From assembly GCF_030813495.1 (NCBI RefSeq), contig NZ_JAUSUI010000005.1, forward strand, positions 248,001 to 312,000: a stretch of DNA of 64,000 nt. The letters are read 5' to 3'. The position numbers and the translations under genes were made by a program. Positions 1 to 64,000 of the stretch are shown here, piece by piece (position 1 is the first letter of the stretch; each line of letters starts with the position of its first letter). Under the pieces are notes generated by a model. The model was not told the origin of the DNA, did no database searches, and saw only the letters and a program-made list of their open reading frames with translations. The stretch comes from Ancylobacter polymorphus (lineage in GTDB: Bacteria > Pseudomonadota > Alphaproteobacteria > Rhizobiales > Xanthobacteraceae).

Positions 1-1142
1 CGCCGGCCCGCCAGCGCTTCGCGCACCGAATTGGCGATGGCGCGGTAGATGCCGGCCTCCGCGCTGTCCGGCCGGGTCGCCACCACCGGCAGGCCGGCGT
101 CCGAGGTCTCGCGGATCGACATTTGCAGCGGCACCTCGCCGAGGAAGGGCACGCCGAGCCGCTGCGCCTCGTGCCGCGCCCCGCCATGGCCGAACACGTC
201 GGAACGGGTGCCGCAATGCGGGCACATGAAGTAGCTCATATTCTCGACCACGCCGAGCACCGGCACGTTGACCTTCTGGAACATGGCGACGCCGCGCCGC
301 GCGTCGATCAGCGCGAGGTCCTGCGGGGTGGAGACGATGACCGCGCCGGCCAGCGGCACCTGCTGCGCCATGGTCAGCTGCGCATCGCCGGTGCCGGGCG
401 GCATGTCGACCACGAGAATGTCGAGCGGCGCCCAGTTCACTTCCTTCAGCATCTGGCTGATCGCCGACATCACCATCGGCCCGCGCCAGATCATCGGCGT
501 CTCTTCCTCCACGAGGAAGCCGATGGACATCACCTTGAGGCCGAAGGCCTGCATCGGCGTGATCATCCGCCCATTGACCTCCGGCCGGCCCTTCAGCCCC
601 ATCAGGCGCGGCACGGAAGGGCCGTAAATATCGGCGTCGAGCAGGCCGACCTTGAGGCCGGAGGCGGCAAGGCCGAGCGCAAGATTGGCCGCCAGTGTCG
701 ACTTGCCGACGCCGCCCTTGCCCGAGGCCACCGCGATGATGGCGCCGACGCCCGGCAGGCCCGGCGTCTCCTTCTGCGGATCGGCCGGCGGCTGCGCATG
801 GCTATGGCCGGCATGGGAATGCCCGGCATGCGAATGACCGCCGGCAGCCGGCGCGCGCGCGGAGGCGGGCGTGTGCGAGGCGATGGGGGGCAGGCCCGCC
901 TTGCGCTCGGCGGTCAGCGCCACCAGCGCCGAGGTCACGCCCGGCGTGCCGCGCACGGTGCGCTCCACGGCGGCGCGCACCGGCTCCCAGGCGCGGGCTT
1001 CAGTGGCATCGACGGTGAGCGAGAGATAGACCTTGCCGTCCGAGACCAGCACCTCCGAGAGCACGCCGGCCTCGGTCACGGGACGGCCATCGGGGGCGGA
1101 AACCTGCGCCAGCCGCGCCTTCACATCGTCTGCCGTCGCCAT
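1..1142 (-). CDS. mrp: Mrp/ApbC-type P-loop iron-sulfur cluster carrier (C-terminus beyond window)
   Basis: Cytoplasmic scaffold/carrier ATPase that delivers Fe-S clusters to apo-proteins. The N-terminal ~110 residues are a MIP18/DUF59-like domain (VRAAVERTVRGTPGVTSA region), followed by a His-rich linker with three GHSHA-type repeats, then the ParA/MinD-like domain with the deviant Walker A motif GKGGVGKST, a DADIYGPS segment, and an MCPHC motif holding the CxxC cysteines used for cluster binding. The start is the ATG at 1140-1142 (MATADDVKARLAQ). The reading frame is still open at base 1, so only the last few residues are missing. It is divergent from the amino-acid transporter genes. The His-rich linker is variable in this family and could bind metal; that is inference. 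Confidence 0.93.
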   Translation of the reverse strand, partial: MATADDVKARLAQVSAPDGRPVTEAGVLSEVLVSDGKVYLSLTVDATEARAWEPVRAAVERTVRGTPGVTSALVALTAERKAGLPPIASHTPASARAPAAGGHSHAGHSHAGHSHAQPPADPQKETPGLPGVGAIIAVASGKGGVGKSTLAANLALGLAASGLKVGLLDADIYGPSVPRLMGLKGRPEVNGRMITPMQAFGLKVMSIGFLVEEETPMIWRGPMVMSAISQMLKEVNWAPLDILVVDMPPGTGDAQLTMAQQVPLAGAVIVSTPQDLALIDARRGVAMFQKVNVPVLGVVENMSYFMCPHCGTRSDVFGHGGARHEAQRLGVPFLGEVPLQMSIRETSDAGLPVVATRPDSAEAGIYRAIANSVREALAGR

Positions 1143-1390
1143 TGCCCGCTTCTCCTCAATAGAGCTGTTTCAAGCTGAGACACACCAGCGCGCGCGCAGC
1201 GTCAACCCATGCCGCGCCGTCGGGTGATCGACGCCCGCTATGGCGCTGCATTGCACACAAATGGGTCAGTTCGACTTTGTGATGAGGGAAGCGGCACCCC
1301 CGTTGCACTGCCTTCGCAAATAGTGCCAGCATGGGTTGCCGGCAACGACAAAACAAACCGGCGCAGGCTACTCGTTCAGAGGGGAACATC

Positions 1391-2167
1391 ATGAGCCTCG
1401 TCACCCGGATCGCGGCGGCGGCCATCCTTGCCGTGACCATGGCCGGCGGCGCCTCCGCCAAGGAATGGAAGACCGTCCGCATCGGCACGGAAGGTGCCTA
1501 CCCGCCCTTCAACTATGTCGAGAATGGCGAGCTGAAAGGCTTCGACATCGACATCGCCAAGGCGCTCTGCGCCAAGATGAAGGTGGAATGCACCTTCACC
1601 GCGCAGGATTGGGACGGCATCATCCCGGCGCTGCTGGCCAACAAATACGACGCCATCGTCGCCTCGATGTCGATCACCGAGGAGCGCAAGCAGCAGATCG
1701 CCTTCTCGAAGAAGTACTACAAGACCCCCGCGACCTTCGTCGTGCCGACGGGCTCCACCCTCACCGAGACCTCGCCGCAAGCGCTGAAGGGCAAGGTGCT
1801 GGGCGCGCAGGGCTCCACCATCCATTCCAACTATCTCGAAGATGTGTACGCCAAGGCCGGGGCCGAGGTGAAGCTGTACGGCAAGCAGGACGAGGCCAAT
1901 CTCGACCTCGCCAATGGCCGCCTCGACGCGGTGCTCGCCGACAAGGTGGTGCTGCTCGAATGGCTCGGCACCAATGAAGGCAAGTGCTGCAAGTTCACCG
2001 GCGCCGAGCACACCGACCCGAAATATTTCGGCGAGGGCGTCGGTGTCGGCATCCGCAAGGGCGACCCGGAGCTGGTGGCCATGTTCAACAAGGCGATCGA
2101 CGAGATCGTCGCCGACGGCACCTACAAGACCATCAACGACAAGTACTTCCCCTTCAGCGTCTACTGA
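1391..2167 (+). CDS. Periplasmic polar amino-acid-binding protein (HisJ/ArgT-like)
   Basis: Substrate-binding protein of a polar amino-acid ABC importer, most like lysine/arginine/ornithine/histidine binders. 258 aa, of normal family length. A signal peptide covers about residues 1-23 (MSLVTRIAAAAILAV...ASA), and the mature protein begins near KEWKTVRIG. Typical family-3 segments are visible: EGAYPPFNY near the start, GFDIDIAKALC, QDWDGIIPALLANKYDAI, and a C-terminal YKTINDKYFPF. The start is the ATG at 1391; the same frame is open further upstream but gives no signal peptide. It is followed by a strong stem-loop and two permease genes. Exact substrate cannot be read from sequence. Confidence 0.9.
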   Translation: MSLVTRIAAAAILAVTMAGGASAKEWKTVRIGTEGAYPPFNYVENGELKGFDIDIAKALCAKMKVECTFTAQDWDGIIPALLANKYDAIVASMSITEERKQQIAFSKKYYKTPATFVVPTGSTLTETSPQALKGKVLGAQGSTIHSNYLEDVYAKAGAEVKLYGKQDEANLDLANGRLDAVLADKVVLLEWLGTNEGKCCKFTGAEHTDPKYFGEGVGVGIRKGDPELVAMFNKAIDEIVADGTYKTINDKYFPFSVY

Positions 2168-2179
2168 CGCCCCGCCCTA

Positions 2180-2205
2180 GCGCCGCCCCCCGCTCGGGGC
2201 GGCGC
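2180..2205 (+). promoter_or_regulatory. Stem-loop between binding-protein and permease genes
   Basis: A perfect 10-bp GC stem (GCGCCGCCCC / GGGGCGGCGC) with a 6-base loop lies 13 bases after the binding-protein stop and 36 bases before the first permease. There is no T-run. Such hairpins commonly stabilise the upstream mRNA and lower downstream expression, giving more binding protein than permease; that role is inferred. Confidence 0.6.
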
Positions 2206-2241
2206 CTTCTCGTCCGCTGACCGGGGGACCTGCCGTCCGTC

Positions 2242-2964
2242 ATGCTGAATCTGCTTGAGCTGCTCTCCTTCGGTCCGAATGGCTGGGGCGACGAGATTTT
2301 GCAGGGCGCACTGCTCACCATCGAGCTCGCCCTCGTCACCCTCCCCGTCGGCATCGCCATCGGCCTCGCCGTGGCTCTGGCCAAGGATTCGTCCTCGCGC
2401 GTGCTGCGCGCGGTGGGCGACCTCTACACCACGGTGTTTCGCGGCCTGCCGGAACTGCTCACCCTGTTCATCGTCTATTATGGCGGGCAGATGCTGCTCA
2501 CCCGCCTCGCCGGCGCGCTGGTCGAGGGGGCGCATATCGAGGTGAACCAGTTCGTCGCCGGCGTGGTGGCGCTGGGGCTGGTGCTCGGCGCCTTTTCCAG
2601 CGAGGTGCTGCTTGCCGCCATCCGCGCCGTGCCCAAGGGCCAGAAGGAAGCCGCCCACGCGCTCGGCCTGTCGGGCTGGCGCACCTTCCGGCTGGTCACC
2701 TTCCCCCAGCTCTGGCGCGTCGCTCTGCCGGGGCTTTCCAACAACTGGATGGTGCTCCTGAAGGACACCTCGCTGGTCTCGGTCATCGCCATCACCGATC
2801 TGATGCGCCAGACCTCGATCGCGGTGGGCGTGACCAAGCAGCCCTTCTTTTTCTACCTCGTCGCCTGCCTGATCTATCTGGTGTTTTCCGGCCTCTCCAG
2901 CCTCGTCTTCACCGCGCTGGAGAACCGGGCCTCGCGCGGCTTCAAGCGGGTGGGAGGCCATTGA
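2242..2964 (+). CDS. Amino-acid ABC transporter permease (HisQ-like)
   Basis: Inner-membrane permease of the polar amino-acid family (HisQ/ArtQ type), 240 aa with about five hydrophobic helices. The cytoplasmic EAA loop that docks the ATPase is clear: KEAAHALGLSGWRTFRLV followed by FPQLWRVALPG. Its stop overlaps the start of the second permease by one base (TGATG), which indicates translational coupling. No ATP-binding subunit follows, so the ATPase must come from another locus. Confidence 0.9.
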   Translation: MLNLLELLSFGPNGWGDEILQGALLTIELALVTLPVGIAIGLAVALAKDSSSRVLRAVGDLYTTVFRGLPELLTLFIVYYGGQMLLTRLAGALVEGAHIEVNQFVAGVVALGLVLGAFSSEVLLAAIRAVPKGQKEAAHALGLSGWRTFRLVTFPQLWRVALPGLSNNWMVLLKDTSLVSVIAITDLMRQTSIAVGVTKQPFFFYLVACLIYLVFSGLSSLVFTALENRASRGFKRVGGH

Positions 2965-3713
2965 TGCAGACGATCCTCGCCGCCCTCGCCGACGGCTTCC
3001 TGTGGCTGATGGGCCTGATCGGGCTCAACACCGACCTCATGGCCCGCTACGGCCTGCGCTTTCTCGACGGCGTGTGGGTGACGCTGCAGCTTGTCGGGCT
3101 GTCCGTCTTCCTCGGCGTCCTGCTCGCCGTGCCGCTGGCGCTGGCGCGGGTGGAAGGCGGCAAGGCGCTGTCGCGCGCCGCCTGGACCTATTCCTATTTC
3201 TTCCGCGGCACGCCGCTCCTGGCGCAGACCTTCCTCGTCTATTACGGCGCCGGCCAGTTCCGCGAACAGCTCACCGATATCGGCCTGTGGTGGTTCTTCC
3301 GCGACGCCTTCAACTGCGCGGTGTTCACCTTCACGCTCAATACCGCCGCCTATCAGTCGGAAATCCTGCGCGGCGGCATACAGAGCCTGCCGGCCGGGCA
3401 GATGGAGGCGGCGCAGGCGCTCGGCCTCTCCCGCGTGCTGGCCTATCGCAAGATCATCCTGCCGCAGGCGCTCGCCATCGGCCTGCGCCCGCTCGGCAAT
3501 GAGCTGGTGCTGATGATCAAGGCCAGCGCCATCGCCTCGGTCATCACCGTCTATGATCTGATGGGCGTCACCCGCCTCGCCTTCTCCCGTTCCTACGACA
3601 TGGAGGTCTATCTCTGGGCGGCGGTGCTGTATCTGCTGATGGTCGAAATCATCCGCCGGGTGTGGAACGTGCTGGAACGCCGGCTGAACCGGCATCTGGC
3701 GGTGTCGCGCTGA
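2964..3713 (+). CDS. Amino-acid ABC transporter permease (HisM-like)
   Basis: Second permease of the heterodimer, 249 aa and about five membrane segments. EAA loop: MEAAQALGLSRVLAYRKI then LPQALAIGLRP. I chose the ATG at 2964, which overlaps the preceding stop; a TTG three bases earlier is in frame but unnecessary. With the binding protein and HisQ-like permease it forms a transporter that lacks its own ATPase gene here. The next gene downstream is on the opposite strand and unrelated. Confidence 0.9.
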   Translation: MQTILAALADGFLWLMGLIGLNTDLMARYGLRFLDGVWVTLQLVGLSVFLGVLLAVPLALARVEGGKALSRAAWTYSYFFRGTPLLAQTFLVYYGAGQFREQLTDIGLWWFFRDAFNCAVFTFTLNTAAYQSEILRGGIQSLPAGQMEAAQALGLSRVLAYRKIILPQALAIGLRPLGNELVLMIKASAIASVITVYDLMGVTRLAFSRSYDMEVYLWAAVLYLLMVEIIRRVWNVLERRLNRHLAVSR

Positions 3714-3718
3714 ACAGG

Positions 3719-3881
3719 GCGTCATCCCGGACGCCGCAGGCGATCCGGGATCGCACCTCCTTCCTCACCACCCCTCATCCGCGGGCTTGACCCGCGGACC
3801 CAGGCCACGCCGGCCCGCCCGGTCGCCGGGTGCCCGGGTCAAGCCCGGGCATGAGGGCCCAATCCATGAGGATGTCCCTCA
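3719..3881. repeat. Cluster of extragenic palindromes
   Basis: The 178-base convergent gap between the permease and glycosylase-family genes is filled with palindromes: a TCATCCCGG...ATCCGGGAT unit (3722-3752), GCGGG-CTTGA-CCCGC (3781-3795), GCCCGGG-TCAAG-CCCGGGC (3832-3850), and ATGAGGG...CCCTCAT (3851-3881). Similar units recur near 12.9, 13.5-13.7, 27.3 and 59.7 kb. They may serve as terminators or REP-like repeats. Confidence 0.6.
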
Positions 3882-3891
3882 TGGGTGAGGC

Positions 3892-4527
3892 TCAACCCAC
3901 CAGCCGCGCCACCTCGGCGCGCAGCACCGGCACCAGCTCGGCCTCGAACCAGGGATGGCGTTTCAGCCAGCCGGAATTGCGCCAGGAAGGGTGCGGCAGC
4001 GGCAGCAGGCGCGGCGCCTGCCGCGCCTCCCAGATTTCCCGCCAGCGCGCCACCCGATCAGTCAGCCCGCCGCCGGCGAAGCGCGCCAGCCCGAGCCGCT
4101 TGAGGTGATAATCCTGCGCCGCCGCCCCCACCGCGATGACGAGATCGAACGGCGCCCGCGCCGCGAACAGCCGGTCGTGCCAGAGGCTGGCGCATTCGCG
4201 GCGCGGCGGCAGGTCGCCGCCCTTGGCGTCCTGCCCGGGAAAGCAGAAGCCCATGGCGGCGACGGCGAAGCGGTCGGGGTCGTAAAAGCTCTCGGGCGTC
4301 ACCCCCAGCCAGTCGCGCAGCCGGTCGCCCGAAGCATCGGTGAAGGAGCGGCCGGAGGCGTGCACCCGGGTTCCCGGCGCCTGCCCGGCAATGAGGATGC
4401 GGGCGCGCGGCCCGACATGCAGCACCGGGCGCGGTTCGTGCGGCAGCTTCCTGCCGCGCGGCGTCTCCACGCAGAAGCGGCAGGCGCGGATGGCGGCGAG
4501 AAGGGCGTCGAGGTCGTCGGCGGGCAT
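3892..4527 (-). CDS. Uracil-DNA glycosylase superfamily protein
   Basis: 211-aa member of the uracil-DNA glycosylase-like superfamily, probably a DNA or nucleotide base repair enzyme. Visible landmarks are an N-terminal CRFC pair (residues ~15-18), the GQAPG motif-1 segment around residue 48, and the C-terminal LPHPSWRNSGWLKRHPWF segment carrying the HPS-type motif. The full four-cysteine iron-sulfur set of family 4/5 glycosylases is not evident, so it probably belongs to the less characterised uracil-DNA-glycosylase-like group. The ATG at 4527 sits only 8 bases from the left end of an IS5 remnant, so its promoter was probably altered by that insertion. Confidence 0.75.
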   Translation of the reverse strand: MPADDLDALLAAIRACRFCVETPRGRKLPHEPRPVLHVGPRARILIAGQAPGTRVHASGRSFTDASGDRLRDWLGVTPESFYDPDRFAVAAMGFCFPGQDAKGGDLPPRRECASLWHDRLFAARAPFDLVIAVGAAAQDYHLKRLGLARFAGGGLTDRVARWREIWEARQAPRLLPLPHPSWRNSGWLKRHPWFEAELVPVLRAEVARLVG

Positions 4528-4535
4528 GGCGGTTA

Positions 4536-4630
4536 GGCTCAGGACCTATTACTTTTTCCAGAGTTGTGATTCACAGTCTCCATTGAGCAGGCTGGCATGG
4601 GTGATTTGTTCCTGCTGAGCGAGCGACAGA
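4536..4630 (+). mobile_element. IS5-family left-end fragment
   Basis: These bases match the left end of the fuller copy at 12026 with four mismatches over about 97 positions, including the GGCTCAGGAC terminal repeat preceded by TA and the start of the transposase gene. The match stops exactly where the IS3 terminal repeat begins (4631), and the rest of the IS5 is absent on the far side. So an IS3 element inserted here and flanking DNA was later lost. Confidence 0.85.
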
Positions 4631-5524
4631 TGAACCGCCCCGGATTCACCGGAGGCCATTTGGTTTAAGTCATGCCGCCATGGCTGTCTCACCGAGCATG
4701 GCGTAGTAGCGTTCCTCGGCTTCGGCCGGCGGGATGTTGCCGATAGGCTCCAGCAGCCGGCGATGGTTGAACCAGTCAACCCAGGTCAGCGTGGCGAACT
4801 CGACGGCCTCGAAGGATCGCCAAGACGCCCGACGATGGATGACCTCGGCCTTGTAGAGGCCGTTGATCGCGCTCCGTAGACCTCGAAGTTCGCGGCGAAC
4901 ACGCGCTCGATCTCGGGGCGCAGAACCTCGTCCCGCTGCGCCCGTGCCGAGCACTTCGACGGATCAAGCCGCCGGGCGACATGCGCATGATAGGTCGCAT
5001 AGGATCGCGGGACGCGATCCGTTCCGGATCGCTATGGGGCGATCGGCAGCAGCTTGCAGATCGGCTCGACCCCATACGCACCGCGATGATCATCGATGAA
5101 CGCGATCATGTCTTCGAGCGGCGGTCGAGCTTCTCTCGCCCGACAGGCGAATGCCTGCATTCGCCGTTAGGGGCCATGGCGAAATATGCGGATGCCTTGC
5201 GCAGGATCTCGTTCGCCTGCCGCAACTCGCGGTTCTCGCGCTCAAGGGCCTTCAGCTTCGCCGACATATCCGTCGTCACGCCGGCCCGCTTGCCGGCATC
5301 GACCTCGGCCTTCTTCACCCACTCATTCAGTGAGTGCGCCGAGCAGCCGATCTTCGCCGCAATCGACACGATCGCCTGCCAGCGCGACGGATGCTCAGCC
5401 TCGTGGTCCAGCACCATCCGCACTGCGCGAGCGCGCACCTCAGGCGAGAACTTGTTCGTCGTCTTGCTCGTCATAGCCCCATCCTCTCAGGAGTTGGGGC
5501 CTCCGGCAAAGCCGGGGCGGTTCA
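4631..5524 (-). mobile_element. Decayed IS3-family insertion sequence with intact ends
   Basis: Terminal inverted repeats of 27 bases lie at 4631-4657 and 5498-5524, both beginning TGAACCGCCCCGG, with four mismatches between arms. Inside, on the minus strand, are an IS3-type OrfA and broken pieces of OrfB. The 894-base length is short for IS3 elements (about 1.2-1.3 kb), which agrees with an internal deletion in orfB. No matching target duplication is visible; the left flank is IS5 and the right flank is a restriction-gene remnant. Confidence 0.85.
4670..5474 (-). pseudogene. IS3-family transposase orfA plus broken, deleted orfB
   Basis: OrfA (5106-5474, 122 aa) starts [18 protein letters not shown] and has the helix-turn-helix and a leucine-zipper-like segment ([18 protein letters not shown]), but its end is disrupted after AYFAMA. 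OrfB survives in pieces: [17 protein letters not shown] (near 5049-5100), then after a frameshift [13 protein letters not shown] through [10 protein letters not shown], and finally the C-terminal [16 protein letters not shown] to the stop at 4670. The central DDE region between these pieces is deleted, so the transposase cannot be functional. Confidence 0.87.
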
Positions 5525-5715
5525 TGCTCCCGGAGCCGGCCGATAGCACGCGTCGCATTGGTGTCGTCGACGTCGCTGCCGGCCAGCAGCACACCCTTCT
5601 ATTCGATCACGGCGAGGCGCCCGTCGTTCAACGGCACCACGAAATCGGGATAGAATCGGCCGCTTGCCGTGGGCAGCCACATCGTCGCGCCCTCGCCGCG
5701 CGCCCCGCCGCCCCC
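5525..5715 (-). pseudogene. Remnant resembling the C-terminus of a type III restriction/helicase subunit
   Basis: On the minus strand the frame reads [20 protein letters not shown], a TAG stop (5599-5601), then [20 protein letters not shown]. This resembles the PD-(D/E)xK nuclease end of type III restriction Res subunits and related DEAD/DEAH proteins, where the stop replaces the Tyr of VEYKG. The piece is truncated by the IS3 end at 5524 and has no start. I read it as a broken fragment of a lost restriction system. The family call rests on motif recall, so a search is needed. Confidence 0.6.
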
Positions 5716-5753
5716 TGACCGCGGCTGCGCGGGTGACCCCCAATGCGCATATG

Positions 5754-5788
5754 AAAACGGCGCTGGTTCGCCGCCAGCGCCGTTTTTT
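5754..5788. terminator. Bidirectional rho-independent terminator
   Basis: Perfect 13-bp stem (AAAACGGCGCTGG / CCAGCGCCGTTTT) with a 7-base loop, ending in TTTTTT on the plus strand and TTTT on the minus strand. It sits 29 bases past the stop of the large minus-strand autotransporter gene and is its likely terminator. Confidence 0.88.
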
Positions 5789-5816
5789 CAGTGATCCCGG
5801 ATGGCCGGGGGGGCGC

Positions 5817-8800
5817 TCAGAACCTCAGCGAGAACTGCGCGGTGAAGGCGTTCTGGCTCGCCTCGGCCGCGATCTGGCCGGAATAGTTCACCTGGATGGA
5901 GGCGTGGTCGGACAGCGAATAGGCCAGCCCCGCGCCGAAGATGGCGGTGTTCTCCGCGATCGGCACCCCTTCGACCTGGAACGGCGTCGGGCCGCCGAGG
6001 AAGCTCATGGTGGAGACCGGCGTGATGTCGCCGAAGGCGTGCTGCCAGCCGAGCGTCAGCGAGGGGGTCAGCGTGTGGCCCATCACCGAGAGGCTGGTGG
6101 CCGCGCGCAGGCCGAGCGTGGTGTAGAAGGTGTCCTGCCCGCCCACATTGACCGAGAGCGCCGCCGCCGTCACCGGGCTTTCCTGCGTGGACGCTCCGGA
6201 GAGGTGCAGATAGGCGAGGCCCAGGAACGGCTCGAACGCATAGCCGCCCACCGCCATGTCATAGGCCAACTCGCCGAACACCTGCGTGGTGTCCTGCGTG
6301 TAGCCGGACGAGGTGTTGCCGGAGAAGCCGGGGAACACGATGGAGCGGTCCATGGACACGTCATGCCACGTGTAGGACAGGCCGCCCCGCAGGGCCAGCG
6401 CGCCGATCTGGGTGCCGCCATACAGGCCGATGTCGTAATTGCCCATGGAGCCGTTGGAATTGCGTTCCGTCACGTCGAACTGCGACTGGCTGTAGCCGGC
6501 CAGGACGCCGATCCGGCTGTTGCCGGCCACCGCCACGTCGAGGCCCGCGAGGAAGCCGCCGATGGTGGAGGAGATGGAGGCCGCATTGGTGTTGCCAAAG
6601 GCATTGCCCCAGCCGCCATAGCCCTGCATCCAGAGGGTGGGCGTGTAGCCTTCCGCGAGCTGCGCCGTGGCGGGGCCGGCGGCCTTGGCCGCATAGGCCA
6701 GCGGCTGCGCGCCCTGCGGGGCGAGGCCCTGGCGCAGGCGGGCGCCCACCGCATCGCGCAGATAGACCGCCTCCTGCTGGATCACCGTGTTCACCGAGGC
6801 ATAGGCCTCGCCGGAGATCTGGTCGAAGGCCGGCGCCACGGCGGAGGTCGGCAGCACGATGAGGGCGTCGTACAGCGCATTGCCGGGCGGCAGGTTCTGC
6901 GCCGCCAGCGCCACATTGACCTGGTTGAAGGTGGTGGCCAGATCCGTGAAGCCGACGCCGTTATAATCGAGCGTCAGATAGACGTTCTGGGCGTCATAGG
7001 TGAGCGAGGGGCTGAGGAAGGCGTAATCGCTCGTCACCGAACCGAACGTGCCGGTCAGCGTGCCCGTGGTGGTAAGGATGGCGTAGGTGCTGTTTGCCGC
7101 ATAGGCGCCGAGCTCCGCGACCACCAGCACCGACGCTCCGCTATTGATGGTGACCGCACCGGTGGCGGTGATGAGATCGTGCTGGCCGTCCGGCGTCACG
7201 TCCACGCGGTAGGTGGAACCGGAATTGAAAGCGACGGTGCCGTTCACCGCGATGGTGCCCGGTGATTTGCCGGGCGCCGCCGTGCCCCCGGTCTCCACTA
7301 CCAAGCCGCCGATCGTGCCGTTGCCGGCGATGACGCCGCCGCTGCCAACCGTGAAGATGGAGGAACTCACCGCGCCGGCCTCCAGCGCCACGCGGCCATT
7401 CTCCACCAGGATGGGGCCGGTATAGGCGCCGGGCGTGGCGAACAGCACGGTTCCGCCGATGAAGGTCACGGATCCCGAGCCGGTGATATTGCCCGGGAAG
7501 CTGTAGGTGCCCGAGCGGTTGAAGACGAGGCTCGCATTGTTCACCACATCGCCGAGGATGGAGCCCGTCGTGCCACCATTGCCGATCTGAAGCGTCCCGG
7601 CATTGATGGTGGTGCCGCCGGTATAGGTATTGGTGCCCGTGAGGATTAGCGTCCCCGCTCCGTCCTTCACCAGGGCGCCGCTGCCGGAGATGGTGCCGCT
7701 GAGGGTCAGGCTGGTGACGGCGGCGGTGGAGAGGGTGCCCCCGCCGGAGGCGAGGGTGACCGCGCGGGCGCTTTCGAAGCTCGCCGTGGTGGCGAGCGTA
7801 CCGCCGGCCAGTGTCAGGCCGCCCGAGGCAGTACCTAGATTGGCGTCGTTCGCGACCTGCACCGTTCCGGAGACGATGGCGGTGCCGCCCTCATAGCTGT
7901 TGACGCCGGCGAGAACCAGCGTGCCCGCGCCGTTTGCGGTGAACCCGCCATTGCCCGACACCATGCCGGAGAGCGTGAGGCTCGTATCGATGGAAAGGAC
8001 ATTCGCGGAGCCCTCCAGCACCACATTGCGGGCGATGGTGAACGGATCGAATGAGGTATAGGCGACCAGAGAGCCGCCGGACAAGGTGAGCGCACCGGAT
8101 GTGGCGCCAAGGCTCCTGTCGTCGCCCACCACCAGCGAGCTGCCGCCGGTGACCAGGGTTCCGCCCTCATAGCTGTTGGAATTCGCGAGAGAGAAGAGAC
8201 CGCCGCCGGTCAAGGTGAGGGCGCCCGCGCCGGAAATGACGCCCGACATCATCAGCGGTTCGGCCCCGCTCCAGCTCAACGTGCCGCCGCCGGATAGAAG
8301 GGCCACATTGCGCGTGCTCGTGATGGCAGTGGTGAGCTTGAGCGTGCCGCCATCGAAGGTGAGGCCGCCCGACGCGGCGCCGAGCGCGGCATCGTCATCC
8401 ACCTGGAGCGTTCCAGCGGAGAGCACGGTTCCCCCCTGGTAGGTATTCACGCCGGAGAGGATGATCGTCCCGCTGCCAATCTTGGTGAGAGCCCCGCTGC
8501 CGGTGATGGGCGCCGAAATGGTCGCGGTTACGTCCGCGCCTTCCGCCCAGACGCGTCCGCCGGTCCCAAGGTCAAGCGAACCGCCGGTGCCGGCGACCAG
8601 ACTGTAGCCGGTCGTCAGGAATTCCACCGTTTCGAACGCCTGCGCGCCCTCGACCGTGACGGTGCCCGCCGTGCCATCGAACACGCCGGTCTTCCCGCCC
8701 CACGTCCCGGTCGTATCGTCCGGGTAAAGCCAGGGATTGGCGCTGGTCCAGCTTCCGCTGCCGCCCCGGCTGGTGCCGTTGGCACTCCAATATTGCAGGT

Positions 8801-11558
8801 CGCCGCCGCTGACGGTTTTCACCTGGAGATCCACCGTCTGCGTGCCGATTTCGAGCGCCGTGTTAAGTCCCGTCACAACTGGCACGGTCCCGAGCGTGAG
8901 GCCATTGTCGGTCAGCGTGCCGGCGCTGGAGAAGATGCGATAGACGCCGACGCCATAGCCCACCCCGCTGGTGATATTGAGCGTGCCGTCCACGGTGAGC
9001 GCGCCCGCCGTGGTGTCCGTAACGACGAACACAGCGGTGGAGGCGAGCGGATCGGAAAGATCGACGGTGGTGATCGCACCGCTCTCCAGCAGCAGCGAGC
9101 CTGCCGAAAGACCGCCCGAACTCTGCCCGCTTGAGAGCGTCGCCCCGTCGCGCACGGTCACCGCACCGACGACCGTGCCGCCCGACGCGATCAAGGTGGC
9201 GCCATTCGCCACCTCGAGGGAGCCACCCAGGGTAGGCGTGATGGAAGGAGACGGCTTTGACATTTCGAGCGTGCCTTCGGAAACGGTGAAGACCCCCGTA
9301 TAGTCCGTGCTCGCATTTCTGAGAGTGAGCGTCCCGGTTCCTTCCTTGGTGATGTTTCCCGTCCCGTTGAACCGTCCGTTATAGGTTCCAGCCGCGGCCT
9401 GGACGATCGTCAGATCCTTCGCACCGAGCGTGAGAACTCCCGACGCGTTGCCCGTCAGATTCGTGATCGATGTTTCCGCCGGCGTGATCGCGGATATGTC
9501 GAAGCCGCCGTTAAGGGTAACGGAAGACGCGGTCGCGAAGCTTGCATTGCCTTGGAGAGAGAGGGCACCGCCGCTGCTCGTCACCAATCCACCCGTGAAG
9601 GCGGAAAGGTCGCCGGACATTGCGAGCGTACCCGCACCGCTCTTCGTGAGGCGGCCGCTGCCGGTCAAGGTTCCGGAAAAGGTCCAGGATGCAGCTATAC
9701 CGAGACTGATGGTCCCGTCCCCCGCGCCCACCTCCACCCTGCGCGATGAGACCTGCGACGCTCCTTCGAGAATGAGGGTTCCCCCGTTCAAGATGATGGC
9801 GTTGCTTGCCGATCCCAATTGGTCCGTGTTCGAGACGGACACGCTACCGCCCGTGATAGTGGTGTCGCCGATGTAGGTATTGGCCGCGGAGAAGGACAAA
9901 GTCCAGGATCCGGTCTTCGTGAGGCCGCCACCGGAGACGCCGCCGCCCAGCGTCAGCGTGCCGCCAGTCACCGAGATAATGCTGCTTGAGCCCGCCTTGA
10001 GAGAGACCGGCCCGTTATAGGTCATGGTTCCCGTGGACCGGAGCGTCCCGCCCTCTATCCGAATTCCGGAAGCCGAAGACAGGCTGTTGGTGGACGAGAC
10101 GCTCAATGTCCCGGCACTCAAGACATAGGCGCCGGAAAACGTATTGGTGGTGGCGAGTGAAAGCACGCCGGATCCGGTCTTCGTTATGGTGCCGTTTCCG
10201 CTGATGGCGCTCGACAGCGTGTAGTCGGTGTCCTGATCAAATTCGAGCGCGGTGGAGGCACCGGAGACGCTGATCCCCCCGTTAAGACGGGAATCCGTCT
10301 CCAGTGTGAGGACGTTGCTGCCGCCCGTGAAATCAATCGCCAGGGCGCGCGTGGACGTGGAGCCGCCGAGAAAACCGCCTTGGACCAGGCCGGTCGCAGT
10401 CACCGTGATGGCAAGATCGCCGCCGGAAATGCCCACGCCTCCGGCTCCGGCGGTCCCTGAGACGGTACCGATCCCCGCCGCGCCGCCATTGCCACCCACG
10501 ACACTGTTTAAAATCGTTAAGGACACGCGACCGGTATTATTTTGAACCGAAATACCGCGCGCGCCCTTTCCGCCATTGCCGCCGACCGGCCCGCCATTAC
10601 CGCCGCCACCGCCGCCGCCGCCGGTAATGCCACCCGTCAGGGAGATGCTCGAAGTCCCCAGATTGTTCAGCAACAGCCCGGTTCCGCCATTGCCGCCATC
10701 TGAGCCGTCTATGGCTCCCCCACCGCCGCCACCACCGCCGCCGCCGCCGCCGGCGATCGTGTTCGTGATCGTCACGGAGGACAGACTGCCTGTGTCGATG
10801 ACCAAGCCGGCGCCGCCGCCGCCGCCGCCGCCGCCCAGGCTGCCGCCGCCACCACCGCCGCCATTGATGGAACCGGGGAGAGCAGGAGACGGAGGCCAGC
10901 TGCTCCCCAACATGTAGTAAGCGCGCGCCCCGCCGCCGCCGCCGCCGCCGCCGGACACGTTGAAGCCACCGCCGCCACCCCCGCCGCCGCCGCCGGTTCC
11001 AGCGCCGCCACCGCCACCACCGCCGCCGTCATCCGCGTCTCCGCCGGCCCCACCGGCAACTCCGCCTCCGTTTCCGCCCGCACCGACGTACCCCGCACCA
11101 CCGCCACCACCGGGCGTGGGAGAATTGTTTCCACCGGCACCCGCCGAGTCGCCTGCCCCATTGGTCCCCGCGCCGTAAAGAGGCTGCTGACCAGTACCTC
11201 CGGCATACGTTCCCGCTCCGCCGGCCGCCGTGCCACTTGAATTGCCGCCGGCGCCGCCGGTCGCGCCCGACGCACCGGCACCGCCTTGCCCACCCGATGA
11301 GCCAACGGCACTCGAACCGAAGCCAACCGCCCCGCCGCCACCGCCGCCACCCCCGAGGCTCGACATGCTGCCCGCCGACCCGCCAGCCTGCACGCCCGCG
11401 CCGCCATCGCCGTCTTGGGACGACAGGGCGGGCAGGGCCTGGAGGCCAAGGCTCACGACGGCGACCGAGCCCAAAAGCGCGCCGCGCCCCAACGCCAAGC
11501 CAAGACGCTGCTGCTTGCGCCCATCACTACGTCCGGCCATGGCCCCCGCCCCGTCCAT
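5817..11558 (-). CDS. Giant glycine-rich autotransporter with PATR repeats
   Basis: Type V secreted surface protein of about 1913 aa. A long signal region (basic GRKQQRLGLALGR, then GALLGSVAVVSLGLQALPALS) is followed by about 250-300 residues dominated by glycine runs up to eleven long. Then come many autotransporter-associated beta-strand repeats of the type GTLTLSGANTYTGGT, predicting a long beta-helix, a VETGGTAAPGKSPGTI junction segment, and a C-terminal ~280-residue autotransporter barrel starting near LWMQGYGGW and ending in the outer-membrane signature FSLRF. No protease or lipase motif was seen, so adhesin or biofilm roles are likely but inferred. Start is uncertain: ATG at 11558, ATG at 11540 or TTG at 11603; I use 11558. 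The gene lies between IS remnants and has its own terminator. Confidence 0.9.
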   Translation of the reverse strand: MDGAGAMAGRSDGRKQQRLGLALGRGALLGSVAVVSLGLQALPALSSQDGDGGAGVQAGGSAGSMSSLGGGGGGGGAVGFGSSAVGSSGGQGGAGASGATGGAGGNSSGTAAGGAGTYAGGTGQQPLYGAGTNGAGDSAGAGGNNSPTPGGGGGAGYVGAGGNGGGVAGGAGGDADDGGGGGGGGAGTGGGGGGGGGGFNVSGGGGGGGGARAYYMLGSSWPPSPALPGSINGGGGGGGSLGGGGGGGGAGLVIDTGSLSSVTITNTIAGGGGGGGGGGGGAIDGSDGGNGGTGLLLNNLGTSSISLTGGITGGGGGGGGNGGPVGGNGGKGARGISVQNNTGRVSLTILNSVVGGNGGAAGIGTVSGTAGAGGVGISGGDLAITVTATGLVQGGFLGGSTSTRALAIDFTGGSNVLTLETDSRLNGGISVSGASTALEFDQDTDYTLSSAISGNGTITKTGSGVLSLATTNTFSGAYVLSAGTLSVSSTNSLSSASGIRIEGGTLRSTGTMTYNGPVSLKAGSSSIISVTGGTLTLGGGVSGGGLTKTGSWTLSFSAANTYIGDTTITGGSVSVSNTDQLGSASNAIILNGGTLILEGASQVSSRRVEVGAGDGTISLGIAASWTFSGTLTGSGRLTKSGAGTLAMSGDLSAFTGGLVTSSGGALSLQGNASFATASSVTLNGGFDISAITPAETSITNLTGNASGVLTLGAKDLTIVQAAAGTYNGRFNGTGNITKEGTGTLTLRNASTDYTGVFTVSEGTLEMSKPSPSITPTLGGSLEVANGATLIASGGTVVGAVTVRDGATLSSGQSSGGLSAGSLLLESGAITTVDLSDPLASTAVFVVTDTTAGALTVDGTLNITSGVGYGVGVYRIFSSAGTLTDNGLTLGTVPVVTGLNTALEIGTQTVDLQVKTVSGGDLQYWSANGTSRGGSGSWTSANPWLYPDDTTGTWGGKTGVFDGTAGTVTVEGAQAFETVEFLTTGYSLVAGTGGSLDLGTGGRVWAEGADVTATISAPITGSGALTKIGSGTIILSGVNTYQGGTVLSAGTLQVDDDAALGAASGGLTFDGGTLKLTTAITSTRNVALLSGGGTLSWSGAEPLMMSGVISGAGALTLTGGGLFSLANSNSYEGGTLVTGGSSLVVGDDRSLGATSGALTLSGGSLVAYTSFDPFTIARNVVLEGSANVLSIDTSLTLSGMVSGNGGFTANGAGTLVLAGVNSYEGGTAIVSGTVQVANDANLGTASGGLTLAGGTLATTASFESARAVTLASGGGTLSTAAVTSLTLSGTISGSGALVKDGAGTLILTGTNTYTGGTTINAGTLQIGNGGTTGSILGDVVNNASLVFNRSGTYSFPGNITGSGSVTFIGGTVLFATPGAYTGPILVENGRVALEAGAVSSSIFTVGSGGVIAGNGTIGGLVVETGGTAAPGKSPGTIAVNGTVAFNSGSTYRVDVTPDGQHDLITATGAVTINSGASVLVVAELGAYAANSTYAILTTTGTLTGTFGSVTSDYAFLSPSLTYDAQNVYLTLDYNGVGFTDLATTFNQVNVALAAQNLPPGNALYDALIVLPTSAVAPAFDQISGEAYASVNTVIQQEAVYLRDAVGARLRQGLAPQGAQPLAYAAKAAGPATAQLAEGYTPTLWMQGYGGWGNAFGNTNAASISSTIGGFLAGLDVAVAGNSRIGVLAGYSQSQFDVTERNSNGSMGNYDIGLYGGTQIGALALRGGLSYTWHDVSMDRSIVFPGFSGNTSSGYTQDTTQVFGELAYDMAVGGYAFEPFLGLAYLHLSGASTQESPVTAAALSVNVGGQDTFYTTLGLRAATSLSVMGHTLTPSLTLGWQHAFGDITPVSTMSFLGGPTPFQVEGVPIAENTAIFGAGLAYSLSDHASIQVNYSGQIAAEASQNAFTAQFSLRF

Positions 11559-11684
11559 CCAGTATCTTAAGTCAACCCTATTGAATCCATTTTTACCGCT
11601 CAAGCTGGTGGCAGTTAAAGCTTTGAGAAACCTTCACGTGTGCGAGAAGCGTTACCCAGATACAACACGCCCAACGAGCTTCCG

Positions 11685-12020
11685 CTAAAACATCCCGTCG
11701 CGGTGGCGGAAAAGTTCCGGCGCCTGCGCCGAAATCCCCGTGCGCCGTGGCGTTCTGCTGCGGGCGGAGCCCCCCGCACTTGCCCTGCGCCGTCGCGTCC
11801 ACATCGGTGCGTGGTCATAGAGATAGGCGCCGTCCGACACCGCTGTAGTGCTGCCTTCCGGGCTCAGCCAGACAGCCGCGGGGTTGCCGATCTCTCCGCG
11901 GGTGTCCGGGCCGGAGAACGGGATCACCGCGCCGGCAAGCGGCGGGTGCACGACCTCCGGCACGCCGATCACCGTCTCGGATTCCAGCACCGGGACAATC
12001 CCGCGTCCCGTGGCAACCAG
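11685..12020 (-). other. IS-interrupted reading frame of unknown origin
   Basis: The 420 bases between the autotransporter start and the IS5 copy hold no intact gene. On the minus strand a frame runs from the IS edge through VLESETVIGVPEVVHPPLAG, PFSGPDTRGEIGNP and AVWLSPEGSTTAVSDGAYLY before losing protein-like composition, ending at 11685. Its 5' part would lie under or beyond the IS, so it may be the tail of a gene cut by the insertion. I do not recognise the family. Bases 11559-11640 should carry the autotransporter promoter, but no clear -35/-10 pair was found. Confidence 0.35.
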
Positions 12021-12025
12021 ACCTA

Positions 12026-12857
12026 GGCTCAGGACCTGTTACTTTTTCCAGAGTTGTGATTCGCAGTCTCCATTGAGGAGGCTGGCATGGTTGATTTGTT
12101 CCTGCTGAGCGAGCGACAGATGGCTCGGATCTCGCCGTTCTTTCCCTTGGCGCATGGGGTGCCGCGGGTCGATGACCGGCGGGTGGTGAGCGGCATCGTC
12201 TATGTGATCCGCAACGGCCTTCAGTGGAAGGATGCGCCGAAGGACTACGGCCCGCACAAGACGCTGTACAACCGCTTCATCCGCTGGAGCCGGCTCGGGG
12301 TGTCCGACCGCATCTTCGCCAGCCTCGCCGGCGACGGGCCCAAACCCGGGCGCATCATGATCGATGCCACCCATCTGAAGGCCCACCGCACGGCGGCGAG
12401 CCTGCTAAAAAAGGGGATGTTCGCCGTCGTATCGGGCGCACCAAGGGCGGCCTGAACTCCAAGCTTCACACCGTCTGCGACGGCGAGGGCCGGCCGATCA
12501 TCATGATGCTGTCGGAGGGCCAGATGAGCGACCACAAGGCGCCCGCCTCGTCCTCGATGCCTTGCCGCCGGCGAGATGCCTGATCGCCGACCGGGGTTAC
12601 GACAGTGCCTGGTTCCGCGAGGCACTGGCCGCCAAGGGCATCGTGCCTCGCATTCCTTCATCGCGGAGCCGCAAGCGGCCTTATCCCTAAGACAAAACCC
12701 TCTACCGGCAGCGGCACAAGGTCGAGAACCTGTTCGCCAAGCTCAAGGACTGGCGCCGCATCGCCACACGCTACGACCGATGCGCCCACACCTTCTTCTC
12801 TGCCATCTGCATCGCCGCGACTGTTATCTTCTGGCTCTGATCAGTGAGTCCTGGGCC
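12026..12857 (+). mobile_element. IS5-family insertion sequence (IS427-like), degraded
   Basis: 832-base element with terminal inverted repeats GGCTCAGGAC at the left and GTCCTGGGCC at the right, flanked on both sides by TA (12024-12025 and 12858-12859), the target duplication expected for IS427-type IS5 elements. It carries one transposase region with three lesions or shifts. The first 97 bases are nearly identical to the fragment at 4536-4632, in the same orientation, so two copies once flanked the autotransporter region. Confidence 0.88.
12087..12840 (+). pseudogene. IS5-family transposase, frameshifted
   Basis: The first segment (MVDLFLLSERQMARISPFF to TAASLLKKG) carries the N-terminal DUF4096-like and first catalytic region (MIDATHLKAHR). 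At 12408-12417 an A6G run could support the programmed frameshift known in IS427-group elements, after which GRTKGGLNSKLHTVCDGEG continues. A second shift near 12538 (DHK to LVLDALPPA) and an in-frame TAA (after KRPYP, near 12690) are not programmed and break the gene. The C-terminal catalytic part YRQRHKVENLFAKLKDWRR is intact. No functional enzyme is expected. Confidence 0.87.
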
Positions 12858-12880
12858 TAGATAGGCGCGGCCGGACGATC

Positions 12881-12966
12881 CGTCATCCCGGACGGCCGCA
12901 GGTCAATCCGGGATCGCGTGGGAACGGAAGGCGATCCCGGCTCTCGCTGCATGCGGCGGGATGACG
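12881..12966. repeat. REP-like extragenic palindrome pair
   Basis: Two nested palindromes of the CGTCATCCCGG...ATCCGGGATCGC and GCGATCCCGGC...GGCGGGATGACG type fill the gap between the IS5 copy and the thermonuclease-like gene. The same core occurs at 3720 and 13515. No gene lies here. Confidence 0.55.
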
Positions 12967-12971
12967 ATGCC

Positions 12972-13514
12972 TCACTCCGTCGGCCTTGGATGGCGTGCCC
13001 GCCACTCCGCCGGCATCTCGAACGGGCCGGCCCAGATGCCGGCGCCGGCCGCCCGGGCCGATCGCTCCTCGCCGCGATAGGCGAGGCTCGTTGCCACCGC
13101 CCAGCCCTTGCGCACCAGCGCGGCGCCGATATCGGCACCGTCCACCGCGCAGCGGGCGACGGCGCGGCCATAGCGGTCCTCGTCCACCGGGCGGCAGCTC
13201 ACCTCGCCCTGCGCGACCAGCGCTTCCAGCGCCGCCCGCGCCTTCATCCCGCAGGGCCAGCTTCGCCCGCCCTCGCCGCAGCTCTGGTGCAGTTCCGGCG
13301 CGTCGAGCCCGTCGAGACGCACCCGCTCGCCCGCGACTTCCAGGCTGTCGCCATCCGCCACCCGCACCTGCCCGGTGAGCGGGGGAATGAGGCGCTCCAC
13401 CACCAGCGCCACGACAATGAGCCCGGCAGCGAGGAGGATGCCGCGCCAGGTTTGCGGCCGCCAGCCGCGCGGGGGGCGATGTCGTCGCCGATAGGTCAGC
13501 TTGTCGAACCGCAT
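12972..13514 (-). CDS. Membrane-anchored thermonuclease (SNase)-family protein
   Basis: 180-aa protein with a basic N-terminus (MRFDKLTYRRRHRPPRG), one transmembrane helix (residues ~22-41, ILLAAGLIVVALVVERLI) and a staphylococcal-nuclease-like OB-fold domain facing the periplasm: VRVADGDSLEVAGERVRLDG with the catalytic-type Asp, LDAPELHQSC, then DRYGRAVARC near residue 125. These match the active-site pattern of the family (DGD, RLxGIDAPE, DRYGR), so nuclease activity is plausible. The ATG at 13514 is preferred over an in-frame start 84 bases upstream because the latter would read through a REP repeat. Paired cysteines suggest disulfides in the periplasm. Confidence 0.8.
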   Translation of the reverse strand: MRFDKLTYRRRHRPPRGWRPQTWRGILLAAGLIVVALVVERLIPPLTGQVRVADGDSLEVAGERVRLDGLDAPELHQSCGEGGRSWPCGMKARAALEALVAQGEVSCRPVDEDRYGRAVARCAVDGADIGAALVRKGWAVATSLAYRGEERSARAAGAGIWAGPFEMPAEWRARHPRPTE

Positions 13515-13672
13515 GGCGTCATCCCGGCCGAAGCGAAGCGCAGAGCCGGGATCGCTCGCCGGTTCCTTTTCCCTCAGGGCCGGGCTTGACCCGGCCATCC
13601 AGCCCCACCGCGCGCACCATCCGATAAAGGCTGAATTCCCGGGTCAAGCCCGCGGATGAGGGACGAAGGGTC
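13514..13672. repeat. Extragenic palindromes between thermonuclease-like gene and cobT
   Basis: Repeated units GCGTCATCCCGGCC...GAGCCGGGATCGC (13514-13555), GCCGGGCTTGACCCGGC (13579-13595) and CCCGGGTCAAGCCCG (13638-13652) match the palindrome cores at 3720-3881. No coding signal was seen in this 191-base gap. Confidence 0.5.
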
Positions 13673-13705
13673 AGACGCACCACGTCGCGCCGCACGGCCG
13701 TCCCT

Positions 13706-14728
13706 TCACGCCCCCGCCACGCCCGCTTCAGCAAAGGTCGCCATGCCGCCATGGCAGGCGAGCGCGGATTTGATGACACCGATGGACAAAGCCGCGCCGG
13801 AGCCCTCCCCCAGCCGCATGTCGAGATCGAGCAGCGGCCGCAGGCCCAGCCGCTCCAGCACCCGCCGATGCGCCGGCTCGGCCGAGACATGGCCGGCGAG
13901 GCAATGGTCGAGCGCGCGCGGGTCCAGCGCCTTCAGCACGGCGGCGGCGGCGGTGACCACATAGCCGTCGAGCACCACGGGCACGCGCTGCATGCGGGCG
14001 GCGAGGATGGCACCGGCCATCGCCGCCACTTCGCGTCCGCCCAGCTTGCGCAGCACTTCCAGCGGGTCATCCAGATGGCCGCGCGCGCGCACCACCGCCG
14101 CCCGCACCGCCGCGATCTTGCGCTCCAACACTTCGCCCGTCGCCCCCGTGCCGGGGCCGACCCAGTCGGCGGCGTCCTCGCCATAAAGCCCGTGGAAGAT
14201 CGCCGCCGCCACCGTGGTGTTGCCGATGCCCATTTCGCCGAGGCACAGCAGGTCCGGTTCGCCGGCCAGCGCCTCCATGCCGAAGGCCATGGTGGCGGCG
14301 CATTCGGCCTCGGTCAGCGCGTCCTGCTCGACGATATCAGGCGTCGGCAGGTCGAGCGCGAGGTCGAATACCCTCAGCCCGGCGCCGAACACACCGCAAA
14401 TCTGGTTCACCGCCGCCTTTCCGGCCGTGAAGGTGGCGACCATCTGCTTGGTCACCTCGGAGGGGTAAGGCGAGACACCCCGCCCCGCCACGCCATGGGT
14501 GGCGGCGAACACCGCCACGGTCGGCCGGTTCACCTGCGGAATCTCCCGCCCCTGCCAGCCGGCGATGAAAAGCGCGATCTCCTCCAGCCGCCCCAGCGCG
14601 CCGGGCGGCTTGACCAATTGCCCCTGCCGGGCGCTCGCGGCGGCGCGGGCGGCAAGGTCCGGGCCCGGCATCTGGGCGACGAGGTTGCGGATATCGTCGA
14701 AGGGCAGGCCGGTGGCGGAGCGCAGCAT
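13706..14728 (-). CDS. cobT: Nicotinate-nucleotide--dimethylbenzimidazole phosphoribosyltransferase
   Basis: Transfers phosphoribose from nicotinate mononucleotide to 5,6-dimethylbenzimidazole, giving alpha-ribazole phosphate for the cobalamin lower ligand. 340 aa, of normal family length. Visible family segments: PGALGRLEEIALFIAGWQ, AATHGVAGRGVSPYPSEVT, LCLGEMGIGNTTVAAAI (phosphate-binding region) and the C-terminal LGEGSGAALSIGVIKSAL, where the Glu of GEGSG is the catalytic base in known CobT enzymes. The start is the ATG at 14726-14728 (MLRSATGLPFDDIRNL); the 124 extra in-frame residues upstream lie antisense to bluB and are not protein-like. It is divergent from bluB-cobS, grouping all three lower-ligand steps together. 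Confidence 0.95.
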   Translation of the reverse strand: MLRSATGLPFDDIRNLVAQMPGPDLAARAAASARQGQLVKPPGALGRLEEIALFIAGWQGREIPQVNRPTVAVFAATHGVAGRGVSPYPSEVTKQMVATFTAGKAAVNQICGVFGAGLRVFDLALDLPTPDIVEQDALTEAECAATMAFGMEALAGEPDLLCLGEMGIGNTTVAAAIFHGLYGEDAADWVGPGTGATGEVLERKIAAVRAAVVRARGHLDDPLEVLRKLGGREVAAMAGAILAARMQRVPVVLDGYVVTAAAAVLKALDPRALDHCLAGHVSAEPAHRRVLERLGLRPLLDLDMRLGEGSGAALSIGVIKSALACHGGMATFAEAGVAGA

Positions 14729-14921
14729 GGGAAGCCTCAGCAGCAGGACGGGCGGCGGCGGGACGGAACACGCCAAACCGGACGAAGCGGGGCGAAGAAG
14801 TGTCGCCTCGGGCGCCAAGGCGGGGTAGACCCTCGCCGAGGGACGCGCAACCCTCAGCATTGCAGCCGCCTCCTCGGGAAGGCGCATGGAAGCGCGCGGA
14901 CGCGCAAGAAGGGGATCACGG

Positions 14922-15611
14922 ATGGAAGCCCGTAAGGAGGCCCCCTTGGCCGCGGCTCTCAATACCCCTGCCGCCGCGCCGCCGGCCTTTGACGCGGCGT
15001 TTCGCGACCGGCTCGACACGCTGTTCGCCTGGCGGCGCGATGTGCGCTGCTTCCGCACCGACCCGCTGGACGAGGAAACGGTGCACGCCCTGCTCGCCAC
15101 CGCCTGCCGCGCGCCGAGCGTCGGCTACAGCCAGCCCTGGCGGCTGGTGCGCGTGCGTGCGCAGGCCCGCCGCGCCGCCATTCGCGCCCTGTTCGAGACC
15201 GCCAATGCGCAGGCTCTGGCGCAGCAGCCGACGGAACGGGCCAGCCTCTATGCACGGCTCAAGCTCGCCGGGCTGGACGACGCGCCGGAACATCTCGCCG
15301 TCTTCGTCGAGCCTGATCCCGCCGCCGGCCACGGCCTCGGCCGCGCCACCATGCCGGAGACGGTCGCCTATTCCGCCGTGCTCGCCATCCATACGCTGTG
15401 GCTGGCGGCAGCGGCGCGCGGCATCGGCGTCGGCTGGGTGTCGATCCTCGACCCGCCGGCGGTCGGCGCGGCGCTGGACGTGCCGCCGCACTGGCAATTG
15501 GTCGGCTATCTCTGCCTCGGCTACCCCGCCGAGGCCTCCCCCGTGCCGGAGCTGGAACGCGCGGGGTGGGAACGCCGCCGGCCGCTGGCCGAGCTTCTGG
15601 TCGAGCGCTGA
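14922..15611 (+). CDS. bluB: 5,6-dimethylbenzimidazole synthase
   Basis: Oxygen-dependent, nitroreductase-fold enzyme that breaks down FMNH2 to form 5,6-dimethylbenzimidazole. 229 aa. FMN contacts are visible as FAWRRDVRCFRTDPL, ACRAPSVGYSQPWRLV, and the C-terminal GVGWVSILDP. The Asp and Ser of the known BluB active site fit the FRTDPLDE and PSVGYSQPW regions. The start at 14922 has an AAGAAGGGG ribosome site; a second ATG at 14886 is in frame but less well placed. cobS follows 12 bases after the stop. Presence of BluB implies aerobic cobalamin synthesis or lower-ligand remodelling. Confidence 0.93.
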   Translation: MEARKEAPLAAALNTPAAAPPAFDAAFRDRLDTLFAWRRDVRCFRTDPLDEETVHALLATACRAPSVGYSQPWRLVRVRAQARRAAIRALFETANAQALAQQPTERASLYARLKLAGLDDAPEHLAVFVEPDPAAGHGLGRATMPETVAYSAVLAIHTLWLAAAARGIGVGWVSILDPPAVGAALDVPPHWQLVGYLCLGYPAEASPVPELERAGWERRRPLAELLVER

Positions 15612-15623
15612 AGGCAAACACGC

Positions 15624-16406
15624 ATGCCCGTGCCCGTGCTCTCCGATGTGCCCGCCGCGCTGCGCTTTCTCTCGCGCCTGCCGGTGCGCCTTCCCTCCGA
15701 ACCCCGTGAGGACGGCCCGCCGGATCTCGACCGGCTCGGCCCCGCTCTGCCGCTGGCCGGCGCGGTGCTGGGGCTGATCGCCGCCGCGGTGCTGCTGCTC
15801 GCCCATGCCGCCGGGCTGGGCGATTTTCTCGCCGCGACGCTGGCGGTCACCGTGCTGGTGGCGGTGACGGGCGCGCTGCATGAGGACGGGCTGTCGGATG
15901 TCGCCGACGCGCTCGGCGGCTGGACCGTGGAACGGCGGCTGGCGATCATGAAGGACAGCCGCGTCGGCGCCTTCGGGGTGTGCGCGCTCATCCTCGCCTT
16001 CGCCCTGCGCCTCGGGGCGCTGACGGAGCTGCTGGCCGTCGGCCCGGCGGTGGCGGCGGCGGGGCTCGTCGCGGCGGTCGGCGTCTCCCGCCTCGCCGGG
16101 CTGTGGATGCTGGCCGTCCTCCCCTTCGCCCGGACCGACGGCCTCGCCCGCAGCGCCGGGGTGCCAAGCGCGACGAGCCGGTGGCGCGCGCTCGGCGTCG
16201 GGCTCCTCATCGCTTTCGGCCTCATCGTCCACCCCATCGGCCTCATCGGTCTTCTCGTCGCGAGCGCTTTCGCGGTTGTGATCTTCCTCGGCGTGGTGCG
16301 CCTTGCGCGCGCCCAATTCGGCGGACAGACCGGCGATGTCGCGGGCGCCGCGACGCTTCTCGTCGAAATCGCCTTCCTCCTCGGCCTGCTCATTGTCGCG
16401 CATTGA
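15624..16406 (+). CDS. cobS: Adenosylcobinamide-GDP ribazoletransferase (cobalamin synthase)
   Basis: Integral membrane enzyme joining adenosylcobinamide-GDP and alpha-ribazole(-phosphate), the last step of cobalamin assembly. 260 aa with six or seven hydrophobic helices. The conserved family signature is ALHEDGLSDVADALGGW around residues 84-100, followed by RRLAIMKDSRVGAFGV. It is translated from the same message as bluB and divergent from cobT. I see no adenosylcobinamide kinase (cobU/P) in the window. Confidence 0.95.
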   Translation: MPVPVLSDVPAALRFLSRLPVRLPSEPREDGPPDLDRLGPALPLAGAVLGLIAAAVLLLAHAAGLGDFLAATLAVTVLVAVTGALHEDGLSDVADALGGWTVERRLAIMKDSRVGAFGVCALILAFALRLGALTELLAVGPAVAAAGLVAAVGVSRLAGLWMLAVLPFARTDGLARSAGVPSATSRWRALGVGLLIAFGLIVHPIGLIGLLVASAFAVVIFLGVVRLARAQFGGQTGDVAGAATLLVEIAFLLGLLIVAH

Positions 16407-16483
16407 CCCTTTCTGCCCGCCGGGGCTTAACCGGATGGACAGGAAAATGCGTCAGGATGAGTCGTCCCTTAGCGTACCGAATC

Positions 16484-16663
16484 ATGCCGCAAACCCTTTC
16501 CACACCTTGCGTTTCCGTCTGCACGCTGGATGCCGCGGGGCGGACCTGCCTCGGCTGCGGCCGCACTCTGGAGGAGATCGGCGCGTGGCCGGCGCTCAGC
16601 GAAACCGAGCGGCGCGCCATCATGGCCCGCCTGTCCGCCCGGCCGGCCGGAGCCGCGCAATGA
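16484..16663 (+). CDS. DUF1289 small cysteine-rich protein
   Basis: 59-aa protein of the DUF1289 family, function unknown. Four cysteines in the pattern STPCVSVC...TCLGCGRTLEEIGAW suggest a metal-binding fold. An alternative ATG at 16457 adds nine residues. Its stop overlaps the ATG of the following membrane protease by four bases (ATGA), so the two are translationally coupled. Confidence 0.8.
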   Translation: MPQTLSTPCVSVCTLDAAGRTCLGCGRTLEEIGAWPALSETERRAIMARLSARPAGAAQ

Positions 16664-17382
16664 ACGCTGATCGCCTGATGTGGATCGTCGTCATCGGCCT
16701 CGCCGCCGGCATCGGCCTGGTCTTCTTCGCCTCGCGCTATGGCGATGTCGCGGGCCTTGGCGCTAACGACTTGGCGCAGCTTGTGTTTTACGGCTCGCTG
16801 CTGCTCGTCGTCGGCGCCAGCGTGTTCGCCACCTTCACCGGCAGGCTGGGCGAAGCGCTGCGCGCGGCCGGCCTGTGGCTGGCGATTTTCGCTGTTCTCG
16901 CCGTGGGTTACACCTACCGCATCGAACTCCACGCCGTCGCCTACCGCGTGCTGGCGGAACTCGCCCCGGGCTACGCGGTCCCGCTGGCCAGCGACGGTCC
17001 CGCCGTCGAGGTCGCCCGCGCCCGCGACGGCGATTTCAACGTCCGCGTCGAGATCAACGGCACGCGAATCCCCATGCTCGTCGACACCGGCGCCTCCAGC
17101 GTCGTGCTGACGCCGGAGGACGCGGTGGCGGTGGGCCTGCCGCTGGAATTCCTCAGCTATGACATACCGATAGACACCGCCAACGGCCGTGGCCGCGCGG
17201 CGGCGGTGGTGCTTCAGCGCATCGGCATCGCCGGCTCGATCGACGAGCGCGACGTGCCCGCCCTCGTCGCCAGCCCCGGTACGCTCAAGCATAGCCTGCT
17301 CGGCATGACCTTCCTCTCCCGCCTCGGCAGTTTCGAAATTCGCGGGGAAAAGCTGGTGATGCGGGCGAAGGTGGTGGACTAG
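16660..17382 (+). CDS. Membrane-anchored retropepsin-like aspartic protease (TIGR02281 type)
   Basis: 240-aa protein with three N-terminal transmembrane helices (residues ~6-24, 38-57 and 65-83) and a C-terminal single-lobe aspartic protease domain: FNVRVEINGTRIPMLVDTG followed by ASSVVLTPEDA, where VDTGAS is the catalytic aspartate motif, and a C-terminal LLGMTFLSRLGSFEI flap/strand segment. Such clan AA proteins act as dimers, with the protease domain predicted in the periplasm. Coupled to DUF1289, a pairing seen in other alphaproteobacteria. Substrate unknown. Confidence 0.87.
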   Translation: MNADRLMWIVVIGLAAGIGLVFFASRYGDVAGLGANDLAQLVFYGSLLLVVGASVFATFTGRLGEALRAAGLWLAIFAVLAVGYTYRIELHAVAYRVLAELAPGYAVPLASDGPAVEVARARDGDFNVRVEINGTRIPMLVDTGASSVVLTPEDAVAVGLPLEFLSYDIPIDTANGRGRAAAVVLQRIGIAGSIDERDVPALVASPGTLKHSLLGMTFLSRLGSFEIRGEKLVMRAKVVD

Positions 17383-17500
17383 GATCCAGCGAGGTCTGCC
17401 AATCCGCCTCCGCGCGCCGGCGTCGAAAAACCGGCCCCAATGACGTAAGATGGCGAAATTCCGCGCCTCAGGGCCGCCAAACCGCTTGAAGCAACGATTT

Positions 17501-18502
17501 ATGTCGACAAATCCGCCGCGTACCTTCTCGGTCGCCCCTATGATGGACTGGACCGACCGGCACTGCCGGGCGTTCCACCGGGTGCTTTCGGCGCGCGCGC
17601 TGCTTTACACGGAGATGGTGACGGCGAATGCGGTGATCTTCGGCGATCGCGACCGGCTGCTCGGCTATTCCCCGCAGGAGCACCCCATCGCCCTGCAGCT
17701 CGGCGGGTCGGACCCCGAGGCGCTGGCCAAGGCGGCGGCGATCTGCGCGGACTGGGGGTATGACGAGATCAACCTCAATGTCGGCTGTCCCTCGGACCGT
17801 GTGCAGGGCGGCAATTTCGGCGCCTGCCTGATGCGCGATCCCGCTCTCGTCGCCTCCTGCGTCGCGGCGATGAAGGCGGAGGTGGCGCTCCCGGTCACGG
17901 TGAAATGCCGCCTCGGCGTCGACGAACAGGACCCGGAAGAGGCGCTCGACGCCCTCGCCGACTCCGTGCTCGCGGCGGGGGCGGACGGGCTCATCGTCCA
18001 TGCCCGCAAGGCCTGGCTGCAAGGACTCTCCCCGAAGGAGAACCGCGACATTCCCCCGCTCGACTATGATCGGGTATACCGGCTCAAGGCCCGCCTGCCC
18101 GGCGCGCCCATCAGCCTCAATGGCGGGCTCACCACGCTGGAGACGGCGCAGGCGCAGCTTGCTCATGTCGATGGGGTGATGCTGGGCCGCGCCGCCTATC
18201 AGCAGCCGGAACTGCTGCTGCGGGTCGATAGCCTGTTCTTCGGCGAGGCGGACGGGCACGCCGACGCCTTCGCGGCGGTGGAAGCGTTCGAACCTTACAT
18301 CGCCGCCCATCTCGCGGCAGGCGGGCGGCTGCACGACATCACCCGCCACATGCTCGGCCTGTTCCCCGGCCGTCCCGGCGCGCGTGCCTATCGCCGCCAC
18401 CTTGCCATTGAGGGTGTCAAGCCGGAAGCGGGGCTCGATGTGCTGCGAATTGCCGTCAATGAGGTCCGCCGGGCCGAAGAACGCCGGTCGCTTGTGGCGT
18501 GA
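17501..18502 (+). CDS. dusA: tRNA-dihydrouridine synthase A
   Basis: FMN-dependent, NADPH-using enzyme that reduces uridines 20/20a in the tRNA D-loop. 333 aa. The start FSVAPMMDWTDRHCR is the DusA signature, followed by the FMN-binding barrel with EINLNVGCPSDRVQGGNFGA (catalytic Cys in NVGCPS), VKCRLGVDEQD, VHARKAWLQGLSPKEN, SLNGGL and VMLGRAAYQQP. I prefer the ATG at 17501; an in-frame ATG at 17450 adds 17 basic residues that are unusual for the family. Confidence 0.95.
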   Translation: MSTNPPRTFSVAPMMDWTDRHCRAFHRVLSARALLYTEMVTANAVIFGDRDRLLGYSPQEHPIALQLGGSDPEALAKAAAICADWGYDEINLNVGCPSDRVQGGNFGACLMRDPALVASCVAAMKAEVALPVTVKCRLGVDEQDPEEALDALADSVLAAGADGLIVHARKAWLQGLSPKENRDIPPLDYDRVYRLKARLPGAPISLNGGLTTLETAQAQLAHVDGVMLGRAAYQQPELLLRVDSLFFGEADGHADAFAAVEAFEPYIAAHLAAGGRLHDITRHMLGLFPGRPGARAYRRHLAIEGVKPEAGLDVLRIAVNEVRRAEERRSLVA

Positions 18503-18551
18503 ATCCGTGCCATCACGGCGGGCCGATGGAACGGCGTGACGTGGTGGCGTG

Positions 18552-19388
18552 ATGGTACAGGCGATTCCTCTCGAACATCTGGTGTGGCTTTCCGGCGTGC
18601 TGCTGGTGGCGGGGCTGGCCACCGGCATTCTCGCCGGCCTGTTCGGCATCGGTGGCGGCGCCATCGTCGTGCCGGTGCTGTACGAGGTGTTCGGCGCGGT
18701 GGGGGTCGACGATTCCGAGCGCATGCATCTCTCGGTCGGGACCGCGCTCGCCATCATCGTGCCGACCGCGCTGCGCTCCTATTTCGCCCATCGGCGCCGC
18801 ACCAAGATCGACAATTCCATCATGCGGCAATGGGCGGCCCCGCTGATCGCCGGCGTGGTGGCGGGCACCGCGCTGGCGGCGGTGTCGCCGGATGTGGTGC
18901 TGAAGATCGCCTTCGTTCTGTTCGCGGCACTGATGTCGTCGAAGCTGCTGTTCGGCCGGGATCACTGGGTGCTGGCGGAGACGCTGCCGGGCCGCCTGCC
19001 GATGACGCTCTACGGCTTCGGCATCGGCGCGTCGGCGCCGCTGATCGGCATTTCCGGCGGCGGCATCGCCACCGTGGTGCTGACTCTCTACCGGGTGCCG
19101 ATCCATACCGCCATCGCCACCTCGGCCGGGCTTGGGGCGCTGATCGCGGTGCCGGGCACGCTGGGCTACATCGTCAGCGGCATCCCGCATCTCGACGATC
19201 TGCCGCCCTTCTCGCTCGGCTATGTCTCTCTGCCGGGTCTGGTGCTGGTGGGCGGCATCGCCACGCTGGCGGCGCCGCTGGGGGCGCGGCTGGCGCACGG
19301 CTTCACCAAGCGCCAGCTTGAAGTCGGGTTCGGCCTCTATCTGCTCATCGTCGGACTGCGCTTCGTGGTGGCGCTGGTGGCGGGGTGA
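18552..19388 (+). CDS. TauE/SafE (sulfite/organosulfonate exporter) family membrane protein
   Basis: 278-aa inner-membrane protein with about eight helices and two internally similar halves, each with the family's glycine-rich loop: GLFGIGGGAIVVPVLYE near residue 30 and ISGGGIATVVLTLYRVP near residue 160. The family includes sulfite, sulfoacetate and taurine-linked anion exporters. It lies 49 bases after dusA and is convergent with the aldehyde dehydrogenase. Its closeness to a cluster holding a SsuBC-like transporter and UxaA-type subunits could mean that it exports sulfite from a sulfonate pathway, but this is conjecture. Confidence 0.85.
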   Translation: MVQAIPLEHLVWLSGVLLVAGLATGILAGLFGIGGGAIVVPVLYEVFGAVGVDDSERMHLSVGTALAIIVPTALRSYFAHRRRTKIDNSIMRQWAAPLIAGVVAGTALAAVSPDVVLKIAFVLFAALMSSKLLFGRDHWVLAETLPGRLPMTLYGFGIGASAPLIGISGGGIATVVLTLYRVPIHTAIATSAGLGALIAVPGTLGYIVSGIPHLDDLPPFSLGYVSLPGLVLVGGIATLAAPLGARLAHGFTKRQLEVGFGLYLLIVGLRFVVALVAG

Positions 19389-19465
19389 CGCCGCCCGGTC
19401 TTACCGGGCGGCCTGGCTCCCCCGCGTTCCGTGCTGTGCCCCGACTGAAGGAGAGGCCCCTGCCC

Positions 19466-20965
19466 TCACTTCAGCGACAGCCAGATCGTCTTGGTCTGCA
19501 GATACTGGTCGATGGCCTCGGTGCCATTGTCGCGCGCCATGGAGCCGGAGCGCTTGTAGCCGCCGAAGGGGGTGGTCACATTGCCTTCGCTGAAGCCGTT
19601 GATCGCCACCGTTCCGCACGGCAGGCGCTTGGCGAGGTGGAAGGCCTTGTCGATGTCGCGGGTAAAGATGGTGGCGTGCAGGCCGTAATCCGTGTCGCGC
19701 GCAATGGCGAGCGCCTCGTCGACCCCGTCGACCGGGATCACGCCCAGCACCGGGCCGAAGATCTCCTCGCGGGCGATCCGCATCTGCGGGTCGACATTGT
19801 CGAACACCGTGGGGTCGACGAAGGCGCCGGCAAGCCCCTCGCTGGCGCCGCCGCCGGCGAGGGTCTGCGCGCCCTCCGCCTTGCCGATCTCGATATAGGA
19901 CAGCACCCGCTCCTTGTGCTCGGCGCTGACCATGGAGCCGAGATCGGTCGCCGGGTCGAGCGGGTCGCCGACCACCAGCGCCCGCGTCTTTTCCAGCACC
20001 CGGTCGAGAAAGGCGTCCTTCACCTTGCGATCGACGATCTGGCGCATATTGGCCGAGCAGTTCTGCCCGCCATTCCAGAACGCGGCATTGATGGCGGAGG
20101 ACACCAGCGTGTCGTCAATGTCGGCATCGTCCAGCACGATCATCGGGCTCTTGCCGCCCATTTCCAGCCCGACCGGCTTGAGATTGCTTTCGCTGGCATA
20201 GTTCAGGAAATAGGCGCCGACCTCGGTGGAGCCGGTGAAGGACACCGCGTCGATATCGTTATGGCGGCCAATGGCCTGCCCGGCCGTCTCGCCGAAGCCG
20301 GGCACCACGTTCAGCACACCGGGCGGTAGGCCGGCCTCCATGGCAAGTTCCGCGAGCCGCAGCGCGGAAAGCGGGGTCTGCTCCGCCGGCTTCAGCACCG
20401 CCGAGCAGCCGACGGCCAGCGCCGGCGCCAGCTTCCACGCCGCCATCAGCAGCGGAAAGTTCCATGGCAGGACGAGGCCGACAACGCCGATCGGCTCCTT
20501 GACGATCATGGCGACGACTTTTTCGGCGGTCGGCGCCACCTTGCCGAACGCCTTGTCGGCGAGTTCGCCATACCACTGGAAGAAGGTCGGCACCTCGTGG
20601 CTGATCTCGTTCAGGCAGTCCTTGATGGTCTTGCCGCTGTCGAGGCTCTCCAGCACCGCGAGTTCCTCGGCGTTGGCGCGCACGAGATCGGCGAGCTTCA
20701 GCAGCACCGCCTTGCGCTGCTCCGGCGCGGCGCGCGACCAGTCGCCGGCCTCGAACACACGGCGCGCCGCCTTTACCGCGCGGTCGACATCCACCCCGTC
20801 GCAGGCGGCGACCGTGCCGAGCCGCGCCCCGGTGGCCGGGTCGACATTCTCGAACACCTCTCCCGACGCCGCCGCCGTCCAGTCGCCGTCGATGAAGGCG
20901 TGGCTGGGCAGGGTGAGGCGTCCGGCGATCATGCGGTACTGCTCGGCGGATTTATAGGCGCTCAT
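19466..20965 (-). CDS. NAD(P)-dependent aldehyde dehydrogenase
   Basis: 499-aa class 1/2 type aldehyde dehydrogenase similar to the gamma-glutamyl-gamma-aminobutyraldehyde dehydrogenase (PuuC/AldH) group. Landmarks: VLPWNFPLLMAAWKLAPAL (cofactor region), FTGSTEVG (dinucleotide loop), LEMGGKSPMIVLDD with the general-base Glu, GGQNCSANMR with the catalytic Cys, and REEIFGPVLGV. It is the last gene of the minus-strand catabolic cluster starting at the DHDPS-like gene; the 27-base gap to the Ldh-type gene supports one operon. Likely oxidises a semialdehyde made by the cluster's lyase or dehydratase, the substrate being unknown. Confidence 0.92.
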   Translation of the reverse strand: MSAYKSAEQYRMIAGRLTLPSHAFIDGDWTAAASGEVFENVDPATGARLGTVAACDGVDVDRAVKAARRVFEAGDWSRAAPEQRKAVLLKLADLVRANAEELAVLESLDSGKTIKDCLNEISHEVPTFFQWYGELADKAFGKVAPTAEKVVAMIVKEPIGVVGLVLPWNFPLLMAAWKLAPALAVGCSAVLKPAEQTPLSALRLAELAMEAGLPPGVLNVVPGFGETAGQAIGRHNDIDAVSFTGSTEVGAYFLNYASESNLKPVGLEMGGKSPMIVLDDADIDDTLVSSAINAAFWNGGQNCSANMRQIVDRKVKDAFLDRVLEKTRALVVGDPLDPATDLGSMVSAEHKERVLSYIEIGKAEGAQTLAGGGASEGLAGAFVDPTVFDNVDPQMRIAREEIFGPVLGVIPVDGVDEALAIARDTDYGLHATIFTRDIDKAFHLAKRLPCGTVAINGFSEGNVTTPFGGYKRSGSMARDNGTEAIDQYLQTKTIWLSLK

Positions 20966-20992
20966 CGGGCGGGTCTCCGGGGGATGGGGCGG

Positions 20993-22045
20993 TCAGGCGG
21001 CAAGCGGAACGAGGGCGGGCAGGCGGAAGCGTGCGGCGAGCGCGGCGAGGGAGTCGGCGATACCGTCATGCAGCGCGACGCCCTCGTCGAGCGCCCGGCG
21101 TTTGCGGGCGAGGCCCGCCTCGCCGGGCAGGCGCACGCGCGGCGCGCCTTCCGGCACGCGCGAGGCGCGGCAGGCGTCGGCAAGCCAGCCGGTCTGGCGG
21201 GTGAAGCCGTCGAGCCCGCCGAAGGCGGCCGGCGACAGGGCGAGGACCAGCACGCTGGCACCCCAATCGCGCGGCGCCTCGGCGCGGCCATAGCCGCTGA
21301 GCCCCTGCGTCATCGCCTCCACCATGAGCGACAGGCCATAGCCCTTATGGCCATGGTCGAGCCCACCGATCGGCAGGATCGAGCCACCCTCTTTGAGCGC
21401 GACCGGATCGTCGGTGGCGTTGCCGTCGCGGTCCTTGAGCCACGCGCCCGGCAGACGCTCGCCGGCGGCGCGCGCCCGCCCGCACATGGCGGCAGTGGTG
21501 ATCGAAGTGGAGACGTCGATCAGGATCGGATCCGGCTCGGCGGGAATGCCGGCGGCGATCGGGTTCGGCGTCATCACCGGGGTCAGCCCGCCGAACGGCG
21601 CGACATGGGCGTCGCTGGGGTCGGAGGAATAGACGAGCGTGAGCATTCCCGCCCGCGCCGGCGCTTCCAGAAAGGTGGCGAGGCAGGCAATGTGGTGGCT
21701 GCGCCGCAGCGCGATGGCGCCGATGCCGAAAGTGGCGGCGCGGCGCACGGCTTCCTCCACCGCCAGACGCGTGGTCCAGATGCCGGGCAGCCGCCGTGCG
21801 TCCCAGGTCGCGACGGCAGCCTGATCGGCGATCACCGCCGGCCGGCCCTCGCGCTCCATGGTGCCATTGTCGAGTTCCTCGACATAGTCGGCCAGCAGCG
21901 CCAGCCCGTGGGTGGTGTGGCCGAGCAGGTCCGCCTCCACCAGCCCGAGCGCCACCGAAGCGGCCGGCTCGGCGGGCAGGCCGGCCTGCACCAGCGCCGT
22001 CTCGGCAAGGGAGAGAAGATCGCGATACGCGAAACGCGGCGTCAT
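20993..22045 (-). CDS. Ldh/malate dehydrogenase-family NAD(P)H oxidoreductase (YlbC/DpkA/ComC type)
   Basis: 350-aa member of the unusual non-Rossmann Ldh_2 family, which reduces 2-keto acids or cyclic imines (sulfolactate, ureidoglycolate, 2,3-diketogulonate and piperideine-2-carboxylate reductases). Typical segments are GLVEADLLGHTTHGLALL, RRSHHIACL with the catalytic His, TPNPIAAGIP, VSTSITTAAMCG, and GGLDHGHKGYGLSLMVE. Located between the permease and the aldehyde dehydrogenase of the same cluster. The specificity cannot be told from sequence; a ComC-like sulfolactate dehydrogenase is one option given SuyAB-like neighbours. Confidence 0.88.
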   Translation of the reverse strand: MTPRFAYRDLLSLAETALVQAGLPAEPAASVALGLVEADLLGHTTHGLALLADYVEELDNGTMEREGRPAVIADQAAVATWDARRLPGIWTTRLAVEEAVRRAATFGIGAIALRRSHHIACLATFLEAPARAGMLTLVYSSDPSDAHVAPFGGLTPVMTPNPIAAGIPAEPDPILIDVSTSITTAAMCGRARAAGERLPGAWLKDRDGNATDDPVALKEGGSILPIGGLDHGHKGYGLSLMVEAMTQGLSGYGRAEAPRDWGASVLVLALSPAAFGGLDGFTRQTGWLADACRASRVPEGAPRVRLPGEAGLARKRRALDEGVALHDGIADSLAALAARFRLPALVPLAA

Positions 22046-22069
22046 GAAAGGCCCTTCGGAAAACTGCGC

Positions 22070-22909
22070 TCAGTGGCGGCGCAGCGTGATGTGCCAGGGG
22101 ATCAGCAGCTTCTCCGCCAGCGAGACGGCGCCGAACAAAGCGAGGCCGAGCAATGTGAGGAAGAAGATGCCGGCAAAGGCGAGATCGGGCCGCATGTTTC
22201 CGGTCGCGATCTGGATGTAGAAGCCGAGCCCCTGGTCCGAGCCCATGAACTCGGCGATGGTCGCGCCCACGGTCGCGTTCAGCGCCGCATATTTGAAGCC
22301 GACGAAGCACTGCGGCAGGGCGGCGGGCAGCCGCACCTTCCAGAAGGTGCGCAGCGGACCTGCCCCGGTGGAACGGCAGAAGCGGGTGAGTTCGTCGGAC
22401 AGCGAGCCGAAAGCATGGATCGCGTTCAGCGCGACGGGGAAGAAGCACACCAGCACGACGATGATGACCTTGGGCAGCAGCCCGAAGCCGAGCCAGGCGA
22501 TGAACAGCGGCGCGAAGGCGATCTTCGGCACCATCTCCAGGCTGACAAGGAACGGGTAGACGGTGCGCTGCAGCGGCTTCCAGAAGGCGATGGCAAGGCC
22601 CACCGGCACGCCGACGCAGATGGCAAGGGCGTAGCCGATCAGGCTCTCCGCGCCGGTGATCAGCGTGTAGTCCAGCAGCCGGGGAATATCCGCCCAGCCA
22701 TTGGCGGCGATCTGCGAGGGCGTGGGCAGGATGTAGCCGGGGATCTTGAAGATCACCACGGAATATTCCCACACCAGGAAGAAGCCGATGAAGAAGGCGG
22801 CGAAGGGCCAGGAGACGCGCAGCGCCAGGGCGACCCGGGCGGCGACCCGCGTGGCGAGGCGTGCGGCGAGGCCGGGTTCGGGCGGCATGCTAGAGGACAC
22901 CATAGTCAT
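22070..22909 (-). CDS. ABC transporter permease (SsuC/TauC/ThiX type)
   Basis: 279-aa inner-membrane permease of the nitrate/sulfonate/taurine/pyrimidine family, about six helices. Clear elements are GYILPTPSQIA after the first helix, LEMVPKIAFAPLFIAWLG, and the EAA-like loop around STGAGPLRTFWKVRLPAALP. I chose the ATG at 22909, preceded by GGGGA; it overlaps the end of the ATPase gene by 20 bases. Works with the ATPase at 22890-23657 and the NMT1-type binding protein upstream. Confidence 0.9.
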   Translation of the reverse strand: MTMVSSSMPPEPGLAARLATRVAARVALALRVSWPFAAFFIGFFLVWEYSVVIFKIPGYILPTPSQIAANGWADIPRLLDYTLITGAESLIGYALAICVGVPVGLAIAFWKPLQRTVYPFLVSLEMVPKIAFAPLFIAWLGFGLLPKVIIVVLVCFFPVALNAIHAFGSLSDELTRFCRSTGAGPLRTFWKVRLPAALPQCFVGFKYAALNATVGATIAEFMGSDQGLGFYIQIATGNMRPDLAFAGIFFLTLLGLALFGAVSLAEKLLIPWHITLRRH

Positions 22910-23657
22910 GGAAGATCCCCTGAATCTCGCGGACATACTGGGTGAACCGGGCGCTCGCCTTCACTTCGAGATTGCGCGGCCAGGGCAGGTCGATGTCGAT
23001 GCGGCGCTCGATCCTGCCCGGGCGCGGCGTCACCACGCAGACGGTGGAGGAAAGCTGCACCGCCTCCTCGATGGAGTGGGTGACGAACACCACCGTCGGC
23101 CGCTTCTGCATCCACAGCGTCTGCAGGTCGCTGCGGATGCTCTCGCGCGTCATGGCGTCGAGCTTGCCGAGCGGCTCGTCGAACAGCAGCGTGTCCGGCT
23201 CGTGCACCAGCGCCTGGCAGAAGGCGGCGCGCTGCTGCATGCCGCCGGAAAGCTCATAGGGATGGCGGCGCTGGAAACCGTCCAGCTTCACCGAGCGCAA
23301 CAGGTCGCGAATGCGGTCGGCATAGTCGCGCGGGTCCAGCCCGCGCAGTTCAAGCTGCAAAGCGACATTGCCCTCCACGGTGCGCCAGGGCACCAGCGTG
23401 TTGTCCTGGAACATGATGCCGATATCGGTGCGCGGCCCCTCGACCTTGCGGTCGTCGAAGAAGATCTCGCCCCGGCTCGCGTCCAGCAGGCCGGCGATCA
23501 TCAGCATGAGGGTGGACTTGCCGCAGCCCGACGGGCCGAGCAGCGAAACGAAGCTGCCGGATTCGATGGTCAGGTCGACCGGACCGAAGGCGTGCACCGC
23601 CGCCGGACCGACGCCGAACGTCTTTGTCAGCGACCGGATGTCGATCGTTGCTCCCAT
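22890..23657 (-). CDS. ABC transporter ATP-binding protein (SsuB/TauB type)
   Basis: 255-aa ATPase. Walker A GPSGCGKST near residue 41, Q-loop FQDNTLVPWRTV, ABC signature LSGGMQQRAAFCQAL, Walker B TLLFDEPLGKLD and switch His in FVTHSIEEA are all intact. Overlaps the permease gene; 71 bases separate it from the binding-protein gene. Energises uptake of the cluster's unknown substrate. Confidence 0.93.
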   Translation of the reverse strand: MGATIDIRSLTKTFGVGPAAVHAFGPVDLTIESGSFVSLLGPSGCGKSTLMLMIAGLLDASRGEIFFDDRKVEGPRTDIGIMFQDNTLVPWRTVEGNVALQLELRGLDPRDYADRIRDLLRSVKLDGFQRRHPYELSGGMQQRAAFCQALVHEPDTLLFDEPLGKLDAMTRESIRSDLQTLWMQKRPTVVFVTHSIEEAVQLSSTVCVVTPRPGRIERRIDIDLPWPRNLEVKASARFTQYVREIQGIFHDYGVL

Positions 23658-23728
23658 GACGCGTCTGCACTCCCTGAGATACGGAACGGGCGGAGAGGTT
23701 CTCCCCGCCCGCGCGGGCTCGCAAGTCT

Positions 23729-24745
23729 CTACTTCGGCAGGAAATCATTGGTGTAGAAGAAGCTCGCCGGCTCCTTGGTCTCAAGGCCGTTATACTTCTT
23801 CATCAGCTCGATCATGTCGTTCCAGTCGGCGGGAACGTTCATGCCGAGCACCTTGCCGGTATTGGCCTTGGAGTAGAGCACGTCGAGGGTCACCTTCTGC
23901 ACCTCGGCCGCCTGCTTCTTTCCGGCTTCCTCGTTCATGGTGCCGCCGACGATGTCACCCATCGCGTTGACCGCCGCCTGCGGGTCGGCCTCCGCCGCCT
24001 TGTAGGACTTCACCGTCGCGGCGAGGAAGCGCCGCACCAGATCCGGGTTCTTCGCCACCGTCTCCCTGGAGGTGACGATGCAATAGCCGACCTGATTCAC
24101 GCCGAATTCGGAATAGGGAAAGGTGATGGGTTGCGCCCCGCCGGCCGCCTTGATCTCGGCCGGCTTGTCGTCAAGGCCGCCGAGCATGCCGACCGTGCCG
24201 CCGGCGCCCTGCAGATAGCTCGACACCAGCGCGCCGTCCGGCACATTGATGATGCCGACATCGCCTTCGGCAAGGCCGGCATTCTTCAGCACCAGCGGAA
24301 AGAAGGTGTTCACCCCGGCATTGGAAGTGGTGAGCAGCTTCTTGCCCTTGAGGTCGGTGATCTTGGAGACGCCGGCATCCGGGCGCACGATGATGGCCTC
24401 CGTCCCCATCGCGTCGATGACGGCGACCGAGATCAGCGGCGCGCCCTTGGCGGCAAGGTTCACCAGCCCGGCGCAGGAGCCGTAGGAGAAGGTGCTGTCG
24501 CCATTGGCGACCAGCCGGTGCGCCGAGCCCGAGCCGTTGCCGGAGCGGATGTCGAGATTGATCCCGGCATCCCTGAAATAGCCGCGGTCCTTGCCGAGGG
24601 CGAAAGCCGCGTGTGAGCCGTACCACATCCAGTTGAGCCGAAGCCTCACATCGTCGAGGGCCTTGGCCTGACCGGCACCGAACAGGCTGACGGCAAGAAG
24701 CGCCGCGCCGGCAAGTCGCTTTCCGAGTGTTGCAGACATGATCAT
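23729..24745 (-). CDS. NMT1/THI5-type ABC substrate-binding protein
   Basis: 338-aa periplasmic binding protein. Signal peptide residues ~1-29 (LAGAALLAVSLFGAGQAKA). The NMT1 fold is indicated by VRLRLNWMWYGSHAAFALGK, GYFRDAGINLDIRSGNGS, and later KGKKLLTTSNAGVNTFFP. Family members bind pyrimidines (thiamin precursors), riboflavin, sulfonates, nitrate or aromatic acids, so the ligand is open. The first ATG (24745) is preferred: GGGGA lies five bases upstream. Lies between the UxaA-type genes and the ATPase. Confidence 0.88.
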   Translation of the reverse strand: MIMSATLGKRLAGAALLAVSLFGAGQAKALDDVRLRLNWMWYGSHAAFALGKDRGYFRDAGINLDIRSGNGSGSAHRLVANGDSTFSYGSCAGLVNLAAKGAPLISVAVIDAMGTEAIIVRPDAGVSKITDLKGKKLLTTSNAGVNTFFPLVLKNAGLAEGDVGIINVPDGALVSSYLQGAGGTVGMLGGLDDKPAEIKAAGGAQPITFPYSEFGVNQVGYCIVTSRETVAKNPDLVRRFLAATVKSYKAAEADPQAAVNAMGDIVGGTMNEEAGKKQAAEVQKVTLDVLYSKANTGKVLGMNVPADWNDMIELMKKYNGLETKEPASFFYTNDFLPK

Positions 24746-24789
24746 TGCGATCCCCGCTCTGGTTATTGCTTGTGCGATACTGACGTCGC

Positions 24790-26013
24790 TCAGACCGGCA
24801 GGCAGCCGGGGCCGAGCGCTTCGTAAGTCTTGTAGGACAGAACGAATTCCTGGTGCCCGAGCGCTTCGGACTTGGTCGGCGCGCCCGAAGCCGCGGCGAT
24901 GACGGCGTCCACCAGATGGCGGCCGACATCCTCCACCGTCTCCACGCCATCGGCGATCGTGCCGCCATTGACGTCCATGTCGCCTTGCATGCGGCGATAG
25001 GTACGCGAGTTCGACACGCCCTTGATGACCGGGGCCACGGCCTGCCCGACAACGGAACCGGCGCCGGTCGTGAACAGGATCAGATGGCAGCCGCTCGCCA
25101 CCATCTCGGTGATGGTCTGGGTGTCGTTGATGTTGGGAATGCCGTAGCGCACCGGCCCGTCATTCACCGTGTCCATGAGATAAAGGCCGGGCCCGGCTGG
25201 GCGCACCCCCGGCTTCAGCAGGCCGCGGATCGGGCGCGAGCCGCTCTTGGCATAGGCGCCGAGCGATTTTTCCTCCAGCGTCGACAGCCCGTATTTGATG
25301 TTGCCGCCGCCGAAGCTGCCATGGCCGAGCGCGGTATAATACGCGTCCGCCTTGCGCACCGCGCCGCGCAACGCCTCCGCGAGTTCCGGCGTGGTGGCGC
25401 GGCGGGCCATATGCTCCTCGCAGCCGATCAGCTCGCAGGTCTCCTCGAACATCACGGTCGCGCCGGCATCGACCAGAAGGTCGCTGGCATGGCCGACCGC
25501 CGGGTTGATCGTCACCCCGGACAGGCCGTCCGAACCGCCGCATTTGGTGCCGATGACGAGATCGCTGAGCGCGACCGGCACGCTCTCCATGGCCGCGAGG
25601 GCGGTGAGCTGTTCCGCCACCCAGGAGCGCCCCTGCGCCACCGTGGCGGCGGTGCCGCCGCAGGCCTGAATGGTCAGCAGTTCGACCGGCCGTCCGCTGG
25701 CGGCGATCGCCGCCTTGAGACGGCTGCGCTGGAATTCCTCGCAGCCGAGCGAGACCAGCAGCACCGCGCCGACATTGGGATGGGTGGTAAGGGCGGTCAT
25801 CACCCGCTCGGCATAGTCGCTGGGGTAGCAGCCGGGAAAGCCGATCAGCTGCGCGCCTTCCATTTGATGCGGCGCCGCGATCATGCGGGCGACATGGTGG
25901 GCGCACTCCACGAGATAGGCGACCAGCACATAGTTGCGGATGCCCTTGCGGCCATCCTGGCGACGAAATCCGCGCATGCCGGCACGCGGGGCAGAGGTGG
26001 CGAGGCTACTCAT
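24790..26013 (-). CDS. UxaA-family dehydratase/lyase large subunit (altronate dehydratase or SuyB type)
   Basis: 407-aa catalytic subunit of the UxaA (D-galactarate/altronate dehydratase, C-terminal) family. RQDGRKGIRNYVLVAYLVEC at the N-terminus is the family hallmark; conserved metal/substrate segments follow: IGTKCGGSDGLSG, FEETCELIGCEEHM, GGNIKYGLSTLEEKSLG, and CHLILFTTGAGSVVG. Members dehydrate altronate or galactarate, or cleave sulfolactate to pyruvate and sulfite (SuyAB). The ATG at 26013 has a GAGGACC ribosome site and overlaps the small-subunit gene. The two-gene arrangement with a separate SAF subunit is shared by SuyAB and split UxaA enzymes, so it does not discriminate. Confidence 0.87.
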   Translation of the reverse strand: MSSLATSAPRAGMRGFRRQDGRKGIRNYVLVAYLVECAHHVARMIAAPHQMEGAQLIGFPGCYPSDYAERVMTALTTHPNVGAVLLVSLGCEEFQRSRLKAAIAASGRPVELLTIQACGGTAATVAQGRSWVAEQLTALAAMESVPVALSDLVIGTKCGGSDGLSGVTINPAVGHASDLLVDAGATVMFEETCELIGCEEHMARRATTPELAEALRGAVRKADAYYTALGHGSFGGGNIKYGLSTLEEKSLGAYAKSGSRPIRGLLKPGVRPAGPGLYLMDTVNDGPVRYGIPNINDTQTITEMVASGCHLILFTTGAGSVVGQAVAPVIKGVSNSRTYRRMQGDMDVNGGTIADGVETVEDVGRHLVDAVIAAASGAPTKSEALGHQEFVLSYKTYEALGPGCLPV

Positions 26014-26302
26014 AATGGTCCTCGTCATTGTTGAGGTAGCGGCTGGCGACGTTGTGGACGTGGACGAGACGCCCCTGCCCGATCGCCGCCCGCGTGACCG
26101 CCACCTTCATGGCGAACCGCACGATGTCCTGACCCTCGCCGATGTCGCCCAGCGCCAGCTTGTGGCCCTGGGGGATATCTTCCAGCGCCTGCAGCGATAC
26201 GCCGGTGAGCGTCGCGGCCCGCTCGCCGGCGCGGATGTCGCGCAGCGCGATGCCGACATTGTCGCCGGCAGCCAGGATGATGAGGTTCGCCGCGCCCGCC
26301 AT
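26006..26302 (-). CDS. UxaA-family small subunit (SAF domain)
   Basis: 98-aa SAF-domain protein equal to the N-terminal part of full-length altronate dehydratases or to SuyA. Key stretches: DNVGIALRDIRAGE and IPQGHKLALGDIGEGQDIV, containing the conserved His (GHK) of the family, then a C-terminal GRLVHVHNVASRY typical of SAF domains. Starts at 26302 (MAGAANLIIL) and overlaps the large-subunit gene by eight bases. It forms the active heteromer with that subunit. Confidence 0.87.
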   Translation of the reverse strand: MAGAANLIILAAGDNVGIALRDIRAGERAATLTGVSLQALEDIPQGHKLALGDIGEGQDIVRFAMKVAVTRAAIGQGRLVHVHNVASRYLNNDEDHYE

Positions 26303-26310
26303 GGTGCCCC

Positions 26311-27273
26311 TCAGCCGGCCACGAGATTGGGCGTGCCGATGCGGCGCATCATGTCGAGCGTCGCCGCGCGGTAATGCGGGCGGGCGTCGCGCGTCGGCGG
26401 GCGGCAGCGGCTGGAGGGCAGGCCGACGAGTTCCATGCACAGCTTGTCGAGATAGCCGTCGCCGCTGGTGAAATCGCGCTCGATCTCGACCCAGAGCTTG
26501 TAGAACGGCATGGCCTCTTCCACGAGCATGCGCGCCACTTCGGTGTAGTTGCCCGCGCCGATCTCGCGCACCAGCTTCAGCCCCCATTCGGGCCAGAAAT
26601 TGCACAGATGCACCTCGAACGCCTTGGCGCCGAGCGCGGGCATGGCGCTGAAGGCGAAGAACAGATTGTTGTCGATGATGGTGAAGCGCTTGGAGAAATG
26701 CGCCGCCACGCTCTCGAATTCCATCGCGTCGGTGCGCGGGGTCGCCCATTTCAGGCCGACCACATTCGGGATCTCCGCCAGCCGCTCCACCATCCGGAAC
26801 GAGATGTTCGTGGTGTTCCAGAAGGTGTTGTAGATGATGATGCCGATCTCCGGCGCCGCTTCCGCCGCCGCGCGGACGAACTCCTCGAAATCCGCCTCGG
26901 TATGGCTGAAATAGAACGGGCACGACACCTGGATGAAGTCCGCCCCGATGCGCTGGGCGGCCTTGGCGAGACGGATCAGTTCCAGCGTGCTCGTGGTCTG
27001 CGCGCCCATCGCCACCGGGACGCGGCCGCCGACCTCGTCGATGACGATCTCCGCCACCCGCACCCGCTCGTCGAAGGTCATGGTGGAAAAATCGCCCGCC
27101 GCGCCGCCGGCGAGGAACACGGCCGTCTCGGCGGTCAGCCCGCCATTGATGAGGAAGCGCACATAGGTGCGCAGCGCGGCCTCGTCGACGGGAAACCCTT
27201 CCTCGTCGCGGAAGGGCGTCGGCACCGTGACATAGCAGCCTTCGAGCTTTTTCTTGAGAATTTCCGTCTGCAC
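26311..27273 (-). CDS. Dihydrodipicolinate synthase (DapA)-family lyase/dehydratase
   Basis: 320-aa TIM-barrel class I aldolase/dehydratase. The Schiff-base lysine lies in VVGLKWATPRTD (near residue 165) and the catalytic tyrosine in IIIYNTFWNTT; the usual GTTGE loop is replaced by FLAGGAAGDFSTMT, so it is not a housekeeping DapA. Family enzymes with such loops include KDG/L-KDA dehydratases, HypD deaminases and aldolases. Start chosen as GTG 27271-27273 (VQTEILKKKLEG) with a CGGAG site upstream. First gene of the seven-gene cluster, divergent from the GlxA-type regulator. With UxaA subunits and an aldehyde dehydrogenase, a sugar-acid route via a semialdehyde is one reading. Confidence 0.85.
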   Translation of the reverse strand: MQTEILKKKLEGCYVTVPTPFRDEEGFPVDEAALRTYVRFLINGGLTAETAVFLAGGAAGDFSTMTFDERVRVAEIVIDEVGGRVPVAMGAQTTSTLELIRLAKAAQRIGADFIQVSCPFYFSHTEADFEEFVRAAAEAAPEIGIIIYNTFWNTTNISFRMVERLAEIPNVVGLKWATPRTDAMEFESVAAHFSKRFTIIDNNLFFAFSAMPALGAKAFEVHLCNFWPEWGLKLVREIGAGNYTEVARMLVEEAMPFYKLWVEIERDFTSGDGYLDKLCMELVGLPSSRCRPPTRDARPHYRAATLDMMRRIGTPNLVAG

Positions 27274-27370
27274 GTCACCACTCCGCAGCTCGCGGCAGCC
27301 ACGCGTCATCCCGCGCCCACGGCCGGACGGCCGCAGACGTTCACGGACGAAAGCGTCGCGTGCGCACTCA

Positions 27371-27470
27371 AATGTCGTGTCAACAAATCCCGGCGCCGAG
27401 GGGCCCGCCAGCGGTTCCCCGGATCATTCCGTGGCCTCATAGTGACGGCAAAACGCCGAACGAGTTGACA
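27371..27470. promoter_or_regulatory. Divergent control region with inverted TGTCAAC / GTTGACA boxes
   Basis: The 251-base gap between the DHDPS-type gene and the GlxA regulator has TGTCAAC at 27378-27384 and its exact inverse GTTGACA at 27464-27470, about 86 bases apart; AATGTCG at 27371 recurs as an inverted pair at 28614-28633. The site at 27465 also matches a -35 hexamer TTGACA. These are candidate binding sites for the adjacent regulator; unproven. Confidence 0.4.
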
Positions 27471-27524
27471 TATCTGGCCTCATTTTTGATGTTTCTGGTC
27501 AGCCCGGCGACGACGAGACCCCCC

Positions 27525-28589
27525 ATGCCCAGCCCCTCGCCTGCCACGGACTCCCCCGGCCTGCGCGAGGGCGGGGTCCCCGCGTTCAATTTCATCCTGC
27601 AGCCGGAATTTCCGCTGAACGCGCTGGTGCTGGCGAGCGAGGCGCTGCGCATCGCCAACCAGAACAGCGGGCGCGAAATGTTCCGCTGGCGCTTCGTCTC
27701 CGAGGACGGGGCGCCGGTACGGGCCAGCAACGGGCTGTGGATGTCGGCGGATGACAGCCTGCAGTCCATGCCGGCCGCCGATTTCTATCTCGTTTTCGAG
27801 GGCAATTTGCCGATGCAGCGCAATTCCTCGAAGCTGCTCAGCCAGTTGCGCACCGCCGCCCGGTTCGGCGCGTCCATCGGCGCGGTCGATACCGGCACCT
27901 TCGCCCTCGCTCAGGCCGGGCTCATCGACAAGCGCGAGGTCGTGCTGCACTGGGAGGCGGTGCCGACCTTCCGCGAGCGTTTCCCCGGCGTCGGTGTGAA
28001 CGGACAGATCTACCTGATCGACGGCCAGCGCCTCACCTGCGCCGGCGGCATCGCCACGCTCGACATGATGCTCGATCTCATCGGGCGGCTGAAAACGCCT
28101 ACCCTGGCGAGCGAGGTGGCCAATGCGCTGGTCTACGCGCCCCGCCCGGCCGCCACACCGCAGCGGCTCGACGACGCGCCGGCCGCCGCCGCCCCGGCCC
28201 TGTCCGACCGGATCGTGGCGCTGATGGAGCGCAATCTGGATTTCCCCCTGCCGCTGGACGACATCGCGGAAGCTCTGGCGGTGTCACCGAAGACGGTGCA
28301 GCGCGAATGCCGCCGCTCCTTCGACGAGACGCCGATGCGGCTTTACCTGCGCATCCGCCTGCAGGCCGCCCGCAACATGCTGTTCTATGAGGAATTCGGC
28401 ATCAAGGATGTCGCCACCGCCTGCGGCTTTTCCTATCCCAGCGTTCTGTCGCGCGCGTTCCACGCGCAATTCGGCATGACGCCCCGCGACTTCCGCACCT
28501 CGCTGCGCCGGCAGCAGAACCAGACCTACCGCCCGGAAGTGCGGCGCCTGTCGATCACGCCACCCGGCCGGGTCTCCGGCCGCGCCTGA
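27525..28589 (+). CDS. GlxA-family (DJ-1/PfpI + AraC) transcriptional regulator
   Basis: 354-aa regulator. N-terminal DJ-1/PfpI-like sensor domain (FNFILQPEFPLNALVLASEA, GASIGAVDTGTFALAQAGL with a Thr at the usual nucleophile position, VLHWEAVPTFRERFP, GGIATLDMMLDLI), then a C-terminal AraC domain with two helix-turn-helix units (LDDIAEALAVSPKTVQREC and IKDVATACGFSYPSVLSRAF). Close relatives (GbdR, CdhR, SouR, ArgR) sense small amines or amino acids. Start could also be the ATG at 27489. Probably activates the divergent UxaA/DHDPS cluster. Confidence 0.9.
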   Translation: MPSPSPATDSPGLREGGVPAFNFILQPEFPLNALVLASEALRIANQNSGREMFRWRFVSEDGAPVRASNGLWMSADDSLQSMPAADFYLVFEGNLPMQRNSSKLLSQLRTAARFGASIGAVDTGTFALAQAGLIDKREVVLHWEAVPTFRERFPGVGVNGQIYLIDGQRLTCAGGIATLDMMLDLIGRLKTPTLASEVANALVYAPRPAATPQRLDDAPAAAAPALSDRIVALMERNLDFPLPLDDIAEALAVSPKTVQRECRRSFDETPMRLYLRIRLQAARNMLFYEEFGIKDVATACGFSYPSVLSRAFHAQFGMTPRDFRTSLRRQQNQTYRPEVRRLSITPPGRVSGRA

Positions 28590-28613
28590 TCGCCCGGATC
28601 GCAGCAGGACACG

Positions 28614-28633
28614 AATGTCGTTTTATCGACATT
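28614..28633. promoter_or_regulatory. Perfect palindrome AATGTCG-N6-CGACATT
   Basis: A perfect 7-bp dyad, 24 bases after the GlxA-type stop codon, followed by TCTTT. It could be a weak terminator (AT-rich stem) or an operator: its AATGTCG half-site also occurs in the divergent promoter region at 27371. Confidence 0.4.
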
Positions 28634-29113
28634 TCTTTAGAGAAAACGCTCAAAAGGCGACGCGCATAACCGCCATCGCGTTCCTCCCATGTGAAGCGCG
28701 CAGAGGCATTTCCGGGCGCCGCCAGCAACGATGCGGCGGATATGGGCCAGCCCCGGAACGTCACGGCACGGCCCGCCCCCAGGCCGTGCGATACGCTCCT
28801 ATCGTCATAAAAGACGAATCTTTTCAGCTATATGGACTTTCGTCTGAGAATATCTGGGCGCCCCTTGCCCGCGATAAGACCCCTGCGGCGGCGCCACCTC
28901 GGCGGTCTCTGTGTTGGCAAAAAGCCACACAGGGCACGCGGCCCGACCGCGAGGGTGCCTGAGCACCGTCGCCATGTCTGACCACCCCAAAAATGTAATC
29001 TAAGTGACATACTGATCTGCCAAATCGACAGTCCTCGATCAACGCCGACCGAAATCCGGGAGCCAGTGTCGCTTTCCGGGCCGGGCGCGGCACTCCGGGC
29101 GCATGGGGACTGC
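28634..29113. other. 480-base non-coding region before the EEP autotransporter
   Basis: No convincing gene is present; short frames here lack a ribosome site or protein-like composition. AT-richer patches at 28800-28852 and 28987-29030 contrast with neighbouring coding DNA and are the likeliest promoter sites for the autotransporter. A hairpin CTGTGTTGGC-AAAAA-GCCACACAG with one bulged T lies at 28909-28932. An untranslated leader or small RNA is possible but unsupported. Confidence 0.3.
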
Positions 29114-32100
29114 ATGATGACTCTTGGGAAAACCCGCCACCGACGTGACTTCAGCCTCGCCACACTCACCTCCCGCCTCCTGTGCGGGGCGGCGATGACG
29201 GTGTTCGGCACCGTTGCCGCCCAGGCGGAGGACGGAACGCTCCGCATCCTGACGCTGAACACCTGGGGCGACCAGTACGCCAACAATCTCGGCGTCACCT
29301 CGGACTTTTTCATCAACGGCAATTACGACATCATCGCCCTGCAGGAATCGCGCACCAATACCAAGTACATTCCCGGCCTGACGCAGATGCTCGGCGACGC
29401 CGGCCTCGGCACCTATGCCGGCACGCAGATCAGCGATGTCAGCGTGCTCAGCCGGCTGTCCGGCAGCTTCGGCTCCAGCTCGCTCGGCGATGCCGTCGCC
29501 TATCAGAAGATCGATGCGCAGAACGGCGTGCCGCAGACCATCATCGGCTCGGTGCATCTCAACTATTACGACGAGCCCAATGCCCGCCTCAACGAGGTGA
29601 AGGGCATGAACAGCTGGGCGGCGGGCTCCGACACGCCGATCATTCTCGTCGGCGACTTCAATGCCGGCGACGTGTCCGAGCGCGGCCTGCACAATGCCGA
29701 TCAGCAGTCCTATCTCTTCGCCCGCACCATCGTCGACAGCGGCTCCTCGGCGCTGTGGAAGCAGCTGGCCAAGGAATACACCCCGGAAGGCAAGGCGAGC
29801 CAGTATGAGGCCTACGCCGCCTCGATGCAGGTGGTGGACGGCAATGGCACGGTGCATTACCGCAACGTGATCCAGGCCTATTTCGACGCCAACCGCAGCG
29901 AGTTCCCCGGCAAGACCAGCATCTCGCAGCTCAGCTGGCGCCAGTGGGAACAGATCATCGCCAAGGACATGGCGCAGAACGGCATCACCTTCGAGGACGA
30001 GACCTATCCGGTGGCCTCGAACACGCCGGTGACGATGAACGTGCTGAAGAAGCAGTACATGCTGCTGACCACCGCAGCGGAGCGCGAGCCCTTCGCGCCG
30101 CATGAGCTGAAGGACGGCACCACCACCTGGCCCTCGGCCGGCGAGGATGCCACCAACACCTGGACCAGCTGGGACCGGGTGACGATCGACCATTTCATGG
30201 TCTCCCGCCCGTTCGGCAAGTGGTACACCATCGTTGACGATCCCAAGGACGCCTATACCGGCGTGCTCGACGATGTCGGCTTCATCAATGACGGCAGCGC
30301 TCCGCTGGCCGACCATGAGCCGGTGGCCCACACGCTCAAATGGATCGGCCCGGCGCTGGAGACCTATACCGAGACGGTGGACAGCAAGGACGTCGAGAAA
30401 ACCCGCCTCGTCTGGGGTTCCGACGCCACCGTGTTCGCGGAGAAGAACAAGGAATTCTACCTCACGCGCAACAATATGCGCACCGATGTCTATCTCGGGC
30501 AGATCTCCGACGAGAACGGCAATCCGATCCTTACCGGCCTGACGCTGGAAGAAAAGAAGACGCTGCTGGACTGCAAGAGCACCGACCCGCGCTTCCAGCA
30601 GGCGATCCGCGACTACTGCATCGACGATCACAGCTTCATCGGCCAGACGCTGGTGACCGATGCCGGCACGCTCATCGTCGACGAGGACGCCGCCCTCGGC
30701 ACCTCGGCGGCCAGCCTGCATCTCGACAATGGCACGCTGCGCATTGCCGGCACGGCCATGACGCTGCTCGACCGCGCGGTCGTGCTGGAAGCCGGCGGTG
30801 GCGGCATCGAAGTCGCCGCGGCGGACAACGCCGTGGCGATCGGCCGGGTGATTTCCGGCACCGGCAGCCTGACGAAGCTGGGCGAGGGTGCGCTCGGCCT
30901 GTTCGGCCAGAACACCTATAGCGGCGAGACCAAGGTCGAAGAGGGCCTGCTGGTGGTCAACGGGTCGATCGCCACCTCGTCCCTGACCACCGTTTTCGAC
31001 GGCGCCGCCCTGGCCGGCACCGGCACGGTGGGCCATCTGCGCGTCGCCTCCGGCGGCACGCTCGCGCCCGGCCAGTCCATCGGCACGCTCAATGTGGCGG
31101 GCAACCTGACCTTCGCCGCCGGTTCCATCTATCAGGTCGAACTCAACGCCGAGGGCAAGAGCGACCTCGTCGCCGTCACCGGCGCCACCACCATCGAAGG
31201 CGGCAGCGTGATCGGCATCGCGGCCGGCGGCAACTATCTGCCCGAAACCGCCTACACCATCCTCACCTCGGCCGGCGGCATCGAGGGGACGTTCGCCGAC
31301 GTCACCTCCAACCTCGCCTTCCTCGACCCGACGCTGGCCTATGGCGCGACCGACATCCGGCTCACCATGGCGCGCAACGACACCGCCTTCGACAAGGTGG
31401 GCTACACCAGCAACCAGCAGGCGGCGGCGCGCGGCGCCGAAAGCCTCGGCTATGGCAATGCGCTCTACAACGCCATCGTCATGCAGGACGCGGCGACGGC
31501 GCGGGGCATCTTCAGCCAGATCGGCGGCGAGGTGCACGCTTCCACTTCCGGCGTGCTGGTCAGCACCAGCCGCTTCGTCCGCGACGCGATGGATGACCGG
31601 CTGCGTGCCTCGGCGGGCGAGATGCTGATTTCCGACATGGCCGTGGCCAGCCTCGACACCAAGGCGCCTCGCCCGGTGGCGGCGGATACCAAGGGCGTCG
31701 CCATGTGGATGCGCGGCTTCGGCAGCTGGAACGCGGTCGACGGCGACAGCAACGCCGACGGCCTCACCAGCAACACCGGCGGCGTCCTCGGCGGCCTCGA
31801 TGCCGGCCTGCCCGGCAACTGGCGCGTGGGCATGCTGGCCGGCTACAGCCAGACCTCGGTCAGCCTCGACGACCTCGCCGCCAGCGCGGACAGCGACAAC
31901 GTCCATCTCGGCCTCTATGCCGGCACGCAGGCCGGCCCGGTCGGGGTGCGCCTCGGCGCCGCCTATACCTGGCACACCATCGACAGCCTGCGCCAGGTCA
32001 ACATCCCGACCATCAGCGAGCGGCTCACCGCCGATTACGATGCCGCGACCTCGCAGGTCTTCGGCGAACTCGGCTACCGCTTCGAGAACGGCACGGCGGT

Positions 32101-32515
32101 GTTCGAACCCTTCGTCAATCTCGCCTATGTCCACTTCAGCAATGACGCCTTCGCCGAGCAGGGCGGGGTCACCGCGCTGGGCGGGCAGAGCGACAGCCTC
32201 GACACCTTCTTCACCACGCTGGGGCTGCGCGCGTCCACGAGCTTCAACGTCGGGGGGATGCAGGCCACGCTGCACGGAACCGTCGGCTGGCAGCATGCTT
32301 CGGGCGACATCACGCCCGACGCCTCGCTCGCCTTCGTCGGCGGCGACGTGTTCTCGGTCGCCGGCGCGCCGATCGCGGAAAATGTCGCGGTGCTCGGCGC
32401 GCGGATCGAGTTCGCCGCCACGGAACATGCTACCGTCAGCATCGGATATGACGGGCAGTTCGGCTCCGGCCAGAGCGACAACGGCCTCACGGGGACGCTG
32501 AGCGTCAAGTTCTGA
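29114..32515 (+). CDS. Autotransporter with endonuclease/exonuclease/phosphatase passenger
   Basis: 1133-aa type V secreted protein. Signal peptide about residues 1-38 (basic start, ending GTVAAQA). The passenger (~39-450) is an EEP/DNase I-like fold: LRILTLNTWGDQ, YDIIALQESRT with the metal-binding Glu, IILVGDFNAGD (GDFN motif), TSWDRVTIDHFMVSRP, and ADHEPVAH with the final catalytic His. Its substrate could be DNA, phospholipid/sphingomyelin or another phosphodiester. A linker with DCKSTDP...YCIDDHS is followed by PATR-type repeats (ISGTGSLTKLGEGAL, LFGQNTYSGET), the GTLAPGQSIGTLNVAG junction and a C-terminal barrel starting MWMRGFGSW and ending LSVKF. Start is ATG 29114 with GGGGAC upstream. 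Barrel and junction resemble the larger autotransporter in this window. Confidence 0.9.
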   Translation: MMTLGKTRHRRDFSLATLTSRLLCGAAMTVFGTVAAQAEDGTLRILTLNTWGDQYANNLGVTSDFFINGNYDIIALQESRTNTKYIPGLTQMLGDAGLGTYAGTQISDVSVLSRLSGSFGSSSLGDAVAYQKIDAQNGVPQTIIGSVHLNYYDEPNARLNEVKGMNSWAAGSDTPIILVGDFNAGDVSERGLHNADQQSYLFARTIVDSGSSALWKQLAKEYTPEGKASQYEAYAASMQVVDGNGTVHYRNVIQAYFDANRSEFPGKTSISQLSWRQWEQIIAKDMAQNGITFEDETYPVASNTPVTMNVLKKQYMLLTTAAEREPFAPHELKDGTTTWPSAGEDATNTWTSWDRVTIDHFMVSRPFGKWYTIVDDPKDAYTGVLDDVGFINDGSAPLADHEPVAHTLKWIGPALETYTETVDSKDVEKTRLVWGSDATVFAEKNKEFYLTRNNMRTDVYLGQISDENGNPILTGLTLEEKKTLLDCKSTDPRFQQAIRDYCIDDHSFIGQTLVTDAGTLIVDEDAALGTSAASLHLDNGTLRIAGTAMTLLDRAVVLEAGGGGIEVAAADNAVAIGRVISGTGSLTKLGEGALGLFGQNTYSGETKVEEGLLVVNGSIATSSLTTVFDGAALAGTGTVGHLRVASGGTLAPGQSIGTLNVAGNLTFAAGSIYQVELNAEGKSDLVAVTGATTIEGGSVIGIAAGGNYLPETAYTILTSAGGIEGTFADVTSNLAFLDPTLAYGATDIRLTMARNDTAFDKVGYTSNQQAAARGAESLGYGNALYNAIVMQDAATARGIFSQIGGEVHASTSGVLVSTSRFVRDAMDDRLRASAGEMLISDMAVASLDTKAPRPVAADTKGVAMWMRGFGSWNAVDGDSNADGLTSNTGGVLGGLDAGLPGNWRVGMLAGYSQTSVSLDDLAASADSDNVHLGLYAGTQAGPVGVRLGAAYTWHTIDSLRQVNIPTISERLTADYDAATSQVFGELGYRFENGTAVFEPFVNLAYVHFSNDAFAEQGGVTALGGQSDSLDTFFTTLGLRASTSFNVGGMQATLHGTVGWQHASGDITPDASLAFVGGDVFSVAGAPIAENVAVLGARIEFAATEHATVSIGYDGQFGSGQSDNGLTGTLSVKF

Positions 32516-32541
32516 CGCACGGCCCTTCCGTTTCATCCTCT

Positions 32542-32568
32542 GCCGGCCGGATCATGCCTCCGGCCGGC
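32542..32568 (+). terminator. Strong hairpin after the EEP autotransporter
   Basis: Perfect 9-bp stem GCCGGCCGG / CCGGCCGGC with a 9-base loop, 27 bases past the stop. No T-run, so a rho-independent function is uncertain. Confidence 0.5.
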
Positions 32569-32652
32569 ACCGAGCCGTCTCGACCCATGCGGCGCCTGAT
32601 GGACGCCGCATGGGTCGCTGACTATTGTGACGCTGTGCTTTCGAGAGCCGAC

Positions 32653-33459
32653 ATGCTGATGCGCGACGACGAGCGGGACGACGAGGGCAAGAAGGCGCGC
32701 CGCCGCGCCTTCCTGGTGCAGTATCTCGACCAGAACCGCTACATCTCGATCGAGGAGATCGCGAGCCGCTTTTCGGTGACGACCCAGACCGCCCGGCGCG
32801 ACATCGTCGCGCTGGAGCTGGAGGGCAAGGTGCGCCGGCTGCATGGCGGCGCCGTGGCCTCGACCCCCATCGATCCCACCGTCTACCGGCAGCGCCGCAT
32901 CGCCAATGCGCAGGCCAAGGAGGCCATCGGCGCCGCCGTCGCCCGGCTCGTGCCCAACAATGCCTCGGTCTTCCTCGACACCGGCACGACCTGCGAGGCG
33001 GTGGCCCGCGCGCTCATCGACCACACGGCGCTGCGCATCGTCACCTACAGCCTGCGCGTCGCCTCGACGCTGAGCGACCGCACCGATTTCACCATCGCCG
33101 TCCCCGGCGGCTTCGTCCGGCAGGTGGATGGCGGCGTGTTCAGCCAGACCTCGGCCGAGTTCATCCAGGCGTTCAAATTCGACTTCGTCGTCATTTCGGT
33201 CAGCGGCATCGACGAGGATGGCGATATCGGCGATGACGATTATGCCGAAGTCGCTGCCGTGCGCGCCGCGATGATGCAGGCGGGGCGGGTGATCCTCGCC
33301 ATCGACAGCAGCAAGTTCGGCCGGCGCGGGCTGGTTCGGCTGGGATCGCTGCGCGACATCGATCTGCTGGTCACCGAGGCCGCGCCGGTCGGCGACCTCG
33401 CCAGCGTCGCCGAGAAGAGCGGGGTCAAGCTCCACCTCGCGCGGATGGAGCCGGCCTGA
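32653..33459 (+). CDS. DeoR/GlpR-family transcriptional regulator
   Basis: 268 aa. N-terminal DeoR helix-turn-helix (RYISIEEIASRFSVTTQTAR then RDIVALELEGKVRRLHGG), and a C-terminal sugar-phosphate sensor domain with VFLDTGTTCEAVARAL and ILAIDSSKFGRRG, the DSSKF segment being a phosphate-binding hallmark of the family. ATG 32653 chosen; the in-frame start at 32554 precedes a hairpin and lacks support. Neighbours do not reveal its sugar-phosphate target; it could be autoregulatory or control a distant locus. Confidence 0.88.
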   Translation: MLMRDDERDDEGKKARRRAFLVQYLDQNRYISIEEIASRFSVTTQTARRDIVALELEGKVRRLHGGAVASTPIDPTVYRQRRIANAQAKEAIGAAVARLVPNNASVFLDTGTTCEAVARALIDHTALRIVTYSLRVASTLSDRTDFTIAVPGGFVRQVDGGVFSQTSAEFIQAFKFDFVVISVSGIDEDGDIGDDDYAEVAAVRAAMMQAGRVILAIDSSKFGRRGLVRLGSLRDIDLLVTEAAPVGDLASVAEKSGVKLHLARMEPA

Positions 33460-33589
33460 GCGCGCCTTGCCGAATGGCCCCTCTCGCCGACCGATCCGCC
33501 GGGATCGACAGGTAAAACGCGCGACTTCCCATAGAATTACCTCGCCTCACTACTTGGCTGCCGCAGATATCGATTGCCGAGATAATATC

Positions 33590-33614
33590 GGAACGATGGC
33601 CGGGATTGCCTGTT
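33590..33614 (+). promoter_or_regulatory. Candidate EcfG-type general stress promoter (manganese catalase)
   Basis: GGAAC (33590-33594), 16-base spacer, TGTT (33611-33614), against the alphaproteobacterial EcfG consensus GGAAC-N16/17-CGTT; one mismatch. It lies 110 bases upstream of the catalase start, and manganese catalases are common EcfG targets. Confidence 0.6.
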
Positions 33615-33723
33615 GGTCTGCGAGCGTGCGCCTGTTTCGGTGCGCCGCCACGCCAACACTTACAGCCATCACGCGGCGGTCCCGACCGGGGACCGGCCGC
33701 CCCGGCATATCCTGGAGGTTCAG

Positions 33724-34602
33724 ATGTTCTACACCGACGGCAAGCTGCAATATCCGGTGCGCGTCGAGAAACCCGATCCGGTCTTCGCCCGCGCGCTGCA
33801 GCAGGCGATTGGCGGGGTGGAGGGCGAAATCCGCGTGGCCATGCAGTACATGTTCCAGGCCTTCGGCGCCCGTGGCCCGGTGAAGTATCGCGACATGCTG
33901 CTCAACACCGCGACGGAAGAACTGGGCCATATCGAGATGCTGGCGACGGCCGTGGCGCTGAACCTCGAGAACGCGCCGCTGTCGCTCCAGGAGGAAATCT
34001 CGGCGGATGCCGTCGGCGGTGGCGTGCTGAACGGCATGGATTTCCGCCATCTTCTCTCCACCGGCCTCGCAGCGCTGCCGGCCGACGCCAATGGCGTGCC
34101 GTTCTGCGCCTCGCATGTCTACGCCTCCGGCAACATCGCCGCCGACATGTATGCCAATGTGACGGCGGAAGCCTCGGGCCGCGTGCTGGCGGTGCGGCTC
34201 TACAACATGACCGACGATCCCGGCATGAAGGACATGCTGTCCTTTCTCATCGCCCGCGACACCATGCACCAGCAGCAATGGCTGGCGGCGATCGAGGAAC
34301 TGGGCGGCGCCGCGGCGCTGCCGATCCCCGACAGCTTCCCGCAGGAGCAGGAGAACCGCGATTTCTCCTATGTCTATCTCGGCCACATGACCGACGGCAC
34401 CATTCCCGAGGGCCGCTGGTCCTCCGGGCCCAGCATGGACGGGCGCTCCGAATTCACCGGACAGGTGTCGAAGCCGCTCGGCGGCGAGCCCAGCCTTGCC
34501 CCGGCGCGGCCTGACGGCGGCGCACAGACGGGTCAGGTCTCCAAATCAGGCATGGGTGGCATGCTCGGCCAGGTGGAAGGCGCCATCGAGCGCCGGCTGT
34601 AG
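33724..34602 (+). CDS. Manganese catalase
   Basis: 292-aa di-manganese, ferritin-like catalase that dismutates hydrogen peroxide. The metal-ligand helices are visible: VEGEIRVAMQYMFQAFG (first Glu ligand), TATEELGHIEMLATAV (Glu and His), and later IARDTMHQQQWLAAIEELGG (Glu/His). C-terminal tail is longer and polar (GQVSKPLGGEP...), as in KatN-type proteins. ATG 33724 has a GGAGG site seven bases upstream. A candidate EcfG promoter lies upstream, and its neighbours also belong to a stress group. Confidence 0.93.
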   Translation: MFYTDGKLQYPVRVEKPDPVFARALQQAIGGVEGEIRVAMQYMFQAFGARGPVKYRDMLLNTATEELGHIEMLATAVALNLENAPLSLQEEISADAVGGGVLNGMDFRHLLSTGLAALPADANGVPFCASHVYASGNIAADMYANVTAEASGRVLAVRLYNMTDDPGMKDMLSFLIARDTMHQQQWLAAIEELGGAAALPIPDSFPQEQENRDFSYVYLGHMTDGTIPEGRWSSGPSMDGRSEFTGQVSKPLGGEPSLAPARPDGGAQTGQVSKSGMGGMLGQVEGAIERRL

Positions 34603-34603
34603 G

Positions 34604-34630
34604 AAAACGGGGCGGCCGATGGCCGCCCCG
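34604..34630. terminator. Bidirectional terminator between catalase and DUF2934 genes
   Basis: Perfect CGGGGCGGCC-GAT-GGCCGCCCCG hairpin; on the minus strand it is followed by TTTT. It serves the two convergent genes. Confidence 0.8.
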
Positions 34631-34652
34631 CTCTCCATCGCCGTCTCGTCGC

Positions 34653-34979
34653 TCACACAGGCGGCTTCTTGCGGCCGGAGACCTGTCCGGCCGCCCCACT
34701 TTCCGCCGGTGCGGTCGCCGCGTCCGGATGGTGGGGGATCTGCATTTCGCCCTGGTCGGTAAGGGTGGGAAACTCGCCAGCATTGGTCAGCGCCTCGATC
34801 GGCTCCACCGGCGGCGACGCGGTTTCCTCCACCGAAAGCAAGGTTTCCGGGCGGCCTTCCTCGATCGCCAGAATCTCCTTGGCCTCCACCCAATGATCCT
34901 CGGCCCGGCCTTCCGGGCGGCCTTCCTGCTCCCACAACTGGTGGGCCCGCGCGCGTATGGTCTCGTCTCGTTCGTCCAT
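34653..34979 (-). CDS. DUF2934 domain protein
   Basis: 108-aa soluble protein. The DUF2934 domain is at the N-terminus (IRARAHQLWEQEGRPEGRAE, HWVEAKEIL), followed by a variable acidic, proline-rich tail. Function unknown; the family is frequent in stress-resistant and desiccation-tolerant bacteria. Start 34979 is preceded by GGAGG. It has its own EcfG-type promoter and is divergent from topoisomerase IB. Confidence 0.85.
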   Translation of the reverse strand: MDERDETIRARAHQLWEQEGRPEGRAEDHWVEAKEILAIEEGRPETLLSVEETASPPVEPIEALTNAGEFPTLTDQGEMQIPHHPDAATAPAESGAAGQVSGRKKPPV

Positions 34980-35005
34980 GGCGTTCCTCCCGCTTCTTCG
35001 GCCAG

Positions 35006-35031
35006 AACGCGCCGGAGAGGCGGACCGTTCC
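35006..35031 (-). promoter_or_regulatory. EcfG-type promoter for the DUF2934 gene
   Basis: On the minus strand GGAAC (35031-35027), 17-base spacer, CGTT (35009-35006): an exact match to the EcfG consensus, 27 bases before the start codon. Confidence 0.75.
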
Positions 35032-35035
35032 GGCC

Positions 35036-35060
35036 GGAACCGGCGACAGCGCGGCACGTT
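35036..35060 (+). promoter_or_regulatory. EcfG-type promoter for topoisomerase IB
   Basis: GGAAC (35036-35040), 16-base spacer, CGTT (35057-35060): an exact consensus match 33 bases before the start codon. The -35 boxes of this and the divergent DUF2934 promoter form one palindrome GTTCCGGCCGGAAC, with only four bases between them. Confidence 0.8.
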
Positions 35061-35093
35061 GAGCGTCACTCCCCCGGAGGCGCGTTCATCGAC

Positions 35094-36188
35094 ATGGCCG
35101 AAAAAACCACCATCCGGCGCCTGGCGCGCCGCTTCGATCTCAAGATCGTCTCACCCACCAGCCTCACCATCCGCCGCAAGCGGCGCGGGCGTGGCTTCAG
35201 CTATGAGACCGCCGACGGCGCGGCTCTGAAGGATGCGGAGGAACTGGCAAGGCTGCGGCGGCTCGCCGTGCCGCCGGCCTACCGCAATGTGTGCTTCGCC
35301 GCCGATCCGCGCGCCCATCTTCAGGCCGTCGGCGAAGACGCCGCCGGGCGGCTGCAATACCGCTATCACCCGGATTGGACGCTGGTGCGCGAGACGCTGA
35401 AGGCCGACCGGCTCTCCGGTCTCGCCCAGGCGCTGCCCCGCATCCTGCGCAACGTGCGCCGCGAATTGCGCCAGCCCTCCTCCCCCCGCCGCTTCGCCCT
35501 TGCTGCCGTGGTGCAGCTTGTGGCGCTCACCGCGATCCGCGCCGGCAGCGAGGAATATGCGCTGGAGCACGGCACGCGCGGGGCGACGACACTGCTCAAG
35601 TCGCATCTGCGGATCAACGACGACGAGGTGGCGCTGGCCTTCAAGGGCAAGGGCGGCAAACCCATCCGCAAGCAGTGCCGCGACGCCGATCTCGCCCGCG
35701 CGCTGGCGCAGCTGAAGGAGATGCCCGGCGCGCGCCTGTTCAAATACCGGGGCGAGGATGGCGGCGTCCACGCGGTACGCGGCGCCGATGTGAACGCCTT
35801 TCTGAAAGCGGTCAGCGGGCAGGCCATATCGCTGAAGGACTTCCGCACCCTCACGGCGTCGCTCGGCGTGCTCGACCGGCTGGGCCGGCTGGAGCCGGCG
35901 GGGAGCGAGCGCGGCCGCCGCCAGCAGATCCGTCAGGCCATCGCCCCCCTCGCCGACGAACTCGCCAACACGCTCACGGTCTGCCGCACCAGCTATGTCC
36001 ATGACAGCGTGATCTCGGCTTTCGAGACGGGAAAGCTCGCCAAGACGGGCCCCGAAGCCCGCTCGCCGCTCGCGCGGATGCAATTGCTGTCCGAACTCCT
36101 GCGCAGCAAAGGCTGCCGCCCGTCCTGCGCGGGAAAGAGCGTTGCCCGCCGGCGGATGGCGGGATCGGGCGAGGCGGCAGCGCCCTAG
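35094..36188 (+). CDS. DNA topoisomerase IB (poxvirus-like)
   Basis: 364-aa type IB topoisomerase that relaxes supercoils through a 3'-phosphotyrosine. N-terminal domain includes TIRRKRRGRGFSYE and LAVPPAYRNVCFA (bacterial topo IB signature). Catalytic elements: Arg in LTAIRAGSEEYALEHGTRG, Lys in ALAFKGKGGKPIRKQ, Arg in ISLKDFRTLTAS, and the nucleophilic Tyr in RTSYVHDSVISAF. C-terminal tail is short and basic. Transcribed from an EcfG-type promoter shared back to back with DUF2934, which puts this DNA-topology enzyme in the general stress response. Confidence 0.92.
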   Translation: MAEKTTIRRLARRFDLKIVSPTSLTIRRKRRGRGFSYETADGAALKDAEELARLRRLAVPPAYRNVCFAADPRAHLQAVGEDAAGRLQYRYHPDWTLVRETLKADRLSGLAQALPRILRNVRRELRQPSSPRRFALAAVVQLVALTAIRAGSEEYALEHGTRGATTLLKSHLRINDDEVALAFKGKGGKPIRKQCRDADLARALAQLKEMPGARLFKYRGEDGGVHAVRGADVNAFLKAVSGQAISLKDFRTLTASLGVLDRLGRLEPAGSERGRRQQIRQAIAPLADELANTLTVCRTSYVHDSVISAFETGKLAKTGPEARSPLARMQLLSELLRSKGCRPSCAGKSVARRRMAGSGEAAAP

Positions 36189-36473
36189 GCGCCCCCGAGC
36201 AAGACCGACGCGCATCTATCGGCGGACGGTGCTTGTGCCACCGCGCATGGCGGGCGCTAGCGGAACAACGGTAGCGGAATAGCAGACCGAAGGCGCTTTA
36301 TTCATATCAGAGCGCTGCGGTTACATGATACATCGCCGAAAGTATTTGCTTATGGAGCCTGAGAAGGCTTCGACACACAACGGAACCTTCCTGGTTACTG
36401 CCACTTAGCGAGGGGTAGAGCGCGATCCGGCGCCGCACGCGCCCATGCGCGCTTCCAAGAAATGGAGACGAGA
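36189..36473. other. 285-base intergenic region upstream of DUF4142 gene
   Basis: Contains AT-richer DNA (36295-36360) likely to hold the DUF4142 promoter. Two GGAAC words occur (36260 and 36381 areas) but neither is followed by CGTT at 16-17 bases, so I do not call an EcfG promoter. No gene was seen. Confidence 0.35.
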
Positions 36474-37016
36474 ATGAAAGCCCTCAAGCTGTTCACCGTG
36501 GCACTCATCACCGCTGCCCCGCTTTCCGTGCTTCCGGCCGCCGCGCAGTCGGTCGGCGAGCAGACCGGGGTGAATGCGGTACTGGGCGTCAGCCCCTCGA
36601 CCACCGATTTCGCCACCCAGGCCGCGGTGAGCGGCATGTTCGAGATCCAGTCGAGCGAACTGGCGCTTGAGCGCGGCGACGCCGCCACCAAGGCCTTCGC
36701 GCAGCAGATGATCACCGCGCACCGCAAGGCTTCCGAGGAGCTGAAGGGATTGGTGGCGAGCGCCAATATCAACGTCACCCTGCCGGCGACGCTCGACAGC
36801 GCGCATCAGGAGACGATGGACGATCTGCGCAAGCTGCAGGGGGCCGAGTTCAACGAAGAATATATCGACGAGCAGGTCGACGCGCATGAAGATGCCATCT
36901 CGCTGTTCGAGCGCTATGCCGAGGGCGGCGACAATGCCGCGCTGAAGGCCTGGGCGGCGAAGATGCTTCCCGAGCTCAAGCACCATCTCGACATGGCCAA
37001 TAAGCTCGACAAGTGA
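36474..37016 (+). CDS. Periplasmic DUF4142 ferritin-like protein
   Basis: 180 aa with a signal peptide (MKALKLFTVALITAAPLSVLPAAAQS). The DUF4142 domain is a four-helix, ferritin-like bundle: DFATQAAVSGMFEIQSSELA, AFAQQMITAHRKASEELKG, and DEQVDAHEDAISLFERYAEG, ending with a KHHLDMANKLD segment. Function unknown, linked to envelope or oxidative stress. ATG 36474 has a GGAGA site; an in-frame ATG at 36462 is possible. The SDR-DoxX gene follows 44 bases later. Confidence 0.88.
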   Translation: MKALKLFTVALITAAPLSVLPAAAQSVGEQTGVNAVLGVSPSTTDFATQAAVSGMFEIQSSELALERGDAATKAFAQQMITAHRKASEELKGLVASANINVTLPATLDSAHQETMDDLRKLQGAEFNEEYIDEQVDAHEDAISLFERYAEGGDNAALKAWAAKMLPELKHHLDMANKLDK

Positions 37017-37060
37017 GCCGGCCGCGCCTCGGTCACCGCCGCTGCGAGGGGTGAGGCGGC

Positions 37061-38353
37061 ATGGCCCGCATCCTCATCATCGGCGCCACCGGGCTGATCG
37101 GCGCACATGTGGCGGCCGATCTGGCGGCCGCCGGCCATGATGTGACCGGCGTCGCGCGAGCTGTCGATGCGGCCGCGCGGGCGATGCCGTCGCTGCGCTG
37201 GCGGGCGCTCGACCTTGCCCGCGCGCCGAGCGCGGATTGGGTGCCGCTTCTGGCGGGAATCGACGTGGTGGTCAATTGTGCGGGCGCGCTGCAGAGCGGG
37301 CCCGCCGACGATGTGAGCGCAACGCATGAGCGCGGGCTCGCCGCCCTCGTCACCGCCTGCGAAAGCGCGGGCGTGCGCCGCGTCATCCATTTCTCCGCCA
37401 TGGGCGTGGACCGGGCGACGCCGACCGAGTTCTCCCGCAGCAAGCGGGCGGGGGACGAGGCGCTGATGGCGAGCGCGCTGGACTGGGTGATCCTGCGGCC
37501 CTCCGTCGTGCTCGGGCCGGCGGCCTATGGCGCCAGCGCCCTGATCCGAGGGCTGGCGGCGCTGCCTCTCCTGCCCGTCATGCCGGCGACGGCGCCTTTG
37601 CAGCCGGTGGCGCTGGCGGATGTGGTCGCCACCGTCGCCTTCTTCAGCGCGCCCAACGCTCCGGCCCGGCTCGCGCTGGAACTGGCGGGGCCGGACAGGC
37701 TGGACTTCAACGCACTTGTCCGGCTCTACCGCCGCTGGCTCGGCTACCGGCCGGCGCGGGAGATCGCGCTGCCCGCGCCGATCGCCGGGCTTTTCTACCG
37801 GCTGGGGGACCTCGCCGGCCGGCTGGGCTGGCGCCCGCCGGTGCGGTCGACGGCGCAGCGGGAAATCGCGCGCGGGGCGGTGGGCGACCCTTCCGCCTGG
37901 CAGCGCGCGACCGGCCTCGCACCGCAGGCGATTGCCGCGACGCTGGCGGCACGACCGGCCTCGGTGCAGGAACGCTGGTTCGCCGGGCTCTATCTGCTCA
38001 AGCCGGTCATCCTCCTCAGCCTCGCCCTGTTCTGGATCGGTTCGGGGCTTGCCTCGCTCGGGCCGGGCTATGAAGGCGGGGTCGCGCTGATGCGGCAGGG
38101 CGGCGCCGGGGCGCTCGCGCCGCTGGCGGTGATCGGCGGCGGGCTGGCGGATCTTCTGGTCGGCGTCGGTCTCATCGTCCACCTCACTGCACCGCTCGCC
38201 CTGCTCGGCGGGATCGCGGTCGCGCTGTTCTACGCGCTGGCCGGCAGCGTGCTGACGCCCTGGCTGTGGCTCGATCCGCTGGCGCCCTTGCTCAAGATCG
38301 CACCGATAATCGCCCTGCATCTGGTCGCCCTCGCCACGTTGAGGGACCGGTGA
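37061..38353 (+). CDS. NAD(P)-binding SDR-type domain fused to DoxX-like membrane domain
   Basis: 430-aa fusion. Residues ~1-290 are an atypical SDR/NAD-dependent epimerase-like Rossmann domain (ILIIGATGLIGAHVAAD; CAGALQSG; IHFSAMGVD), and residues ~305-430 are four hydrophobic helices of the DoxX-like type (YLLKPVILLSLALFWIGSG; LLVGVGLIVHLTAPLALLGG). This puts a soluble redox domain on a quinone- or thiol-associated membrane unit; the reaction is unknown. The stop TGA overlaps the ATG of a DUF2269 membrane protein, so they are coupled and probably work together. Confidence 0.85.
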   Translation: MARILIIGATGLIGAHVAADLAAAGHDVTGVARAVDAAARAMPSLRWRALDLARAPSADWVPLLAGIDVVVNCAGALQSGPADDVSATHERGLAALVTACESAGVRRVIHFSAMGVDRATPTEFSRSKRAGDEALMASALDWVILRPSVVLGPAAYGASALIRGLAALPLLPVMPATAPLQPVALADVVATVAFFSAPNAPARLALELAGPDRLDFNALVRLYRRWLGYRPAREIALPAPIAGLFYRLGDLAGRLGWRPPVRSTAQREIARGAVGDPSAWQRATGLAPQAIAATLAARPASVQERWFAGLYLLKPVILLSLALFWIGSGLASLGPGYEGGVALMRQGGAGALAPLAVIGGGLADLLVGVGLIVHLTAPLALLGGIAVALFYALAGSVLTPWLWLDPLAPLLKIAPIIALHLVALATLRDR

Positions 38354-38832
38354 TGGGCTATTTTATCCTGAAATTCCTGCATCTTATCGGCGCGGTGGTG
38401 CTGATCGGCACCGGCGCCGGAATCGCCTTCTTCATGGTGATGGCCCATCGCACCGGCAACGCCACCAAGATCGCCGGGGTAGCGCGCATCGTGGTGACGG
38501 CAGATTTCCTGTTCACCGCCAGCGCTGTTGTCGTCCAGCCTATCACAGGGGTATTGCTGGCACGTGAAGTTGGCTATCCGCTGACGGAAGGGTGGATCGT
38601 ACTTTCGATCCTCCTGTATCTCGTGATCGGCGCCTTCTGGCTACCGGTCGTCTATATGCAGATGCGGATGCGCGATCTCGCCGAAGCCGCGGAAGCCGCC
38701 GGCGCACCGCTGCCACGCGCCTATCACCGGCTGTTCTGGACCTGGTTCGCCTTCGGCTTTCCGGCCTTTGGCGCCATTCTCGGTATTCTCTGGCTGATGA
38801 TCGTCCGGCCGGACATCCCTCCGCTCGGGTGA
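38353..38832 (+). CDS. DUF2269 family membrane protein
   Basis: 159-aa inner-membrane protein with four helices. The N-terminal FILKFLHLIGAVVLIGTGAG with an intramembrane His is typical of DUF2269, and QPITGVLLA follows. Function unknown. Translationally coupled to the SDR-DoxX gene (TGATG). Convergent with the membrane protein genes at 38853-39826. Confidence 0.83.
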   Translation: MGYFILKFLHLIGAVVLIGTGAGIAFFMVMAHRTGNATKIAGVARIVVTADFLFTASAVVVQPITGVLLAREVGYPLTEGWIVLSILLYLVIGAFWLPVVYMQMRMRDLAEAAEAAGAPLPRAYHRLFWTWFAFGFPAFGAILGILWLMIVRPDIPPLG

Positions 38833-38852
38833 ACCCCCACCAACCCGCGTTT

Positions 38853-39359
38853 TCACACGACCTCGTCTGGACGGTCCTGCAAGACAGGCGCCGGGCTCGT
38901 GGCGCGGGTAAAACTGAAACGCCTCGCCAGCTCCAGTTCGCGCAAGCCGGCGGCCAGGCCCGCACCCCATACCAGATGCACGGCAAGCATGAGTGTGTTG
39001 CGCGGCGCGGGATGGACTGTTGCAGGCCTCAATACCCCCATGAGCGGAAGCCAGCCGAGATAGCTCGCGACCCACACGCCGACGCCGAAAAATGGGCCGG
39101 CCAATCGCGCGTGGCGCGGGGGCAGAAGGCCAAAAATGGCGCCCGCCGCACTGCCATAGGCGAAATGATGCACCAGCGTGGCGGTAGGCGGCGTGAGGCC
39201 AAGAAGCGGCAGCTTGGCGGTAATCTCGCGCGGCGGCAGGGGATAGCGCTGCGCGGCGGGCAAGCGCGCATGCAGGCGGCGCATCGCCATGGTCATGGGC
39301 AGCGTCGCGGCCATACCGGCAAGCGCGCCCAGCACCAGGCGGTCACGGGGCTTCATCAT
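38853..39359 (-). CDS. Hypothetical membrane protein, family not recognised
   Basis: 168-aa hydrophobic protein with about four helices; starts MMKPRDRLVLGALAGMAATL, then LVHHFAYGSAAGAIFGLLPP and TLMLAVHLVWGAGLAAGL. Conserved-looking His residues lie within helices. Last gene of a minus-strand operon with the other membrane protein, an SDR and a zinc alcohol dehydrogenase; TGATGATG overlap with the previous gene. Resembles small membrane proteins annotated as DUF1440/YagU-like, but I am not sure. Confidence 0.65.
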   Translation of the reverse strand: MMKPRDRLVLGALAGMAATLPMTMAMRRLHARLPAAQRYPLPPREITAKLPLLGLTPPTATLVHHFAYGSAAGAIFGLLPPRHARLAGPFFGVGVWVASYLGWLPLMGVLRPATVHPAPRNTLMLAVHLVWGAGLAAGLRELELARRFSFTRATSPAPVLQDRPDEVV

Positions 39360-39826
39360 CGCCCGCCCCTCCGACCGACAGCGGCGGTGGCGAGAACCAG
39401 GCCCATGGCAGTGTAGGCGAGCGCAATGGAACGCGGCCGCACCACCAGCTCCCAGCCGGGCGTCAGGCGTCTGGGTACGACGGCGTAATCCACAACCGCC
39501 GCGAAGGTGGCCACCAGAGCCGCATCGCCCAGCGGGTTGCGCTGCGGACGCCAGAGCCGCAGCGCCTCGAACACGCCCGCCCAGAGCAACGAGGCCGCAT
39601 GGTGGGTGAGATAGCCACCGAGCGTGTGCTTCAGGTCGACCGCGCGCGAGCGGCCGGCGGCGTCGCCCAGAAACCAGTGGCTGGTGGCGTTCACCGGCTG
39701 CACGACGTGCTGTCCTTCCGCCCGCGCCCGTAACGCGAGCACGACCGTGGTGGCAATGGCGGCGGCGCTGCCCGAGCGGAGCGTCCGGCCGGCAAAGCTG
39801 CGCAGAATCGCGGAAGGCACGCTCAT
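39356..39826 (-). CDS. Hypothetical membrane protein, family not recognised
   Basis: 156 aa with several hydrophobic segments (SAAAIATTVVLALRARAEG; LTHHAASLLWAGVFEALRLW; AALVATFAAVVDYAVVP). The motif NATSHWFLGDAAGRSRAVD precedes the central helices. It overlaps the SDR stop (ATGA) and the following membrane-protein start, so all three are translationally linked. Probably a two-protein membrane unit; role unknown. Confidence 0.65.
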   Translation of the reverse strand: MSVPSAILRSFAGRTLRSGSAAAIATTVVLALRARAEGQHVVQPVNATSHWFLGDAAGRSRAVDLKHTLGGYLTHHAASLLWAGVFEALRLWRPQRNPLGDAALVATFAAVVDYAVVPRRLTPGWELVVRPRSIALAYTAMGLVLATAAVGRRGGR

Positions 39827-40617
39827 GGGCGCCCCTTCCGCGGCTCGGCCATCTTGCGGTGCTGCTCGGCCAGCATTCCGGATGGCATGAGATTGGCGGC
39901 GGCGGTCTGCAGCTTGTTCTTCCAGCCGCTGACGACATCGCCTTCGCCCTTCATCAATGCCTCGAAACCGACCTTCGCCACCTCGGCCGGATCGTCCTTG
40001 TCGTCCTGGCCGACCTTGGTGTCGAGCATATCGGCACGGGCGAAGAAGGCGGTATCGGTCGGGCCGGGCATAAGGCAGGTGACGGTGACGTTTGTATCCT
40101 TCAGCTCGTTGCGCAGAGCGAAGGAGAAGGAGTTGAGGAATGCCTTGGTGCCGTTATAGACCGCCTGGAACGCCCCCGGCATAAAGCCGGCGATCGAGCC
40201 GGTGATGAGAATGCGCCCGCAATCCCGCGCCCGCATATCCCTGCCGATGCGGTGGATCAGATAGGCGGTGCCGGTGACATTGGTGTCCACCACCCGCTTC
40301 CACGTCTCGACCTCCTGATCGAGAAAGCCATGCCCGAGACCAAGGCCGGCATTGGCCATCAGCAGATCGACCGGCTGGCCGAGCGTGCGGACCGTCTCAT
40401 AGAGTTCGTCGACCCCTTCGCGCCGGGCCAAATCAGTCTCAACGGCGGTTACACGGGTGCCGAGCCCGCGCAGCACTTGCGCGGCCTCCTCGATGCGCGG
40501 CTCGTCGGCGGCGATAACGAGGTCGTAGCCACGCTCGGCGGCGCAGCGGGCGAGTTCGAACCCGATGCCGGTGGAAGCCCCGGTGACGACCGCGAGCGGC
40601 CGGGTGACATAGGCCAT
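39823..40617 (-). CDS. Short-chain dehydrogenase/reductase
   Basis: 264-aa classical SDR: cofactor motif VVTGASTGIGFELA, NAG motif LLMANAGLGLGHG, catalytic Ser in ILITGSIAGFMPG and the YxxxK motif as YNGTKAFLNSFS. The C-terminal region EALMKGEGDVVSGWKNKLQT is typical of the DltE/YqjQ-like group. It follows the alcohol dehydrogenase by 11 bases. Substrate unknown. Confidence 0.9.
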   Translation of the reverse strand: MAYVTRPLAVVTGASTGIGFELARCAAERGYDLVIAADEPRIEEAAQVLRGLGTRVTAVETDLARREGVDELYETVRTLGQPVDLLMANAGLGLGHGFLDQEVETWKRVVDTNVTGTAYLIHRIGRDMRARDCGRILITGSIAGFMPGAFQAVYNGTKAFLNSFSFALRNELKDTNVTVTCLMPGPTDTAFFARADMLDTKVGQDDKDDPAEVAKVGFEALMKGEGDVVSGWKNKLQTAAANLMPSGMLAEQHRKMAEPRKGRP

Positions 40618-40628
40618 GGCGGGTGTCC

Positions 40629-41798
40629 CTAGGGCTTGAGCACGACCTTGATGCAGCCATCCTGCTTGTCGCGGAAGGACTTATAGAGATCGGGTCCGTC
40701 CTCCAGCGAGGCGCGGTGGGTGATGACGAAGGAGGGGTCGATCTCTCCCTTTTCGATGCGCTCCATCAGCGGGGCGAGATAATGCTGCACCGGCGTCTGG
40801 GCCATGCGGAAGCGCAGGCCGCGATTGATCGCCGAGCCCATCGGCACCTTGTCAAGGAAGCCACCATAGACGCCGACAATGGAAACCGTTCCGAAATTGC
40901 GGCAGCAATGGATCGCCTGACGCAGCACATGCGGGCGGTCGGTGCCCATGAACAGCGCCGTCTTCACCCGGTCGACCACGGAATCGGCACTGGCGGTGGC
41001 GTCGGCCTCGGTGCCCACGGCGTCGATGCAGGCATCGGCCCCGCGACCACGGGTCAGTTCCATAAGGCGGTCATAGATGTCCTCCTCATGGAAATCGAGC
41101 GTCACCGCCCCGCCGGCCCGCGCCATGGCGAGCCGCTCGGGAACGGTGTCGATGGCGATCACCCGCTCGGCGCCGAGCAGGAAGGCAGAGCGGATCGCCA
41201 TCTGCCCGACCGGCCCGCAGCCCCAGATGGCGATGGTATCGCCGGGCTGGATGTCGCAGAATTCCGCCGCCATGTAGCCGGTAGGGAAGATGTCGGAGAG
41301 GAACAGCGCCTGCTCATCGGTGAGGGAGTCCGGCACCTTGATCGGACCGACATCGGCATAGGGCACGCGCAGATATTCCGCCTGCCCGCCGGCATAGCCG
41401 CCCAGAAGATGCGAATAGCCGAACAGGCCGCCGGGCGAATTGCCCCACAGCTTCATCGCCTTGGCACGGTCGGGATTGGTGCGCTCGCAGCCGGAGAAAT
41501 AGCCGCGCTTGCAGAAGAAGCATTCGCCGCAGGAAATGGTGAACGGCACCACCACCCGGTCGCCGACCTTGAGCTTGCCGTTGCCGGCACCGACCTCGAC
41601 CACCTCGCCCATGGTTTCATGGCCGATCACGTCGCCATGCTGCATGCCGGGAATGATGCCGCCATAAATATGCAGGTCGGACCCGCAGATGGCACAGGCC
41701 GTGACCTTGATGATGGCGTCGCGGGCGTCCTCGATGGTCGGATCGGGCACGCTCTCGCAGCGTATGTCGCCCTTGCCGTGCCAGGTCAGCGCTTTCAT
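40629..41798 (-). CDS. Zinc-dependent alcohol dehydrogenase (formaldehyde dehydrogenase-like MDR)
   Basis: 389-aa medium-chain dehydrogenase. Catalytic zinc ligands in [10 protein letters not shown] and [16 protein letters not shown], the structural zinc Cys set [16 protein letters not shown], and a Rossmann motif [19 protein letters not shown]. This arrangement matches the glutathione-independent formaldehyde dehydrogenase-like/threonine dehydrogenase-like group. First gene of the four-gene operon with the SDR and two membrane proteins. No EcfG site was found in its leader, which instead contains the structured element at 41826-41924. Confidence 0.9.
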
Positions 41799-41825
41799 GG
41801 GGGGGCTCCTCGTCCTCTAATTGCG

Positions 41826-41924
41826 AGGGCTAATCCCCAAATCTGCGAGACGTTCCGGCCGTGCGAGGCCGGAAACGGGGGTCAAATCCCGGCGCGGTAC
41901 TCCGCACCCATTTTCCGGCAAAAC
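41826..41924. other. Structured intergenic element (hairpin-rich)
   Basis: The gap between the divergent alcohol dehydrogenase and the convergent end of the HPP gene has a perfect TTCCGGCC-GTGCGA-GGCCGGAA hairpin (41853-41874), followed by a GGGGGTCAAATCCC stretch (41877-41890) that looks like a tRNA T-arm but does not fold as one. It may be a repeated element or part of the alcohol dehydrogenase leader RNA. No gene seen. Confidence 0.3.
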
Positions 41925-41931
41925 CCTACCA

Positions 41932-41954
41932 AAACCGGGCGAAGAGCCCGGTTT
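41932..41954 (-). terminator. Rho-independent terminator of the HPP-CBS gene
   Basis: AAACCGGGC-GAAGA-GCCCGGTTT hairpin, 17 bases past the stop on the minus strand and followed there by TTTTGG. Confidence 0.75.
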
Positions 41955-41970
41955 GCTCGCGACAGATTGC

Positions 41971-43026
41971 TCAGGCAAGTCCGCGCCGGAGGATGGCGAG
42001 CCAGTCCGCCTCCGTCACCACGCCCAGCGGGCGCTCGGCGGCATCGACGATGAAGACGGCATGGACGCGGTCATTGGCGAAGCGGTCGAGCAGGGCAATG
42101 GCCGGCGTGTCCGGCGCGGCCGTGCTGGCCGGCGTCATCGCCTCCGCAAGCGACATTTCCGCCAGGGGCGTGGCCGGCAACGCCAGTTCGCGCAGGCCCA
42201 CGGCGCCGACGATCCGTCCCGCATCATCGAGGACGGGCAGACGGCGTACATCGTGCTGGACCAGCAGCGCGCGCACCTCCTGCGGCGTCATGGAAAGCTG
42301 CGCCGCGATGACGCCCGAATGCATGACATCGGCGCAAGAGAGATCGCGGTAGGAACGCGCCAGCGCCCCCTGCTCCATGTCGCGCAGCAGCCGCTCAAGA
42401 TCGTTCACGTCGATGTCGAAGGTCTCGCCCGTGCGCTCCAGGGCGGCGGCAAGGTCCGCCTTGCTGAACGTCCACGGCATCTCCTTCGCCGGCTTGGCGG
42501 GCGGAATGGGGACATGCGGATAAACATGGCCGGAAAAGCGATGATAGACCCAGGCGGAGGCCACCAGCACCACCGCATTCGCCCCGACGGGCAGGAAGGG
42601 GAAGACGAAGCCGGAGGTGGCGCCCGCGAAAAGGCCCACCAGCGCGGCGGCGCCACCCGGCGGGTGCAGGCAGCGCAGCAGCGACATGACCGCGATCGCG
42701 CCGCCGACCGCGATGCCGGCGGAGAGCGGCGACAGCGGCATGACATGCGCCACCAGAACGCCGACCAGCGCGGAAAGCGTGTTGCCGCCAATGGCCGGCC
42801 AGGGCTGCGCCATCGGGCTGGCCGGCACCGCAAACAGCAACACGGCCGAGGCCCCCATGGGCGGCACCAGCCACAGCAGATGCTGCGGATCCGTCGCGGC
42901 GAAGGCGCAGATCAGCCCGGTGAGCGCGATGCCGACCAGCGCCCCGGCGCAGGCGAGCAGGCGATCACGCAGGCTCGCGCCGGCGAGGATGGGACGGAAC
43001 AGTCTCAGGCGGGAACTGACAGACAA
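41971..43026 (-). CDS. HPP-family membrane protein with CBS domain pair
   Basis: 351 aa. The N-terminal HPP domain has four to five helices with the family's signature WLVPPMGASAVLLFAVPASP and CLHPPGGAAALVG; HPP proteins include chloroplast nitrite transporters (NITR2;1-like). A C-terminal CBS pair (SCADVMHSGVIAAQLSMTPQ; LDRFANDRVHAVFIVDAAER) probably senses adenine nucleotides. Start assigned to TTG 43026, preceded by TTGGAGG; no ATG is better placed. It lies next to an NsrR-like regulator, which suits a nitrogen-oxide role, though this is inference. Confidence 0.85.
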   Translation of the reverse strand: MSVSSRLRLFRPILAGASLRDRLLACAGALVGIALTGLICAFAATDPQHLLWLVPPMGASAVLLFAVPASPMAQPWPAIGGNTLSALVGVLVAHVMPLSPLSAGIAVGGAIAVMSLLRCLHPPGGAAALVGLFAGATSGFVFPFLPVGANAVVLVASAWVYHRFSGHVYPHVPIPPAKPAKEMPWTFSKADLAAALERTGETFDIDVNDLERLLRDMEQGALARSYRDLSCADVMHSGVIAAQLSMTPQEVRALLVQHDVRRLPVLDDAGRIVGAVGLRELALPATPLAEMSLAEAMTPASTAAPDTPAIALLDRFANDRVHAVFIVDAAERPLGVVTEADWLAILRRGLA

Positions 43027-43126
43027 GGCAGCCTCCAAGAAAACGGCATGCGTCGGCACGGCTTGCACGCGAGCGGCGCGCGCCAAGGGTCGGCTGTAGG
43101 TGGGGTGAGGGATGTTCTGGCCCTCA

Positions 43127-43576
43127 TCAGGCGGCTCCGGCGCGCGGCGTCGCGATGCCGAGGGAGAGAATGAGGCGCTGAAAGCCCGGTTTTCGCTCCA
43201 CGAGATCGGCCACGGTATAGCTGTCCAGCACGGCGAAGAAAGCGTCCATGGCCTCGTTGAGCACGGGAAGGACGCCGCAGCCGCCGGCCAGCGCGCAGCC
43301 CTCGCAGCCGACGAGGCAGTCATCCCCCTCGGTATGACGCAGCAACTCGCCCACGCGGATCGTCCCGGCGGGCCGGCCCAGCCGGTAACCGCCCGCGCGC
43401 CCCCGCACGCTGGCGACATAGCCCGCTTTGCCGAGGTCGTGCAGCACCTTCATCAGATGGTTCTGCGAGATCGAATAGGCGGCCGCTATTTCGGAAATCG
43501 CGCAGAGCCGGTCCCCCCGCGCCGCGAGGTAGATCAGGACGCGCAGGGCGTAATCGGAATAGCGCGTCAGCTGCAT
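43127..43576 (-). CDS. Rrf2-family Fe-S regulator (NsrR-like)
   Basis: 149-aa Rrf2 regulator. Winged helix with MQLTRYSDYALRVLIYLAAR and ISQNHLMKVLHDLGKAGYV plus the GRAGGYRLGRPA wing. Cysteines at 87, 91, 94 and 100 (DCLVGCEGCALAGGCGVL) can hold a cluster, and Asp8, a cluster ligand in some NsrR proteins, is present. Close homologs sense nitric oxide (NsrR) or iron (RirA); the neighbouring reductase and a palindromic site in the shared promoter favour NsrR. Divergent from the reductase-PAS gene. Confidence 0.87.
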   Translation of the reverse strand: MQLTRYSDYALRVLIYLAARGDRLCAISEIAAAYSISQNHLMKVLHDLGKAGYVASVRGRAGGYRLGRPAGTIRVGELLRHTEGDDCLVGCEGCALAGGCGVLPVLNEAMDAFFAVLDSYTVADLVERKPGFQRLILSLGIATPRAGAA

Positions 43577-43603
43577 GGCTGTCTGGAGGCTTTCCAGTCG
43601 GAG

Positions 43604-43630
43604 AATACATGTATAGCGTATACATGATTT
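43604..43630. promoter_or_regulatory. Probable Rrf2/NsrR operator
   Basis: Imperfect palindrome AATACATGTATA-GCG-TATACATGATTT, 27 bases, between the divergent regulator and reductase-PAS genes. AT-rich dyads with CATGTATA-like halves are typical of NsrR-class sites. It would overlap both promoters, so autoregulation and control of the reductase are likely. Confidence 0.65.
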
Positions 43631-43645
43631 CAGGGGAGGCAAGGG

Positions 43646-44929
43646 ATGACCGATAGCAGCGGCCAGACGGGGATGAAGGGTCCAGAGTCGGGCGTGCGGC
43701 CCTTTGTGATCGAAAGCCGCCATCGGGAGAGCGATGTCATCACCTCTTTCGTGCTGCGCCCGCGCGACGGGCGCCCGCCCGCGCCGCATGTCGCCGGGCA
43801 GCATCTGACGCTGTTCGCCGACATTCCCGGCGCGGGTCGGCAGAAACGCAACTACACCATCTCCGCCGCGCCCAATGGCGAGACCTACCGCATCTCGGTG
43901 AAGCGCGAGGCGGAAGGAATGGTGTCGAAATGGCTGCATGATGTGGCGCGCGAGGGCACGGTGCTGGACATCGCCCCGCCATCCGGCAGCTTCGTGCTGC
44001 CGGCGGACGATGCGCGCCCGCTGGTCATGCTCAGCGCCGGCGTCGGACTGACGCCGATGGTGGCGATGCTGGAGGCGCTGGCCGCCGACCATCGCAGGCC
44101 CCGGCTGCAGTTCATCCATTGCACCCAGAGCCGCGCCACCCAGGCCTTCGGCGCGCATCTGCGCACCCTTGCCGCCGCGCTGGGCGCGGCGACGGCCTTG
44201 TTCCATACGCGGGCGAACGACGGCGAGGCCAGCGACGGTGTCCTTGCCGGACACCTGACGCCCGACTGGCTGCTGGCACATTCCGCCGTCGCCGAGGCGG
44301 AGTACTTTGTCTGCGGCCCCACCCGCTTCCTTCGGGTCTTCGTGCCGGCCCTCGCCAAGGCGGGCGTTCCGCCGGAACGGCTGCATTACGAGTTCTTCGG
44401 GGCGGTGGAAGACCTGTTCGACGACCCGCCGCCGGCGAGCGCCGCACCGTCCTCCCCGCCCGCAACCGTGGCGGAGCGCCACTCGCGCACGGTCGGCGAT
44501 GTCACCCGCGCGGCGATCAGCGACGCGCTGCTCGACAGCGCGGCCGACGCCGTCGTGGTCAGCGATGCCGAGGGGGCGATCGTGCTGTGGAACCCCGGCG
44601 CCGAGCGGATTTTCGGCTTCACCGAGGAGGAGGCGCTGGGCCGTTCGCTCGACATCATCATTCCCGAGCCGTTCCGCGCCCGGCATTGGGAGGGTTATCG
44701 CGAGACCGTCGCCTCCGGTCAGAGCCGCTACGGCGCCGGCGACATGCTCGCCGTGCCGGGGCTGACCCGCGACGGACGGCGCATCTCGCTGGAATTCACC
44801 ATCGCCCTCATCAAGGACCCGGCCGGCAAGGTCACCGGCATGGCCGCCGTGCTGCGGGACATCACCCCCCGCTTCGAGGAAATGAAGGCGCTGAAGAAGA
44901 AGGTGGCGGAGCGTCAGGCCGCGCCTTGA
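43646..44929 (+). CDS. Flavohemoglobin-like ferredoxin reductase fused to a PAS domain
   Basis: 427-aa fusion. Residues ~15-270 are an FAD/NAD(P)H reductase like the reductase half of flavohemoglobin Hmp: FAD contact RNYTISAAPNGETYRIS, KREAEGMVSKWLHD, nicotinamide motif MLSAGVGLTPMVAMLEAL, and YFVCGPTRFL. There is no globin or 2Fe-2S domain. After a proline/alanine linker, residues ~300-420 form a PAS domain (ALLDSAADAVVVSDAEGAI, NPGAERIFGFTEEEALGR, GRRISLEFTIALIKD, AAVLRDITPRFEE) ending in a short coiled helix. The PAS may bind heme or flavin and receive electrons from the reductase. Divergent from the NsrR-like gene; an ATPase gene follows 14 bases later. Confidence 0.87.
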   Translation: MTDSSGQTGMKGPESGVRPFVIESRHRESDVITSFVLRPRDGRPPAPHVAGQHLTLFADIPGAGRQKRNYTISAAPNGETYRISVKREAEGMVSKWLHDVAREGTVLDIAPPSGSFVLPADDARPLVMLSAGVGLTPMVAMLEALAADHRRPRLQFIHCTQSRATQAFGAHLRTLAAALGAATALFHTRANDGEASDGVLAGHLTPDWLLAHSAVAEAEYFVCGPTRFLRVFVPALAKAGVPPERLHYEFFGAVEDLFDDPPPASAAPSSPPATVAERHSRTVGDVTRAAISDALLDSAADAVVVSDAEGAIVLWNPGAERIFGFTEEEALGRSLDIIIPEPFRARHWEGYRETVASGQSRYGAGDMLAVPGLTRDGRRISLEFTIALIKDPAGKVTGMAAVLRDITPRFEEMKALKKKVAERQAAP

Positions 44930-44943
44930 CGCCGGGAGGCTCC

Positions 44944-45501
44944 ATGGATCGTTTCGTCGTCATTTCCGGCTGCTCGGGCGGGGGCAAGTCCACGCTGCTG
45001 GCCGAACTCGCGCGGCGCGGCTTCGCGACTGTCGAGGAGCCCGGGCGTCGCATCGTTGCCGAGCAGCTACGCGCGGGCGGGACGGACCTGCCCTGGGTCG
45101 ATCTCGCCGGCTTTGCCCGCCGCGCCGTCACCCTCGCGCAGCAGGACCGGGCGGCGGCGCAGGACCAGGGCGGCTGGGTGTTCTTCGATCGCGGGCTGGT
45201 CGACGCCGCCGCCGCCCTGGCCTTCGCGACCGGTGAGCCGCTGGACGCCGCGCTTTGCGCCGCGCATCGCTATAATGGGCGGGTGTTCCTGACCCCGCCC
45301 TGGCCAGACATTTTTGCCGGCGATGAGGCGCGCCGGCACGACTTCTCCGCCGCCATAGCCGAGTATGAGCGCCTGCTCGCCACCTACCCGGCGCTCGGCT
45401 ATGAGGTCACGCTTCTGCCGAAACGGACGGTCGAGGCGCGGGCGGATTTCCTCCTCGGCACGCTGGGCGCGACCGTGGCGCCAGGTCCGGCTCGCCACTA
45501 A
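44944..45501 (+). CDS. AAA-type predicted ATPase/kinase
   Basis: 185-aa P-loop protein of the AAA_28 (predicted ATPase) group. Walker A SGCSGGGKSTLL at residues 8-19; FFDRGLVDAAAAL carries the Walker B-like Asp; TPPWPDIFAGDEARRHDF is a conserved loop in this group. ATG 44944 has a GGGAGG site. Follows the reductase-PAS gene, probably in one transcript. Family members are often annotated as nucleotide kinases; substrate unknown. Confidence 0.82.
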   Translation: MDRFVVISGCSGGGKSTLLAELARRGFATVEEPGRRIVAEQLRAGGTDLPWVDLAGFARRAVTLAQQDRAAAQDQGGWVFFDRGLVDAAAALAFATGEPLDAALCAAHRYNGRVFLTPPWPDIFAGDEARRHDFSAAIAEYERLLATYPALGYEVTLLPKRTVEARADFLLGTLGATVAPGPARH

Positions 45502-45582
45502 CGCACACCGCACGTGAAGAAGGGCAGGTGCGATGCGCCCCTGCCCCTCGGTTTGCCCGACGTAAGCTGACGCCGCCAGGGG

Positions 45583-45849
45583 TCACCAGCGGCTGTGGTG
45601 GCGATCACGGCCGATGAAATAGCCCACGACCACGCCGGCCAGCGCCGCCGTCACCATGCCCGGAAGCACGTCGATGCGGTTGGCGACCGCAGCGTTACCG
45701 GCGGCATAGAGGCCCGAGGCGCGGTCGGCCGCCTCATGCATGCCTTCCCGTACCGCTTCGCCGGCGGAGGACATGTTGCGCCCCGCCTCGCGCACCAGCG
45801 CATCGGCGCTGGAAGGAAGGTTCTCGTTGATCTTGTTGGCGTCGGCCAT
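45583..45849 (-). CDS. Small DUF883-like membrane-anchored protein
   Basis: 88 aa: an amphipathic alpha-helical N-terminus (ALVREAGRNMSSAGEAVREG), a C-terminal transmembrane helix with GMVTAALAGVVVGYFIGRDR, and a short HHSRW tail. This fits the DUF883/ElaB-YqjD group of inner-membrane proteins that can tether ribosomes in stationary phase. It has an exact EcfG-type promoter, consistent with a general stress gene. Confidence 0.75.
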   Translation of the reverse strand: MADANKINENLPSSADALVREAGRNMSSAGEAVREGMHEAADRASGLYAAGNAAVANRIDVLPGMVTAALAGVVVGYFIGRDRHHSRW

Positions 45850-45882
45850 GGGAATGCTCCTGCTGAGATGAACTGCCAGAAC

Positions 45883-45907
45883 AACGCCGCCCCGCGAGGA
45901 GCGTTCC
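45883..45907 (-). promoter_or_regulatory. EcfG-type promoter for the DUF883-like gene
   Basis: On the minus strand GGAAC (45907-45903), 16-base spacer, CGTT (45886-45883): an exact consensus match, 34 bases upstream of the start codon. Confidence 0.8.
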
Positions 45908-45920
45908 CACCGCGCCGCCG

Positions 45921-46445
45921 TCACCCCGCGCCGATGACAAAGGGAGCGACGATCCGCTCCTCGCAATCCTCCATGGTTCCGGCCTGCCAGGACTGGACGA
46001 AGAAACGCCCCGCCCCGCCAAGCCCGATGATCGGCGTGTGCCAGACCCCGCGCCCATAGACCGCCCCGCCGCCGGCGAAGGCGAAAGCCCGCAGCGTGCC
46101 GAGGTCCGGGCGGCCCTGCCCGTCATCCAGCGCGACGGCGAGGATGAAACTCTCCCCCTGCATGGCGACGATGGCCTGCTGCGAAAACGCATGGCGTTCC
46201 ATCAGCCGCACGGTGAGCGGCAGCGCCTGCGGCGCCGTCTCGAACAGCGAGGCGATCAGCCGGCTTCCCGTCCGTGTGTCGGTCTCGAACGCCGTGATGT
46301 CGTGGCGCCGCGCCGTGCCGGCATTGGCCGGAATCGGATCGGCGCCGCCGGCCGCGACGAGATGGCCGTAGCGACGGAAAAGAGCAGGTGTCGCCGCGAC
46401 GGCGGTCAGCGTCCGCCACGGCCCCTTCTCGTTGTTTTCGTTCAC
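45921..46445 (-). CDS. allA: Ureidoglycolate lyase
   Basis: 174-aa cupin-like enzyme releasing urea from ureidoglycolate to give glyoxylate, the last step of purine ureide breakdown. Family features: FRRYGHLVA at the N-terminus, LMERHAFSQQAIVAMQGESF, the VYGRGVWHTPIIGLG region typical of AllA, and a C-terminal EDCEERIVAP. It lies 59 bases after dihydropyrimidinase on the same strand, so the two may form a nitrogen-scavenging unit for purine and pyrimidine breakdown products. Confidence 0.87.
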   Translation of the reverse strand: MNENNEKGPWRTLTAVAATPALFRRYGHLVAAGGADPIPANAGTARRHDITAFETDTRTGSRLIASLFETAPQALPLTVRLMERHAFSQQAIVAMQGESFILAVALDDGQGRPDLGTLRAFAFAGGGAVYGRGVWHTPIIGLGGAGRFFVQSWQAGTMEDCEERIVAPFVIGAG

Positions 46446-46504
46446 GCCTGCCTCACAGACTGCACCCCTGCCCTACCCGGCTCATCCCCCGCTCTCGCGG
46501 CCGG

Positions 46505-47932
46505 TCAGGCTCCCCCAGCCGGTATGGCATAGGGCGAGAGCTCGCGCTTGAGGAAGCCGCCATCGCCGGCTTCGCCGACGATGCGCCCGTCCTCGACCAT
46601 CACCTTGCCGCGCAGCAGCGTCATGACCGGCCAGCCGGTGACCGCCATGCCCTCGTAAGGTGTGTAGTCCGCGCCGTGGTGCATCAGTTCCTGCCGGATC
46701 GTCTCCTTGCGGTTGGGGTCCCACAGCACGATGTCGGCGTCGAAACCGGGGGCGATGGACCCCTTTTTCGGATAGAGGCCGTACATCTTCGCGTGGTTGG
46801 TGGAGGTCAGCGCGACGAACTCGTTGAGCGTGATGCGCCCTTCCGCCACGCCTTTGGAGAACAGGATCTGCAGCCGCGTCTCGACGCCGGGAATGCCGTT
46901 CGGCACCCAGCGGAACGAGGTGCGGGCCTTCGGGTTCAGCTTGCCCATCTCGCCCGCGTAGAAAAAGGCGCAGTGATCGGAAGAAAAGGTCTGGAACACA
47001 CCGGTGCGGATGCCCTCCCAGATGGCGTCCCAGCTGGCATGGTCGCGCGGCGGCGGCGAGCAGACATATTTGCCGCCGCTCTCATCCATGTTGAGGCCCT
47101 TCATGTCCTCGGCGGTCAGAGCGACATATTGCGGGCAGGTCTCGCCATAAACCTTCAAACCCTTCTGCTGCGCCCAGCGGATCTGCTCCATCGGCTCGCG
47201 CCCCGAGACATGCACCACCATGATCGGCACGTCGGTCAGCTCGGCATGGCTGATGGCGCGGTGGGTGGCCTCGCGCTCCACCGACTGCGGACGGGAGACG
47301 CCGTGATAATAGGGCGCCGTCTTGCCGGCGGCCTCCAGTTTCTGGGTCATGAAGCGGATGGCGTCATAGCCCTCGCAATGGACCATGACGAGGGCGCCAC
47401 AGCCGCGCGCGCAGTCGAACACTTCCAGCAGCTGGCGGTCGTTCAGCACCAGATCGTCATAGGTCATGAACACCTTGAACGAGGTGTAGCCATCGCCCAC
47501 CAGCGCCGGCAGTTCCTGTCCCAGAACGCTGGGCGAAGGGTCGGAGATGATGAGGTGGAAGCCGTAGTCGCAATAGCATTTGCCCTCGGCCTCCTTGTGA
47601 TAGTCCATCACGCTCTGGCGCAGGCTGGCCCCGCGCGGCTGCAGCGCGAAGGGCAGCACCGTGGTGTTGCCGCCGGCAATGGCCGAGCGTGTGCCGCTCT
47701 CGAAATCATCCGCCATGGCCGGGCCGCCAAAGGCCGGCTGGGCGAGGTGGACATGGCTGTCAATGCCGCCGGGCATGACCAGCAATCCCGAGGCGTCGAT
47801 CACCTTCGCGCCGCCGGTGAGGCTCTCCGCCACCGCCACGATCCGCCCGTCGCGGATGCCGACATCGGCGCGCACCGTGTCCGAGGCGGTGACAACCGTG
47901 CCTCCGCGTATGACCGTATCGAATTCGTGCAT
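46505..47932 (-). CDS. Dihydropyrimidinase / D-hydantoinase
   Basis: 475-aa binuclear metal amidohydrolase opening the ring of dihydrouracil or dihydrothymine. Metal ligands: HVH in PGGIDSHVHLAQPAFGG, carboxylated Lys in GYTSFKVFMTYDD, His residues in MVVHVSGREPMEQI, and Asp in TFSSDHCAFF. Substrate loop GETCPQYVALTAEDM is typical of dihydropyrimidinase rather than allantoinase. The start is ATG 47932 (MHEFDTVIRGG); an upstream in-frame GTG adds 24 unlikely residues. No other reductive pyrimidine genes (preAT, hydrolase) are in the window. Confidence 0.9.
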   Translation of the reverse strand: MHEFDTVIRGGTVVTASDTVRADVGIRDGRIVAVAESLTGGAKVIDASGLLVMPGGIDSHVHLAQPAFGGPAMADDFESGTRSAIAGGNTTVLPFALQPRGASLRQSVMDYHKEAEGKCYCDYGFHLIISDPSPSVLGQELPALVGDGYTSFKVFMTYDDLVLNDRQLLEVFDCARGCGALVMVHCEGYDAIRFMTQKLEAAGKTAPYYHGVSRPQSVEREATHRAISHAELTDVPIMVVHVSGREPMEQIRWAQQKGLKVYGETCPQYVALTAEDMKGLNMDESGGKYVCSPPPRDHASWDAIWEGIRTGVFQTFSSDHCAFFYAGEMGKLNPKARTSFRWVPNGIPGVETRLQILFSKGVAEGRITLNEFVALTSTNHAKMYGLYPKKGSIAPGFDADIVLWDPNRKETIRQELMHHGADYTPYEGMAVTGWPVMTLLRGKVMVEDGRIVGEAGDGGFLKRELSPYAIPAGGA

Positions 47933-48142
47933 GGGTGCCTCGCTGGCTGGGTTGGGGGGACGCGGCTCCGCCGGCAGGCGCCCCGCCTGCAAGTCGCGCA
48001 CCACCTCCCGGCGGCAAAGGGCGCACCGCGATCCCCCGCGCGCCCATCGCCCGCGCCGGGGCCGGAAGGCGCGGCTTCCGCTCGTTTGGGGTCAGCCACC
48101 GCCTCCCGGTTAGGCAGGGTACGACCAGCCCCCCGCCCGTCG

Positions 48143-48859
48143 CTAGCTCTCGGCCACCGGGTGGATATGCGGGTGCGAATGGGTATGGCTGTGGGGGTGG
48201 CTGTGCAGTGCAGCGGGGATCAGCCGCCCGCCCTCGATCGCCATCGCCCGCGTCGCCAGTTCGGCGATGAAGCCGTCATCATGCGACACCAGCAGCATGG
48301 CGCCGGGAAAGGCGTGCAGCGCCGCCCGGAGACGCTTTCCGTTCGCAGCGTCGACCCCATTGGTGGGCTCGTCGAGCAGCAACACGTCCGGCTTCATCGC
48401 CAGCAGCCCGGCGAGGCAGACGAGACGCTTCTCGCCGCCGGAGAGCCGATGGCTGATGCGCGGCGCCAGCGCGCCAATGCCCAGCGTCGCCAGCACCTCT
48501 TCGGCCCGACGGAACGCCTCCGCCTGGGTGCAGCCGAGATTGAGCGGCCCGAAGGCCACATCCTCGATCACGCTCGGGCAGAACAGCTGGTCGTCGCTGT
48601 CCTGGAAGAGATAGCCGAGGCGCGGACGCAGGGCACGAAAGTCGCGCTCGCTGCGGCAGGCCGCGCCGAACAGCCGGACCTGCCCGGCACTCGGGCGCTC
48701 CAACCCGACCAGCGTGCGCAGCAGCGTGGTTTTGCCCGCGCCGTTCGGCCCGACAATGGCGAGCCGCTCCCCCGCCGCGAGGGAGAGGTTCACCCGGCTC
48801 AGCACGGCGGCGCCGTCGCGGACGACGGTGATCTCTTCAAGGGCAAGCAGCACGCTCAT
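48143..48859 (-). CDS. nikO: ECF nickel/cobalt importer ATPase
   Basis: 238-aa ATPase. Walker A GPNGAGKTT, Q-loop FQDSDDQLFCPSV (DDQ is typical of ECF-type CbiO), signature LSGGEKRLVCL, Walker B VLLLDEPTNG and His switch VSHDDGFIA are intact. The C-terminus is a His-rich tail of alternating His pairs (HSHPHSHTHSHPHIH), probably metal-binding. Last gene of nikKMLQO; its start overlaps the end of nikQ. Confidence 0.92.
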   Translation of the reverse strand: MSVLLALEEITVVRDGAAVLSRVNLSLAAGERLAIVGPNGAGKTTLLRTLVGLERPSAGQVRLFGAACRSERDFRALRPRLGYLFQDSDDQLFCPSVIEDVAFGPLNLGCTQAEAFRRAEEVLATLGIGALAPRISHRLSGGEKRLVCLAGLLAMKPDVLLLDEPTNGVDAANGKRLRAALHAFPGAMLLVSHDDGFIAELATRAMAIEGGRLIPAALHSHPHSHTHSHPHIHPVAES

Positions 48860-49581
48860 AGCCGGTCCGCCAGGGTGAGCGCGAGCCCGAAAGCCAGCGC
48901 GGCCGTCACCCCGGCCCAGTCGCGGCGTGTCGGCGGCGGCAAGGCGAGGCGCGGAAAGCGGCCCTCATAGCCCCGGCACAGCATCGCCTCCTCCACGCGC
49001 TGCGCCCGCGCCAGCGCCCGCACCAGCAGCATGCCGACAAGATGGCCGTAGCTGCGCCAGCTGTGGCGGTTCGAGCCCGGACGGAAGCCGCGCACCCGCA
49101 TCGCTTCCAGGAGGCGCCGTGCCTCGTCGCGGATGAGCGCGAGATAGCGGGCGGTGAGCACGAAAAGCCGCACCAGCGTCTCCGGCACATGGAGCCCGCG
49201 CAGCGCGCCACCCAGCCGTGCCGGCTCGACCGCCCCGAGAAGACCGACAAGGACCAGCGCCGAAGCGGACACCTTGGCGGCGATCAGCGCCGCGCGCGCC
49301 ACGCCCTCGACGCTCGCGGTAAGTGGGCCGAGCGCAAACAGCGGCTGTCCCGGCAGGGTGAACGGCAGGGTGGCGAAGAGCAGCAAGAGGAAGCCTTCCA
49401 CATGCAGCAGCCGCCGCCACAGCTTGGCCGGCGGACGGGACACGGCCACCGCCAGCACCACCACCCCCAGCGCGGCCAGCGCGACGGGCAGCCGGTGCAA
49501 CTGCGACAGGCAGGCAATGAGGACGAAGGCGCCGACGAGGCGCAGGCGCAGATCGCCGGTCGCGGCGGCGTCCGTCTTCAT
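48856..49581 (-). CDS. nikQ: ECF transporter T component (CbiQ/NikQ)
   Basis: 241-aa membrane coupling protein that links the ATPase to the metal-binding S component. About five helices; the two Ala-Arg-Gly coupling motifs of T components are visible as EAMRVRGFRPGS and EEAMLCRGYEGRFP. ATG 49581 overlaps the stop of nikL and follows it without a gap. Confidence 0.9.
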   Translation of the reverse strand: MKTDAAATGDLRLRLVGAFVLIACLSQLHRLPVALAALGVVVLAVAVSRPPAKLWRRLLHVEGFLLLLFATLPFTLPGQPLFALGPLTASVEGVARAALIAAKVSASALVLVGLLGAVEPARLGGALRGLHVPETLVRLFVLTARYLALIRDEARRLLEAMRVRGFRPGSNRHSWRSYGHLVGMLLVRALARAQRVEEAMLCRGYEGRFPRLALPPPTRRDWAGVTAALAFGLALTLADRL

Positions 49582-50132
49582 GCGCGCTGCCCCTTCGCCC
49601 AAAGCGCCATGCCGGCGAGGCCGAGGATGAGGAAGATGCCGGAAAGGATGTCGGCATAGCGCAGGCGCGAATCCATTTGCTCGATCCGCTCCATCAGCGG
49701 CGTCACCTGCCGCTGCACCGCTGCCTCGACCAGCGCGGCCAGCCGGGCCTCGCCTTCCGCTTCCACCGCCGGCGCCGGACGGTCGACGGGTGGCGGCGAC
49801 ACAGCGGCGGCCGCTCCGCCGAAACGCCCGGCCGGCAGCGTCGCGGCGGCGACATGGCCCTCGCGCGTATCGACCGTCACCGTGGCATCAACGGGCGGCT
49901 GCGGCACCGGGAAGGCGAAGCGCCCCTCCCCGTCCGTCGTCCCGGAGGCGAGCGCCGTCCCGGCAGGGTCCTTCGCCGCCCACACGGCCCCGGCGGCACG
50001 GCCGCCGCCAATGAAGAAGGCGTAGCCCGTCACCTCCCCGCCCTCCACCGTGGCGAAGACCTTCAGCTTATGCGCCTGCGCCGGGCCGGCGAAGGCCAGC
50101 GCCAGCAGGAGCGGCAGCAGCAGCCGGATCAT
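49578..50132 (-). CDS. nikL: NikL-type nickel ECF accessory membrane protein
   Basis: 184 aa. Signal/anchor helix at the N-terminus (IRLLLPLLLALAFAGPAQAH, starting from His20 as the likely mature N-terminus), an Ig-like carboxypeptidase-regulatory domain (LKVFATVEGGEVTGYAFF; GTTDGEGRFAFPVP), and a C-terminal helix (ADILSGIFLILGLAGMALW). NikL/NikK proteins replace NikN in KMLQO-type importers. The N-terminal His after cleavage could bind nickel as in NikM; inference. ATG overlaps the nikM stop. Confidence 0.82.
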   Translation of the reverse strand: MIRLLLPLLLALAFAGPAQAHKLKVFATVEGGEVTGYAFFIGGGRAAGAVWAAKDPAGTALASGTTDGEGRFAFPVPQPPVDATVTVDTREGHVAAATLPAGRFGGAAAAVSPPPVDRPAPAVEAEGEARLAALVEAAVQRQVTPLMERIEQMDSRLRYADILSGIFLILGLAGMALWAKGQRA

Positions 50133-50743
50133 GACGTGACGGGCCTCAAGGCCTCGGGCTGCACGCGGGCGAGGAAGGACACCACCGCGCCGGTGACGAA
50201 GGCTTCCACCAGCGCGAGCGGCAGATAGGTGGCGATGACCACGCGCGCCGCCGGGGCGAAATCGCTCGACGACAGCCACAATACCAGCGCCACCATGCCC
50301 CCCGTGCCGAGCACCGCCAGCGCTCCCGCCGCCGCCCCGGCGGCAAAGCGCAGGGATGCGCGCGGCGTGGAACGGATCACCGGCCCCAGCGCCATGCCGC
50401 ACAGCACACCCGGCAGCGCGATGTTCACCGTGTTCACCCCCAGCGTGGTCAGCCCCCCGAAGCCGAACAGCAGCGTCTGCAACAACAGGGCCACCAGCAC
50501 GGCGAGAAAGGTGGCGGGCCCCAGCATCACCCCCATCAGCCCGGCCAGCAGCAGATGCACGCTCGACGGCCCCACCGGCACCGCGACCAGCGAGCCCGCG
50601 AAGAACGCGGCGGCGAGCAGCGCCGTGCGCGGGATCATCCGCTCATCGAGCCACCGCAAACCCAGCGCCACGCCGCCAGCAGCGAGGAGACCGCCGCCGA
50701 TGAGCACGGGCGCGGAAAGCAGGCCGTCGGGAATGTGTGCCAT
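50129..50743 (-). CDS. nikM: Nickel ECF substrate-binding membrane component
   Basis: 204-aa CbiM/NikM S component. The N-terminal MAHIPDGLLS contains the family's His-Ile-Pro-Asp-Gly metal-site motif; here the His is residue 3 rather than 2 (known proteins begin MHIPDG), shifting the amino-terminal Cu/Ni-binding geometry by one residue unless processed. Other family segments: VGPSSVHLLLAGLMGVMLGP with the conserved His, and ALLLQTLLFGFGGLTTLGVN. Confidence 0.9.
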   Translation of the reverse strand: MAHIPDGLLSAPVLIGGGLLAAGGVALGLRWLDERMIPRTALLAAAFFAGSLVAVPVGPSSVHLLLAGLMGVMLGPATFLAVLVALLLQTLLFGFGGLTTLGVNTVNIALPGVLCGMALGPVIRSTPRASLRFAAGAAAGALAVLGTGGMVALVLWLSSSDFAPAARVVIATYLPLALVEAFVTGAVVSFLARVQPEALRPVTS

Positions 50744-50747
50744 AAGG

Positions 50748-51527
50748 CTACTTTCTGACCATATCGGTGGCCTTCACCCAGATCAGCGCGCCCTCTTCCA
50801 CCGGCACCTCCTTGCCCTCGGGCGAGATCATCGGCGCGTCGCCTTCCAGCAGCGCGGCGAAGCCCCACCACCCCGCGCGCGGCATGGCATAGGTGAAGGT
50901 GCCGTTGGCGTCGGCCTTGATCACCTGCGTAACGAAGGCGTCGTTGGGCGGCGTCACCGTGCCGTCATTGATGAACTCGACCTCGACCTCCGCAAAAGGC
51001 GCGGGCTTGCCGCCCTTCAGCACCACGCCGGTGAAGACGTTGCCGGTCCACAACCCGGTCGGCCGGGTCAGTGGCTGGATTTCCACCGGCAGGCCCACCA
51101 GCGCGTCCCAGCCCTCGCCGGAGGCGTAGGAATCGACCGTCACCTTGGCGTAATGGACAATGTACTTGCCCTCGGAAGGCTCCCAATAGGGCTGCGGCTC
51201 GACATAGAAGATCGCCGCGCCGGGCTCCTTCAGCTCATAGGCCAGCGTCCAGGCGCTCTTGCCGTCGACCGGCTTCTCGGTGATCCGCCCGAGAAGATCG
51301 GTCGCCTTGCCGCCGGCCAGCACGCCCAGCTTTGCCGGCTTCTTCATCTCCATGACCGGCCCGCCCTCGACCGGATGGGTAAACACCATCTCCACGCTCA
51401 CCGCGCCGCCCTCCGGCAGCACGTCGGCAGAGGGGATGATCTCCTGGAAATGCGCCAGCGCCGGCAGCCCCATCAGCGGCAGGGCGAACAGAGCGGCGAT
51501 GAGGCCGGAACGGTGGGGGGCGGACAC
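50748..51527 (-). CDS. nikK: Periplasmic nickel importer component (DUF4198)
   Basis: 259-aa secreted DUF4198 protein with a signal peptide (SGLIAALFALPLMGLPALAH) and a His right after the cleavage site (AHFQEIIP). The C-terminal half contains TGNVFTGVVLKGGKPAPFAE and GTFTYAMPRAGWWGFAAL of the family. It is the first gene of the nikKMLQO operon. Start is GTG 51527 with a perfect AGGAGG site. The NikR-type operator lies immediately upstream, overlapping the ribosome-binding region. Confidence 0.87.
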   Translation of the reverse strand: MSAPHRSGLIAALFALPLMGLPALAHFQEIIPSADVLPEGGAVSVEMVFTHPVEGGPVMEMKKPAKLGVLAGGKATDLLGRITEKPVDGKSAWTLAYELKEPGAAIFYVEPQPYWEPSEGKYIVHYAKVTVDSYASGEGWDALVGLPVEIQPLTRPTGLWTGNVFTGVVLKGGKPAPFAEVEVEFINDGTVTPPNDAFVTQVIKADANGTFTYAMPRAGWWGFAALLEGDAPMISPEGKEVPVEEGALIWVKATDMVRK

Positions 51528-51537
51528 GCGGCACCTC

Positions 51538-51569
51538 CTGTATGAATAAAAGGACAAAAAATCATACAG
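51538..51569. promoter_or_regulatory. NikR operator (GTATGA-N16-TCATAC)
   Basis: CTGTATGA-N16-TCATACAG: GTATGA at 51540-51545, a 16-base spacer, TCATAC at 51562-51567. It is an exact match to the E. coli NikR operator GTATGA-N16-TCATAC, with arms extended to eight bases. Located 10 bases from the nikK start and 104 bases from nikR, so occupancy should block nikKMLQO. Confidence 0.9.
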
Positions 51570-51672
51570 ACGCAGCAGTTCGCAGCAAGCGCAAAAAATA
51601 GTCACAACCCGAAAAGTGTTGCGAAAATCAAGGTGATAACCTAGTTTCCATCCCACCGGGAGGGGCGCTTCC

Positions 51673-52146
51673 ATGCAGCGGATCACCATCGCCATCGACG
51701 ACGATCTGGCCGCGCAGCTGGATGCCTTCATCGAACAGAGCGGCGCGGCGAACCGTTCCGAGGCCATTCGCGACATGGTACGGCGCGGCCTCGCCGCCCG
51801 GCCGGACGGGCCGGACGGTGCCGCCTGTTTCGGCGTCGTCAGCTGTACCATCGACCAATCGGTGCGCAACCTCGCCGCGCGGGTGCCGCAAGGCCGGCTG
51901 GAGCGGCACGACCAGACGGTGGCCGCCCTCTCCGTGCCGCTCGACCACACCACCTCGGTGGATGTCACGGTCATGCGCGGCGAGGTCGGCGATATCGCCG
52001 CCTATGCGCAGGCTTTGTTTCTGGAAAGGGGGGTGATGCATGGCGCGCTGAGCCTCATCCCGGTGGCCGAGGACAAGTCACACCATGTCCACAATCACGG
52101 CTCCCCGCACGCCCACACCCATGTGCGGGTGAAAAGCGGGTTCTAG
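51673..52146 (+). CDS. nikR: NikR-family ribbon-helix-helix regulator lacking the nickel site
   Basis: 157 aa. The ribbon-helix-helix DNA-binding arm is intact (MQRITIAIDDDLAAQLDAFI, NRSEAIRDMVRRGL). The ACT-type regulatory domain aligns without gaps to E. coli NikR, where the high-affinity Ni ligands are His76, His87, His89 and Cys95; here those positions are Leu76, Ser87, Pro89 and Ser95. A His-rich tail (HHVHNHGSPHAHTHV) extends past the usual end. So DNA recognition looks conserved, but the normal metal switch is gone. It is divergent from nikKMLQO, whose operator fits NikR exactly. It might respond through the tail, to another metal, or not at all. Confidence 0.88.
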   Translation: MQRITIAIDDDLAAQLDAFIEQSGAANRSEAIRDMVRRGLAARPDGPDGAACFGVVSCTIDQSVRNLAARVPQGRLERHDQTVAALSVPLDHTTSVDVTVMRGEVGDIAAYAQALFLERGVMHGALSLIPVAEDKSHHVHNHGSPHAHTHVRVKSGF

Positions 52147-52154
52147 ATGTGAGA

Positions 52155-52180
52155 AAGGCGCGCCCTTGCGAGCGCGCCTT
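52155..52180. terminator. Terminator between nikR and the YeaQ-family gene
   Basis: AAGGCGCGC-CCTTGCGA-GCGCGCCTT hairpin, 9-bp perfect stem, just after the nikR stop and 26 bases from the end of the convergent gene. Confidence 0.75.
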
Positions 52181-52205
52181 CCACGGAAGGTAACGGGCCG
52201 TCGCG

Positions 52206-52457
52206 TCAGTTTCGTATCGCGCGCACAAGCCCGATCAGGATGCACGCCCCCAGCACGCCGGCGACGAGATAGCCGATCCAGCCGCCGAAGCCGACACCGA
52301 TCAGGCCGAACAGGAAGCTCGCCACCGCCGCGCCGATGATGCCGAGCACGATATTCATGAAGATGCCGGTACCGGTCTTCATGATGGCGGAAGCAATCCA
52401 CCCCGCCAGACCGCCGATGATGATGGCGGCGATCCAGCCAATCTGTGCGTCTTCCAT
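52206..52457 (-). CDS. GlsB/YeaQ/YmgE-family stress membrane protein
   Basis: 83-aa protein with three helices, the Transgly_assoc family: IGWIAAIIIGGLAGWIASAI, NIVLGIIGAAVASFLFGL and IGYLVAGVLGACILIGL, with GTGIFMN between. The family is often induced by acid, osmotic or general stress. An exact EcfG-type promoter lies upstream. Confidence 0.9.
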   Translation of the reverse strand: MEDAQIGWIAAIIIGGLAGWIASAIMKTGTGIFMNIVLGIIGAAVASFLFGLIGVGFGGWIGYLVAGVLGACILIGLVRAIRN

Positions 52458-52495
52458 GCGATATCTCCCAGAACCCCGATTGGAAACGCTGAGAA

Positions 52496-52520
52496 AACGC
52501 CTGGGCCGCCGGGCCGTTCC
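52496..52520 (-). promoter_or_regulatory. EcfG-type promoter for the YeaQ-family gene
   Basis: On the minus strand GGAAC (52520-52516), 16-base spacer, CGTT (52499-52496): exact match to the consensus, 39 bases upstream of the start codon. Confidence 0.8.
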
Positions 52521-52563
52521 CCGCCCGGCGGTGCCGGCGCCGGTATTTTTAGCGCCGCGGGGA

Positions 52564-54081
52564 TCACTCGGCGGCGGCGGCCCGCGCCTTGGCGCCGACC
52601 GCGCGGCCGGCCTCGGCGGGTCGGGGCAGCCCGGCATGGGCGGCGGCGAGCACGTTCAGCTTGGCGAGGATCGAGGCCGGCGCCGGGCAGGCGCGGCCGG
52701 CCTTGCTGTCGACATGCAGCAGCATGTGTTCGCCGGTGGCGACTTCGCGGCGCTCCGGGCCGGCGAACAGCCGGTGGAAGACATGCAGGCGCTTCTCGTC
52801 CGTGCCGAGGATCTGCGTGGTGCACATCAGCGCCTCGCCCAGCTTCGCCTCGTCGAGATGCCGCAGATGCGTCTCCACCGTGTAGTAGCTGTGGCCGCCC
52901 TCGACATAGGCGAGATCGACGCCGATGAGCCGTAAGAGCGCATCCGTCGTGTCGCCGAAGACGTGCAGATAGCGGAACTCGGTCATATGGCCATTATAGT
53001 CGAGCCAGGCCGGCGAGACGCGCGTCTCAAGCAATTCCAGCGGTGCGGCGCGGTCGACAGCCACGGGCGGCGCGCCGGCCTGCGCCCATAGACGCTGCTC
53101 GAATTCCCTTAGCAATTGGCCCGCGCCCCAGCCCTCCCCGCCCCGGCTGGCCTTCAGCGCCTGCACGATGCCGACGAGGTTCTCGTCGCGGATGCGCTCC
53201 AGCTCGCGGATGGAGAGGCCGCCCGCCTGCGCGTCCGACTGGGCGCCGATCTTCTCCACCAGCGCCTCGTCGAGATCGACCACGTCGGTCAGCTTGGTCC
53301 ACGGCCATTGCAGGCAGGGGCCGAACTGGGCGAGGAAATGGCGCATGCCGGCCTCGCCGCCGGCGATGCGGTAGGTCTGGAACAGGCCCATCTGCGCCCA
53401 GCGCAGGCCGAAGGAATAGCGGATCACGTCGTCGAGCGTCTCGACATCGCAGATGTCGTCCTTGATCAGCCACAGCGCCTCGCGCCACAGCGCTTCCAGC
53501 AGCCGGTCACCGACAAAGGCTTCGATCTCGCGGGCGATGACGACGCCCTTCATGCCGATGGCGTCGAGCACCGTCTTCGCCCGCTCGATCGTTTCCGGCG
53601 CGGTTTCCACGCCGCCGACGATCTCCACCAGCGGCAGCAGATAGACCGGATTGTAGGGGTGGGCGACGAACAGCCGCCCGGGATGAGCCAGTCCCGCCTG
53701 CAACTCGCTGGGCTTGAGGCCGGAGGTGGAGGAGCCGATGAGCGCGCCGGCCGGCGCGGCGGCGTCGATCTCCGCCAGCACACGGCGCTTGAGGTCGAGC
53801 CGCTCGGGCACGCTCTCCTGCACCCATTCCGCCCCGGCCACCGCCTCGGCCAGGCTGGCACAGAAGGTCAGCCGGCCGCGCTTGGGCAGCGGTGCGCCGG
53901 TGAGCAGGCCATAGGCGCGCTCGGCATTAGCCAACACCTCGGCGACGATGCGCTCGGCTTCCGGGTGCGGATCGAACACCTTCACATCGATGCCGGCGAG
54001 CAGGAAGCGGGCGATCCAGCCGCCGCCGATGACGCCGCCGCCGATGCAGGCGGCGCGGGAGATGGGAGAAAGGGCGGACAT
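52564..54081 (-). CDS. lcdH: L-carnitine 3-dehydrogenase fused to a betainyl-CoA-type thioesterase
   Basis: 505-aa bifunctional protein. Residues ~1-320 are a 3-hydroxyacyl-CoA dehydrogenase-like NAD domain (ACIGGGVIGGGWIARFLL; SSTSGLKPSELQ; VAHPYNPVYLLPLVEIVGG) that oxidises L-carnitine to 3-dehydrocarnitine. Residues ~350-470 are a hot-dog thioesterase (WLDYNGHMTEFRYLHVFGD; YTVETHLRHLDEAKLG). Such fusions are known in rhizobia; the thioesterase hydrolyses betainyl-CoA made by the next enzyme. ATG 54081 has GAGGAG seven bases upstream. Downstream of the BKACE gene by 10 bases, so an operon. Confidence 0.9.
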   Translation of the reverse strand: MSALSPISRAACIGGGVIGGGWIARFLLAGIDVKVFDPHPEAERIVAEVLANAERAYGLLTGAPLPKRGRLTFCASLAEAVAGAEWVQESVPERLDLKRRVLAEIDAAAPAGALIGSSTSGLKPSELQAGLAHPGRLFVAHPYNPVYLLPLVEIVGGVETAPETIERAKTVLDAIGMKGVVIAREIEAFVGDRLLEALWREALWLIKDDICDVETLDDVIRYSFGLRWAQMGLFQTYRIAGGEAGMRHFLAQFGPCLQWPWTKLTDVVDLDEALVEKIGAQSDAQAGGLSIRELERIRDENLVGIVQALKASRGGEGWGAGQLLREFEQRLWAQAGAPPVAVDRAAPLELLETRVSPAWLDYNGHMTEFRYLHVFGDTTDALLRLIGVDLAYVEGGHSYYTVETHLRHLDEAKLGEALMCTTQILGTDEKRLHVFHRLFAGPERREVATGEHMLLHVDSKAGRACPAPASILAKLNVLAAAHAGLPRPAEAGRAVGAKARAAAAE

Positions 54082-54091
54082 CGGCATCTCC

Positions 54092-54994
54092 TCAGCGCTT
54101 CACCAGCTTCAGCTTCTCGCGCACCTCGGCCGGGCCGATGACGCGCGCGCCCATATTCGTCACCAGATTCGCGGCCTTTTCCACCAGCTGGGCATTGGTG
54201 GCGAGCTGGCCCTTGCCGACATAGAGGTTGTCCTCCAGCCCGACGCGGACATTGCCGCCCGCCAGCACGGCGGCGGCCGGGTAGGCCATGGCGTTGCGGC
54301 CGATGGAGAAGGCGGAGAAGGTCCAGTGGGCGGGCACGTTGTTGACCATCGCCATGAAGGTATTCAGGTCGTCCGGCGCGCCCCAGGGAATGCCCATGCA
54401 GAGCTGGATCAGCACCGGGTCCTCGATCAGCCCTTCCTCCGCCAGCTGCTTGGCGAACCAGAGGTGGCCGGTGTCGAAGGCCTCGATCTCCGGCCGCACG
54501 CCCAGCGCCGTCATCTGCCGCGCCATCTCGCGCAGCATGGAGGGCGTGTTGGTCATGACATAATCGCCGAGATTGAAGTTCATCGTGCCACAGTCGAGCG
54601 TGCAGATTTCCGGCAGGCAATCGGCGACATGGGCGACCCGCTCGGTGGCGCCGGCCATGTCGGTGGCCTTCTCGTTCAGCGGAAACGGCGCCTCGACATG
54701 ACCGAAGACGAGATCGCCGCCCATGCCGGCGGTGAGGTTCAGCACCACGTCGACCTCGGCCGCGCGGATGCGGTCGGTCACCTCGCGGTAGAGGTCCCGC
54801 CGGCGCGAGGCGGCGCCGGTCTCGGGATCGCGCACATGGCAATGCACCACCGCCGCGCCGGCCTTGGCCGCGTCGATCGCGCTCATCGCGATCTCCTGCG
54901 GGGTCACCGGCACATGGGGAGAGCGGCCGGTGGTGTCGCCGGCACCGGTGACGGCGCAGGTGATGAAGACATCGCGATTCATCGACAAGGGCAT
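54092..54994 (-). CDS. BKACE-family 3-dehydrocarnitine cleavage enzyme
   Basis: 300-aa beta-keto acid cleavage enzyme. It should condense 3-dehydrocarnitine with acetyl-CoA, giving betainyl-CoA and acetoacetate. Zn site HCH in AAVVHCHVRDPETG, with VVLNLTAGMGGD, CTLDCGTMNF and GHLWFAKQL of the family. ATG 54994 has a GGAGC site. Pathway order: this enzyme's product is hydrolysed by the fused thioesterase to glycine betaine. Divergent from the CdhR-type regulator. Confidence 0.9.
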   Translation of the reverse strand: MPLSMNRDVFITCAVTGAGDTTGRSPHVPVTPQEIAMSAIDAAKAGAAVVHCHVRDPETGAASRRRDLYREVTDRIRAAEVDVVLNLTAGMGGDLVFGHVEAPFPLNEKATDMAGATERVAHVADCLPEICTLDCGTMNFNLGDYVMTNTPSMLREMARQMTALGVRPEIEAFDTGHLWFAKQLAEEGLIEDPVLIQLCMGIPWGAPDDLNTFMAMVNNVPAHWTFSAFSIGRNAMAYPAAAVLAGGNVRVGLEDNLYVGKGQLATNAQLVEKAANLVTNMGARVIGPAEVREKLKLVKR

Positions 54995-55043
54995 GGAAGG
55001 GCTCCTGAACTCATGAAGGGAGCTTGACGGCAAAGCGAAGTCG

Positions 55044-55064
55044 TGACGCAACTATTTGCGCAAC
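55044..55064. promoter_or_regulatory. Candidate operator in the carnitine divergent promoter
   Basis: An imperfect dyad GACGCAACTATTTGCGCAAC, with TTGCGCAA as a perfect palindrome at its right end, lies in the 92-base gap between the divergent BKACE and regulator genes. Candidate CdhR-type binding site; not proven. Confidence 0.4.
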
Positions 55065-55086
55065 CCATTTTCCATTCTGCGCAGCG

Positions 55087-56052
55087 ATGATCTTTGCCCC
55101 CGCCGACGACCCGCTCGACGTGACCCTGCTGCTGTTTCCCGGCCTGTCGCTGCTCTCACTGGCGGCCACACTGGACCCGATGCGCGGCGCCAACCGCGTA
55201 CTGGGACGGCCCGCCTTCCGCTGGAAGCTGGTGTCGATGGACGGGACAATGCCCACCGCCAGCTGCGGCCTTCCGATCCCGGTGGAGGGTGCGTTCGATG
55301 CCGGCGCGCGGCAGGACGTGCTGCTGCTGGTCGCCGCGTTCGAGGCGTCGCGCTTCGCCACGCCGCCCATCCTCAAGGCGATCCGCGCCGGGGCCAAGCG
55401 CTCGGCCGCCACGGGGGGCATCGAGTCCGGTTCGTGGCTCATGGGCTTCGCCGGGCTGCTCGACGGGCGCCGCGCCACCACCCATTGGGAGGATCTGGAG
55501 GACTTCGCCGCCCGCTTCCCGGAAACCGACGTGCAACCCGACCGCTTCGTCATCGACGAGCCGGTGTTCACCACCGGCGGCGCAACGCCGGCGCTCGACT
55601 GCATGCTGGCGCTGATCCGCGCCCGGCACGGCTATTCCACCGCGCTCGATGTGGCGAGCCTGTACATCTATGAGGAGGTGCGCACCGGCTCGGACGTGCA
55701 GCCCATCGTCTCGCTCGGCCGCATCCGCCAGCATGAGCCGCGCGTGGCCGAGGCGATCCGGCTGATGGAGACCCATATCGACCGCCCGCTCACCGTCGCG
55801 GCCATTGCCCGGCGGGTGGGGGTGTCGACACGGGGGCTGGAAACGCTGTTCGTGAAGACGGTGGATGTCTCGCCCGGCGCCTATTACGTCACGCTCCGGC
55901 TGAAGGCGGCGCGGCGGCTGGTGCTCGACACCAATCTGCCCATCGCCGACATTGCCGAGCGCACGGGCTTTTCCGCCATCGCCTCGCTGTCGCGGGCGTT
56001 CCGGCGGCAGTTCGGCGCGCCACCCTCGGTGGCGCGCCAGAAGCGTTTGTAA
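55087..56052 (+). CDS. cdhR: GlxA-family AraC regulator of carnitine catabolism (CdhR-like)
   Basis: 321 aa. DJ-1/PfpI-like sensor domain (VTLLLFPGLSLLSLAATLDP; LLDGRRATTHWEDLEDFAAR; FTTGGATPALDCMLALI) and a C-terminal AraC domain (LTVAAIARRVGVSTRGLETL, IADIAERTGFSAIASLSRAF). Pseudomonas CdhR is of the same architecture and activates carnitine dehydrogenase in response to carnitine. Divergent from the BKACE gene; its stop abuts the end of the binding-protein gene. Confidence 0.87.
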   Translation: MIFAPADDPLDVTLLLFPGLSLLSLAATLDPMRGANRVLGRPAFRWKLVSMDGTMPTASCGLPIPVEGAFDAGARQDVLLLVAAFEASRFATPPILKAIRAGAKRSAATGGIESGSWLMGFAGLLDGRRATTHWEDLEDFAARFPETDVQPDRFVIDEPVFTTGGATPALDCMLALIRARHGYSTALDVASLYIYEEVRTGSDVQPIVSLGRIRQHEPRVAEAIRLMETHIDRPLTVAAIARRVGVSTRGLETLFVKTVDVSPGAYYVTLRLKAARRLVLDTNLPIADIAERTGFSAIASLSRAFRRQFGAPPSVARQKRL

Positions 56053-56997
56053 TCAGAGGCCGAGGCCGCTCTTTACCGCCGCCGCGCCGGGCTTGCCGTC
56101 GAGCGTGGTGACACCGGCGAGCCATTTCTCCACCGCCGCCGGGTTCTGCTTCATCCACGCCTTCACCGCCGCGTCGGGCTGCATCCCCTTGTCGAGAATG
56201 TCGCTCATCAGCCGGTCTTCCATCGCCACGTCGAAGACCAGGTTCTTGAGCAGCTTGCCGACATTCGGGCATTCCTTGGAATAGCCCGGGCGCGTGAGGG
56301 TGAGCACGGTGGCGCCGCCGTCATTGGGGCCGAACACGTCCTTGCCGTCGGTGAGATATTCGATCGGCAGGTTGACGTTCATCGGGTGCGGGCGCCAGCC
56401 GAAGAACACCACCGGCTCGCCCTGCTTGATGCGGTGACCGACCTGGGTGAGCATCGCCTGCTCGCTCGATTCCACGAGATCGAAGCCCTTCAACCCAAAG
56501 GTATTGTCGGCGATCATCTTGGAGATGGTGGCGTTGGCGCCGCTGCCGGCCTCGATGCCGTAGATCTTGCCCTGCAGCTTGTCCCTAAATTTGGCGATGT
56601 CGGCATAGGTCTTCAGCCCGGCATCATGGGCGGCCTTGGATGTGGCGAAGCCGATGCGCGCGCCTTCGAGATTGGTCGCCGCCACCTCGACCTTGCCGGC
56701 CTTGACCAGCGGCACCTGCGTCGGCTCCTGCAGCGGCATCCAGTTGCCGAGGAAGATGTCGCGGTCGCCATTCTCCAGCGCCTTGAAGGTGATGGCGACG
56801 GAGAGCACCGCGACGTTCGGCTGATAGCCGAGATGGGTCAGAAGTTCATTGGCGACCGCCGTCGTGGCGGTGATGTCGGTCCAGCCGACATCGGAGAAGC
56901 GCGGCTTGGCGCAGGAGGCCGGGTCGGCAGCAAAGGCCGAGGAAGAGATGAGCGTGGCGGACAAGGCGACGCATGTCACGAGCAGGCGTGAAATCAT
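56053..56997 (-). CDS. Choline/betaine/carnitine-type periplasmic binding protein (orphan)
   Basis: 314 aa with a signal peptide (LLVTCVALSATLISSSAFAA). It is a ChoX/CaiX-like OpuAC family protein: SDVGWTDITATTAVANELL, IFLGNWMPLQEP, TNLEGARIGFATSK, EPVVFFGWRPHPMNVNLP with the aromatic box residues that clamp the trimethylammonium group. No permease or ATPase gene is adjacent, so it may feed another importer, as CaiX does in Pseudomonas. Its role with the carnitine enzymes is strongly suggested by location. Confidence 0.88.
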   Translation of the reverse strand: MISRLLVTCVALSATLISSSAFAADPASCAKPRFSDVGWTDITATTAVANELLTHLGYQPNVAVLSVAITFKALENGDRDIFLGNWMPLQEPTQVPLVKAGKVEVAATNLEGARIGFATSKAAHDAGLKTYADIAKFRDKLQGKIYGIEAGSGANATISKMIADNTFGLKGFDLVESSEQAMLTQVGHRIKQGEPVVFFGWRPHPMNVNLPIEYLTDGKDVFGPNDGGATVLTLTRPGYSKECPNVGKLLKNLVFDVAMEDRLMSDILDKGMQPDAAVKAWMKQNPAAVEKWLAGVTTLDGKPGAAAVKSGLGL

Positions 56998-57129
56998 GGC
57001 TGTTCCCTCTGTTGGCGATCTGCCGCAGGACCGGCACCGCAGGGGAAAGCCTATCGCCGGGGGCGCCGGCTGATTGACCGTGCTCGAAGCTGAGATGACC
57101 AAATGCGCAGCGCCCGCGTGCCCCGACGC

Positions 57130-57930
57130 CTAGTCTCGCCCGCTGAGCTGCCTCAGTTCGGCATGCACCGTCGCATTGCCCGCCCAGAGCGCGCCCGGCT
57201 GGGTGAAATCGCCCGCGAAGGTCACCAGCCCGCCGGCCTCGCGCACCAGCACCATGCCGGCCCAGCAGTCCCAGCAATGCAGCGTCGGATCGTAATAGCC
57301 CGCCAGCCGGTTCGCCGCCACATAGGCCAGCATCAACGCCCCCGAACCGACACGGAACAGCACGCCGCCGGCACGGTACAGCGCCTCGACAAAGGCACCC
57401 ACCTCCGCCGCCGGGGCCTTCTGCGTGGCGCCGAAGCCGGTGGTGGTGGAGGCAACCGTCCAGTCCGGGTTCATCGTCAGCACCCGCCCGTTGAGCCGCG
57501 CGCCCCCGCCGAGGACGGCCGAGTACAGCTCGCGCAGCATCGGCGCATAGATCACCCCGGCCACCGCCTCGCCGTCCCGGGCGAGCCCGATCGACACGGT
57601 CCAGTTCGGCTGGCCGACCAGGAAGGGCATGGTGCCGTCGATCGGATCGATGACCCAGACGAAGCCGGAGGTGCCCGCGCTCGCCGCCTCCTCCTCGCCG
57701 ACAATGCCGTCCTCAGGGAAGCGTCGGCGAATCGCCTTGCGCAGCCACGCCTCGATGCTGCGGTCGGCTTCGCTGACGAGGTCCTGCGAGGCGGATTTCA
57801 GCTCGGGATGCAGCATGTCGCGCTGCAGGAAGAAGCTCCGCGCCCGCGCGCCCGCTTTGCGCGCCAAGGCCTCGGCAAAGGCGTGCCGGGTGTGGAGCGG
57901 GTCCATTCCGTCGTCATGCTCCGCTGCCAT
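57130..57930 (-). CDS. Inositol monophosphatase-family phosphatase
   Basis: 266 aa. Metal-binding motifs: GIVGEEEAASAG (GEE), the WVIDPIDGTMPFLVG motif (DPIDGT) and HCWDCWAGMVLVREAGG (WD). The family includes inositol, fructose-1,6-bisphosphate, histidinol-phosphate and PAP phosphatases; specificity not evident. ATG 57930 with GGCAGG is preferred. Divergent from the sugar operon, so it may act on a phosphorylated sugar intermediate, an untested link. Confidence 0.85.
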   Translation of the reverse strand: MAAEHDDGMDPLHTRHAFAEALARKAGARARSFFLQRDMLHPELKSASQDLVSEADRSIEAWLRKAIRRRFPEDGIVGEEEAASAGTSGFVWVIDPIDGTMPFLVGQPNWTVSIGLARDGEAVAGVIYAPMLRELYSAVLGGGARLNGRVLTMNPDWTVASTTTGFGATQKAPAAEVGAFVEALYRAGGVLFRVGSGALMLAYVAANRLAGYYDPTLHCWDCWAGMVLVREAGGLVTFAGDFTQPGALWAGNATVHAELRQLSGRD

Positions 57931-58232
57931 CCTGCCGGTCTCCACGCTTGTTGACTGCCACGCATCGGCCACCTTGCCCGATCTCCATGCTATTGCATAT
58001 TCCAGATTACAAATGTATCGCTTTCCCCGTCGACGACTTCTCAAGCCGTCGCCGTCGCCGGGCTTCACGATAAGCGCCGGTGCAAGGTTGAGGCCGGCCC
58101 GTCCGGCAATTCCGCGGAGGAAGGCAGTGCCGGCAACGGCCCGCCCCTTTGCCAAGACGAGAGACGGCCTGAACCGTCCCGCATGCCGGCCTCGCCCTAA
58201 ACCGTGGCGCTGCGCCATTTCAGGAGGAAACC
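57931..58232. promoter_or_regulatory. Divergent control region of the sugar operon
   Basis: 302 bases without a gene. Its AT-richer core (57985-58022) has TGCATATTCCAGATTACAAATGTAT with a TGCAT/ATGTA near-dyad; this could be the SorC-type operator or a promoter. GC-rich sequence follows up to the AGGAGG ribosome site of the binding-protein gene. Confidence 0.35.
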
Positions 58233-59582
58233 ATGAAGCGTGCATTGAGAATCTGCGCCAGCGTCGTCGCCCTCGCGGCGGCAACGGCGGCCATGCCGGT
58301 CGCGGCGATGGCCGATTGGCTCGAAGAGGCGGCCAAGCCTCTGAAGGGCACCGAAGTCAACGGCATCTTCCTCGACCGTCCGGGCTATCGCGCCATCATC
58401 AAGCTGCTGCCCGAGTTCGAGAAGAAGACCGGCATCAAGGTCAATTACGAAATTGTTCCCTATGAGAACACCCGCGAGAAGGAAGTGCTGAACTTCACCT
58501 CGCGCGGCGATCTCACCATGGCGCTGGTCGATCTCGTGTGGATCGGCGAGTTCGCCGAGAATGGCTGGCTGGTGCCGGTGGAGGAACTCGCCAAGGACAA
58601 GGCGATCACCGACCCGAACCTGAAGCTCGACGGCTTCTTCCCGCTGCTGCTGGAAGCCTTCGGCTCCTGGGGCGGCACGGTCTACGGCCTGCCCTTCGAC
58701 AATTATTCCGGCCTGCTGTTCTATAATTCCTGCAAGCTCAAGGAAGCGGGCTTCGACAAGCCGCCGGCGACCTGGGAAGAGGTGATGACCGTCTACGGTC
58801 CCAAGCTCACCGACAAGTCGAAGAACCAGTACGCCTACGCCCTGCAGTCGCGCCGCGGCGAGACCCAGTCGGCGGACAGCTTCATGCGCTTCCTCTGGCC
58901 CTTCGGCGGCTCGCTCCTGAACAAGGAGTTCAAGTCGAACCTGATGAGCAAGGAAAGCCAGACCGGCCTCAACTTCCGTCAGGACCTGATGAAGTACATG
59001 CCGCCGGGCGTCGTCTCCTTCGACCATGCCGAGGCCGTGAACGCGCTGGCGCAGGGCCAGGTGGCGATGATCACCGAGTGGTCGGCCTTCTATTCCACCC
59101 TCGCCGACCCCGCGACCTCCAAGCTCGGCGACTGCCTCGCCGTGGCACCGGAGCCCGCCGGTCCCGCCGGCCGCCTGCCGGCGCTGGGCGGCTTCTCGCT
59201 CGCCGTCGCTTCGCAGGCGACCCCCGAGCAGCAGAAGGCCACCTGGCTGTTCATCCAGTGGGCGACCTCCGAAGCCATCGCCAAGGCCTATGTCGAGGCG
59301 GGCGGCGTGTCGGGCCGCATGGCGGTCTATAACGACCCGGAGATCAAGGCGAAGTACAAGTTCGTCGAGCCGATGGTCGCTTCCTGGCAGGCCGGCGTTC
59401 CCGAGTATCGTCCCCGCTTCCCGGCCTGGCCGGCGATCTCCGAGATCGTCGCCGAGTGGGGCTCCAAGATGATGCTGGGCGAAGTCACCGTCGAGGGCGG
59501 TTCCAAGGAGATCGGCACCCGCATGGAAGCCATCCTCGGCAAGGACGGCTATTACGACGGCAAGAAGAAGCTGCTGCAGTGA
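58233..59582 (+). CDS. Sugar ABC transporter substrate-binding protein (family 1)
   Basis: 449 aa. Signal peptide about 1-30 ([21 protein letters not shown]). A family-1 extracellular sugar binder: [59 protein letters not shown], and [19 protein letters not shown] ribosome site AGGAGGAAACC precedes the ATG. First gene of the operon; a strong hairpin follows. The sugar is not identifiable. Confidence 0.92.
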
Positions 59583-59588
59583 GTTGAA

Positions 59589-59622
59589 GCCGGCGGCGGG
59601 GCCTCTCTCCCGCGCCGCCGGC
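59589..59622 (+). promoter_or_regulatory. Stem-loop after the sugar-binding-protein gene
   Basis: Perfect 10-bp stem GCCGGCGGCG / CGCCGCCGGC with a 14-base loop, without a T-run. Likely stabilises the binding-protein message relative to the downstream genes; inferred. Confidence 0.6.
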
Positions 59623-59712
59623 CTCGGGCGGATGCTGCAACCCGCGAAGCGGCATCCGCCTCCCTTATCCCGAGACCGAAATCCGCTCGTTTCCAGGAAC
59701 CGAAAGCGCCGT

Positions 59713-59752
59713 CATCCTGAGGCGCCTGGCATTGGCCGGGCCTCTCAGGATG
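59713..59752. repeat. REP-like palindrome in the sugar operon
   Basis: CATCCTGAG (59713-59721) pairs with CTCAGGATG (59744-59752), within a larger GTCATCCTGAGGCGCC unit like the extragenic repeats elsewhere in the window. Confidence 0.5.
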
Positions 59753-59801
59753 CCGATGCCCGGAGGCCATTGAGGCCTCGACGCTTGCGAAAGCCAATGT
59801 C

Positions 59802-60356
59802 ATGACCACGCTTCACGCCCGCGCCCTGGATGAAATCCGCGCCTGCCTCGATCAGGTCCGCGCCGACGAGCTGGATGGTGCCATCGCTGAACTGGCCGGC
59901 GCCAACCGCATCGCGCTCTACGGCGTCGGCCGCGAGGGCCTGCAGATCAAGGGGCTCGCCATGCGCCTGTTCCATCTCGGCCTCAAGGCGGCCGTGGTGG
60001 GCGACATGACCACGCCGCCGGTCGGCCCCGGCGACGTGCTGGTGGTGTCCGCCGGTCCGGGCGACTTCTCCACCGTCGCCGCGCTGATGGGCGAGGCGCG
60101 CGCGGCCGGTGCCCGCACCCTCGTTGTCACCGCCGAGGCGGGCGGGGCCGCCGCCGCCCGCGCCGACCGGGTGCTGACCGTTCCCGCGCAGACCATGGCC
60201 AGTGACCAGGGTGCCGCCGCGACCTCGGTTCTGCCGATGGGCTCGCTCTATGAGGGCGCGCTCTATGTGCTGTTCGAGATCCTGATCCTCGGCCTGCGCG
60301 ACCGGCTGGGCGTGACCCCGGCGCAGATGCGCGCCAACCATACGAATCTGGAGTGA
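59802..60356 (+). CDS. SIS-domain sugar-phosphate isomerase (HxlB-like)
   Basis: 184 aa, SIS fold. ALYGVGREGLQIKGLAMRLFHL, VVSAGPGDFSTVAAL with the phosphate-binding Ser, and TVPAQTMASDQGAAATSVLP plus LPMGSLYEGALYVLFE closely follow 6-phospho-3-hexuloisomerase (HxlB). No 3-hexulose-6-phosphate synthase is adjacent, so a ribulose-monophosphate role is unlikely to be complete here; it could isomerise the phosphate of the imported sugar. Confidence 0.85.
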   Translation: MTTLHARALDEIRACLDQVRADELDGAIAELAGANRIALYGVGREGLQIKGLAMRLFHLGLKAAVVGDMTTPPVGPGDVLVVSAGPGDFSTVAALMGEARAAGARTLVVTAEAGGAAAARADRVLTVPAQTMASDQGAAATSVLPMGSLYEGALYVLFEILILGLRDRLGVTPAQMRANHTNLE

Positions 60357-60399
60357 CCGGGGGGCTCCCCTCTCCCGGTAGGCACCACAGGAAGACGCC

Positions 60400-61317
60400 A
60401 TGAGCGACACCGCGACATCCCCCGCACAACGCCGGCCCAACCGGGGCTATGGACGCTGGACGCCGCTCTGGTTCCTGGCGCCGGCCGTGCTGACGCTGTT
60501 CGTGATCGGCATCTACCCGACGATCTTTGCGCTGGTGACCTCGTTCCGGCGCTACAACATCACCCGGCCGCGCGAGGGCTTTCCCTTCATCGGCTTCGAG
60601 AACTATGTGAACGTGCTGACCGACAGCACCTTCTGGTCCTCGCTGCTCCTCACCGCCAAGTTCTACGTCACCGTGCTGCCGATCCAGGTGGCGCTCGGCC
60701 TCGCCATCGCCCTGCTGCTGCACAAGCCCGGCATGGGCCTGCTCAAATCGCTCGCGCGGGTCACACTGGTCGTCCCGCTGGCAACGACCTATGCCGTGGT
60801 CGGCCTCATCGGACGCCTCATCTTCAATCGAGACTTTGGTGTGGCCAACCAGGCCCTCAGCGTGTTCGGCTTTGGCCCGATCGACTGGCTCTCCACGCAG
60901 GACGGCGCCTTCGCCGCCATCGTCATCATGGATGTGTGGCAGTGGACACCGTTCTGCGCCCTCATCTTCCTCGCCGGCCTTTCCATGGTTCCCGGCGAGA
61001 TCGAAGAGGCGGCGCGGCTGGAAACCTCGTCAAAGCTCGCTCTGCTGCGGCATGTGCAGTTGCCCTATCTGCTGCCCGGCCTTACCGCGGTCATGATCCT
61101 GCGCTCGGCCGACGTGCTCAAGCTGTTCGACATGGTGTTCGTGATGACGCGCGGCGGCCCCGGCTCGGCCACAGACCTCATCTCCATCTACATCCAGCGC
61201 GTGGGCTTCCGCATCTTCGATCTGGGCACCGCTTCGGCGCAGGCGATCCTCTTGCTGATCCTCACCATCATCATCAGCCGGCTCTATATCCGCCTGCTCT
61301 ATCGCGAGGTTCACTGA
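60400..61317 (+). CDS. Sugar ABC transporter permease (MalF/UgpA-like)
   Basis: 305-aa permease with six helices and the EAA loop EIEEAARLETSSKLALLRHV then PYLLPGL. Begins with a polar N-tail, then LWFLAPAVLTLFVIGIYPTI as in sugar permeases. Stop overlaps the next permease (TGATG). Confidence 0.92.
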   Translation: MSDTATSPAQRRPNRGYGRWTPLWFLAPAVLTLFVIGIYPTIFALVTSFRRYNITRPREGFPFIGFENYVNVLTDSTFWSSLLLTAKFYVTVLPIQVALGLAIALLLHKPGMGLLKSLARVTLVVPLATTYAVVGLIGRLIFNRDFGVANQALSVFGFGPIDWLSTQDGAFAAIVIMDVWQWTPFCALIFLAGLSMVPGEIEEAARLETSSKLALLRHVQLPYLLPGLTAVMILRSADVLKLFDMVFVMTRGGPGSATDLISIYIQRVGFRIFDLGTASAQAILLLILTIIISRLYIRLLYREVH

Positions 61318-62135
61318 TGCGTATCTCGTCCGGCAAGCTGCTTCACGCCCTCGGCCTGACCGCCGTGGTCATCTTCACGCTGTTTCCGTTCTTCTGGATG
61401 GTGTCGGCGAGCTTCAAGACGCAGGCCGACATCCTGTCCTCGCCGCCGGTGTGGTTCTTCACCCCGACGCTGCAGAACTATGCGGAGATCTTCGCCGACA
61501 CCAAGGTCAGCGGCGCGATTATCAATTCGCTGATCGTGGCGACCTGTTCCACCCTGCTCGCCGTCATCCTCGGCGCGCCGGCGGCCTTCGCGCTCGCCCG
61601 CTACGAGTTCCGCGGCAAGTCGGATTTGTGGTTCTGGTTCATCTCCAACCGCATGATCAGCCCCATCGTGCTGGCACTGCCGGTCTATCTGCTGGCGATC
61701 CAGACCGGGCTGCTCGACACCCATCTCGTGCTGATCCTGATCTATCTCACCTTCCAGCTGCCCATCGTGGTGTGGATCGTCACCGATCAGTTCAAGTCGA
61801 TCCCGGCGGATCTCGAACAGGCCGCGCGGCTCGACGGCGCGAGCCAGTTCACCATCTTCCGCAAGATCTATCTGCCGCTCGGCGCGCCGGGCATCGCGGT
61901 GTCGGCGATCTTCTCCTTCATCTTCTCCTGGAACGAGCTGCTCTATGCGCTGGTGCTGACCCGCCGCGCCGTGCAGACCGCGCCGGTCGTCGCCACCAGC
62001 TTCATGTCCGGCTATGAGCTGCCCTGGGGCAAGATCATGGCCACCGGCACCGTCATCGTGCTGCCCGTCACCATTTTCGCGCTCATCGTGTCGCGGCACA
62101 TGGTGCGCGGCCTGACCATGGGAGCCACCAAGTGA
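61317..62135 (+). CDS. Sugar ABC transporter permease (MalG/UgpE-like)
   Basis: 272-aa permease. FTLFPFFWMVSASFKTQADI at the start and the EAA loop ADLEQAARLDGASQFTIFRK with LPLGAPGIAV are typical MalG features. ATG 61317 overlaps the first permease's stop. No ATPase follows before the window edge apart from the isomerase and regulator; the ATPase may lie beyond 64000 or be shared. Confidence 0.92.
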   Translation: MRISSGKLLHALGLTAVVIFTLFPFFWMVSASFKTQADILSSPPVWFFTPTLQNYAEIFADTKVSGAIINSLIVATCSTLLAVILGAPAAFALARYEFRGKSDLWFWFISNRMISPIVLALPVYLLAIQTGLLDTHLVLILIYLTFQLPIVVWIVTDQFKSIPADLEQAARLDGASQFTIFRKIYLPLGAPGIAVSAIFSFIFSWNELLYALVLTRRAVQTAPVVATSFMSGYELPWGKIMATGTVIVLPVTIFALIVSRHMVRGLTMGATK

Positions 62136-63046
62136 ACGGGACCCCGGCGCCGATCCGCTTCGGCATCAATCTCGGCTTCTGCACCAAGCGCTGGGTGACG
62201 CCCGAGCTGTGGACGGGCATGGTGCGCGAGCGGCTCGGCCTCGACCTCGTCCAGTTCTCGTTCGATCTCGTCGACCCGATGTGGCCGGACGCCATCGTCG
62301 ACCGCCACGCCGCCGAGGTGCGGCGCGCGGCGGAGGCGGCGGGCATCACCATCCACAGCGCCTTCATCGGCCTCGCCCATTACAGCTTCAACCAGCTGCT
62401 GCACCCCGATCCGGCGGTGCGCAACTACGCCGAATACTGGCTCGGCCGCGCCTATCGCTTCGCCGCGCTGGCCGGCATTCCCCGCGTCGGCGGCCCGCTC
62501 GGCGCGCTCGCCGCACGGCTGGACGGCAGCGAGGCAGAGGCGCTCGACCCGGCCGATTATGCCGAACTCGTCACCCGCATGCACCGGCTGGGCGAACGCG
62601 CCGCCGCCGAGGGGCTGAGCGAACTCTATGTCGAGCCCACCCCCCTGCGCCGCGAATGGCCATGGACCATCGGACAGGCGCGGCAGATGATGAACGATGT
62701 GGCGGACAGCGCGGCGCCGTGGCGGCTGTGCATCGACTGGGGCCACGCCACCTTTGCGCCGCTCTATGGCGACGTGACAGACGGCATGGAATCGTGGCTG
62801 CGGGACCTCGCCGACGTCACCACCGCCGTACACATCCAGCAGACCGATTTCGCCTTCGACCGCCATTGGGACTTCACCGTCCCCGGCAAGGTTGAGCCGT
62901 TGGAGGCTGCGGCGCTGCTGCGGCGCACCGGCACCGACACCTGCCCGGTGTTCCTCGAAGTGTTCTATCCCTTCGAAGAAGACAGCCGCACCATCCTCGC
63001 CGCGCTGGAGACAAGCTGCGCGCGCCTCAAGCACGCTCTGGCATAA
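62132..63046 (+). CDS. Sugar phosphate isomerase/epimerase-like TIM barrel
   Basis: 304 aa of the xylose-isomerase-like AP2Ec superfamily. Metal-site style segments: FGINLGFCTKRWV at the N-terminus, GITIHSAFIGLAHYSFN, LYVEPTPLRREWPWT (Glu), LCIDWGHATFAPLYG (Asp/His) and VHIQQTDFAFDRHWDF with the later Glu in VFLEVFYPFEE. GTG start at 62132 overlaps the permease stop. Probably isomerises or epimerises the imported sugar or its phosphate; similar genes occur in tetritol (EryH-like) loci. Confidence 0.82.
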   Translation: MNGTPAPIRFGINLGFCTKRWVTPELWTGMVRERLGLDLVQFSFDLVDPMWPDAIVDRHAAEVRRAAEAAGITIHSAFIGLAHYSFNQLLHPDPAVRNYAEYWLGRAYRFAALAGIPRVGGPLGALAARLDGSEAEALDPADYAELVTRMHRLGERAAAEGLSELYVEPTPLRREWPWTIGQARQMMNDVADSAAPWRLCIDWGHATFAPLYGDVTDGMESWLRDLADVTTAVHIQQTDFAFDRHWDFTVPGKVEPLEAAALLRRTGTDTCPVFLEVFYPFEEDSRTILAALETSCARLKHALA

Positions 63047-63056
63047 GGCACCGGCG

Positions 63057-64000
63057 ATGAACGGGGGCGGGCGCGAGCGAGGCAGGCCGGTGGGCACGCA
63101 GGAGATGGAGGCGGCGCAGATCCGTGCGCGGGTCGCATGGCTCTACTTCATCGGCGGCCTGACCCAGCAGGAGATCGCCGACCAGCTCGGTCTCACGCGC
63201 CTGCGCACCAACAAGATCCTCGGACAGGTGCGCTCCGACGGCTCGGTGTTCATCGACATCCGCCTGCCCATGGCCGACTGCATCGAGGCCGAGCAGAAGC
63301 TGAAAGCGCGGTATGGGCTCGAACACGTCACCGTCGTTCCGTCCCTGCCCGACGAGGCCGAGCAGCAGCGTGTCATCGGCGAAGCCGCCGGCGCCGTGCT
63401 CGACACATTGCTGGAGAACGGCATGGGCCTCGGTGTCGGCTGGGGCAAGACGCTCGCCGCCGGGCTGAAGCGCGTCACCGCCCGGCCGATGGCAGAGAGC
63501 TGGGTGACCTCGGTCATGGGCGGGCTCACGCGCGGCTCGGGCTCCAGCACCTTCGAGGTCGCCACCGGCTATGCCCGCGCCATCTCCGCCGAGTGCTACT
63601 ATCTCGCCGCTCCACTCTATTTCCCCACACCCGAGAGCCGCACCATGCTGCTCTCGCATCACGGGATCAGCGAGACCATGCGCCGGGCGCGGACGGTCGA
63701 CGTGGCGCTGCTCTCCTGCGGTGACATGACGACCCGCTCCCTGCTGGTGCAGACGCAGACCGTCTCGGAGAACATCGACAGCCTGCGCGCGGCCGGTGCG
63801 GTGGGCGATCTGCTCGGCATGTTCCTCGACGCCGACGGGCGCCCGGTGGACCACCCGCTGAACGAGCGGGTGCTGTCGCTGGCCCCGCATGAGGTGAAGC
63901 CGGTGCGCCACTCGATCCTGGCCTCCGGCGGGCTCTACAAGGTGCCGATCGTGCGGGCGATCCTGCGCGCGGGCTATGTGAAACGACTGGTGACGGACGA
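63057..64000 (+). CDS. SorC/DeoR-type sugar-binding transcriptional regulator (3' end beyond window)
   Basis: At least 314 aa. N-terminal helix-turn-helix YFIGGLTQQEIADQLGLTRL, then a SorC sugar-phosphate domain (NGMGLGVGWGKTLAAGLKRV; VTSVMGGLTRGSGSSTFEVA; LLGMFLDADGRPVDHPLNER). The ATG at 63057 is 10 bases after the isomerase stop, so it is co-transcribed with the operon it likely controls. The frame is open at 64000, leaving only the last residues outside. Confidence 0.9.
   Translation, partial: MNGGGRERGRPVGTQEMEAAQIRARVAWLYFIGGLTQQEIADQLGLTRLRTNKILGQVRSDGSVFIDIRLPMADCIEAEQKLKARYGLEHVTVVPSLPDEAEQQRVIGEAAGAVLDTLLENGMGLGVGWGKTLAAGLKRVTARPMAESWVTSVMGGLTRGSGSSTFEVATGYARAISAECYYLAAPLYFPTPESRTMLLSHHGISETMRRARTVDVALLSCGDMTTRSLLVQTQTVSENIDSLRAAGAVGDLLGMFLDADGRPVDHPLNERVLSLAPHEVKPVRHSILASGGLYKVPIVRAILRAGYVKRLVTD

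Follow-up and report, generated by a model that had tools for sequence, protein, structure and literature searches.

In NikR, nickel bound at a square-planar site is the textbook trigger of DNA binding. The locus described here raises the question of which signal is read by a NikR-type regulator that has none of the four residues of that site and lies beside a nickel importer operon with a NikR operator. The window, i.e., the whole stretch of 64,000 nucleotides analysed, carries nikR on the forward strand and, as the other half of a divergent pair, nikK-nikM-nikL-nikQ-nikO on the reverse strand (51527 down to 48143). The latter has the composition of a NikKMLQO ECF nickel importer, with a DUF4198 NikK, a CbiM-type NikM, NikL, and homologues of CbiQ and CbiO in one operon. 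The features of the locus are as follows.

51673..52146, + strand: nikR variant, 157 aa, with a ribbon-helix-helix (RHH) arm, a NikR_C (ACT-like) domain, and a His tail predicted to form a hairpin
51673..51807, + strand: RHH DNA-binding arm, residues 1-45 of the nikR variant, with R3, T5, E30, and D34 retained
51898..51900, + strand: Leu76 codon (E. coli His76)
51931..51933, + strand: Ser87 codon (E. coli His87)
51937..51939, + strand: Pro89 codon (E. coli His89), Pro in 40/40
51955..51957, + strand: Ser95 codon (E. coli Cys95)
52084..52143, + strand: C-terminal tail H138-F157, with H138, H140, H148, and H150 invariant in 40/40 and the second strand of a predicted beta-hairpin at 146-153
51540..51567, no strand: NikR operator GTATGA-N16-TCATAC, between nikK and nikR
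51561..51566, - strand: probable -10 element TATGAT of nikK, within an operator half-site
51584..51589, - strand: probable -35 element CTTGCT of nikK, 17-base spacer
50748..51527, - strand: nikK (DUF4198), GTG start, with the Shine-Dalgarno sequence AGGAGGTG adjoining the operator
50129..50743, - strand: nikM (CbiM family)
49578..50132, - strand: nikL (NF058648 NikL family)
48856..49602, - strand: nikQ (CbiQ family)
48143..48859, - strand: nikO, ABC ATPase with a His-rich C-terminus

The source genome (4.7 Mb in 22 contigs, listed as 100% complete), whose closest named relatives are Ancylobacter, also encodes urease. NikO has a His-rich stretch of its own, HSHPHSHTHSHPHIHP, at the C-terminal end. 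At the nikR/nikK locus, the riboswitch search gave a single weak match, far under its gathering score.

Loss of the Classical Nickel Ligands

A gapless 131-residue alignment of E. coli NikR with the window NikR (38% identity) places Leu76, Ser87, Pro89, and Ser95 at the positions of the ligands His76, His87, His89, and Cys95. This register was confirmed by structural alignment with solved NikRs, whose fold the window protein shares, so that the replacement of all four ligands claimed in the earlier note stands. Both PF08753 and PF01402 score over their Pfam cut-offs (54.4 versus 22 and 37 versus 20.5 bits, respectively), as does NF002815 (123.5 versus 83 bits), and the cut-off of TIGR02793, the equivalog for nickel-responsive NikR, is missed (121.6 versus 175.45 bits). 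The preservation of the RHH arm was likewise borne out: R3 and T5, which we take to be DNA-contact residues, are kept in all 40 members of the clade described below, together with Glu30 and Asp34 of the potassium/low-affinity site. The latter pair is given as the K+ site of NikR in the accessible part of PMC7055735. Judged from its residues, the variant would be unable to form the square-planar site.

Beyond what the earlier note had described, the variant proved to be a fixed clade and not an oddity. Among 30 genomes of the genus, 15 carry variant NikR, 8 others the canonical form, and 7 none; Ancylobacter oerskovii (G012) has both forms. A scan of public genomes with two conserved peptides yielded 37 loci, 36 of them variant (L060-L095) and one canonical (L096, used in the tree and alignments only). 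As 11 of the 36 loci repeat genus genomes, the total is 40 distinct variant genomes, 15 from the genus and 25 from Kaistia, Methylorubrum, Breoghania, Roseomonas, Maritimibacter, Cereibacter, and others. When these homologs were aligned, as the earlier note had proposed, none of the 40 was found to keep the canonical residue at any position of the high-affinity site (His76', His87, His89, and Cys95). Position 76 is Leu in 37, Met in two, and Gln in one; position 87 is Ser in 39 and Thr in one; position 89 is Pro in all 40; and position 95 is Ser in 34, Thr in four, and Ala and Met in one each. The replacements come with synonymous codon changes, and because they are fixed over 40 genomes with such variation, they look selected rather than decaying. 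Random decay and sequencing error were ruled out on the same grounds.

In an unrooted tree of 64 sampled sequences, built after removal of the four ligand columns, the 24 variant rows form one alphaproteobacterial clade with 100/100 support, and most canonical proteobacterial NikRs lie on its side of the tree. Since canonical sequences surround the variant clade in this tree, the simplest reading would be a single loss of the square-planar site in the clade ancestor. For residue comparisons, 21 canonical relatives were used, with L019 (canonical, a near-copy of L018), L026 (truncated), L027 (the same gene as L024), and L110 and L111 (ligands altered) excluded. Invariant in the 40 variants are C52, R75, H79, P89, H92, H123, H138, H140, H148, and H150; R75 and R78 are new in the clade, and C58 is replaced by Tyr in 8 of the 40. 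In the canonical relatives, H79 is conserved in 100%, C52 in 90%, H92 in 86%, and H123 in only 52%.

The earlier note had named a second intact nikR acting on the operator as an objection to its own reading. Rescue by such a gene was ruled out by a PF08753 search of the source genome, in which no second NikR was found. By the same profile, each of the 25 non-genus variant genomes has exactly one NikR, and a protein search of the genus gave one match in 14 of its 15 variant genomes; canonical NikR was thus not found in 39 of the 40 variant genomes, as far as the assemblies are complete. With the classical site apparently unformable and no other NikR found in the genome, control would be exerted by something else, or not at all. 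In the genome G008, a truncated NikR-like frame of 94 aa lies near a contig end (L026, 1501-1785), and a full canonical NikR is encoded elsewhere in that genome.

The Operator and the Importer

The exact E. coli operator, which the earlier note had placed at the nikKMLQO promoter, is indeed present at 51540-51567 without mismatch; its end lies 12 bases ahead of the nikK GTG start and abuts the nikK Shine-Dalgarno sequence. Exact operators occur in 13 of the 30 genus genomes, every one a variant carrier, and in 15 of the 25 other variant genomes. A chance operator was rejected by 100 shuffles of the window, which gave no copy, and by a reversed-pattern control (0/30 and 0/25 genomes). In all 27 genomes with nikK adjoining the variant (23 of the 36 named loci plus the source genome, G013, G020, and G027), the operator precedes nikK with at most one mismatch, and in 22 it is exact; this count is unpicked, nikK having been found through adjacency to the variant alone. 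Five more variant genomes have the operator and nikK elsewhere in the genome (L064, L065, L087, L088, and L095), nikK having been located via the operator in three of them; operator and variant co-occur though unlinked in G001, G028, G414, G431, and G438.

The 33 aligned sites come from 32 genomes, one of which has two, and comprise 28 exact and five one-mismatch copies. Their mean identity is 98% in the half-sites versus 44% in the spacers, where the former figure is partly by construction, the sites having been chosen at no more than one mismatch, and related species raise both. Furthermore, the 15 genus genomes (of 30) that encode NikM are precisely those with variant NikR, as a raw count over related strains. 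An evolutionary tie among regulator, operator, and importer is supported by these patterns of co-occurrence. Outside the variant clade, the operator pattern is close to background, since in the wider class it was found in 16 of 385 genomes versus 7 of 385 for the reversed control.

The operator also coincides with promoter-like elements. TATGAT lies inside the nikK-side half-site in 27 of the 33 sites, and TTG is found upstream at a spacing of 15-19 in 24 of the 33 versus a shuffled mean of 2.6 and maximum of 9, this spacing window having been picked after the sequences were inspected. A strict sigma-70 scan of the locus found no promoter. A protein bound at the operator would cover the -10 region and start site of nikK.

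The remaining eight of the 40 genomes depart from this arrangement. In L081, the operator has one mismatch and belongs to a CbiMQO-type operon; in L093, the operator stands ahead of an SBP_bac_5 ABC operon, the binding protein of which scores far under the NikA cut-off (102.6 versus 393 bits); and in L094, a one-mismatch site is found on the contig of a distant NikM. In five Methylorubrum variant genomes, neither NikM nor an exact operator was found. In four of these five, each a different species (L220, L221, L223, and L227), an operator copy with one mismatch occupies a similar place, and the gene after it is TonB-receptor-like in two and DUF4198-like in the other two; one gene of each kind was examined in Pfam (Plug, 73 bits; DUF4198, 30 bits, under the cut-off of 34), and one-mismatch control patterns also match in these genomes. 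For two exact operators of variant genomes, no nik gene could be named downstream. One, a second copy in G006 (L041, 1501-1528), lies about 360 bases upstream of a gene fragment matching TIGR03427, the urea carboxylase-associated urea transporter binding protein (284.6, cut-off 333.9), hinting at possible NikR control of a nickel-free urea route. The other, a second copy in the Cohaesibacter genome G436 (L198, 4529-4556), has no recognised nickel gene nearby and may be due to chance. On a small contig of Roseomonas sp. SXEYE001 (G427), the second exact operator of that genome precedes a further nikK-like gene (L197, 484-511).

Roseomonas marmotae, which is outside the 40 genomes, carries variant and canonical NikR on two plasmids (L231/L232, p1318-3 and p1318-4), both annotated as nickel-responsive. 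Its exact operator is at the canonical nikR-nikABC locus, and the best site of the variant, beside nikKMLQO, has two mismatches; the operator therefore occurs with canonical NikR as well, and not every variant locus retains it. A urea transporter gene and urease accessory genes are close to the variant and nikKMLQO on the plasmid, which fits nickel.

The C-Terminal Tail

A His-rich tail past the normal end of the protein, noted earlier for the window NikR, is a general property of the clade, with its four histidines fixed in 40/40. The motif H-x-H...H-x-H-x-[RKH]-[VI]-x3-[FL] matches 40/40 variants versus 0/21 canonical relatives, the expression having been written with the variant tails already in view. 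His-rich tails as such, with four or more His, are found in 16 of the 21 canonical relatives. In AlphaFold models, the window protein and a Cereibacter protein show the same extended strand at 121-138 and returning strand at 146-153; the two proteins are 46% identical and their input alignments share sequences, so that the models are not independent. The pLDDT of the tail is moderate, with block means of 66, 66, and 79 in the window model and 79, 75, and 79 in the other. The tail is thus predicted to form a beta-hairpin extending the ACT-like sheet, in which H138, H148, and H150 would face one side of the hairpin pairing. A metal site moved to the tail is favoured by this one-sided arrangement together with the pairing. 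A small-molecule or anion signal would also be compatible with R75 and R78, and the tail may be a nickel buffer, since canonical relatives combine His-rich tails with the classical site.

Possible Modes of Signal Sensing

The best explanation, which we hold with middling confidence, is that the variant still functions as a NikR-type repressor of nickel import, with sensing now located at another site, most likely the tail hairpin. The protein, probably a tetramer by homology, would bind GTATGA-N16-TCATAC, overlapping the probable -10 element and start of nikK, and would silence nikKMLQO at high intracellular levels of nickel or of a closely related divalent metal. After its loss in the clade ancestor, the buried square-planar site would have been refilled by the fixed Leu/Ser/Pro/Ser set, and the metal would be read by invariant histidines outside the old site, most likely H138, H140, H148, and H150 on the C-terminal beta-hairpin, perhaps joined by H79, H92, or H123 of the core. 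We infer DNA binding, repression, and metal binding at the hairpin. Against a relocated site stand the His-rich tails of canonical relatives that have the classical site (16/21) and the persistence of the variant in the five Methylorubrum genomes without NikM or the exact operator. The moderate pLDDT of the tail, the two-mismatch site of the variant in R. marmotae, the low NikA score of the L093 binding protein, and the missed TIGR02793 cut-off also count against the explanation. The suggestion of the earlier note that the tail might be the signal site therefore gains from the fixed histidines and the predicted hairpin and loses from the occurrence of such tails in canonical relatives; its broader claim of another signal holds as far as the classical site appears excluded and no rescuing NikR was found, and that signal may be nickel at a new site, another metal, a small molecule, or none.

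Two other readings keep the variant as the regulator and locate its input elsewhere. Control might be metal-free, through a constitutive repressor or through an ACT-like receptor of a small, probably anionic or organic signal near R75, R78, H79, and H92; this is possible but on the unlikely side, as seven His and one Cys are invariant, four of the His lying in the tail, and are not obviously needed by a non-metal sensor, and the importers beside the variant are nickel/cobalt types. Alternatively, and with a low probability, the core would still sense Ni or Co, through a site rearranged from H79, H92, H123, C52, and C58, the tail only feeding or buffering metal. The invariance of H79, H92, H123, and C52 in 40/40, the conservation of H123 in only 52% of canonical relatives, and the frequency of His-rich tails among the latter agree with such a site, whereas C58 is Tyr in 8/40; moreover, H79, H92, and C52 are also conserved (100%, 86%, and 90%) in canonical NikRs with a normal site, so that their conservation may have another cause. 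In a more far-reaching view, possible but on the unlikely side, the clade would have given up direct nickel binding in the allosteric pocket, and the ACT-like domain would now receive another signal while operator and regulon remained ancestral, i.e., a rewired input with a frozen output. As that signal, one may think of a small molecule, anionic or organic, or of a metal complex bound through the Arg75/Arg78/His set together with the His hairpin.

The variant could also be a passenger, another regulator acting on the operator. This appears quite improbable: R. marmotae, where the exact operator accompanies canonical NikR and the site of the variant is degenerate, and Methylorubrum, where the variant is kept without nikM, speak for it, but the arm that contacts DNA is retained (R3 and T5, 40/40), operator and variant occur together even in the unlinked genomes G001, G028, G414, G431, and G438, and another NikR was not found in 39/40 genomes. 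The same absence, as far as the assemblies are complete, makes it barely credible that the variant depends on mixed tetramers in which a canonical NikR supplies the ligands; in favour of this, two strains, A. oerskovii and R. marmotae, carry both genes.

Comparison with Other NikR Proteins

Compared with E. coli NikR (PDB codes: 1q5v, 2hza, 2hzv, and 3od2), the variant is alike in fold, register, RHH arm, E30/D34, and the half-sites and N16 spacing of the operator. However, besides the four ligands, H62 is replaced by Gln, K64 by Val, and Y58 mostly by Cys; the variant has a fixed His tail that the E. coli protein is without, and it sits with nikKMLQO rather than nikABCDE. H. pylori NikR (PDB codes: 6mrj and the 2wv* series) has the same fold and keeps the square-planar site, according to the title of PDB 2y3y, whereas the variant has lost it. 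In the accessible parts of the sources, H. pylori NikR shows pH-dependent binding and control beyond simple nickel loading (PMC10781810) and regulates several genes (PMC7055735). A clade that has kept operator and importer without the trigger site offers a natural experiment on how the input of a metal sensor can change while its output stays. Automatic annotation as 'nickel-responsive NikR', found for instance in the R. marmotae record, rests on a site that the variants do not have. The accessible part of PMC2667541 lists NikR occurrence and infers nickel specificity from NikR adjacency. Ligand-less NikRs are unmentioned in the accessible parts of PMC2667541, PMC7055735, PMC10781810, and PMC4486848, and no description of such a clade was found in the open-access literature searched, most subscription papers being outside this scope.

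Ligand change in the NikR family is, by sequence, not unique to the LSPS clade, since it is seen in xHFS, R/YHHT, NLCR, and RQPY proteins, which are outside the variant clade. In a phylum survey of 398 genomes, NikR_C was found in 47, with 49 matches: 37 HHHC, 5 xHFS, 3 R/YHHT, 2 of the variant clade (that of the window and L215), 1 NLCR, and 1 partial. In the xHFS and HHT types, one or two ligands remain, whereas the variant keeps none, and two ligand-deviating proteins outside the clade sit on long branches of the tree. In the same tree, the subfamilies with xHHT or xHFS (L202, L205, L206, and L210-L214) are likewise separate from the variant clade. Among the cases here, it is the LSPS clade that joins total ligand loss with a conserved operator, an importer, and a fixed His pattern.

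An RQPY NikR of G070, found by the class search (L218, 5855-6274, - strand), is without all four ligands and without the His tail, and is apparently a second, independent loss of the whole set. Upstream of it are an exact operator (L218, 6289-6316) and a divergent HupE/UreJ nickel permease gene.

The canonical alphaproteobacterial NikRs (L017-L025 and L097-L109) are of the same genus or class as the variant, and most have His-rich tails; they differ in keeping HHHC and in tails that vary in position and length. Among six canonical genus loci, two have a two-mismatch operator, one has none, and three (L050 at 8727, L056 at 8228, and L058 at 7797) have a one-mismatch operator with a GTATGC half-site, of the form GTATGCTG...TCATAC, versus the GTATGA of the variant.
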